From Anaerolineae bacterium (lineage in GTDB: Bacteria; Chloroflexota; Anaerolineae; Aggregatilineales; Phototrophicaceae): 39,702 bases of DNA. Where the stretch lies: the NCBI GenBank assembly GCA_012270545.1, contig JAAXID010000156.1, forward strand, positions 1-39,702. The letters run 5' to 3'. Below are positions 1 to 39,702 of the stretch, in pieces; within the stretch, counting starts at the first letter, position 1, and every line of letters starts with the position of its first letter. Made by a program: the position numbers and the translations under genes. The notes beneath the pieces were generated by a model, which saw only the letters and a program-made list of their open reading frames with translations, was not told the origin of the DNA and searched no databases.

Positions 1-7
1 CCCTTCC

Positions 8-1317
8 CTAGCTCGCTGGGATGCTCTGATCTTGCCCCGCCTCGGTCGGTGTGTAGAAGTCGATCAGGTTACGCAGCCAAGTGTCGGGCGCTGTCTCAAA
101 GGCAAGCGGCGCGCGTGTAGCGGCGGCCTGCTCCGGAGCGGCATCCAGGTCGATAGCCTTTGACGAGACGATCTGCGGCCGCGGCTTGAGCAGCGCACGC
201 CAATCTATGTTCAGCCACTCAGCGACCTGCCAACTGTGGATTTTGCCGCAAGTGAAGCACTTATAGAACCCGTCTCTGCTCCAGCCGGCGCTCGCTTCTT
301 TGTCCTCGTGCTGTGGATTAAGACAGTGGAAATTCTTCTTGGTGTATCCGCTGGATTTGAAATCTGAGGCGATAAGACCTAGCTTATTGGTGATAGCTTC
401 GTTGACGGCATCCCAGCTCCCCTCGTTGCTGTCTAGCGAAGCGAGCGGTTTTGCTGCCGGCTTGCGCTTCAGGCGCGGTTGAAAGCGGGGCGGCGCCTCC
501 AGGGCGGCGCGGACCAGCTCGGGATGCGTCGAGTAGAGGCATAGCAGGTCATTGGCGTCGCCCTTCTCGGGGATGCCCGCTCCTGCGACCCGGCGATACT
601 CGCCCTCGCCTTTCCATTCTGATCGATGCAGCAATGTCCTCAGATTGGAGGTGCCAATGTCGCCCGCTTGATCGTTGTCCGCCAGGTAGACGAATCCCCC
701 GACGCCGAGCTCAGTAAAGATCTTTGCGATGTCCTTGGGGATATTGCGGACGCCGTAGATGCCAATGACATTTTGGATGCCCAGGCGATGCAGCGACCAG
801 ACATCGAATTCGCCTTCGACGATGGTGACCTACCCGCCGGCGCGGGCGATCTCGCGCTTCAGGTCATCCAGCGTGCCGACATAGTAGAAGGGCTCGTCCG
901 TCTTTTTCCCGCCGTATTGCCATCTGAGCTTGGCTTGCTTTTTGCCCTTTACACTGCCTGACTTGAGCAGGCGCCCGGGCTGCTGTCGCGCCGTCTTGTG
1001 CACCAGACCAGCACATCCTGCCCGCTCCAATCCTCATGTTCCACCCGGGCATCGGCGGCGATGGCCGGTTCGAGGATGTGGCGTTGTGAGAGATATGCCG
1101 ACCATTCCGGATGGTCCTGGATTCTGCGCTTCGGCCTCCCTTTGTATCGCCTGTTATGCGGTCGGGCGCCTGCGTCTGGAATCTGAGGGGCATGGCCATT
1201 GCCGCTCTCAAGGGCGCTTGAAGGCGAAGGCTCGGTGTCGTGACCAGGCGTATCTGGTTTGGGCAAATTCAGGGCGTTGTCACGCGCCGAATCTGATTGA
1301 GATTTTGAGGCTGTCAT
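8..1317 (-). pseudogene. Plasmid/phage-type DNA primase (Toprim plus CHC2-like zinc-finger region), disrupted
   Basis: Minus strand reads MTASKSQSDSARD...GQDVLVWC, then a frameshift near 1000 into HKTARQQPGRLLKSGSVKGKKQAKLRWQYGGKK...IARAGG, then TAG at 830-832. The same frame continues VTIVEGEFDVWSLHRLGIQNVIGIYG...VYLADNDQAGDIGT (Toprim-like) and FHCLNPQHEDKEASAGWSRDGFYKCFTCG (CHC2-like). Confidence 0.7.
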
Positions 1318-1574
1318 GGTAGGTTATCTATGCCTTGCTTGACTTGCATAAAGGCGTGTGTGGTTGGGTGTAGGCAATAAACTACCGTCTGCTCAGGGCG
1401 GTTGTTTGCCTTTAGGGCGGCGGTTTCGCGGATGCCAGCTCGTTCAACGTGTGCTGGCCATCTCCGATTGGCTGATAGCTGCGCGTCCGTCTTGGAGCGA
1501 TGTCCCTGGCGCGCAGAGGGGCGCTAGCGTAGGGCGCAGACGCTTCCGGGGCGCAGCTTGCGGGAGGCGGTAGA

Positions 1575-2402
1575 TGTAACGTATCAGGTTATCATGGTGT
1601 GATATCGAACTGCCAAGAGATACAAAATAGTCAATAGAGCATAGCCAAGCTGGCCAAGCGCTATGGCATCAACCCCAAGACCGTCGCCAAGTGGAAGAAG
1701 CGCGATTCGGTCAAAGACCAGCCGATGGGACCCAAACAGAGGCGATCTACTGTCTTGTCTGAGCAAGAAGAAGCCATGATCGTGGCCTTTCGGACAAAGA
1801 CTTTGCTGCCGCTTGATGACTGCCTTTATGCCCTGCAAGAGACGATACCTCATTTGACCCGATCCAGCTTGCACCGCTGTTTCAAACGGCATGGCATCAA
1901 CCGCCTGCCGCAAGCGGAAAGCAAGCCGGCCAAGAAGCGCTTCAAAGCCTATCCCATCGGCTACTTTCACCTGGACATCTGCCACCTGCGCAGCGCTGAA
2001 GGCAAACTCTATCTCTTCGTCGCCATTGACCGCACATCCAAGTTTGTCTTTGCCGAGTTGCTCGAAAGCTCGAAGCGCGAGTTCGCTTGCGCTTTCCTTC
2101 AGCGGCTGACCAAGCCCTACCATCCATGGACGAATGGCCAAGTTGAACGGATGCATCGCAGCATCAAAGAGCAGACCGTGTATCGCTACTTCTACCAAAC
2201 GCACTCGCAGCTGCGTCAGCACCTTGAAGCCTTCATACAGGCCTACAACTTTGCCAAACGGCTCAAGGCGCTGCAGGGGCGAAGTCCCTACGAGTTCATC
2301 TGCGACCGCTGGCGCGATAACCCGGACATCTTTCACCAACATCCACACCACCTCACTGCGAGACTCTACAAAGTCAATTGCCAGTGGCAAAGAGGCGATT
2401 AA
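1575..2402 (+). mobile_element. IS481-family insertion sequence copy 1, degenerate
   Basis: 42-bp end TGTAACGTATCAGGTTATCATGGTGTGATATCGAACTGCCAA is identical to IS copy 2 (29202-29243, inverted). It encodes an IS481-like transposase. No matching right terminal repeat was found. Confidence 0.75.
1725..2402 (+). pseudogene. IS481-family transposase with internal deletion in the DDE core
   Basis: MGPKQRRSTVLSEQEEAMIVAFRTKTLLPLDDCLYALQETIPHLTRSSLHRCFKRHGI...FVAIDRTSKFVF...LTKPYHPWTNGQVERMHRSIKEQTV. Upstream in-frame IAKLAKRYGINPKTVAKWKKRDSV is preceded by TAG at 1635-1637. The central segment with the second catalytic Asp (TDNG-type motif) is absent. Confidence 0.8.
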
Positions 2403-2680
2403 TTTATTCAGATGAATTGTACATTCATAGAAGTCTGGCTGGGCGCTGGAGCGCAAGCTGCTGCAATCGGCTGCGGTTATGTGCATGTGGGGCGTGTTCT
2501 GGAATCCGCGCCGATATTGGGCTCAACCCACAGCAACGAGAATGCCTTCGGCGTAGGTATCGAACACACGCCGTCCGGTCCAATTGGTTTCATCGTGAAG
2601 GATCTATGAAAGAGTGCAACCCAATGATTCACGAAAGCCCCTTCTGTGAAACAAACGCTGCATGTATAGAAACTGAGGCC

Positions 2681-4744
2681 TTACGTTGAAGTCATCTCTC
2701 GAATGAGCTCGCTCTGCATAAACTCAGCGATGCTCTGGTTGGCGCAAGCCATCGGCAAGGCCCAGATGACCATATTTGAGTAATAGTCTTCGCCCCAGAC
2801 CGGCAACCCGGTATCCGCGTCAATCAGGCAGTGTTGCTTCCATGGCGTGCGAGATGTCAGCGCGACCGCCTCGTAAATCCGTCGAGCGATCTCCAGCCCA
2901 GTTTCACGCTGACCGTGATAGATGAAATTCATCGCAGCGCATAGGTTCTCGCCGACGAAAACCTGCGTTGAGTGATCGTTGTTGGGCAGGATATCGACAA
3001 CCTGGTCGGCATCCGAATCCGGTTTTGAGATGTAACGCGACCCATCAGGATTGACGCCGTTCACTAGACCGTGCCTGGTGGCGCCCATGTTGAGTCGCTT
3101 GACGGCGCCAAGGGCAGACTGGACTTGCTCCGCCGGCAGTATGTCGGCGATACCGGTGATCTTGACACACCATTGCGCCATGAGCTGATTGCCCAGCGAG
3201 ACATCACAATCCGGTCCCTCGCCACTGGTGTTGGCCGGGTCTTGCCAAAGGCGGTAGTATTCGCTATTCCACAGCTTGTCTTGATATGCGGCTTTGCCGC
3301 GTTTCAACCAGTCTACGCACTCTATGGCAAATTCATCATCATCCATCTCTTTCGCCATGGCTTCGCCACAGGAGAGCGTCGCCAGCCAAGTGCCCGCCAC
3401 ATAAGCGGACGTGCCCCACCAGGGCCAGATGTCATAGAACTGGTTGGCGGGCCACAGTTCGGTCGGCTGCACATGCGCCTGGTCATTGACCAAGCCATCG
3501 CCATCGTCGTCCAGTGAATGCTGGTAGCGTATCGCTCGCTTGGCGGAATCGTAAAAGTGCGCCAGCAGATCGCGGTCACCTGTGCGCAGGTAAAGTCGAT
3601 AGATCATCTGGGCGTATTGGCCGGAGTTCAGCGGATGCTGGCAATGATAGCGCGGGTCGCGCATGGAGGACTCCATACCATAGGAGAAGGGAATCTCGCC
3701 ATCGAGTATCTGGAAGTGCCTGAATGCTTCCAGCGAGGTCCTCTCCAGTTCGGGGTAGAAGAACAAGGCGGGCATGTGTCCGTGCATGCGGCAGACCATC
3801 GTCTCGGTGATGGGGCAGCCGGTGTGGCTTTCGTTGTGGGTAAACCAGCCGGTATCATCCCACCACTCGTCCACCCGCGTTTTGGCGATCCAGACGGTAT
3901 TCTTGGACAGGCTGTAGAGGCCCTGCACCAGCGCGTCGCGCAGCCAATTGGGAAGGTCCGAGGCGTAGATTGCCTTCTGCCAGGCCAATATGCGCGCCAG
4001 CAACGAATCAAAGCGCCTCAGCGCATCGTCGGCGACGGCGGCTGCATCCTCGTAGCGCGCGGCGTACTGGTGAACATGTAGTTCACGGCCGCTGTCGCGC
4101 CAATAGGGCGCATGCCAGGCGAAGACGAAGCGGACGCGGCTGGATCCATTGGCTTCGAGTGTTTGCGCGATTCTCCCTGTGAGCCCCACGTCATCATTGG
4201 CGACACAGATGTTCTCGCCTGCCAAAGACACATCGTAGGTTGAGCCACTTGGCGCCTTTGGTGGTTCGACGATGAGTTCTAGATCCACCGCTTCGGCGCG
4301 GCTGCTGCGAATCTCAATATCGAAGAGAGCCGCCGGGATATTGCTGTCGGCGCTGTCGCCGAGGATCAAGGGCGCGAAGGCACGTATACCTAATTCCAGC
4401 CCACTTGACTGAAATCGACAGACCATGTCGGCGACCGGATGATGTCCCCAGTAGGCGATATCTGCCGTGGACAAGGGCAAACTCTCCCCGCCGGATATTT
4501 TAACGGTCAGCCAATCATTGAAGTCAGCGCGCGGCGGCACGATGTCGTTGAATATCGAACAGTGGCCGATCAGGCCGGAACCTTCAAGTGTGAAGTATCC
4601 GGTCCCGAGCCCTCCAAGGGGAATACCACCATCCAGCCGGTGACCGTCGTAGACGCAGCCGGGCACAGGATCAGTGAAGCCGTCGGCTTGAATCTCCCTC
4701 CACTGATTCTTAGGCAGGTCGGCACTAAAGGGGAAAACGGCCAT
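2681..4744 (-). CDS. Glycoside hydrolase family 116 / non-lysosomal glucosylceramidase-like protein
   Basis: 687 aa; GGIPLGGLGTGYFTLEGSGLIGHCSIFND near the N-terminus and an alpha/alpha-toroid-like C-terminal half (DGDGLVNDQAHVQPTELWPANQFYDIWPWWGTSAYVAGTWLA), as in GH116/DUF608 proteins. Confidence 0.75.
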   Translation of the reverse strand: MAVFPFSADLPKNQWREIQADGFTDPVPGCVYDGHRLDGGIPLGGLGTGYFTLEGSGLIGHCSIFNDIVPPRADFNDWLTVKISGGESLPLSTADIAYWGHHPVADMVCRFQSSGLELGIRAFAPLILGDSADSNIPAALFDIEIRSSRAEAVDLELIVEPPKAPSGSTYDVSLAGENICVANDDVGLTGRIAQTLEANGSSRVRFVFAWHAPYWRDSGRELHVHQYAARYEDAAAVADDALRRFDSLLARILAWQKAIYASDLPNWLRDALVQGLYSLSKNTVWIAKTRVDEWWDDTGWFTHNESHTGCPITETMVCRMHGHMPALFFYPELERTSLEAFRHFQILDGEIPFSYGMESSMRDPRYHCQHPLNSGQYAQMIYRLYLRTGDRDLLAHFYDSAKRAIRYQHSLDDDGDGLVNDQAHVQPTELWPANQFYDIWPWWGTSAYVAGTWLATLSCGEAMAKEMDDDEFAIECVDWLKRGKAAYQDKLWNSEYYRLWQDPANTSGEGPDCDVSLGNQLMAQWCVKITGIADILPAEQVQSALGAVKRLNMGATRHGLVNGVNPDGSRYISKPDSDADQVVDILPNNDHSTQVFVGENLCAAMNFIYHGQRETGLEIARRIYEAVALTSRTPWKQHCLIDADTGLPVWGEDYYSNMVIWALPMACANQSIAEFMQSELIREMTST

Positions 4745-4787
4745 GTTTGATTCTCCTGAATTAAAGCGGATGCCGGTAGATGGCGAC

Positions 4788-5612
4788 TCAGATGCTCAAG
4801 CCGCCTGACAAACCGTCCATAAAGCGTCTGGATGTGAAGGCGAAGATTATGATCAGCGGCAGCGAGGCGATGACGTAGCTGGCGAAGGTGACACCATAGT
4901 CAGTGCTGTATCGACCGGCAAAAGATAGCACGCCGATAGAGACCGGTAATCGTTCACTATCAAAGATTGCAACCAGTGGCCAGATGATGTCGTTCCAACT
5001 GAAAAGCAAATCCAATATCGCCAGTGTGCTGAAAGCCGGTATGGCCAGCGGCACGGCGATACGAGTCAGGAGCGTGAATTCGTTGGCGCCATCCAGCCGC
5101 GCCGCCTCAAAATACTCCTGTGGCAGCGTCTCGAAGAATGTTCGCATCAGGAAGGTGCCGAAGACGATTTCAACCGATACCCAGGGCAGCACGACGCCCT
5201 GCAGGGTATCGTCCCAATCCAGAGTGATGATGACGCTGAACATGGGGATGACGAGCAAGATGCCCGGAATCATGATTAGTGCCAATATGGAAATGAAGAG
5301 CAGATTCCGGCCGGGAAAGCGATAGCGGGCGAAGGCGTAACCGGCGAGTCCAGAGATGACGAGCGTCAGAATTAGCGTGGGAATGGAGTAGCTGAAGCTG
5401 TTTAAGATCGCCCTACCTATGATGGGCCAGGCGCGCACATAGTTTTCCGGATGCAAGGGCAAGGTCGGCAGCCAGAACTGCTGGAAGAACTGCGCATTGA
5501 TCTTGAATGAGTTGATGACGGTGAAGACGAAGGGCACGTAGGTTATGATGGCCAAAATCAGCAATGCTAGCATCAAGGGCCAATCGCGCCTCAAGGCGCT
5601 AGACTTCGACAT
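4788..5612 (-). CDS. Carbohydrate ABC transporter permease (MalG-type)
   Basis: Six-TM-like protein with EAA-type loop EYFEAARLDGANEFTLLTRIAVPLAIPA. Confidence 0.9.
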   Translation of the reverse strand: MSKSSALRRDWPLMLALLILAIITYVPFVFTVINSFKINAQFFQQFWLPTLPLHPENYVRAWPIIGRAILNSFSYSIPTLILTLVISGLAGYAFARYRFPGRNLLFISILALIMIPGILLVIPMFSVIITLDWDDTLQGVVLPWVSVEIVFGTFLMRTFFETLPQEYFEAARLDGANEFTLLTRIAVPLAIPAFSTLAILDLLFSWNDIIWPLVAIFDSERLPVSIGVLSFAGRYSTDYGVTFASYVIASLPLIIIFAFTSRRFMDGLSGGLSI

Positions 5613-6549
5613 CGTATGCCCTCCGATAGCGCATTCTCAGGATAAAGATGCTGAGCGTCAGTGTCATGAGCATCAGCACGGCGCCGATGGCCGACGCGTA
5701 CCCATGCTTGCCATAAGTGAAGCCCTGAATATAAAGATAGTAGGCCGGAGACATGGTGGTGTTGATGGGACCGCCCTGTGTCATCACGAGCATGGGCGCG
5801 AATTCCTGCATGCCCTGGTTCAGGCTCAGAATCAGAATCAGCGCCAGCGGACCGCGAATCGCCGGCAGATCGATGGCGAAGACGCGGCGCAGGCGGCTGC
5901 AGCCGTCGATCAGCGCGGCATCGTTGACTTCGCTTGACAGGTTTTGCAGCGCGGCGAGGATAATCAAGAAGCCGAAGCCGGCCACAGCTGGGAAGCCGAT
6001 GAAGATCAGCGCCGGCAGGGCGGTATCAGGACGCCCCAACCAAGGGTAGGGCCGCGCCATCGCGCCGATGCCGGTCAAGAATTCATTGAGCATGCCCTGG
6101 CGCCCGGCGTAAACCTGCTGCCAAACCAGCAAATTGACCGTGATCGGAATGACCATCGGGATGGTGAAGACCATGCGCCAGATATTGCGCCAGCGGTCGC
6201 TCGTCAGGTTATAGACCAGTTCCGCGCCCACAAAAGCCATGACCAGCACCAGCGCGGTACGCCCGACCATGTACTTCAAGATATTGCCCAAGGACTTTAT
6301 GAAAATCGGATCGTCGAAGAGGGCTCGATAATTCTGTAAGCCGATGAATTCGCCGGGCTCGGGGATATTCCAATAGGTGAAGGAGTGAAAAATCGCGGAA
6401 ACAGCCGGTATGTAGCGGAACGAGAGCAGCAGAAGCAGCGCGGGAATCAAAAACAGGATGGGTACATAAATCGGCACGAAACCGCTGCTCAGCTTCCAGC
6501 GGCTGGAGTCGCTTTTTGCGCTAGCTGTCGGCTGTGATTTCTGAGTCAA
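5599..6549 (-). CDS. Carbohydrate ABC transporter permease (MalF/UgpA-type)
   Basis: EVNDAALIDGCSRLRRVFAIDLPAIRGPLALILILSLNQGMQEFAPM loop; overlaps the downstream permease start. Confidence 0.9.
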   Translation of the reverse strand: MTQKSQPTASAKSDSSRWKLSSGFVPIYVPILFLIPALLLLLSFRYIPAVSAIFHSFTYWNIPEPGEFIGLQNYRALFDDPIFIKSLGNILKYMVGRTALVLVMAFVGAELVYNLTSDRWRNIWRMVFTIPMVIPITVNLLVWQQVYAGRQGMLNEFLTGIGAMARPYPWLGRPDTALPALIFIGFPAVAGFGFLIILAALQNLSSEVNDAALIDGCSRLRRVFAIDLPAIRGPLALILILSLNQGMQEFAPMLVMTQGGPINTTMSPAYYLYIQGFTYGKHGYASAIGAVLMLMTLTLSIFILRMRYRRAYDVEV

Positions 6550-6572
6550 TTGTTAGGTCCTTCGAGGTGTGA

Positions 6573-6600
6573 ACCGGGGCCAGAAAGCCCGACCCCCGGT
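6573..6600 (-). terminator. Intergenic hairpin between solute-binding protein and first permease
   Basis: Inverted repeat ACCGGGG (6573-6579) / CCCCGGT (6594-6600). Confidence 0.45.
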
Positions 6601-6646
6601 ACACGGATGCTAAGCGCTCAAGCGCATCCTTCCTCTTCAAACGCCA

Positions 6647-8119
6647 CTACGGGCACCAATCGTATCCCACCTGTTCGCAAAGGGCGGCGGCGCCGCTCTC
6701 CCAGGATTCCTGCAGCAGCGCTTTGGTCTCTTCTTCATCGGTCGCGCCCAGGAAGTAGCCTTGCATGATCTGCGTCCAGTTGTCGCCGTGCTCAAGGGTC
6801 AGCCGCGCGGAGGGATCGCCGAACAAGCGGTCTTGCAAGGAGGCCACGGTCTGGAAGTTGGCGAGAACCGGTCCGACCTCGGTGCCGGCCACTATCGGGA
6901 TAAAGCCGGCGAATTCTTTTGACAAGGGCCCGAAGTTTTGCGGCGCGGACATCCACATCAGGTAATCGACGGCGAGTTTCAAGTTGTCGCCTGCAGCCGT
7001 GGCCACCGGTATACCATATTGACCGGCCGAACTGGGTCCGCCAACGCGATAGATGGTGCCGGGCGCGCCCTCGAAGTCGTCTTCGGTGAAGGGCGGCAGG
7101 TAAGTCAAACCCCATTGGAACGAGGCCGAATTGGTGATTTCTTTGTTGTCCCAAGTCCCGCCCCAATAAATGGCGATCTGCTCGCCGAGGAACATACGCA
7201 AGACATCGCCCAAGCTGGTGATGCCGATGTAGTCGATGGGCAGGATACTGACGTATTCTTTGGAGATACGCAAGTAATCGTCCATGCGCGGATCGTGAGC
7301 GCTCAGGACGCCGTCATGGATGGCTTTGGCGTATTCCTCGGCGTTCAGCTGGCGCCAGTCCAGATCCGGCTGCATTTCGGAGTATTTGTCCATATAGAGT
7401 TCCGAATGCCGGTCCGCCCAGACAATACTCAGCCACAAGCTATCGGCCCAATACCAGGTACTCCAGCCGGTGCCGGGCATGAAGGAACCAACGGCTCCCA
7501 CGCCGAGCGTATCCTGGATGGTGTGCATATCGGCGATAAATTCGCCCCAATTGGCCCAATCCGGTTCTACGCCGGCTTCTTCGAACATGGCGACATTGTA
7601 ATACAAGGCGGTTTCCACCCAGTCCAGCGAGGTCTGATACCAATGCCCATCGGGCGCGCGGGTCGTATTCATTGCGTTTGGCGCGAAGGAATCAGCCCAA
7701 CGTTCGTGGCCCGGGATGCCTTCGGCGATATAGGGGTTCGGCATTTCAAAGTATTCGTCCAGTGCCGTCCACCAGGTATCCATAACGCGATTGCGGTTGA
7801 ACCATTGATCCCACACGATATCGGGCGCTTCGCCAGCAGCCATTCGCGAGGACAGCCAGGTAACATAATCGGAGCCGCTGGGAATATCGGGCAAGAGATT
7901 GACTGTCGCGTTGGGATGCATGTCCATGTATGCCTGCGCGACTTGCTCGGCGATCGCTGAGTGTTCCGGATGCTGCTCGGGCCGGTAATAAACCTGAAGG
8001 TGGACAACGATTTCACCAGATATATCGCTGTCTTGCGCCAGCACCGTTCCAAAGGCCGCGAAGAGAAGCGCGGCGATGAGAAGTAGTGACAGTTTCTTAG
8101 ACATCATATTGCCTTTCAC
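6647..8119 (-). CDS. Extracellular solute-binding protein family 1 (sugar ABC transporter)
   Basis: N-terminal signal peptide (MKGNMMSKKLSLLLIAALLFAAFGTVLAQ), typical SBP1 layout, directly upstream of MalF/MalG-type permeases. Confidence 0.88.
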   Translation of the reverse strand: MKGNMMSKKLSLLLIAALLFAAFGTVLAQDSDISGEIVVHLQVYYRPEQHPEHSAIAEQVAQAYMDMHPNATVNLLPDIPSGSDYVTWLSSRMAAGEAPDIVWDQWFNRNRVMDTWWTALDEYFEMPNPYIAEGIPGHERWADSFAPNAMNTTRAPDGHWYQTSLDWVETALYYNVAMFEEAGVEPDWANWGEFIADMHTIQDTLGVGAVGSFMPGTGWSTWYWADSLWLSIVWADRHSELYMDKYSEMQPDLDWRQLNAEEYAKAIHDGVLSAHDPRMDDYLRISKEYVSILPIDYIGITSLGDVLRMFLGEQIAIYWGGTWDNKEITNSASFQWGLTYLPPFTEDDFEGAPGTIYRVGGPSSAGQYGIPVATAAGDNLKLAVDYLMWMSAPQNFGPLSKEFAGFIPIVAGTEVGPVLANFQTVASLQDRLFGDPSARLTLEHGDNWTQIMQGYFLGATDEEETKALLQESWESGAAALCEQVGYDWCP

Positions 8120-8248
8120 AATTGTAATCAGTAGCTACGGACGAAAGATGACGCATTTCGCGTATAGGCGCACCTCCTCGGCTGTTGTCTAATCATAAAC
8201 CACCAACAGAAATCTTCTCCCCACTGCTTGGCAGGCTCAACATAATGC

Positions 8249-9067
8249 TTAGCTCTGCGGCGCTTTACCCTCCAAGGACTTGCTGGCGAAACGCTCGCGG
8301 TTGGTCAGCTGAATCGTCATGCCGCCGTCGGTGAAGATATTGGCGCCGGTCACATACGAGGATTGTTCGCTAGCCAGGAAGAGCACCACATTGCCCACTT
8401 CACGCGGGGATTGCACGCGACCCAGCGGGATATTGTCCATCCAGTGCTGCCGCGCCATTTCAGCGTCTTCGGCGGCGCCCTGGATATCGTTCCAGATCTG
8501 CGTATCGGTCAGGCCCGGGCTGACGGCGTTGACGCGAATGCCGTAGGGCGCGAATTCGATCGCCATCGAAGCCGTCATCATGCCGACGCCGCCTTTGGAC
8601 GCCGCATAGGGCGCGGCGGCCGGCAAGGTCGCCACCGTATGTACGCTGGCGATATTGATGATGTTTCCGCTGCGGCGCGCGACCATCACCTCAAGCGCAT
8701 AACGGCTGCAGAGAAAAGTGCCTTTGAGATCGACATCGACGACGCGGTCCCAGTCGGCTTCGTCCATCTCCAGGGTCGGCTTTACGAAATTGACACCGGC
8801 ATTATTGACCAGCGTGTCTATCTGTCCGTAAGCAGCAAGGGTTTCGTCGATGAGTCCTTTGCAGTCCTGCGCTTGGGAGACGTCTGTCTCGACGAACAGA
8901 CCCTTACTGTAGCGCTTTTGCAGATCGGCAGTGACGCGCTCGCCCTGCGTCACATTGATGTCGGCGACGACTATCTCGGCGCCCGCTTCGGCAAAGCACT
9001 CGGCGATGCCGGTTCCAATACCGCTGGCGGCGCCGGTGACGATGGCGACATGTCCGTTCCAGTTCAT
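8249..9067 (-). CDS. SDR-family NAD(P)-dependent oxidoreductase
   Basis: GAASGIGTG cofactor loop, NNAG motif, YAASKGG active-site motif, PG...T region. Confidence 0.93.
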   Translation of the reverse strand: MNWNGHVAIVTGAASGIGTGIAECFAEAGAEIVVADINVTQGERVTADLQKRYSKGLFVETDVSQAQDCKGLIDETLAAYGQIDTLVNNAGVNFVKPTLEMDEADWDRVVDVDLKGTFLCSRYALEVMVARRSGNIINIASVHTVATLPAAAPYAASKGGVGMMTASMAIEFAPYGIRVNAVSPGLTDTQIWNDIQGAAEDAEMARQHWMDNIPLGRVQSPREVGNVVLFLASEQSSYVTGANIFTDGGMTIQLTNRERFASKSLEGKAPQS

Positions 9068-9156
9068 GAAGAGACCGTTCCTCCAGCAGCAGGCTTTCTT
9101 TTCGCAGTATGCCTCGCACTATAGCGCGGCGGCCTATGTATTGCAAAGCGACGCTT

Positions 9157-10014
9157 TCAGTCGCCCAGGCGGTAGAAGGCGGCGGCGTTGTCGCGGAAGA
9201 GTTTCTTCAACTCCTCGTCTGTGCAACCCGCGACCGCCCAGTCAAGCGTTTGCACCCAGCGCGGATACGCCGTCGCTTGATACGCGACCGGCCAATCGCC
9301 ACCGTACATCACGCGATCAAAACCAAAACATTCGATGACATGTTCAATGTAAGGTTTGAGTTGTTCTTTGGTCCAATGGCGATGATCCGCCTCCGTGACC
9401 AGACCCGAGATTTTGCACCAGACGTTTGGAAACTCGGAAAGGGTCTTGATTTCGGCGCGCCAGGGATCCATCAGGTCATGCTTAATATCCGGCTTGCCAA
9501 TATGATCCAGGATGAACTGAACATCGGGGCATTGCGCTACCATTTTAATGGTGTTGGCCATTTGCGTGTGCTGGATGCAAATGTCGAAGTTCAGTCCATA
9601 TTCTGGCAGCAACTGTACGCCGGCGACAAAGTCCGGGCGCAGGCAGAACTCGATATCGGGCTCGAACTGAATGATGCGGCGGATGCTTTTGACGCGCGGA
9701 TTGGCGGCCAGCTTCTCCAGCGCTGGACGGGCGGCATCGCCGAGTTCCAACGGCGCCCATGGGACGATTCCTTGAAGCCGGCTGTCCCGCTCCGCAAGGC
9801 TCTCGACCCAATCGGCTTCTTCCTGAAATTGGGAGACGTCCACTTCGGCTTGCAGGAAGACCATTTTCTCTACAGCGACGGGTCCGCAGGCGCGGTCATA
9901 GTCTTCCAGCAGGTAGGGCTTGTTGAGCAAGGGGATGTCATCCAGCCAGGGATAGCGCAGACGCTGCGGATCCCAAACGTGGAGGTGCGTATCAATTATT
10001 GGAAAATCCAGCAT
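9157..10014 (-). CDS. Amidohydrolase-family protein (fuconolactonase / PDC-hydrolase-like)
   Basis: MLDFPIIDTHLHVWDPQRLRYPWLDD...; FILDHIGKPDI; DRVMYGGDWPV. The ORF-track N-terminal extension to 10131 is probably not translated. Confidence 0.85.
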   Translation of the reverse strand: MLDFPIIDTHLHVWDPQRLRYPWLDDIPLLNKPYLLEDYDRACGPVAVEKMVFLQAEVDVSQFQEEADWVESLAERDSRLQGIVPWAPLELGDAARPALEKLAANPRVKSIRRIIQFEPDIEFCLRPDFVAGVQLLPEYGLNFDICIQHTQMANTIKMVAQCPDVQFILDHIGKPDIKHDLMDPWRAEIKTLSEFPNVWCKISGLVTEADHRHWTKEQLKPYIEHVIECFGFDRVMYGGDWPVAYQATAYPRWVQTLDWAVAGCTDEELKKLFRDNAAAFYRLGD

Positions 10015-10353
10015 CTGTTTTCCCCTTGCATGTTCGTCATCAGCGCTCGTTTGTGGCCGATGAATCTGAAATCCATTATCAAATGAATCGGATATTCGAT
10101 GCAACATAACCAAAACTGGATACCATGTCAAATTCTGGTGAATTGCGGGCCGTGGGAGCAGACAAACTAGCCAGACAAGTGGACGAATCTTTGGTAATCC
10201 ATCGATGAAATTTTCATGATTGCTTATGCGCGGTCAAGAATTCCGATGTACCAACTCGCCACGAATGATGTGACCAGGAGTCAGTGGATTTCGCTTTGCA
10301 TGAGTATCCCAAAGACCGTAGCGCCGTTCGCTTTATTGAAGCCCCCCTTCTGT

Positions 10354-10422
10354 GAAGCAAACAGTTCATATTGGTTGCGGATTTGGACAATTTTGCTGTC
10401 ATTATCCCTGTCTGTTTGCTTC
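10354..10422. repeat. Inverted repeat upstream of integrase pseudogene 1
   Basis: GAAGCAAACAG (10354-10364) and its exact reverse complement CTGTTTGCTTC (10412-10422), ending 15 bp before the ATG at 10438. Confidence 0.65.
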
Positions 10423-10437
10423 AGGAAATGTCGTCAG

Positions 10438-11496
10438 ATGTCCGAGTTCCTACCAGATAGTCTTCGAGAATGGATGGGATACTGCCAGCACATGGCGCTC
10501 GACGGTTTTCGCTCGGAAGCAGTGACGCACAAGAATCAGTTCCATCCTGCTCGTTTTTAAGCCTTCTTTGAAGAGCGATACGGGCAAGAGAACATCAGCT
10601 CGTGCGTGAAGCGCGATGCCATAGCTTGGCGCGAACATTTGCGATCTGAAGGACTTGCGGCATCCACGATCAACAATCACATGGCCTCACTCTCGGGATT
10701 TGCAACCTGGGTGCAAGCGCAAGATGCGACCGTGTTCGTGATGGGTGTTCCGACAAAAGGCATTGGCGACCTGCCTCTACCGCCGCTAGAATCTCGCGCG
10801 CTAGACGAAGACCAGGTTCGGTCATTGAAGAATCTATGCGATCGTCTATTCCCATTTTACCGCTTAAAGAATCGCAGGTGGCTGCAATCGGACAGGGAAG
10901 CGCCGCTACAAGCGAGAGCGCGTCCCTGGCGGGACTACGCAATGGTGTTTGTATTGCTGTCGACGGGATTGCGGCGTTAAGAATTGGTACGACTGAATCT
11001 CAGTCAGCTGAGTCCTGCTGGCGCGGAGGAATTGCGTCAGGCTAGACGCGAGCAGATCAATGGCGTGGTAGGGAAGGGGAAGACCCAACGCGACGTATTC
11101 TTGTCGCTGGATGCGCGCCTTGCCTTGGCCGATTATTTGGAGAAAGAGTATGCCGGCGATGTAACGACGGATGTTGCCGAACAAACGCCCGTGTTTCTGT
11201 CCGCGATTGAAGCAGCGCCGCGACGTGTCGATGGCCGCTTATCGCCACGTTCAGTCAATAACATTTTGGCGAAGATCGGAAAGTGGCATGACGCCGGCAT
11301 CAAGGACGAAGCGCGACATATTTCTCCACTGCGTCCACATGATCCGCGCCATACCTTCGCCTTCCAGTTGGCAAAAGTCACCGGGACAGACAGTTACGAA
11401 CTAGAGCATCGATTGGGGCATCAGTCGCAGCAGTACATACAGCGGTACACGAATCCGCCTGAAGATGTCGCAGCATTGTATATCGAAGACTTCTAG
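10438..11496 (+). pseudogene. Tyrosine recombinase/integrase 1, interrupted by two in-frame TAA codons
   Basis: MSEFLPDSLREWMGYC...FHPARF*AFFEERYGQENISSCVKRDAIAWREHL...STGLRR*ELVRLNLSQL...RPHDPRHTFAFQL...LEHRLGHQSQQYIQRYTN. Stops at 10558-10560 and 10978-10980, all in one frame. Confidence 0.85.
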
Positions 11497-11572
11497 TAAA
11501 GGTCGCGACAAGTTGCGTCCGCGCTGTGAAGCAGCGATTATCGCGAATGCTATTTGGTCGCGCACAACTAAA

Positions 11573-12500
11573 TCAAAAGGCAATTCGTTCGCGGCGAGTC
11601 TTGGCATCAGAAGGCATAGCATAAAGCATTGTCGTCGAAGCCTTGGCCTGTCCGGCTTGTGCTTGCATGTCATGTAGGAGTGCCCCGTTTTCCAATGCCA
11701 AGGTAATGTGAGTACGCCTAAGATCATGTGCGGACAGGTGATCTATTCCTTTTGCTTGTTTGCGACTCCTAGCAACCGGTAAATGGTGAGAGCGTGCATC
11801 GGAATATCAGCAGCAAATTGAGGATTAGGTCCGGCGGTCAACCTCGGGAAAACGCATTCGTATTGATCCGCTTGCAAAGCGCGTAACGCGACCAGCGATT
11901 GCTTAGTATCGTCAGACACATCCGCGATGGCGACAATTCGCTCCTTATCTCCCTTGCCATGCCGGACACGTACAAGTTGGGCGTCCAAGTCGATATCTTC
12001 CCAGCGGAGCGCGACAACTTCGGAACTGCGGAGCCCAGTGTAGATCAATAGACGCAGCAGGGCATAGTTTCTCACCCCGTAGTGGCGATTATCCTCCGCC
12101 CAAACCTCGAGCAATAGCGCGACTTCAGTTTTGCTCAATGCGCGATGGCTTCGACGTCCGCTGTTTTCCGAGGACATGTGCTTCATTTTGGCAAACTTCA
12201 GCACTCGGCGGCGTTGCGTCCCGTACCATTCACCCCGCGTCTCTGACTCTTCAAGTCAGTCCAGTAGACGAAGTATGTGGGTCTTCTTTGATTGCCGGGT
12301 ACTGTGAGATATCTCGCCTTCGCTTAGGAAGGCATAGATGTTCTCGAAGCTGAGATTGAAGTCGTCGATTCCATTTCTCTTGGCAAATGCCGTCCATTAA
12401 CGATACGTATTCCTGTAGACCTTGCGAGAGGTTTCAGCCAGTGCCTCAGAAATGAGCTCTGGCAGCACAGAAAACTGGTTGTCGGGCGGCTTGGAGTTGA
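11573..12500 (-). pseudogene. Tyrosine recombinase/integrase 2, paralog of the intact gene at 19906
   Basis: Minus frame: NTYR*W (TAA 12397-12399), LRLLD*LEESETRGEWYGTQRRRVLKFAK (TGA 12256-12258), YALLRLLIYTGLRSSEVVALRWEDIDL; then a frameshift near 11745 into GIDHLSAHDLRRTHITLALENG...AFstop. Confidence 0.85.
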
Positions 12501-12506
12501 TGACAG

Positions 12507-15198
12507 TTGACGCGCCATCTGCTGCTGATGACTGCCACGCCACATAATGGCAAGGATGACGACTTTGACCTGTTTATGAAGCTGCTGGATCCGGACCGCT
12601 TTGAAGGACGCGCGCGAGCCGGCGCGCGTCGCAGCGATGTAGACGACTTAATGCGTCGTATGATCAAAGAACGGTTGCTGACCTTTGAAGGCAAGCGGCT
12701 CTTCACGGAGCGCCGGGCGATATCCGTCAACTACGATCTGTCGCCGGAAGAACTCGACCTCTACGAGAGCGTGACCGAGTATGTACGCAATGAGTTCAAT
12801 CGCATTGATGAACTGGAACACGGCGGGCGGAAGAGCGCAATTGGCTTCGCTTTGACAATCTTGCAGCGTCGCTTGGCCTCATCGCCGGCCGCGATCTATC
12901 ATTCGCTTCGTCGCCGACGTGAAAAGCTGGAAACACGTTTGAAAGAGGAAGCGGTACACTCAGAAGTTGTCTTACAGGCAACAGCGCGCAGTTATGACAT
13001 CAATCTCGATGAAGACTTGGAGGATGCGCCGGACAGCGAGGTAGAGGCGATTGAGGCTGAGTTGGTTGACCACGCAACTGCCGCCACGACAGTGGCTCAG
13101 CTCGTTGACGAGATCGAATCGCTACGCCGGCTAGAACGGCAAGCGCGGCAAGTACGGGACAGCGCCATGGACAGCAAGTGGCTTCAGATGCTGAGTTTGC
13201 TGCAAGACACACAGGAGATGAAGAATCCTGATGGCACGGCGCGCAAGCTGGTCATCTTCACCGAGCACCGCGATACGCTGGAATATTTGACTGACAGGCT
13301 AAATACAGTGATCGGCCGACCGGAAGCGGTCGTGACAATCCATGGCGGCACGCGCCGCGATGAGCGGCGTAAAATCGAAGAGGATTTCCGCCACGACGCC
13401 GATGTGCAGATCCTGGTGGCCACCGACCCCGCCGCAGAAGGCATCAACTTGCAGAGCGCCCACCTGATGGTTAATTATGACTTGCCGTGGAATCCAAACC
13501 GGCTGGAGCAGCGCTTCGGGCGCATTCATCGTATCGGGCAAAGACAGGTTTGCCATCTATGGAACCTAGTCGCGGGTGAAACGCGCGAAGGCGCCGTCTA
13601 TCAGCGCCTGTTGGAGAAGTTGGCGAGAGAACGCGATCGGCTAAATGGCCAGGTCTTCGATGTGATCGGAGAGCTATTCCGTCAAACACCGTTGCGCCAA
13701 CTCATGATTAGGCTGTGCGTTACGGCGACAGTCAGGAGGTGCGAGACAGGCTTAAGATTGAAATAGACAATGCCACCGATCAGGAGCGCGTGAAAAAGAT
13801 CGTTCGTGATGACTTACTTGTCACGGGCGTCATGGACACGCGCAAAGTTGAGGAAGTACGCGCCGAGATGGAGCGCGCCCGGGCCCGTAAACTGCAGCCG
13901 CATTTCATTTCAGACTTCTTCCAAAATGCCTTTCAGGAACTGGGTGGCACACTCCATGAACGCGAGACTGGACGATTCGCCATCAACAATGTGCAGCCGT
14001 CATTCGCAATCACGCTATGGAACGCGGGCTGGGGCCTATTGCACGAAGGTACACGCGCATCTGCTTTGACAAAGGCCAGATTTACCAAGATAAGAAGCCG
14101 GAAGCGGCTTTCATCTGCCCGGGGCATTCCCTTCTCGATGCGACCATCAGTCTTATTCTCAAGCGGGAGCGCGAAACTTTGAAACGTGGCGCGATGCTGG
14201 TGGATCCCAATGACCCGAGCGATGCCTTGCGCGTCTTGTTCTACCTGGAAGGAGCCATCCAGGACGCTGTGCCCAGCCGCGGAGCCGAGCAAACGGTCGT
14301 CTCACGCGAGGTGCATTTCGTCGAGATTGATAGCGACGGGAAGATTCACGAGGCCGGTACCGCGCCTTACCTCGACTACCGCCCCGCTGATGAGGAAGAA
14401 AAGGCGAAGATTGCGCCACTGCTGGGGCAGGATTGACTGCAAGGCGAGACGCTGGAGAAGAGGGCCGTGAACCACGCCATCGAACACCTGATGCCCCTAC
14501 ATCTGGAGCGGATTAGGGGGCCGCGAGACGAACGGCTGAACAAGACCGAACGGGCAGTGCAAGAGCGGCTCAGCCAGGCGATCAATCATCATGACGGTCG
14601 CGCAGCCCACTTCCGAGCGCGGGAAGCGACGGGGAAGGTCAATGCGCGGCTCAATCGTATTCAAGAAGAACAGAAGGCGGATGATTTACAGGAACGATTG
14701 GAGGCGCGCCTGGAGCAAATCGCGCAAGAGCGGCTGATTAGCGCAGCGCGTCCGACTGTGAGGGGCGGCGCCTTGATCATCCCCATCGGCGCTCTGCAAG
14801 GCAAAAACATCGACCCGCAGGTGATCGACACGCGCGCGAGTGAAGCGATTGCGATGGCGGCCGTGATGGAGACGGAGCGGGCGCTGGGCAACAAGCCAAA
14901 GGATGTCAGCGACCAGCGCGGCATCGGATACGATATCGAAAGCCAATCCGGCGCTGATGGCAGACTGCGTTTCATCGAGGTCAAGGGTCGGCGCAAAGGC
15001 GCGAGTGATGTGACGCTGACCAAGAATGAGCTGATCACCGCTTTGAATAGCCCCGAGCAATTTATCCTGGCGCTGGTCGAGATAGATGGCGAGCAAGCTA
15101 CGAATGTTCGTTACCTGCAGGGCTACGACTTTAAGGAACCTAAAGCCGCCCAATTCAACTTGAAACAACTGATCGCCGAGAGCTCAGCGCCGCGCTGA
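12507..15198 (+). pseudogene. SNF2-type helicase with C-terminal DUF3883 (DISARM DrmD-like), 5'-truncated and disrupted
   Basis: LLLMTATPHNGKDDDFDLFMKLLDPDRFEG, ATDPAAEGINLQ, QRFGRIHRIGQ; frameshifts near 13709 and 14003, TGA at 14434-14436; C-terminal DUF3883-like RGIGYDIESQSGADGRLRFIEVKGRRKGASDVTLTKNE. Motifs I and II are missing at the 5' end. Confidence 0.85.
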
Positions 15199-15211
15199 TT
15201 GAAGCGACGCG

Positions 15212-15778
15212 TCAGGGTAGGATAAGCCGCAAGGACAGGCGGAAGCCGGGCAGAATATCGCCGCCGCTCAATTCGCCGTCCGAACCAAGGACTTCGCGCT
15301 GTTCCGTCCCCCGCCGCCAGACCTCGGCCGATTGCGACTGCGGGTCGATCAGCCAGACCAGAGCCGACCCGTGACGCAGGTAGGTCTCGGCTTTGCGGCG
15401 GACCTGCGCCCAGGATTGTGAAGGTGAAATGACTTCCACCGCTAAATCGGGCATTTGCGGTACGTAGGTAGTAAGTGCGCGCGTCGTCATGCGCGCCTTG
15501 CCGATGAAGGACACGTCCGGCAACAGTAGGCATTCCTGGTTGCCGGGCGGGCGAAAACCCACTTCGACTCCCACTCGGCCCAAATCGCGCGGAACCACAT
15601 AATTACCTAAGTGCCGCGCTATCTCGCTCGCCACTTCCCCATGCAATTCACTCGGCGCCATCTTGATACATAACTCCCCGTCAATGAGATAGTATTTCTC
15701 TGTCGGATGCCGCGGCTCTTGCTCCAGCCGCCAGACATCATCCACTGTGTATACGCGCTCTTGAGTCGCCATCGTCAT
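15212..15778 (-). CDS. Uma2-family (DUF820) putative endonuclease
   Basis: YLIDGELCIKMAPSELHGEVASEIARHL...LLPDVSFIGKARMT...PDLAVEVISPSQ...KAETYLRHGSALVWLIDP. Confidence 0.88.
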   Translation of the reverse strand: MTMATQERVYTVDDVWRLEQEPRHPTEKYYLIDGELCIKMAPSELHGEVASEIARHLGNYVVPRDLGRVGVEVGFRPPGNQECLLLPDVSFIGKARMTTRALTTYVPQMPDLAVEVISPSQSWAQVRRKAETYLRHGSALVWLIDPQSQSAEVWRRGTEQREVLGSDGELSGGDILPGFRLSLRLILP

Positions 15779-15917
15779 CTCGCCTTCAATTTCTCGCTAC
15801 GAGAACAAGTATAACACGCGGGCGGTAGCCATTCGTACAACCCCCATTTTTGGGGCAGTGCTTCCTGTATGCAGAGCGAGCGCCGCGTTGCCATTTAACG
15901 CAACACTTACTTCAGCG

Positions 15918-18782
15918 ATGGATAAGATAATGCCCGCAGCCAAGAAACTGATCGAAGTCGCCTTGCCCCTCGACGCCATCAACGCCGCCAGCGCGAGAGA
16001 GAAATCCATCCACCATGGCCACCCGTCGACGCTGCATCTCTGGTGGTCGCGCAAGCCGCTTGCTACGACACGAGCGGTTATCTTCGCCTCCCTGGTCGAT
16101 GATCCCGATGACCCGAACGCGCTGCCCGCCTTCGTCGACGCCTGTGGGAAACTGCCGGGCGATGGGCCCAACGTCGGCGCCAAAGGCGATAGTCCGTGCA
16201 TGCGCCTCTTCGATTTCATCGAGCGCCTCGTCACTTGGGAAGCGACCACCGACGAAAAGATCATGGAGCAGGCACGCGAGCTGATTCGCATCGCCACCAA
16301 TGGGAATCCCCCCGCCCTTGCTCGATCCCTTCGCCGGCGTGGGCAGCATCCCGCTGGAAGCCCAGCGCCTCGGCTTGGAAGCGCACGCCAGCGACCTAAA
16401 CCCGGTGGCGGTCATGATCAACAAAGCGATGATCGACATTCCGCCGCGTTTCGCTGATAGGCTGCCGGTCAACCCGCGCGACCGGGTGAGGGGCACGGCG
16501 GGCGACGCGGCCTGGAAAGGCGCCGCCGGACTTGCGGCCGATGTGCGCTATTACGGCGAGTGGATGCGCGAGCGCGCCTTCGAGCGCATTGGGCATCTCT
16601 ATCCTAAGCATAATGGCGAAACGGTAATCGCCTGGCTCTGGGCGCGGACGGTTATCAGTCCCAACCCGGCTGTGAATGCGCCCGTGCCACTGGTGCGCTC
16701 CTTTGTACTGAGCAAGAAGAAGGGACGAGAATGCTGGGCGAAACCAGTCGTTCACGGCAAGACCGTGAGCTTTGAGGTGACGAAGGGTCTGCCACCGCGA
16801 GGTGAAGATGGCACCGTAAAACGAACGGGCGCCAGATGTATTATTTCGGGAGAACCAATTCCCTTCGACTACATCCGCGCCGAAGGCAAAGCCGGCCGAA
16901 TGGGCGCGCAACTGATGGCGATTGTGACCGAAGGAAAACGTGGTCGCAATTACTACAGTCCCGCCCAAGAACACACGCAAATCGCTGAAGTGCAGAACCG
17001 GAATGGGAGCCAGTTGGTGACATTCCGGAGGATGCGCTGGGATTTAGGATTCAATTGTACGGCATTCACAGATTTAGCTCACTCTTTTCACGTCGACAGC
17101 TTAAAGTGTTGACTACGCTGTGCGACGTACTAGTAAATGTAAAACAACAAGTCCAACGTGACGCGATGAGAGCTGGCTTAGCGGACAGTGGCGTACCTTT
17201 ACGTAGCGATGGGAAAGGCATAGATGCTTACGCAGATGCGATTAGCGTTTATCTTGCATTTCTTATCGACAAAGGGGCAGATTTCTGGTCTCGCAACACA
17301 ACCTGGATTCCTAACACAGAGGCAGTCGGTCACACTTTCGTAAGGCACACCTTGTCTATGGTTTGGGACTACACCGAAGCTAACCCATTTTCCACTTCGT
17401 CGGGAAGTCTCGGCAATCTTATCAATGGCCTTTTCAAAGTCTTTGGCATCTTCGGACATGGCTCAGGGCAAGCTAGGCAGGAGAATGCGCTATCAGTTCA
17501 GTGCGACGGCAAGGTCGTATTATCCACAGATCCTCCCTATTACGACAACATTGGTTACGCTGATCTTAGTGACTATTTCTACGTCTGGATCAGAAAAAAT
17601 CTGCGAAGATCATATCCTGACGTTTTCAGTACTGTTTTAGTGCCTAGAGCCGATGAACTGATAGCATCCGCGCGTCGACACGGTGGTAGCGAGGCCGCAA
17701 GAGGACGCTTTGAAAAAGGCATGTTGGCAACATTTACCAACCTTCGTGCGTTTGTAAGGCCCGATTTTCCTATATCTATCTTCTATGCGTTTAAGCAATA
17801 TGACGCAGGTTTTATGGCCTCGGGCCAAGCGCATCCACACAGAGAATTCCAAATTCGGCGAGAGCGATTTCCAGCACAGGTTGGGAGACGATGCTCGCAA
17901 GTCTGATTAAGTCAGGCTTTGAGATTATCGGAACTTGGCCCATGCGAACCGAACGCTCCGCACGTTCACGTGCTTTGGGATCTAACGCCCTCGCCTCATC
18001 GATCGTACTCGTCTGCCGTCCGCGACCCGAAGACGCCCCCGGCCACCTCCCGCCGCTTCCAGGACGAACTCCGCGCCCAGCTCCCCGCCGCCATCGCCGA
18101 GATGCGCACCGGCAAGATCCTGCCGGTCGACCTGGCACAAGCCAGCATCGGACCAGGCATGGCGATCTACTCGCGTTACAGTCGCGTGCTGGAAGCCAAT
18201 GGCGATCCAGTCTCCGTGCGCGCCGCTCTCAGCCTGATCAATAATGTTCTGGCGGAGACACTCTATGAATTCGTCGGCGAGGTCGATGAATACACGCGCT
18301 TCGCCTTCGATTGGTTCCAGCAGCATCAGTTCGAGGCCGGTGACGCCGGCTCAGCGGAGACGCTGACAATGGCAAAGAATACCTCGTTGCCCGGGCTGGA
18401 GCGCGCCGGTCTGATTGAGTTGGGCGGTGGTAAGGTGCGCCTGCTACATTGGCAAGAGTACGATCCAGGCGCCTACGACCCACGGCGCGATGCCCGCCCC
18501 ACCGTCTGGGAAGGCACGCATCACTTGATCGAGCGTCTGAATACACACGGTGAGATCGGCGCGGCTATGTTACTCACCAGGATGTCGCCGGAGTTGGCCG
18601 GCGCGGCTCAAGACCTTGCCTTTAGCCTCTACGATATCTGTGATCGAAATGGCTGGGCGCGGCATGCCCGTGATTACAACGGCTTGATCGCCAGCTGGCA
18701 AGGCAGCGATGGCATCGCCAGCGAGGCGGCGCGTTTGAGGAGCGAGCCGGAACAGGGTGCTCTGCCGATAGACGTGGATTGA
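15918..18782 (+). pseudogene. DUF1156-type DNA (adenine) methyltransferase (DISARM DrmMI-like), multiply frameshifted
   Basis: MDKIMPAAKKLIEVALPLDAINAASAREKSIHHGHPSTLHLWWSRKPLATTRAVIFASLVDDP; LLDPFAGVGSIPLEAQRLG (motif I); DPPYYDNIGYADLSDYFYVWIR (motif IV); [25 protein letters not shown]. Frame changes near 16300, 16995, 17860 and 18035. Confidence 0.85.
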
Positions 18783-19267
18783 GCAATTTCGTGCACAAGG
18801 CATTTTGCCCGCACTTCCCAGGTCGCATAGCCTTAGATTTCTTCGCGGGAATCTTGGATCTGATTTAAGTTCCTTTCAAGCACCACTTTGCGGTATGCGC
18901 CGCTGCAGATACGGGTTTCCTCGACTAAACTGGCAGCCAATCCTATCGTTCATGGCAGCGGCAACGCTACCACAGTTATTGGTCATCGGAATTAAATGAC
19001 ATTTACTCACGAGATACAGCGAGGCAACATCATCCGCAAGCGATCTAATCAAGTCATGACGAGCAAAGAAACAATGAGGCGATTCAACGCCGCGTTCGAT
19101 TCAATGGCCAACGGATTGAGCCAAGATGACCTGGCTGAGATGATCGCGGCCATGATCGGGGTGAGAACCATCGATGAGGTCCGGGAAATGCGCGCTCTCA
19201 AGACCAATGCTGCTGCGCGCCGCGGCAACCACGAGCATATCAGCCGTCGTGTCTGCGCGGACATCAG

Positions 19268-19339
19268 GAGATACATGAGCTGGTGTACACGTTGTCTGGA
19301 CTGACGGAAGAGGGCATCAAGAATGTGGAGGGTGGGTGA
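19268..19339 (+). pseudogene. Fossil C-terminus resembling an Eco57I/type IIG-like restriction-modification enzyme
   Basis: EIHELVYTLSGLTEEGIKNVEGG* resembles the common EIDELVYxLYGLTEEEIxIVEG tail of these enzymes; no remainder of the gene nearby. Confidence 0.45.
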
Positions 19340-19464
19340 ACCCCAATAGGTGGGCAGGTAAGTTGATACCCGACAGATTGTTGAAAATGGTCGATTCACC
19401 CGCTATTCGAGGCACAGACAGAGCACGGATTTTATTGAGGAACCGGCAATGACCCAACCTAACT

Positions 19465-19770
19465 TCAAGAATCAACCGAGGGTATCTGCGGGTTTTTGAT
19501 CATCGCTATCGGAATGTTGGCTTCGTCTCGCTCTTGGGCCCAGCGCTTCGCATCTTCGAGAAATGTATCTGAATTGAAGGGAGTTCCCTCACCGTTTTTT
19601 GCACGTTCCAGCGACCGGTGGCAGCTGTCCCGAAATTTCGCTAGGTCGCGCTTGCGCTTCTCATCGTAAGTCGCTACTCCGTTCAGCCATTCTCCAACTG
19701 AAACGTTGGCGGCTTTTGCTCTTTGCCGAGCCAACTCCCAATCTTCCTCGTACATTGCGTTCGGTTGCAT
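19465..19770 (-). CDS. Hypothetical small protein (possibly antitoxin-like)
   Basis: 101 aa, GAGG-type RBS upstream of ATG, DWELARQRAKAANVSVGEWLNGV segment; no confident family. Confidence 0.5.
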   Translation of the reverse strand: MQPNAMYEEDWELARQRAKAANVSVGEWLNGVATYDEKRKRDLAKFRDSCHRSLERAKNGEGTPFNSDTFLEDAKRWAQERDEANIPIAMIKNPQIPSVDS

Positions 19771-19905
19771 GTTCGATCCTCTGCCGTCTTCTTTCGACTA
19801 TATCCAATTTCACACCGGATCACTGTAAACCAAGTGAGTGTTTACTCACGAGAACGGGCGGCGAAAGGTGGCCCGTGAAGGCGACTTAGAGAAAGCGATC
19901 TCCGC

Positions 19906-20877
19906 ATGAGCGAAATGATCATTCCCGGCGCGCCCGGCCGCGTAAACATCGTCGCCGACACCAGCGACGAGCAATTCCAGCTGCTGATCGAGTTGATCGC
20001 CGAGAACCTGGCGCCTTCATCCAAACGCGTCTACCGGCATACCTATGAGCAGTGGCGTGATTTCACCATCCGCAACCAACTCGATGTCTTCGATCTCAGC
20101 TTCGAGAACCTCTCGGCTTTCTTGAACGAGCATGAGTTGGCCGGCGCCACCCGCCGCGCCTGTAAAGCGCATATGTTGCGCCTGCTCGATTGGCTGGAGG
20201 AATCGCCGACGCGCGGCGAATGGTATGCGGTGCAGCGGCGGCGTCTGCTCAAATTCCTCAAAGGGGCGCGGATGGAGAGCGAGGGCGGCAAAAGCCGCAG
20301 CAAGCGGGCGCTGAACCGGGCCGAGGTGTCGAAATTGCTGGCCGTTTGGGAAGATGATACCCGGCCGCTGGGGGTGCGCAATTACGCCCTGCTCCGCTTG
20401 ATGATCTATACCGGTTTGCGGCGGGCTGAGGTGGTGGCGCTGCACTGGGATGATATCGACTTTGAGGACCAGCTCGTGACCGTGCGGCAGGGCAAGGGCG
20501 GCAAGGAGCGGATCGCGGCGATCGCCGATATCACGGATGACACCATCCAGTCACTATATGCCCTGTGGGAGGCGCAGAAGGGCGCCTACGATCATATCTT
20601 TCCCGCCATGACCGCCGGGTATAATCCGCGCTTCTACACTGACGAGGCGATGAATGCCGAGACGATTGTGCGCGTGGTGGGCGGCAGCGACAAGCGCATT
20701 GGGATTGAGCGTTTATCAGCGCATGATCTGCGCAGGACGCATATCACTTTGGCGCTGAACAGCGGCGCCCCGCTGCCGGATATGCAGGCGCAAGCCGGCC
20801 ATGCCAACGCCGCTACCACCCTGCTTTATGCCCGACCAGCTGATGCCAAGTCAAGACGGTTGCGGATCGCTTTCTGA
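19906..20877 (+). CDS. Tyrosine recombinase/integrase 3, apparently intact
   Basis: TGLRRAEV (R), GKGGKER (K), HDLRRTH (HxxR), AGHANAATTLLYA (H...Y); full-length 323 aa. Confidence 0.92.
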   Translation: MSEMIIPGAPGRVNIVADTSDEQFQLLIELIAENLAPSSKRVYRHTYEQWRDFTIRNQLDVFDLSFENLSAFLNEHELAGATRRACKAHMLRLLDWLEESPTRGEWYAVQRRRLLKFLKGARMESEGGKSRSKRALNRAEVSKLLAVWEDDTRPLGVRNYALLRLMIYTGLRRAEVVALHWDDIDFEDQLVTVRQGKGGKERIAAIADITDDTIQSLYALWEAQKGAYDHIFPAMTAGYNPRFYTDEAMNAETIVRVVGGSDKRIGIERLSAHDLRRTHITLALNSGAPLPDMQAQAGHANAATTLLYARPADAKSRRLRIAF

Positions 20878-20962
20878 GGGGAAATCGGCATAGCGGTAAC
20901 TGGAGGGCGCCATCTGAGATAGCGCTGGTGTGACTTACTCGTGATCGAGAAGAGGAGTGGTA

Positions 20963-21337
20963 ATGACGGCGAAGGTCGAGAAAATCAGGAAGATGCGGCA
21001 TATCTGGGAAACGCAGGTTAAGCCACATGTACAGGACTTGATGGGCAAGGAAGATGGACATTATGCCGCCATGGTGCTGGTAGCCCACGGTTGTGAACAT
21101 GCCCTTAAGGCGATCCATAACCCCAAGGAACGAAACGTAATGCAAGAATCCCTGGAGTCTGTGCTGAGGCTGCACGACTTCTTACAGGCTGATTCAAGCG
21201 GCCGGTCAGTAAAGACTGATATCACAAAACACTGGAGGAGAATAGACGCCCACAAAATCGGGGCAAGATCACCAGACCAGCCGGAATACTGCAGCAAAGC
21301 ATCCTTTACTGACAGTTACATTAGCTCACCTTTATGA
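20963..21337 (+). CDS. Hypothetical protein
   Basis: GAGGAG RBS 8-9 nt upstream of ATG; MTAKVEKIRKMRHIWETQVKPHVQDLMGKEDGHYAAMVLVAHGCEHALKAIH. Confidence 0.55.
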   Translation: MTAKVEKIRKMRHIWETQVKPHVQDLMGKEDGHYAAMVLVAHGCEHALKAIHNPKERNVMQESLESVLRLHDFLQADSSGRSVKTDITKHWRRIDAHKIGARSPDQPEYCSKASFTDSYISSPL

Positions 21338-21527
21338 GTCGAATCTGCCGCTGCAGCAGCGCAATACCTGGTCCACGAATTCGCTTGCCGAAGCTGATCG
21401 GGAACCCACGGGCACACTTTTCTACTTAAAGTGAGGGGCAAATCGACGCGTTCTGTTGATCGCGCGGCATTAACATCGAAAATGGGGTGGTCCCGACAAG
21501 CGCTTCCAGACGGCTAACCAAGCGCGG

Positions 21528-23714
21528 TCAAAGACGCAAGATACTGTCCACCGCCCCCGGAATATCCAAAAAATCTGCGCTGTAGGCTTCGCGCAGCAGT
21601 TGTACCGGTACGAAACGGTCATATTTGTCGCGCTGGAGGTTGTATTCGCTGACCGGTTTGGCGAGCGCCTCGGCCGTTGGCGGTTCCTGGCATAGACGCC
21701 GCAAGTGCTCCATCAAGTCGGAGGCGGAAGCGCATGATGCCTCCACCACCAGATAGGAGGGCGGATCCTGATCAGGGACGCCGAATCCGCAGTGTCGGAG
21801 CAAGAGGACAAGGGTGGCGAACGGTCGCGTGCCGCACCAGGGGAAGAGAAGGAAGCGATTGTCGGCCAAGGGCAATATAGATGAGGCCGCCAGGTCGACC
21901 CGCTGCGCCGCCCCTCGAGCAATCCCCAGGCGCAGGCGAGCGCGGTCGGTCATGTAAACATAGTCGGAGTCGGATAGCAGGATCTGTCGCATCTTCTGCA
22001 GAATCCGCGTGTGAATCTCGACACCTGGCGAGGTCCACCGGGTCTTGCCCCGGCCTTTCGCCCGCGTCACTTCAACGATACGGCGTTCTGTATCCACACT
22101 CAGCACGCGCCACATGAATCCCGCGAGCACCAGCGTGCTGTCGACATCAGGCGCGTCCGGTATCGTGCCTATCTCACGAGATTTGTCGCGCACGCGGAAC
22201 TCATTCGCAACCATGAAGACCGAATAGAAGCGGTAGTTGTTGACGATGTTTTCCGTCTCCAAGCCGATGATCAGACGGCCAGTTTCCGTTTCTTGCAAGT
22301 GTTCAATATCGAGCAGATAGCGCAGCAGCTGGCGGAATTGCTCTGCCGTGACATCTTTGAATGGCGACAGGGTTAGGACGCGCTCAGCCAGTTGCGCGGG
22401 CGTAAGCTCAGTATGTGAATAGAGGATGCTCAATGTCTGGTGGTAGAGCAAGCTAAAGGGCAGGCGGGGGATCTGGGGCGGTTCGATCCACTTCTCTTCG
22501 GCGTAAAGCTGAATGATGGCGAGGGTTTGCAGCAAGTTCCAGGGCACTTCTTCGCCAAAGTGAGCGGCTTCAGCTTGGTTCTCCGTGGTATAGGAACACA
22601 TCCGCGGCGGAGCTTCACGCCGGCCCGAACGGCCCAGGCGCTGCACAAAGCTGGCGACTGAGTGCGTGGCATTGATCTGTAAGACTTGATCTAGCTGCCC
22701 GAGATCGATGCCGAGTTCCAGGGTGACGGTCGCGGCGACGCAGGCTGATTTGTCTTCCGCTTTCATCGCCGCTTCCGCGCTCTCTCGATAGGGCGTGGAA
22801 ACATTGCCGTGATGCGCATGATAAAAGTTGGGTAGGCTGTCACGCTCAGAGATCCGCCGCATGTTCAGGCTGATCTCTTCCACCTCGCTCCTGCCATTGG
22901 CGAAGATCAGCGTCTTTGGCGACCGCCGCGTCATCTGGTGAATATCCATGAAGTATTGTTCCGTGTCGACCAGCAGCGCATCCAGGTCGCTTGTAGGTCG
23001 TTTGTCTTCGGAAGGCAAGAGAAAATACTTAACAGCGAGTTCAAGCTCGGACTTGCCCGGTCCCATGATCTTCTCCACACCGAGGCTTGAGCGGCCGCGC
23101 AGCCAAGCCATCGCTTTTTCGGGCTCGCCCAAGGTGGCGGACAGTCCGATTCGCCGAGCCGGCGCCGACTGAAAGCGCTCGAGGCGCTCAAGCTGGCACA
23201 TCACTTGCCGGCCGCGATCCGAGTCGATGAAGGCGTGAACTTCATCAATGATGACAAAGCGCAAGTCGCCGAAGAGGCGCCTGAGTTCAAACGTCCGCTG
23301 CATCAACATCGCTTCCAGCGACTCGGGTGTGATTTGCAGGATGCCGCGCGCCCGTTGCAGAAAACGCTGTTTCTTGGATTGGGAAACATCGCCATGCCAG
23401 CTTTGCGCCGGGATATCGCTGTCTTCAAGCAAGCCAGTGATGCGGAAGAACTGGTCATCGATGAGCGCCTTGAGCGGACCGATGTACAGCGCGCCGATAG
23501 AACTCGGCGGGTCGCGGTCGAGCTCCGTGATAACAGGAAGGAGCGCCGCTTCGGTCTTGCCGCTGGCGGTGGCGCTGCAGATCAGGACGTGATTCTGCCC
23601 ATCCAAGATGGCGTCGATGGCTCTCGCTTGAACTTCACGCAGCGTTTCCCATTTATGGCGATAGATGTATTCCTGGATGAAGGGCGCGAGCTTGTAGAAG
23701 GCGTTTTCGCTCAT
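21528..23714 (-). CDS. Lhr-like DEAD/DEAH-box helicase (BrxHI-like)
   Basis: CSATASGKTEAALLPV, IIDEVHAFIDSDRG, LSATLGEP, LELGIDLGQLD, FVQRLGRSGRR motifs; 728 aa. Confidence 0.88.
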   Translation of the reverse strand: MSENAFYKLAPFIQEYIYRHKWETLREVQARAIDAILDGQNHVLICSATASGKTEAALLPVITELDRDPPSSIGALYIGPLKALIDDQFFRITGLLEDSDIPAQSWHGDVSQSKKQRFLQRARGILQITPESLEAMLMQRTFELRRLFGDLRFVIIDEVHAFIDSDRGRQVMCQLERLERFQSAPARRIGLSATLGEPEKAMAWLRGRSSLGVEKIMGPGKSELELAVKYFLLPSEDKRPTSDLDALLVDTEQYFMDIHQMTRRSPKTLIFANGRSEVEEISLNMRRISERDSLPNFYHAHHGNVSTPYRESAEAAMKAEDKSACVAATVTLELGIDLGQLDQVLQINATHSVASFVQRLGRSGRREAPPRMCSYTTENQAEAAHFGEEVPWNLLQTLAIIQLYAEEKWIEPPQIPRLPFSLLYHQTLSILYSHTELTPAQLAERVLTLSPFKDVTAEQFRQLLRYLLDIEHLQETETGRLIIGLETENIVNNYRFYSVFMVANEFRVRDKSREIGTIPDAPDVDSTLVLAGFMWRVLSVDTERRIVEVTRAKGRGKTRWTSPGVEIHTRILQKMRQILLSDSDYVYMTDRARLRLGIARGAAQRVDLAASSILPLADNRFLLFPWCGTRPFATLVLLLRHCGFGVPDQDPPSYLVVEASCASASDLMEHLRRLCQEPPTAEALAKPVSEYNLQRDKYDRFVPVQLLREAYSADFLDIPGAVDSILRL

Positions 23715-25069
23715 CAGATCTGGAAGCTGGCGTAAGGCGACGAGCCATTATCGTCATGGATTTCGGTCGCCGGCGTCAAGGCCTCGGGGTCGGAATAGGG
23801 TTCGCCCGTGGTGAATTGGACCTCGCCCACGAGCGACTCGAAGCTCTCCTCGGGATTTTGCTGCAGCAGGTTTAGCAGAACCACGAAATCCCGCAGCACT
23901 TCACGTGGCGTGAGCAAGGTATCGGCGCCGATACGATGCAAGACAATCGACATAAAGGCTTCGAGATGGCGGTCCTTGATCGCGGCCTCGTACTTGTGGT
24001 GCTTGCTGTGAATCTCGCGAATCGTCTGAAGCAGCAGGAATATCTCGCTGTGGCTGAGGACATCGAGCCGAATCAGGGGGCCCGACATATCGCGCAGCCC
24101 TTGCCGAGCGAAGCGGCTGTCTTCCAGCCGCGTCTTCAGTGCTTCGTATCCGTACAGCCCGCGGCGCTCATCCTCCACCATCTGTGGCGTGGCGCCGAAG
24201 AGCACGCCCAGGTACTCGGCTTTCCCTTGCAGCGTATCATTCAATATGCTGAGCAGGCGTTCGTAATTATTGTTGCGGGATACCTTGTGGGAGATGTGAT
24301 AGAGGCTGACCGCCTCATCGATGAATATGATCAGGCCCTTGTAACCGATTTGGCGCATGAAATAGGCGAGGAGTTTGATGTAGTCATACCAGGTGGTGTC
24401 GTCAATGATGACGCGGACATTCAGCGTCCCTCTGGCCTCCGTCTTAGTATTGAACTCGCCCCGCAGCCAACGAATGGCATTGCTTTTCAGATCGTCGTTG
24501 CCTTCCTGGTGGCCACGCCAGTAGGCATTGATGACAGTGGCGAAGTCAAAGCCATGCACCATGCCTTCCATATCAGAAATGGTCGCGTGAATTCGCGCTT
24601 CCACCTCATTGGCGAAGCTGGGCAACGATGGGCTGGTACCCAATTTCACCACTTCGGATTGGATGTTGTTGATCCACTTCTCAAGCAGCGCGGCGAAGGC
24701 ATTGCCGCCGGGGCGCGTATCGATGGCCATATTATTCAGCAGTTCACGATAGAGCTCGAGCCCTTCGTTTTTCGAGCCGGTCAAGCGCTTCTGCGGACTG
24801 AGATCGGCATCGGCGACGACGAACTTTCGCTTGAAGGCATAATTGCGCAACAGCTGCAGCAGGAAGCTTTTTCCGGTTCCATAGCGGCCGACGATCATGC
24901 GAAAGGTGGCGCCGCCCTCAGCAACAATATCATCCAAGTCGTTGAGCAGCGCACCCAATTCATCTTTCCGCCCGACGGCGATGTGTTCCGCTCCGGTACG
25001 CGGAACAACGCCGGCGCTCAGCGATTGCAAGATAGCCTGCGAAGTACGTTTCGGGATTCGTTTTGCCAT
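23714..25069 (-). CDS. BrxD-like / DUF2791 P-loop ATPase
   Basis: MAKRIPKRTSQAILQSLSAGVVPRTGAEHIAVGRKDELGALLNDL...MIVGRYGTGKSFLLQLLRNYAFKRKFVVADADLSP...GYKGLIIFIDEAVSLYHIS. ATG at 25067-25069; its stop overlaps the helicase start by 1 nt. Confidence 0.87.
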   Translation of the reverse strand: MAKRIPKRTSQAILQSLSAGVVPRTGAEHIAVGRKDELGALLNDLDDIVAEGGATFRMIVGRYGTGKSFLLQLLRNYAFKRKFVVADADLSPQKRLTGSKNEGLELYRELLNNMAIDTRPGGNAFAALLEKWINNIQSEVVKLGTSPSLPSFANEVEARIHATISDMEGMVHGFDFATVINAYWRGHQEGNDDLKSNAIRWLRGEFNTKTEARGTLNVRVIIDDTTWYDYIKLLAYFMRQIGYKGLIIFIDEAVSLYHISHKVSRNNNYERLLSILNDTLQGKAEYLGVLFGATPQMVEDERRGLYGYEALKTRLEDSRFARQGLRDMSGPLIRLDVLSHSEIFLLLQTIREIHSKHHKYEAAIKDRHLEAFMSIVLHRIGADTLLTPREVLRDFVVLLNLLQQNPEESFESLVGEVQFTTGEPYSDPEALTPATEIHDDNGSSPYASFQI

Positions 25070-25118
25070 ACTTGACCTCAACTGTGTATTAGATAAATGT
25101 GCGACGCAGATTACAGAC

Positions 25119-27911
25119 TCATTGCTCAAGATATTCCGGGTGCTGGAGGATGTATTCGACTTCATCGCGATACTCTTCCAGCACGATGCAGAGACCGTCT
25201 TCTTCGATAATCAAGGTATCGCCGATCTCATCCAGCGCGATGCCGTTGATCTCATCGATAATCACGCTGATGAACTCGCCCGGAAACTGGGATTCGATCG
25301 CATTAGCCGGGCATTCCCAGCCATGGGCCATCATCACAGCGATAAGCTCCGCCCGATTGTCGTCGCTGGCCCCTATGATGTGCGCGACTTCAGCCAGGTC
25401 AGTCAAGAGTTCAGCCGGCGTGCCCTCTGGTCTCTGAAGAAAACCCGTTGTGGTGGGCTCGTCGCCGTTGTCTGAGCCCCCACTCACACCGCTCGCGGCA
25501 ATCTGAACTCTTTCGCCGATTGGCGCCCCTTGCTGCTCAGTCTGACCGACGCGGTCTGCAGCGCCGCCGGCAATTGCCGCGAAACGCGAGAGGCGGAGCA
25601 TGGCGCGCGCTTGCCTGCGTCCACCAATCCGGGACCAATCTATTGCGCTAGTCTTTGCCAGCGGCTTGGCAGGGACGTCGATTGGCGTCGGCGATTCTTT
25701 CGGCGCTTCCGGCACCCAGCTTGCCGCCGCTATGAGCTGCTCGTCAACCGATGCTTCCACTGGCTTTGCCTCTTCGCTCACAGGCTCAGCATCCGCAAGC
25801 AGGCGATCGCGAATCGCCTGTGAATCTTTGGCCAGCTGCGCGATTTCGGAATGGTCGATTGACAGCTTCCGCCTTGGCGCTTCCGGCTGCAGCGCGGTTT
25901 CGATGACGGACTTGCTCGCTTCTGTCAACTGGATGCCGCGAACCCGATATCTGTATCCCGCTTGTCCGCGCAGGACATTGTCGGCATGCTTGATGATGCT
26001 GTTCAGAGCCGAAGACAGCGGTTCGACCTCCGTCCAGGCATAAGTCGCGGCGATTTCTATTTCCGTTCCTATATAATCATGTACCGCGCTGGCAAAGGGC
26101 GCCCGGCGGATGACTTGCCGGCGCTCCGGTTGATGCATCTGAAAAAGCGTCTTACCCCGTTCTTTTCGTGCCGCTTCATCAATGGCAATCAAGGCTGTCT
26201 TATACCCCTGATGCAGGTCGGTCGATTCAGAGAACTTCTTGTAGAATTTGCTCTTCGTCGGATTGTATTTCGCCAGCGCAAAGAGGATGCTGACCGGCAA
26301 GGCCTCGAATGAGTCGCCTGAATTCACCCAGGTTTCAAGGGCAAAGTTCAGATCCGTGATGTCAGCTACCTTGCTAACTTCGCTGTACCAGTCCAGCGCG
26401 TTCGGCGCCAATTTATGGAGGACGATGAAGTCGGCAATCCAATCCGGCAGATAGCGATCCAGCTTTGGCTGCAACTGCCGATAGTAGCGCCAGAATTCAT
26501 CAAGGTGCTCGAAGGCTTCATCCGGGGATTCGAAGCCGATCAAGTTGATAACTTCATAGATATGGACGAAGAGATAGCTCAAGTCGGTCGGCAGCCAGTT
26601 GCCCAGGCGCAGCTGAGTGCGCCAATAGAAGTACCAGCGCTGTTGCGCAGCACTCATAGACTCGTAAGTGGGCCAATGCTGCATGAAAGGGACCGGCTCG
26701 GCTCGGGTTTCGGTCCGATCCACAAGCGCTTTCGCCTGCTCAACGAAGTGAGTTTCATTTCGTGAGAAAGAAGCTCTAAAGCTGTCGTTTTGGGTACGAG
26801 CGGGGATGGGAGTGTCTTTCGGCACATCCTCCGGGACCGGCATGCTCACGCGGTGATATATTTCCTCAGCGCGGCGCGGCTCATGTTCTACGGTCACGGT
26901 CTGTGATAGAGACGGCGGCGTCTTGGTATCGCCAACGACTTCCAGCGGGTCGACCGCGACCAAGTCCTCCGGTTTGCGTGAAATGCGACCGTTCAGGTGT
27001 TTCAGGCACTCCAGCGGGTCGATCAGTTCCAGGTTCAGGTCGAGAAACTGATGTCTTGTCGTGCTGACGCTAATCAGGCAGAAACGACCGGGTTTGCCGG
27101 TGCCAGGATGTACCTTGTCGACGAAGCCGCTGAAGATGATGGTGTCGATTTTCTCAGTTCTGTCGGCGCTGTAGATCTCGTGAAGTGTTCGCAGCGGTAT
27201 CTGCGCGAGGACCGATGCATACAGTTGTTTGCGCTGTGACTGGGGCAGGGCGGTCTGCGTGATTTCATCGCGCGCCTTGACATAGCGATATGCCTTGGCA
27301 TCCGGCACCGCTTCATAGCTTGGCAAATCGTGCTCGATACTTAGCTGCCGCGAGTTCGCTGTGTAGACGAGTTGCGACTTCTGGGGAAAGGGCTCCGGAT
27401 AACTGCCATTCTGCAGAACACGCACGAAATAGTCTTCTACCGCTTTTGACTCGCCAGCGGAAAAGCGCTCCTGAATGCGCGCGATCTTCTGATTCTGTTC
27501 GAAGGCGTTGTTGCGCCGCACATTCATGCGTATCTCATGGTCTGACTTGGCCCGCTGATACTCCCTTTCCGCTCGCTCGTATCGCTTGTCGCCTTCTGAA
27601 TACAGCTGCTCATATTCGCGCTTCTTCCAGGGCAACATCTTGTTCAAGCCAGCAGGCGGCGCCGGTACATAATCGCCTCGCCTGGGTTTCTCTTTCTTGA
27701 AGGGCTCGATACGTGGTGTTGTTTTTAGCTTGTCCAGATCGATATAGCTATCCCGAGACAGTGCATCTTTGAGGATATTCTGCAGCTTGGCGAATGTAGC
27801 TTCCAGTTCGGTATTTCGAGCATCCGACTGAGATCGTCGTTGCTGCTGCCTATATGCGTTTGAACGTGTTCTTTGAGACAAGATAGTTTCCTTAATGGGG
27901 ACCTGTATCAA
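25119..27911 (-). CDS. TerB_N/TerB_C domain protein with an Mrr-associated N-terminal domain
   Basis: N-term LQNILKDALSRDSYIDLDKLKTTPRIEPFKKEKP...YEAVPDAKAYRYVKARDEITQT...LYASVLAQIPLRTLHEIYSADRTEKIDTIIFSGFVDKV; middle YFYWRTQLRLGNWLPTDLSYLFVHIYEVINLIGFESPDEAFEHLDEFWRYYRQLQPKLDRYLPDWIADFIVLHKL (TerB_N-like); C-term LSIDHSEIAQLAKDSQAIRDRLL (TerB_C-like). Start probably TTG. Confidence 0.78.
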   Translation of the reverse strand: MIQVPIKETILSQRTRSNAYRQQQRRSQSDARNTELEATFAKLQNILKDALSRDSYIDLDKLKTTPRIEPFKKEKPRRGDYVPAPPAGLNKMLPWKKREYEQLYSEGDKRYERAEREYQRAKSDHEIRMNVRRNNAFEQNQKIARIQERFSAGESKAVEDYFVRVLQNGSYPEPFPQKSQLVYTANSRQLSIEHDLPSYEAVPDAKAYRYVKARDEITQTALPQSQRKQLYASVLAQIPLRTLHEIYSADRTEKIDTIIFSGFVDKVHPGTGKPGRFCLISVSTTRHQFLDLNLELIDPLECLKHLNGRISRKPEDLVAVDPLEVVGDTKTPPSLSQTVTVEHEPRRAEEIYHRVSMPVPEDVPKDTPIPARTQNDSFRASFSRNETHFVEQAKALVDRTETRAEPVPFMQHWPTYESMSAAQQRWYFYWRTQLRLGNWLPTDLSYLFVHIYEVINLIGFESPDEAFEHLDEFWRYYRQLQPKLDRYLPDWIADFIVLHKLAPNALDWYSEVSKVADITDLNFALETWVNSGDSFEALPVSILFALAKYNPTKSKFYKKFSESTDLHQGYKTALIAIDEAARKERGKTLFQMHQPERRQVIRRAPFASAVHDYIGTEIEIAATYAWTEVEPLSSALNSIIKHADNVLRGQAGYRYRVRGIQLTEASKSVIETALQPEAPRRKLSIDHSEIAQLAKDSQAIRDRLLADAEPVSEEAKPVEASVDEQLIAAASWVPEAPKESPTPIDVPAKPLAKTSAIDWSRIGGRRQARAMLRLSRFAAIAGGAADRVGQTEQQGAPIGERVQIAASGVSGGSDNGDEPTTTGFLQRPEGTPAELLTDLAEVAHIIGASDDNRAELIAVMMAHGWECPANAIESQFPGEFISVIIDEINGIALDEIGDTLIIEEDGLCIVLEEYRDEVEYILQHPEYLEQ

Positions 27912-28104
27912 ATCAACCGACCCAATATACCTTAGTTGCCTTTATTTATGTAATTGTATTTCCTATGTCTCTGGCATTCTTAGAGCTGGCGGATGTTTTC
28001 AGTATCCTCTTGCCTGCAATGACCGTGTTATGTTCAAGCGCAGATTTGGGGCTGGAGCATCCTGTCATGCGCTAAAGGACATGAATTCGTGTATCGTCGT
28101 CATA

Positions 28105-28110
28105 TATAAT
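28105..28110 (+). promoter_or_regulatory. Possible -10 element for xisH-xisI
   Basis: Perfect TATAAT 35 nt upstream of the XisH ATG (28145); no convincing -35. Confidence 0.3.
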
Positions 28111-28144
28111 GAAAGTGGAATTCAAACTGCTGGATCGAATTTGA

Positions 28145-28573
28145 ATGCCCGCCAAAGATCGCTATCACGATACCGTTGTTCGCTGCTTGATCAGGGCAGG
28201 GTGGTCTATTATCAAAGAACAGTACACCGTTGTCGTGGCCGAAAGCGATCACGATTTCCGAAGGCTGTTCATCGACATCGCGGCGCAGTCACAGACTGAG
28301 CGGATTGCGTTGATCGAGGTCAAGTCGCTTGAGCCTTCAGCAATGCATGCGTTTATGGAGCTCGTGGGGCAATATTTGGTTTATCGGACGGCACTGGACT
28401 ATATTGGTGATACGACACCATTGTACGTTGCCATAACCGAAGCGGATTATGAAATCATGATTGAACAACCGCTGGGTCAAAGGGTCATCGGTGACCGGCT
28501 CACGGAGCCGATTCCCTTCCTCGTATTTGACCCGATTGTCGAGGAGATTGTGAGATGGATACCGGAACCATAA
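28145..28573 (+). CDS. xisH: XisH-like (fdxN element excision controlling factor) protein
   Basis: MPAKDRYHDTVVRCLIRAGWSIIKEQYTV...IALIEVKSL...MHAFMELVGQYLVYRTAL...TPLYVAITEADYE; PD-(D/E)XK-like EVK. Confidence 0.92.
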   Translation: MPAKDRYHDTVVRCLIRAGWSIIKEQYTVVVAESDHDFRRLFIDIAAQSQTERIALIEVKSLEPSAMHAFMELVGQYLVYRTALDYIGDTTPLYVAITEADYEIMIEQPLGQRVIGDRLTEPIPFLVFDPIVEEIVRWIPEP

Positions 28574-28857
28574 AGAATATCTTGCTGGAAGAACTAGAAG
28601 GCTATACGGGCGAGGGTTTGAACGACTTTGCCTATCTGACAGCCAACGAAGCCGAGCAGCTTTATACGATCGTAGACATTGCCAAGGTGCGAGAGAAGCG
28701 CCTTGTCGGCACGGTGCTGGTTGCGCGTCTGGCGGGCGACCAGGTGGTCATTGAACTGGATCGACATGACAAGCTGCTCGTTGATGCGTTGAAGGCGCGC
28801 GGCGTGCCGGAGTCTCAGATCGTCTTGGCCTATCGCGGAGATGCGCTCCCCGCCTAA
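28555..28857 (+). CDS. xisI: XisI-like protein
   Basis: Overlaps the XisH 3' end; LARLAGDQVVIELDRHDKLLVDALKARGVPESQIVLAYRG typical of XisI. Confidence 0.92.
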   Translation: MDTGTIKNILLEELEGYTGEGLNDFAYLTANEAEQLYTIVDIAKVREKRLVGTVLVARLAGDQVVIELDRHDKLLVDALKARGVPESQIVLAYRGDALPA

Positions 28858-29243
28858 ATGCCATGACGCTTAAAGCAACGATGCAGGCTGGCGCGGGTCA
28901 AATGCGGGATCCTCTCCTGCAGGGCGTAGAGGCAGTCATCAAGCGACAGCAGGGTCTTGCGGCGAAAGGCAACGAGCATGGCTTCCTCTTGCGCGCTGAG
29001 GATGGTCGAGCGCGGCTGTTTGGGCCCCCATCGGCAAGTCCTTGACGGAATCGCGCTTCTTCCATTTAGCGACCGTCTTTGGGTTGATGCCATAGCGCTT
29101 GGCCAGCTTGGCTATGCTCTCTTGACTATTTTGTATCTCTTGGCGGGTCGCCTCTGTCGTTGTGGCCCGAGGGTGTAGAACCTGTCCAATAATGCTTCCT
29201 TTTGGCAGTTCGATATCACACCATGATAACCTGATACGTTACA
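28858..29243 (-). mobile_element. IS481-family insertion sequence copy 2, truncated (left end and N-terminal transposase only)
   Basis: Shares the 42-bp terminus and the IAKLAKRYGINPKTVAKWKKRDSVKD segment with copy 1; homology stops at CATGGCAT just beyond the XisI stop codon; extra G at the GATGGGGGCCC run shifts the frame. Confidence 0.8.
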
Positions 29244-29355
29244 GTTAGATGCTAGTTGGGATCTGACGCAGCGGGTCAATGAGACACTCAGCAACTTCGG
29301 CTGTCGTTCGGGTAGTCCGATTGCTATGCGATTTTATGAACTGGCGTCAGACAAT

Positions 29356-30276
29356 CTACCAAGCCAATGCGCAACGCGGGTTCTCTATCGAAATTGTGTC
29401 CAATGCCTCGTTGTCGATTCCTTCGGTCCGAAGCATGTCAAAGAACGTCGTGAATACGTAACCGTATCCCACCCCTCCGAAAGCACAGAGGTCACTCCGA
29501 TGACATCGGTCGCTGGAGAGGAGCAGCTTATGTGTCCAGCCCAGGCGCACGAGTTCGGCAAAAGCGCTGGCTCGCCGCGAATCGGGATTCATGTGGTTAC
29601 GACCAACCGTGTCAAACTGTACATAAGCCCCGGTTTCGAGAATCGCCAGATGGTAGGATTGGTCTAGACAGGTGTCGCAATGACCGATGATTACCCGGCT
29701 TAAGTCCACACCTTCGTCTTTGAGGATTTCGAGCTGTACAAGCCCAACCGGATACATGGAAGCGTGTGTCGTGATTGGCGCGCCAGTCGCTTTGTGGGCG
29801 CGCGCGGCGGCACGCAGCACCCGTTCTTCTTGCGCCGTTGCATAGTCGAGATTAATGCCAATCTCACCGATGATGCCGGCGCGGACTCCTGTGCCAGCGA
29901 CGCCATCAGTGAGCTCAGCGATCATCATGTCCGCCAGCTCAATAGTGGAGAGCGCGTCGATTTCGGGCGGATAGAAGGGCTGACGATACCATCCGGTACC
30001 CATGACCATGTGCAGTTCGGTCGTCTCGGCGACTCGGCGCAGCGCCAGAGGATCACGCCCCAGATCCGGTGTTGTCACCTCGACCAGAGCTGTCCCACCA
30101 ACAGCCCGCAGAGCGGCGAGTTCTTCGACTGCCAGCGCCTCGTCATTCAGCAACTCGTTCAAGCGTCCGGTTACGCGGTAGATGTCGCAGAAAACGTGCT
30201 CGTGCATGAGCGTTCTGCCGAGAGCTGATGGCTCGATCGCGCCCAGGACGGTATGGATTTTTTTGACCGCGGGCAT
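29356..30276 (-). CDS. Phosphotriesterase-family (PTE/php-like) metal-dependent hydrolase
   Basis: LGRTLMHEHVF (HxH), IIGEIGINLDYATAQEERVLRAAARAHKATGAPITTH, VIIGHCD, LLLSSDRCHRSDL. Confidence 0.85.
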   Translation of the reverse strand: MPAVKKIHTVLGAIEPSALGRTLMHEHVFCDIYRVTGRLNELLNDEALAVEELAALRAVGGTALVEVTTPDLGRDPLALRRVAETTELHMVMGTGWYRQPFYPPEIDALSTIELADMMIAELTDGVAGTGVRAGIIGEIGINLDYATAQEERVLRAAARAHKATGAPITTHASMYPVGLVQLEILKDEGVDLSRVIIGHCDTCLDQSYHLAILETGAYVQFDTVGRNHMNPDSRRASAFAELVRLGWTHKLLLSSDRCHRSDLCAFGGVGYGYVFTTFFDMLRTEGIDNEALDTISIENPRCALAW

Positions 30277-30283
30277 AGGCGAG

Positions 30284-30718
30284 TTAGTCGCCCGCCAGGC
30301 TGAACTTGATGATCTCCGCGCCTTCCATCAGCACACGCCGGCAGCAGGTCGCCAGCGCATCCAGGTCGTCGCCGATTTGGGCGAAGACGTTCACGGGCTG
30401 CTTCATGTCCACGGTCAATCCGCGCGAGATGAAGATGCCGTAGGCGATGTAGATCTCATCCGGGACCAGGACTGGCTCGTCGGCGACCAGGAAGGACAAG
30501 GCGCCGGCCGGTATGCCGGCCACCCGCTGGTTCTCGCGCTCTACGGTCAGATCCGGTGGCAGGCAGACGAGCGCCTGCCCCGATACGATGCTGTGATAAA
30601 ACTGATATTCGAACGGTAGCCGCGACTTGATGGCAGCGCAGGTCTTGGGCGCTTCCGTTTCGAGCAGGCGCGCGTGGAAGACGCCGCCGCCGGAAAACTC
30701 AATCTTGATGCTGGGCAT
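30284..30718 (-). CDS. DUF3830-family (cyclophilin-like) protein
   Basis: IKIEFSGGGVFHARLLETEAPKTCAAIKSRLPFEYQFYHSIVSGQAL...EIYIAYGIFISRG. Confidence 0.75.
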   Translation of the reverse strand: MPSIKIEFSGGGVFHARLLETEAPKTCAAIKSRLPFEYQFYHSIVSGQALVCLPPDLTVERENQRVAGIPAGALSFLVADEPVLVPDEIYIAYGIFISRGLTVDMKQPVNVFAQIGDDLDALATCCRRVLMEGAEIIKFSLAGD

Positions 30719-30798
30719 ATCGGATGGACTCCTCCAAATGGTCTATTGAATGAAATGTCCGCCCGCCAGTGTATCCGTGCCGGCGGTGCGACGCTCGC

Positions 30799-31797
30799 TC
30801 AGAAGATGCGGTGCTTCATCCAGGCAGCGCTGTTGAAGAAGCTGGCGGCCGCGCTGCCTGGCGGGACTAATTCATCACAAGCCGCGGCCAACTCCTCGCT
30901 TAGCGTCATCTCCAGCACGGGCAGTGCGTGCTCGAGCTGCTCCAGCGTCCGCGGGCCCACCAGCGGCGCAGTGATGCCCGGCTGATCTTTCACCCAGAGC
31001 GTGGCCAGCTGCGCCGCGGACAGGCCGTGCTCGGACGCGAGCCCCACCACCTTGTTGCCGATTTCGATGCCCATTGGCGTGATGCGCTCGGAATAGATGC
31101 CGCCGCGCAGCGCGCCGCGCGAATCCGCCGGCAAGTCGGTCGCGCTGGAATAGCGCCCGGCCAGCACGCCCTGCGCCAGGGGCGACCAGGTGATCAGCCC
31201 CAGCCCATGCGCCTGGCACATCGGCACGAGTTCGTTTTCGATGCGCCGATCCAGCAAGTTGTAGGGCGGCTGTTCACTAACGAAGCGGACGTAGCCCTTC
31301 AGCTCACTGACCATGATACCTTCCATGATCTTCCAGGCCGGATGGGTCGAACTGCCGATATAGCGTACCTTGCCTTGCCGAACCAGGTCGGTCAGGGCGT
31401 TCAGCGTCTCTTCAACGGGGATCGTCGGCGACGGCCGGTGAATTTGATACAGGTCGATATAATCCGTCTGCAGCCGCCGCAGCGAGTCTTCACAGGCGCG
31501 TATGAGGTGCAGGCGGGACAAGCCTTCGTCATTGGGTCCCGGGCCGACTTTGTAGAAGACCTTGGTCGCCAGAATGGTCTCATGACGGCGATTGCTGCCT
31601 GCCAGTATGCGCCCAATCATGCGTTCGCTTTCGCCGTCCGAATAAGAATTGCCGGTATCAATTAGATTGATTCCAGCATCGAGGGAGCGATGAATGATAC
31701 GGCTCGCCTCATCTTCCGGCGTGGGGTCGGCGAAATTTCCGGTGCCTAATCCCAACGGGGCGATCTTGACGCCGCTGCGACCCAGTTCACGATACAC
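30799..31797 (-). CDS. Aldo/keto reductase
   Basis: [75 protein letters not shown]. Confidence 0.94.
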
Positions 31798-31904
31798 TAT
31801 GTACGCCTCTCCTTAACGGTATCCGCGCTGCGCCACGCGCGCCGCTTCGACATACAGAATGAGACGGATTCGGCGCGCGGGTTATTCCGGCGCAGACCTG
31901 AAAA

Positions 31905-31945
31905 GGCTTAGGCTCATCAGCGTTGATAAAGTCCGAGCCTAAGCC
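31905..31945 (-). terminator. Rho-independent terminator-like hairpin downstream of the M29-like gene
   Basis: Perfect 11-bp inverted repeat GGCTTAGGCTC (31905-31915)/GAGCCTAAGCC (31935-31945), followed on the minus strand by TTTT. Confidence 0.7.
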
Positions 31946-31988
31946 GAAAATCTAGCAGCGAAACGTGATTTCAACCACGCACCAAGCG

Positions 31989-32990
31989 TTATAGGTGGTG
32001 GAAGCCGTAGCCATCTTCCAGCCTGTTGGCGCTACTCATGAGCTTGCCGTCCAGATAAATGTCTGGGTTCGCCATCATGATATCCGCGTGGTAGGGACTA
32101 TATCCGACGGTGCCGGCAAACTTGGGATCTTGATAGCCGAAGCCGAAGTCCACCGACGCCAGCACCCGCTCGTCTTCCATCAAGTGGCCCGAGATGCCCG
32201 CCTGGGGGTTCAGCCCGATGCTGAAATGGCAGATCTTGTAAATGACGTCGTCGTTGCGCGTCGCCAGCCAAGTCCGCATCGCATCACCTTCGCCATCGCC
32301 GACAACCTCGGTAATTACGCCGTCGACGACGATGAGCGAATAATTGTTGTGAACCAGGCCACTGACGTTGTCGCTGGCATCGACCACAATGGTGCCGTTG
32401 ATGCTCTCTTCGAGCGGCGCGATGGACACCTGGGCGCCCGGGTAAAAGTCGACTTCGCCGTCGTAAGTCAGCGCGCCATCGCTCACCAGGCTCGGGCGCC
32501 CGCCCATCTTGAAGGAGATGTCGGTGCCGTATGGCGATGTCACGCGACATTCATCGGTCTCTTCCCAAAGTTTGGCGATTATATCTGCGTTCTCGAACAT
32601 CTTGTCCAGATCAACGTTGACCAGCGCGGCGATGCAATAGTTCTCGATGCCTTCCACCACCGTGGATAGATGGCGCGTGCCGTTCCTGCGCGCTTCTTGC
32701 ATGGCTGGGGCACGCACCATGCCGCCGCAGAGCGTCAGTACATACTTGCTGTTCAAAACGGCGTTGTTAACGATAGGACCCGGATCGCTGACCGTGCCTT
32801 CTTCGTACCAGTCTTTGATGATCAGCGTCGTATTCGCGCCGGAGCGCAGACCGGCCGAAAGCAGCGCCTCCGCCAGATTGAGATCGTTCTTGGGGTCGGC
32901 GACAATCAGGAAGGGCTCGCCCTTCCCCGGATTGACCAGTCGATTGACGGATATATCGGCAAATTGGTCCCAAAATACATGTGACCGCAT
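31989..32990 (-). CDS. M29 aminopeptidase / NicX-like metalloprotein
   Basis: Strong AGGAGG RBS upstream; family-like segments DLNLAEALLSAGLRSGANTTLIIKDWYEEG and CHFSIGLNPQAGISGHLMEDERVLASVDFGFG. Confidence 0.7.
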   Translation of the reverse strand: MRSHVFWDQFADISVNRLVNPGKGEPFLIVADPKNDLNLAEALLSAGLRSGANTTLIIKDWYEEGTVSDPGPIVNNAVLNSKYVLTLCGGMVRAPAMQEARRNGTRHLSTVVEGIENYCIAALVNVDLDKMFENADIIAKLWEETDECRVTSPYGTDISFKMGGRPSLVSDGALTYDGEVDFYPGAQVSIAPLEESINGTIVVDASDNVSGLVHNNYSLIVVDGVITEVVGDGEGDAMRTWLATRNDDVIYKICHFSIGLNPQAGISGHLMEDERVLASVDFGFGYQDPKFAGTVGYSPYHADIMMANPDIYLDGKLMSSANRLEDGYGFHHL

Positions 32991-33087
32991 GACAAACCTC
33001 CTATAGTAGACAAATCGCTTTCAATACTTGTGTCCAGCTTAATCAACTCAACAAAATGCCCTGATAGATTTTGTCCTTTCCACCCGA

Positions 33088-34005
33088 TCAACGACGTCCT
33101 ACGTTACTGGGATCGAGCCAGTCCCTCACCAGCTCGCCCAGCAAATTGAAGCCGACCACAAACATGAATAAGGCCAGGCCGGGGAAGGTCGACGCCCACC
33201 ACTGGTCCAGCAGGTAATCGCGCCCCTCCGCCACCATGCGCCCCCACTCGGGAGTCGGCGGCTCAATGCCCAAGCCGAGGAAGCTCAGGCCGGCGGTCGC
33301 CAGAGCCACGAAACCCACGTCAATGGTAATATTCACGATGATGGGGTCAAACCCATTGCGGATGATGTGCCGCGTCACGATGCGAAAATGGCTCGCGCCG
33401 AGCGCCTGCGCCGCTAGGACATATTCTTCGTTCTTGACGCTCAAGACCTGCGCGCGTACCAGCCGCGCATACGAGGGCCACCAGGAAAAGCCAACTGCTA
33501 TCACGGTCTGAAACAAGCCCCTTCCCAAAGCCGCGTTCAAGGCGATGGCGAGCACGAGCGAGGGAAAGGCCATCCAGACATCCGTCATGCGCATCAGGAA
33601 GCTGTCGACCCGACCGCCTATATAAGCCGCCAGCGAGCCGATGATAAATCCCAGACCGGTGGCGATGCTCAATACAACACAGACCACCCAGATCGTTGTC
33701 CGGGCGGCGTATACCACGCGTGAGAAAATATCCACGCCCATATGGTCCGTGCCGAAGGGGTGTTCAGCGGATGGGGTCAGGAATTTGTTTCTTAGATTCA
33801 GCAGCGTGGCGCTTTGGGAGGTGAACAATTCCGGCGCCAGCACCATGACAATCAGCAGCGCCAGAATCAGCAAACCGAGGATCGACATCGGATTATGCCG
33901 AACAGCAAAGGCAAATCGACTGCTCTTAAAGCGTTGCCAGGCCCCGATGTCCTTCTGCATATCGAGGGCTGACAGATCGACTGCTGCTTTCGTTTCTGCA
34001 CTCAT
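33088..34005 (-). CDS. Dipeptide/oligopeptide ABC transporter permease (DppC-type)
   Basis: HPFGTDHMGVDIFSRVVYAARTTIWV and EEYVLAAQALGASHFRIVTRHIIRN. Confidence 0.92.
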   Translation of the reverse strand: MSAETKAAVDLSALDMQKDIGAWQRFKSSRFAFAVRHNPMSILGLLILALLIVMVLAPELFTSQSATLLNLRNKFLTPSAEHPFGTDHMGVDIFSRVVYAARTTIWVVCVVLSIATGLGFIIGSLAAYIGGRVDSFLMRMTDVWMAFPSLVLAIALNAALGRGLFQTVIAVGFSWWPSYARLVRAQVLSVKNEEYVLAAQALGASHFRIVTRHIIRNGFDPIIVNITIDVGFVALATAGLSFLGLGIEPPTPEWGRMVAEGRDYLLDQWWASTFPGLALFMFVVGFNLLGELVRDWLDPSNVGRR

Positions 34006-34023
34006 CGCGCTACAAACTTGCTT

Positions 34024-35031
34024 CTAGCTATAATGGATACGGGGATCGAGAAAGGGATAAGTCAGGTCGATGACGAGATTAACAAACATAAACGTAAAGC
34101 TCGCTGTAAGTGTCACGCCCATAATTACGGTGATGTCATTGCGAAAAATGCCGATCCAGGCGTAGGTACCCAGCCCGCCCCAAGAATAGATGATCTCAAT
34201 CAGCAGTGCCCCGTTCAGCATAAACGCTACATAGAGACCCAAAACGGTCACGACCGGCAGAAGCGCATTCCGCAGCACGTGAGACCACAAGACCTTCCTT
34301 TCCGCCAGCCCTTTGGCGTGCGCGGTACGCACATAATCGCGATGAATCACACTCGCCATGGCCGAGTTCGTCGTGCGCGCCATGGCGCCAATCTGTCCTA
34401 GGCTCAGCGTGAAGGCCGGCAGGATCAGATGAATGAGCGCATCTTTGAAGGTATCCCATTGACCCGCCAGGATTGAATCGATCAGATACATATTCGTCAC
34501 GCTGGGCGGTGGCGGTGTGGCCAAAGTCAAACGTCCCGACAACGGCAAAATATCCAATCTCCCGGCAAAAACCAACTGGAAAACCAGCCCGGCCCAAAAC
34601 ACCGGAATCCCCACGCCGATCAGAGAGCCGGTGATGATCGATGACTTGAGCCAACGTGATTTGGTAGAACCGGCAAGGACGCCCAAGGGGACGCCTATGG
34701 TGAGGGTGAAGCACAAGGCGGCAATGGTCAGTTCCAGCGTCGCCGGGAAAAAGTCCCTAAGCTCTTTTAACACCGGTTGGCGCGAAACGATTGACAGTCC
34801 TAGATCACCCGACAACAGCCGCTGCATATATTTGAGGTATTGAATATGCAAAGGCTGATCAAGACCGAGCAGTATGCGCGTCTTCTCGACCTGTTCTTTG
34901 GTGGCGAATTGCCCCGCCCTCGAGAGCGCCGGATCGCCAGGCAGCATGTTGGAGATGAAGAATGTCACAAACGTGACGGCGATCAAGACCCACAGAGCCT
35001 GATACAACCGGCGGAGTATATAGTCACCCAA
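34024..35031 (-). CDS. Dipeptide/oligopeptide ABC transporter permease (DppB-type)
   Basis: MGDYILRRLYQALWVLIAVTFVTFFISNMLPGDPA; DYVRTAHAKGLAERKVLWSHVLRNALLPVVT. Confidence 0.92.
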   Translation of the reverse strand: MGDYILRRLYQALWVLIAVTFVTFFISNMLPGDPALSRAGQFATKEQVEKTRILLGLDQPLHIQYLKYMQRLLSGDLGLSIVSRQPVLKELRDFFPATLELTIAALCFTLTIGVPLGVLAGSTKSRWLKSSIITGSLIGVGIPVFWAGLVFQLVFAGRLDILPLSGRLTLATPPPPSVTNMYLIDSILAGQWDTFKDALIHLILPAFTLSLGQIGAMARTTNSAMASVIHRDYVRTAHAKGLAERKVLWSHVLRNALLPVVTVLGLYVAFMLNGALLIEIIYSWGGLGTYAWIGIFRNDITVIMGVTLTASFTFMFVNLVIDLTYPFLDPRIHYS

Positions 35032-35050
35032 GGCTGATCACCCCGCAAAT

Positions 35051-35083
35051 GGGGCGAGCCGAATCGACGACTCTACTCGCCCC
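35051..35083 (-). terminator. Intergenic hairpin between solute-binding protein and DppB
   Basis: GGGGCGAG (35051-35058) / CTCGCCCC (35076-35083). Confidence 0.45.
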
Positions 35084-35102
35084 CTTGCTGACGATATCGA
35101 GC

Positions 35103-36686
35103 CTACATATCGTCAATGTAGATCTGATACACATTCTGCGTGTAGCTATGTGGCGGTGACCACTGATAGCCTTTGACGTTGGCGTGTGATGCCGAAAGCG
35201 CCATGCCTACCACAACGTTGACATACGGCGTTTCCGCATCCCATATCGCCTGTACCTGCTTGTAAATCTCGCAGCGGGCTTCAGGATCCAGTTCGACTTT
35301 GCCGGCCTCCAGCAGCGCATCGTTATCGGCATTGCTATACCAGGAGAAGTTGATGCCGCCGCCGCCACCTTGGTCGGAATGCCCCAGTCGACCGAAGAAC
35401 TGATCCGGATCGGGCAGCGAGGGGAACATCCACACCGTGCCTACATCGGGCGCCGTCTCTTGTGAGGAGTAAGCTTGAACTTTGGCGGGCCACTCGATGG
35501 CCATCGGGCGGATGGTGATGCCCAACTGCGCCGCCCCGGCTTGCATGATCTGCATCGCGGCGGTCTCTTCTGGTGATGTGCCTTGGTAGGCCATCGTCAG
35601 CTCGAAGCCACCATCCGCGTAACCGGCCTCCGTCATCAAGGCCTGCGCCGCTTCCACATCCATCGCCGACTCCGGCGTCGATGCGTCAAAGCAGACGATT
35701 CCCGGCGGGAGCACGCCCTTCGCGATTGCCGCGTAGCCATTGCGCGCCAGCTCTACGTGGCCTTCGTAGTCATAGACCAGCGAAAGCGCCTTGCGTACGC
35801 GCGCATCCGAGAGGATCGGATGACGGCTGTTCATCGCGAAGTACAGCTGGTTGAGCGTTGGATCGGTGTTGATCGTGTACGCCGGGTTCTCGCTGAGCGC
35901 GTCCAGCGTCTCCGGGCTGCCCACCTGGATCCAGTGGGAGTCACCGTTTTCAAGCGACAGACGGCGCGTGCTCTCTTCCTTAATTACGACGAAGATGGCG
36001 CGGTCAACGTGATTGCCTTCCCAACCCTTGAAGTAGTCGTCGAAACGCTCGATGGTGAATTCTTGCTCGGGCGTGAAGGAGGTCAAGGCATAAGGTCCGC
36101 TGCCGGCGTCGTTGTTCTGCAACCAGGTCTGGCCCCAATCGTCATCGACCGTGTTCGCCATCACCAGCTCAGAATTCAGAATATACAAGCGCGAGAGCGC
36201 GCCCAGGAAACCGGGGAAGGGCGTGCCGAGATTGATCTGCACCGTGTAGTCGTCAATGACATCCGCGCCGGTGACCATGACCAGGCTGCGCGCCACGCCG
36301 ATATTCACCGCTACCAATCGATCGACCGAGTACTTGACATCTTCCGCCAGGATTTCCGTTCCGTCGTGGAACATCACCCCTGGTTTCAGCGTGAAGGTGT
36401 AACTCAGGCCGTCTTCGGCTTGTTCATAGCTTTCGGCGAGTTCCAGTTCCCACTCCGTGACGCCGGGCAGATATTGCAGCAAGGTGTTGTAAAGATTGAT
36501 CGACGGCGTATCCACGCGGCTGTCAGAGGCCGCCAGTGGATCAAAGGTCGGTGGCGAACCCGCCAGCGCAATCACCAGCGTGCTCATGTCTTGCGCAACA
36601 ACCGCGAAGCTGCCGCCCGCCAACGATGCGATGAAAAGCAGAGCGATACTCAAGGACAACAAACGTTTCTTTCTTTTGGTAACCAT
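35103..36686 (-). CDS. ABC transporter substrate-binding protein family 5 (peptide/nickel type)
   Basis: Signal peptide followed by TLVIALAGSPPTFDPLAASD; YTFTLKPGVMFHDGTEILAEDVKYSVDRL. Confidence 0.93.
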   Translation of the reverse strand: MVTKRKKRLLSLSIALLFIASLAGGSFAVVAQDMSTLVIALAGSPPTFDPLAASDSRVDTPSINLYNTLLQYLPGVTEWELELAESYEQAEDGLSYTFTLKPGVMFHDGTEILAEDVKYSVDRLVAVNIGVARSLVMVTGADVIDDYTVQINLGTPFPGFLGALSRLYILNSELVMANTVDDDWGQTWLQNNDAGSGPYALTSFTPEQEFTIERFDDYFKGWEGNHVDRAIFVVIKEESTRRLSLENGDSHWIQVGSPETLDALSENPAYTINTDPTLNQLYFAMNSRHPILSDARVRKALSLVYDYEGHVELARNGYAAIAKGVLPPGIVCFDASTPESAMDVEAAQALMTEAGYADGGFELTMAYQGTSPEETAAMQIMQAGAAQLGITIRPMAIEWPAKVQAYSSQETAPDVGTVWMFPSLPDPDQFFGRLGHSDQGGGGGINFSWYSNADNDALLEAGKVELDPEARCEIYKQVQAIWDAETPYVNVVVGMALSASHANVKGYQWSPPHSYTQNVYQIYIDDM

Positions 36687-36827
36687 GGCAATCTAATCCT
36701 TTCTGATCAGTGAGAGTTTGCCAATTCGATGGGAGCCGCCAACTCTGACGCGCCGGTCTTGCTCCGCTCCAGAATCCTCCTTTCACACGACTTTGCGAAA
36801 AACCATTAGCTGCCCATTTGGGAACAA

Positions 36828-38135
36828 CTAGTCACACCAATCCACAATAATGCTCGCGACCACCGCGACCATGTTGATATAGTCGTCGACGCTTACCCAT
36901 TCATCGGTACCGCCGCTTTGCGTATTGCCGCCCGAAAGAGGACCGAAGCCAAGGGTCGGAATACCGCTGTAGAGAATCGGCGTGCGAATCTCACTGGCGG
37001 CATGTAAGGATTGTACTTTGGACGTGATCCCGGTTACGTTTTGGATAGCGGCGGCGACAGTCTTGTAGATATGACTGTCTTCCGAGACTTCAACACCGCT
37101 GATGCCCTGAAGCCAATCCAGTTGAGCCGGATGGTCCTCGAGCCAGGGATCGCTTTGCGAAGCTTGCTGGACAGCTGCTTCAAGCTCTTGCTGCACGGCA
37201 GTCAAATCTTCAGTTGGCGGAAAAGCCAGCGCGCCCGTCATTACCGCAGTAGTCGGGATCCGACCCGGGCGCGCATCACTGCCCGACTCGATATGCGTGA
37301 TGTGCAGATTGGTCGAGCGCCCGATTTCTTCATAAGCGGGATGGTGAACGTTTTGCGCGCGCCGCTCATCCAGCTCTCTAATCGCATGGTAAATGACCCA
37401 AGCCTTATCAATAGGGTTGACGCCCAGGTGGGAGAAGGGCGTATGAGTCGGCTCGCCGGTATCCGGCAGTTGACCCGTGACCGTAATGCGAAAACGCAGA
37501 ATGCCCGACGCTCGTGACTTTATATCGCTGAGCCCAAAACCGGACTCTGCTGGATGAAGGTAGACCGCTGCATCGGCGCGGTAACCTTTCTCCAAAACGG
37601 CGTAGATGCCTTGCGCCCGGCGTTTGCTCACCGTGCTGGCATAGATGACCTGGCCAGAAGGAGACAAGCCGGCGGAACGAATCGCGTCCTGGGCGCAAAT
37701 CATCGCGACTACGCCACTCAGGTCATCGGCGATTGCCCAACCATACATGCGGCCGTTTTCAATCGTGCCGGCGAAGGGATCATGCTTCCAGGTGTGAGTG
37801 TCGGTGACCGGCTCGCCTTCCGGATGCCCAAACACAAGCAGACTGCGCCCGTCGCCGGCGCCCGGTTGTACAGCGACGACGCTCACCCGCTCAGCCTCTG
37901 GCTCATCTGCAGGCGGTGCAAAATCCGAAGCCAATGCAAAGCGATTTGGTTTGCTTGCAATGGTCTCTACCTGGCATCCCAAGCGTTTGAAGTTTCCGGC
38001 AATTTCATTTTGGAGAGCTTCTTCTCCCTCAGCTGATTTGGACAAAAGCGCTCTCAGAACGCCAACATATTGTTCGCGTTTCGCCTGAATGAGCGAATTT
38101 AAGTTCCCGTTATTGGTGTGGTAGCGCGCAGCCAT
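36828..38135 (-). CDS. M20-family metallopeptidase (ArgE/DapE-like)
   Basis: LLVFGHPEGEPV..THTWKHDPFAGTIENGRMYGWAIADDLSGVVAMICAQDAI; SLHAASEIRTPILYSGIPTLGFGPLSGG. Confidence 0.85.
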   Translation of the reverse strand: MAARYHTNNGNLNSLIQAKREQYVGVLRALLSKSAEGEEALQNEIAGNFKRLGCQVETIASKPNRFALASDFAPPADEPEAERVSVVAVQPGAGDGRSLLVFGHPEGEPVTDTHTWKHDPFAGTIENGRMYGWAIADDLSGVVAMICAQDAIRSAGLSPSGQVIYASTVSKRRAQGIYAVLEKGYRADAAVYLHPAESGFGLSDIKSRASGILRFRITVTGQLPDTGEPTHTPFSHLGVNPIDKAWVIYHAIRELDERRAQNVHHPAYEEIGRSTNLHITHIESGSDARPGRIPTTAVMTGALAFPPTEDLTAVQQELEAAVQQASQSDPWLEDHPAQLDWLQGISGVEVSEDSHIYKTVAAAIQNVTGITSKVQSLHAASEIRTPILYSGIPTLGFGPLSGGNTQSGGTDEWVSVDDYINMVAVVASIIVDWCD

Positions 38136-38393
38136 TGCAATCTTCCATTTCGCAAAACTCGTAAATTTCCATCATCTCACCAACGCGCTATATCCGGTGT
38201 TGACAAGGCAGGCGAGCAGCTCGCATCAAACTAATTGGTCTTCTCTAAGCATTTTTTCTTTGGTTAATTGCTCCACATATACATCCATACACTGATAGTA
38301 TATCTAGGCAGGTATTAGTATGTCAAAACTGAGGGATTCGCAAGCTGCCCTAGACAAACTCAGAGCACGTAAGAATGCGCCTTGACTTAGGAA

Positions 38394-39056
38394 TTAATCC
38401 CACAGGCGTCGCAGTATCGATCTCAGACTAGACACGATGCGCCACTGAGCGGCTTGTCCGCGGACAAACACCGGTCCGATCTCCCCAAAGGCATCTGTGA
38501 AAGCGCTGGTCCGCCCGCCCTGATACCAGATCATCCATTCCTGCCACAAGCACATCGCCGTGGCGGAAGTCAGCAGCTCACGCTCCAGCTCGTTGGATAG
38601 CGAATCATCCGTGATCGCCATCCACTCACTTGAGGACACCTCGAGCCGAGCAACATACTCATCCGGCCGCAATTCGACGAATCCAACCATGACTGCGCGG
38701 GCGGATTCCAGGATAGCATGGGGTATCTCTTCTGGTGAGGACGGCTCTGAATTAGATTCGACGGTCTCGTCGCCCGGTGCTCCATCCGGCATCAACTCCG
38801 CCATTGGTACTTCGGGTATCACATCTGACGAGTTGCCGGACTCCCACGCTGCCCCATTCTCAGGCTCAGTCGCGGGCGCGACCCCAGTCCGCCTGATACT
38901 CAGCCGGGATACGAGCGATTTGCTGCATTTTTCCAAATTCAGGCCGAGGACAATCTGTATCATGATACAGATTTCGTGTTCGCTTATAGACGGACTTCCA
39001 TTGTGATAAGGTGTTTTCTTTCCGGTCCCATCGCTCCGCCAGCGCTTTGATATCAT
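38394..39056 (-). CDS. Hypothetical protein; start uncertain
   Basis: Long ORF with a plausible C-terminal domain (SLSNELERELLTSATAMCLWQEWMIWYQGGRTSAFTDAFGEIGPVFVRGQ); the N-terminal part contains a palindrome and is probably not translated. Confidence 0.5.
   Translation of the reverse strand: MISKRWRSDGTGKKTPYHNGSPSISEHEICIMIQIVLGLNLEKCSKSLVSRLSIRRTGVAPATEPENGAAWESGNSSDVIPEVPMAELMPDGAPGDETVESNSEPSSPEEIPHAILESARAVMVGFVELRPDEYVARLEVSSSEWMAITDDSLSNELERELLTSATAMCLWQEWMIWYQGGRTSAFTDAFGEIGPVFVRGQAAQWRIVSSLRSILRRLWD
38952..38973. promoter_or_regulatory. 22-bp perfect palindrome, operator-like
   Basis: AATCTGTATCATGATACAGATT equals its own reverse complement. Confidence 0.6.
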
Positions 39057-39104
39057 CTCTCTATATCAAGAAATCCAAGATTAGCCGCACAGCGACGCCG
39101 CCAG

Positions 39105-39527
39105 TTAGCCTGGGCCCGGCTCCGCAGCGGGGGCTTCTCCCGTGATAAGACTAATCAGTTCATCCAAGGTCGGATTGGTCCAGACCTCGCCTGTCTCCGG
39201 ATTCACAATGCCGATGACATCCAGGGCTTCGTAGCCATGCAAGAGGCAGCAAGCCTTGACCAGCTCCCAATAGATGAACTGGGGGTCCCAGCTGCTTTTG
39301 GTCCAGTTGCCGGGCTTTTCCATGTTGTCGGCGCGCGGTGGTGCACTTTCCTCGGCTGGCGCCGAAGAGGATTTCGCCGGCGCTCTGATATTCTGCTTTT
39401 CGTCCGAGACGATTTCAAGACGAGCTGTAGGTTGGAGGATGACTGCGCTGTTTGGGGAAATATCCAGCGCCGCATCATAAGCCCCATGGATCCCGTCTAC
39501 TTGGGCAGCGATGATCTTGGCGCCCAA
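39105..39527 (-). CDS. Hypothetical protein
   Basis: 140 aa; MGAKIIAAQVDGIHGAYDAALDI...; the open frame extends upstream, so the start is uncertain. Confidence 0.5.
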   Translation of the reverse strand: MGAKIIAAQVDGIHGAYDAALDISPNSAVILQPTARLEIVSDEKQNIRAPAKSSSAPAEESAPPRADNMEKPGNWTKSSWDPQFIYWELVKACCLLHGYEALDVIGIVNPETGEVWTNPTLDELISLITGEAPAAEPGPG

Positions 39528-39642
39528 TTCGCGCGCCTGCTCCCTGGCTTCGCGCTGGGATGCTCGCCATAGAGATGGCGAGAAGGGCCGAGGATGGGGT
39601 TAGAAAAGCAGAGTCCAGCCATTTAGACACTCTCAAACTCAC

Positions 39643-39702
39643 TCAGTTGACCGCCCAGAGCATCACCCGATTGTCGCCCGCTCCCGATGCCAACATCGTG
39701 CC
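39643..39702 (-). CDS. C-terminal end of a WD40-repeat protein running off the window
   Basis: Minus strand ggcacgatgttggcatcgggagcgggcgacaat... = GTMLASGAGDNRVMLWAVN*, a typical last WD40 blade. Confidence 0.65.
   Translation of the reverse strand, partial: GTMLASGAGDNRVMLWAVN

Follow-up and report, generated by a model that had tools for sequence, protein, structure and literature searches.

Three consecutive, uninterrupted minus-strand reading frames occupy positions 21528-27911 of the 39,702-nucleotide stretch of DNA that we analyzed (hereafter the window), and they raised the question of whether they make up an uncharacterized defense system, as the original prediction had proposed, an accessory part of BREX, or a system that is already known. 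The genes, named here after the system to which we assign them below, lie in the order sngA-sngB-sngC, and the features of the operon, starting from its 5′ end, are as follows:

27882..27971, minus strand: conserved operon leader, presumed to hold the promoter and ribosome-binding site (defined by the limit of a blastn match and the aligned leader)
25119..27881, minus strand: sngA, a TerB_N/TerB_C scaffold with an Mrr-enzyme-like N-terminal module (PADLOC SngA, 240 bits)
26943..27875, minus strand: Mrr-enzyme-like N-terminal module of SngA (mREase_IV model, 3e-44)
26238..26777, minus strand: TerB_N domain of SngA (PF13208, 120.7 bits)
25155..25274, minus strand: TerB_C end of SngA (PF15615, 32.8 bits; best stretch residues 880-919)
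23714..25069, minus strand: sngB, an AAA+ ATPase of the BrxC/BrxD family (PADLOC SngB, 598 bits)
21528..23714, minus strand: sngC, an SF2 helicase with an Lhr-like core, 728 aa (PADLOC SngC, 780 bits)

The three frames (930, 483 and 728 aa) were confirmed to be intact. The sngA frame is open over 25119-27911, and comparison with a second species (G720) pointed to a conserved TTG at 27881 as the likely start of a 920-aa protein; for sngB, which is open over 23714-25165, alignment with relatives, including the second species, placed the likely start at 25069 (451 aa). The sngC and sngB frames share a single base (23714), where the former begins and the latter ends, and DNA similarity with the second species extends in the 5′ direction no further than the leader. 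The predicted TerB, DUF2791/BrxD-like and Lhr-like domains passed an HMM check, all scoring above Pfam cut-offs (SngB matched BrxC_BrxD, PF10923, the former DUF2791, at 528.6 bits, and SngC matched DEAD and Helicase_C). Both predicted Walker A motifs were found as well, within intact ATP-site motifs in SngB (GRYGTGKS, together with IIFIDE) and intact motor motifs in SngC (SATASGKT, together with a DEVH box and QRLGRSGR). The best solved relatives of SngC were 5v9x and 7lhl, which are annotated as ATP-dependent DNA helicases and which we take to be mycobacterial Lhr. Pfam and PADLOC profile searches of the three proteins detected no nuclease domain in the operon, and a hidden nuclease domain may have escaped such searches.

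From profile matches and gene order, we identified the three genes as a complete Shango operon, a known anti-phage system, in a Chloroflexota genome. Shango is known from E. coli and P. aeruginosa as three genes encoding a TerB-like protein, an ATPase and a helicase, and in PAO1 the PA14 system lowered the plating of many phages 10-100-fold (PMC10250203), so the cassette is not the uncharacterized system it had been taken for. The operon in the window encodes the same three kinds of protein in the same order, and the PADLOC Shango models (PDLC03958-PDLC03960) matched all of them, at 240 bits for SngA (over residues 374-922), 598 bits for SngB and 780 bits for SngC. It departs from the described systems in SngA, in which ~345 additional residues at the front make up an Mrr-enzyme-like module and a middle TerB domain (PF05099) could not be detected. 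The three-gene synteny is conserved elsewhere, as expected: nearly all of the best 80 SngB loci in GTDB genomes, from many phyla, had the same gene order, with a TerB protein in front as the rule among these relatives.

The ATPase and helicase had also been tied to type 2 BREX, in which BrxD, an ORC/Cdc6-like ATPase, forms a linked pair with the BrxHI helicase and is its proposed loader (PMC12839542). Read this way, the operon would be a detached BrxD-BrxHI accessory module or a leftover BREX operon, and the superfamilies are indeed shared, since PF10923 spans BrxC and BrxD and the helicase reached the BrxHI model at 458 bits. The Shango models nevertheless outscored their BREX counterparts by hundreds of bits (598 for SngB versus 174 for BrxD, and 780 for SngC versus 458 for BrxHI), the NCBI BrxD equivalog matched SngB at 177.5 bits, about half its cut-off of 350, and a leading TerB protein is usual among the relatives. 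PglZ gave no match anywhere in the assembly (290 contigs, 91% complete), which argues that the operon is not BREX and agrees with its having been called stand-alone; the pglX/pglZ neighborhood that would have spoken against such a system was accordingly not seen. We therefore regard a BREX origin as extremely improbable. PbeABCD was likewise rejected as an identity, since PbeA fuses an HKD nuclease to a helicase and PbeC is an ABC ATPase of the CxC type (PMC10853773).

The description of the first protein as a TerB-domain scaffold was correct for its TerB part and overlooked the N-terminal ~345 residues. Profile and alignment evidence identifies SngA as a chimera, in which this stretch is a homolog of the N-terminal half of Mrr-type restriction endonucleases, the half without catalytic function. 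Residues 13-323 matched the PADLOC model mREase_IV (PDLC03663) at 3e-44, and the module was 27-38% identical, over the shared part, to its aligned homologs (L045-L050 and L131-L140). The matching plasmid proteins were mostly annotated as restriction endonucleases, and all four of the annotated enzymes that we scanned (L045-L048) had an Mrr_cat nuclease behind the module region. What SngA shares with these type IV enzymes is an N-terminal region made up of a coiled coil and an alpha/beta domain; unlike them, it showed no Mrr_cat in Pfam searches, and TerB_N/TerB_C stand in place of the nuclease. An AlphaFold model of SngA displayed long coiled-coil-like helices, an alpha/beta domain, a disordered linker and the TerB part, with pLDDT mostly 80-95 across the module. 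Neither the whole model nor the module matched a PDB fold below E 0.001, and the best viral fold match, an uncharacterized siphovirus protein (E 1.3e-3), was too weak to use. Full-length SngA had no relative in the viral contigs or phages searched, no plasmid record covered both of its halves, and the module had no detectable relationship (hhalign probability 0.1) with either the long front end seen in other SngA proteins or the TerB part.

The module occurs in three arrangements: fused to Mrr_cat, standing alone beside a DUF4041/T5orf172 gene, and fused to SngA. A Streptomyces plasmid protein (L048, 1958-4039) combines the module and the Mrr_cat nuclease with a TerD domain. The stand-alone module forms a conserved gene pair with a DUF4041/T5orf172 nuclease in Kocuria and in two Chloroflexota:

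L050, 2761-5381: module and DUF4041/T5orf172 pair
L141, 2470-5249: module and DUF4041/T5orf172 pair
L142, 4795-7696: module and DUF4041/T5orf172 pair

These pairs are possibly a two-gene variant of SNIPE, a system in which DUF4041 occurs together with a GIY-YIG nuclease; SNIPE cleaves phage DNA while it is being injected, and its variable N-termini have been proposed to act as adapters (PMC13190303). The operon in the window resembles SNIPE in that homologs of the SngA module adjoin DUF4041/T5orf172 genes and in that N-termini vary in both, and it differs in having neither DUF4041 nor a GIY-YIG-type domain. Association of one module with three unrelated effectors would be expected of a detector or targeting part, and this distribution suggests to us that the module may be an exchangeable sensor or targeting part. 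A broader proposal, that SngA is a general adaptor whose constant TerB part links the SngB/SngC motor to an exchangeable detector, here a borrowed one common to an Mrr nuclease, a SNIPE-like nuclease and the Shango motor, is conceivable, and we put it forward tentatively.

An assembly chimera could be rejected as the source of the fusion, since a search of 396 genomes of the class recovered the full-length fusion in one further species of the genus (G720). SngA of this species was 80% identical over 921 positions, SngB 92% and SngC 89%. Between the two species, dN/dS (Nei-Gojobori) was 0.26 for SngA, 0.09 for SngB and 0.12 for SngC, and within SngA it was 0.23 for the borrowed module and 0.30 for the TerB part; the low values throughout indicate that all three genes, and every part of SngA, are under purifying selection. 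When the window was compared by blastn with 19 kb around the G720 copy (L165), a single match was obtained (21532-27971, 86%), so that the shared DNA consists of the three genes and their ~90-nt leader only. The G720 flanks are unrelated and hold thiolase, ChsH2 and SDR genes at one end and a sugar-type transporter at the other. This cassette-only similarity between unrelated flanks indicates that the operon moved as a discrete unit, and a recent arrival would account for its intact state next to the remains of an Hma system.

The mode of spread also bears on what the operon is for. Lhr helicases have established ties to DNA repair, and the Lhr-like core of SngC would suit an operon that serves repair, or that blocks plasmids, rather than one directed at phages. 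The distribution fits defense better: presence is patchy, with strong SngB matches in ~10 of 400 genomes of the phylum, and DNA similarity confined to the cassette between species is less expected of a housekeeping function. Since P. aeruginosa Shango also reduces phage plating (PMC10250203), we consider a role in repair or plasmid blocking instead of phage defense quite improbable; plasmid blocking may occur in addition to it.

Among congeners and members of the order, the SngA front ends were unrelated although SngB and SngC were 54-61% identical. Three congeners (G698, G677 and G563) had Shango with SngB and SngC 57-61% identical to the window copy, and their SngA proteins were 388-469 residues long, beginning in a coiled-coil-like segment and ending in a TerB_C-like one. 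In G689, of the same order, SngA had 1210 residues and a different front end of ~600 residues. When 84 SngA proteins were sorted by class, 55 had no recognized extra front end, 17 had a shared long one, seven had a predicted membrane segment (in one case a TM2 domain), three were short forms and two carried the Mrr-type module. Mapped on a tree of 98 SngB sequences, the front-end states required at least 15 changes (minimum 4; shuffled mean 27), a count taken from a quick tree and coarse classes, with strongly supported branches forcing fewer than 15. Repeated exchange of SngA front ends, as it appears from these comparisons, is firmer than the count itself, and the pattern suggests that the front end is an exchangeable part of Shango. 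The Mrr-like version, seen in just two species belonging to a single genus, could be a local oddity.

The shared N-terminal region of ~600 residues occurs in several phyla (genes in L053, L069, L075, L083, L089, L093, L099, L110 and L167-L169) and is essentially unrecognized by Pfam. One weak Pfam hit (E 0.028) and the reading of one sequence hint that it is perhaps an inactive SNF2-like fold.

Exchangeability need not mean that the front end chooses a target. Shango could be genuine here and the front end a passive structural or oligomerization part, mainly coiled coil: the long helices of the module are modeled as coiled coil, and the short SngA forms of the congeners also start with a coiled coil, where dimerization may suffice. 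The alpha/beta half of the module is likewise conserved and under purifying selection, though, and the module accompanies two other kinds of defense nuclease, so we judge a passive role unlikely. The explanation that we favor, and consider probable, is a Shango operon in which an Mrr-derived SngA front end acts as an exchangeable trigger or location part, combined with a constant TerB adaptor and helicase-based restriction. The TerB_N/TerB_C part of SngA would be the constant adaptor that docks the SngB/SngC core; SngB, as kin of ORC/Cdc6-like BrxD, would load the SngC helicase on DNA or switch it on there; and the exchangeable front end would set either the trigger of the complex or its place. 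The front end in the window would probably use the same target or location as Mrr-type enzymes. Restriction would most likely be achieved by helicase action on phage DNA, which we favor over cleavage because the operon showed no nuclease domain in the profile searches.

The system itself is known, and what is new here is a naturally occurring chimeric SngA together with a pattern of front ends that can be exchanged; in openly licensed PubMed Central papers we found no description of either, nor of a trigger or mechanism for Shango. Front-end variants of SngA that accompany similar SngB and SngC proteins point to a possible seat of target choice, and these natural variants amount to ready-made domain-swap experiments. 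A module common to Mrr-type enzymes and SNIPE-like operons would link three defense systems that are usually treated apart and, if the proposal is true, would mean that one sensing principle is reused across defense systems.

The operon lies in an island with other defense and mobility genes. The decayed neighbors that had been described as DISARM-like are a remnant of an Hma system at 12504-18782 (plus strand), in which HmaA and HmaB are each broken over several frames, HmaA lacks about the first 258 model positions and no HmaC was seen. Between HmaA and HmaB lies an open frame for a Uma2-like gene (PADLOC PDC-S03; 15212-15778, minus strand). The view that the cassette alone is undamaged was too strong, as this gene, a tyrosine recombinase just downstream of sngC (PF00589; 19906-20877, plus strand) and an XisH/XisI pair are open as well. 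Sequence that resembles two broken tyrosine recombinases lies further to the left (10198-11496, plus strand, and 11743-12255, minus strand). On the upstream side of the operon, the XisH/XisI pair (28145-28857, plus strand) is followed by an apparent transposase remnant at ~28860-29220 (minus strand), read by eye.
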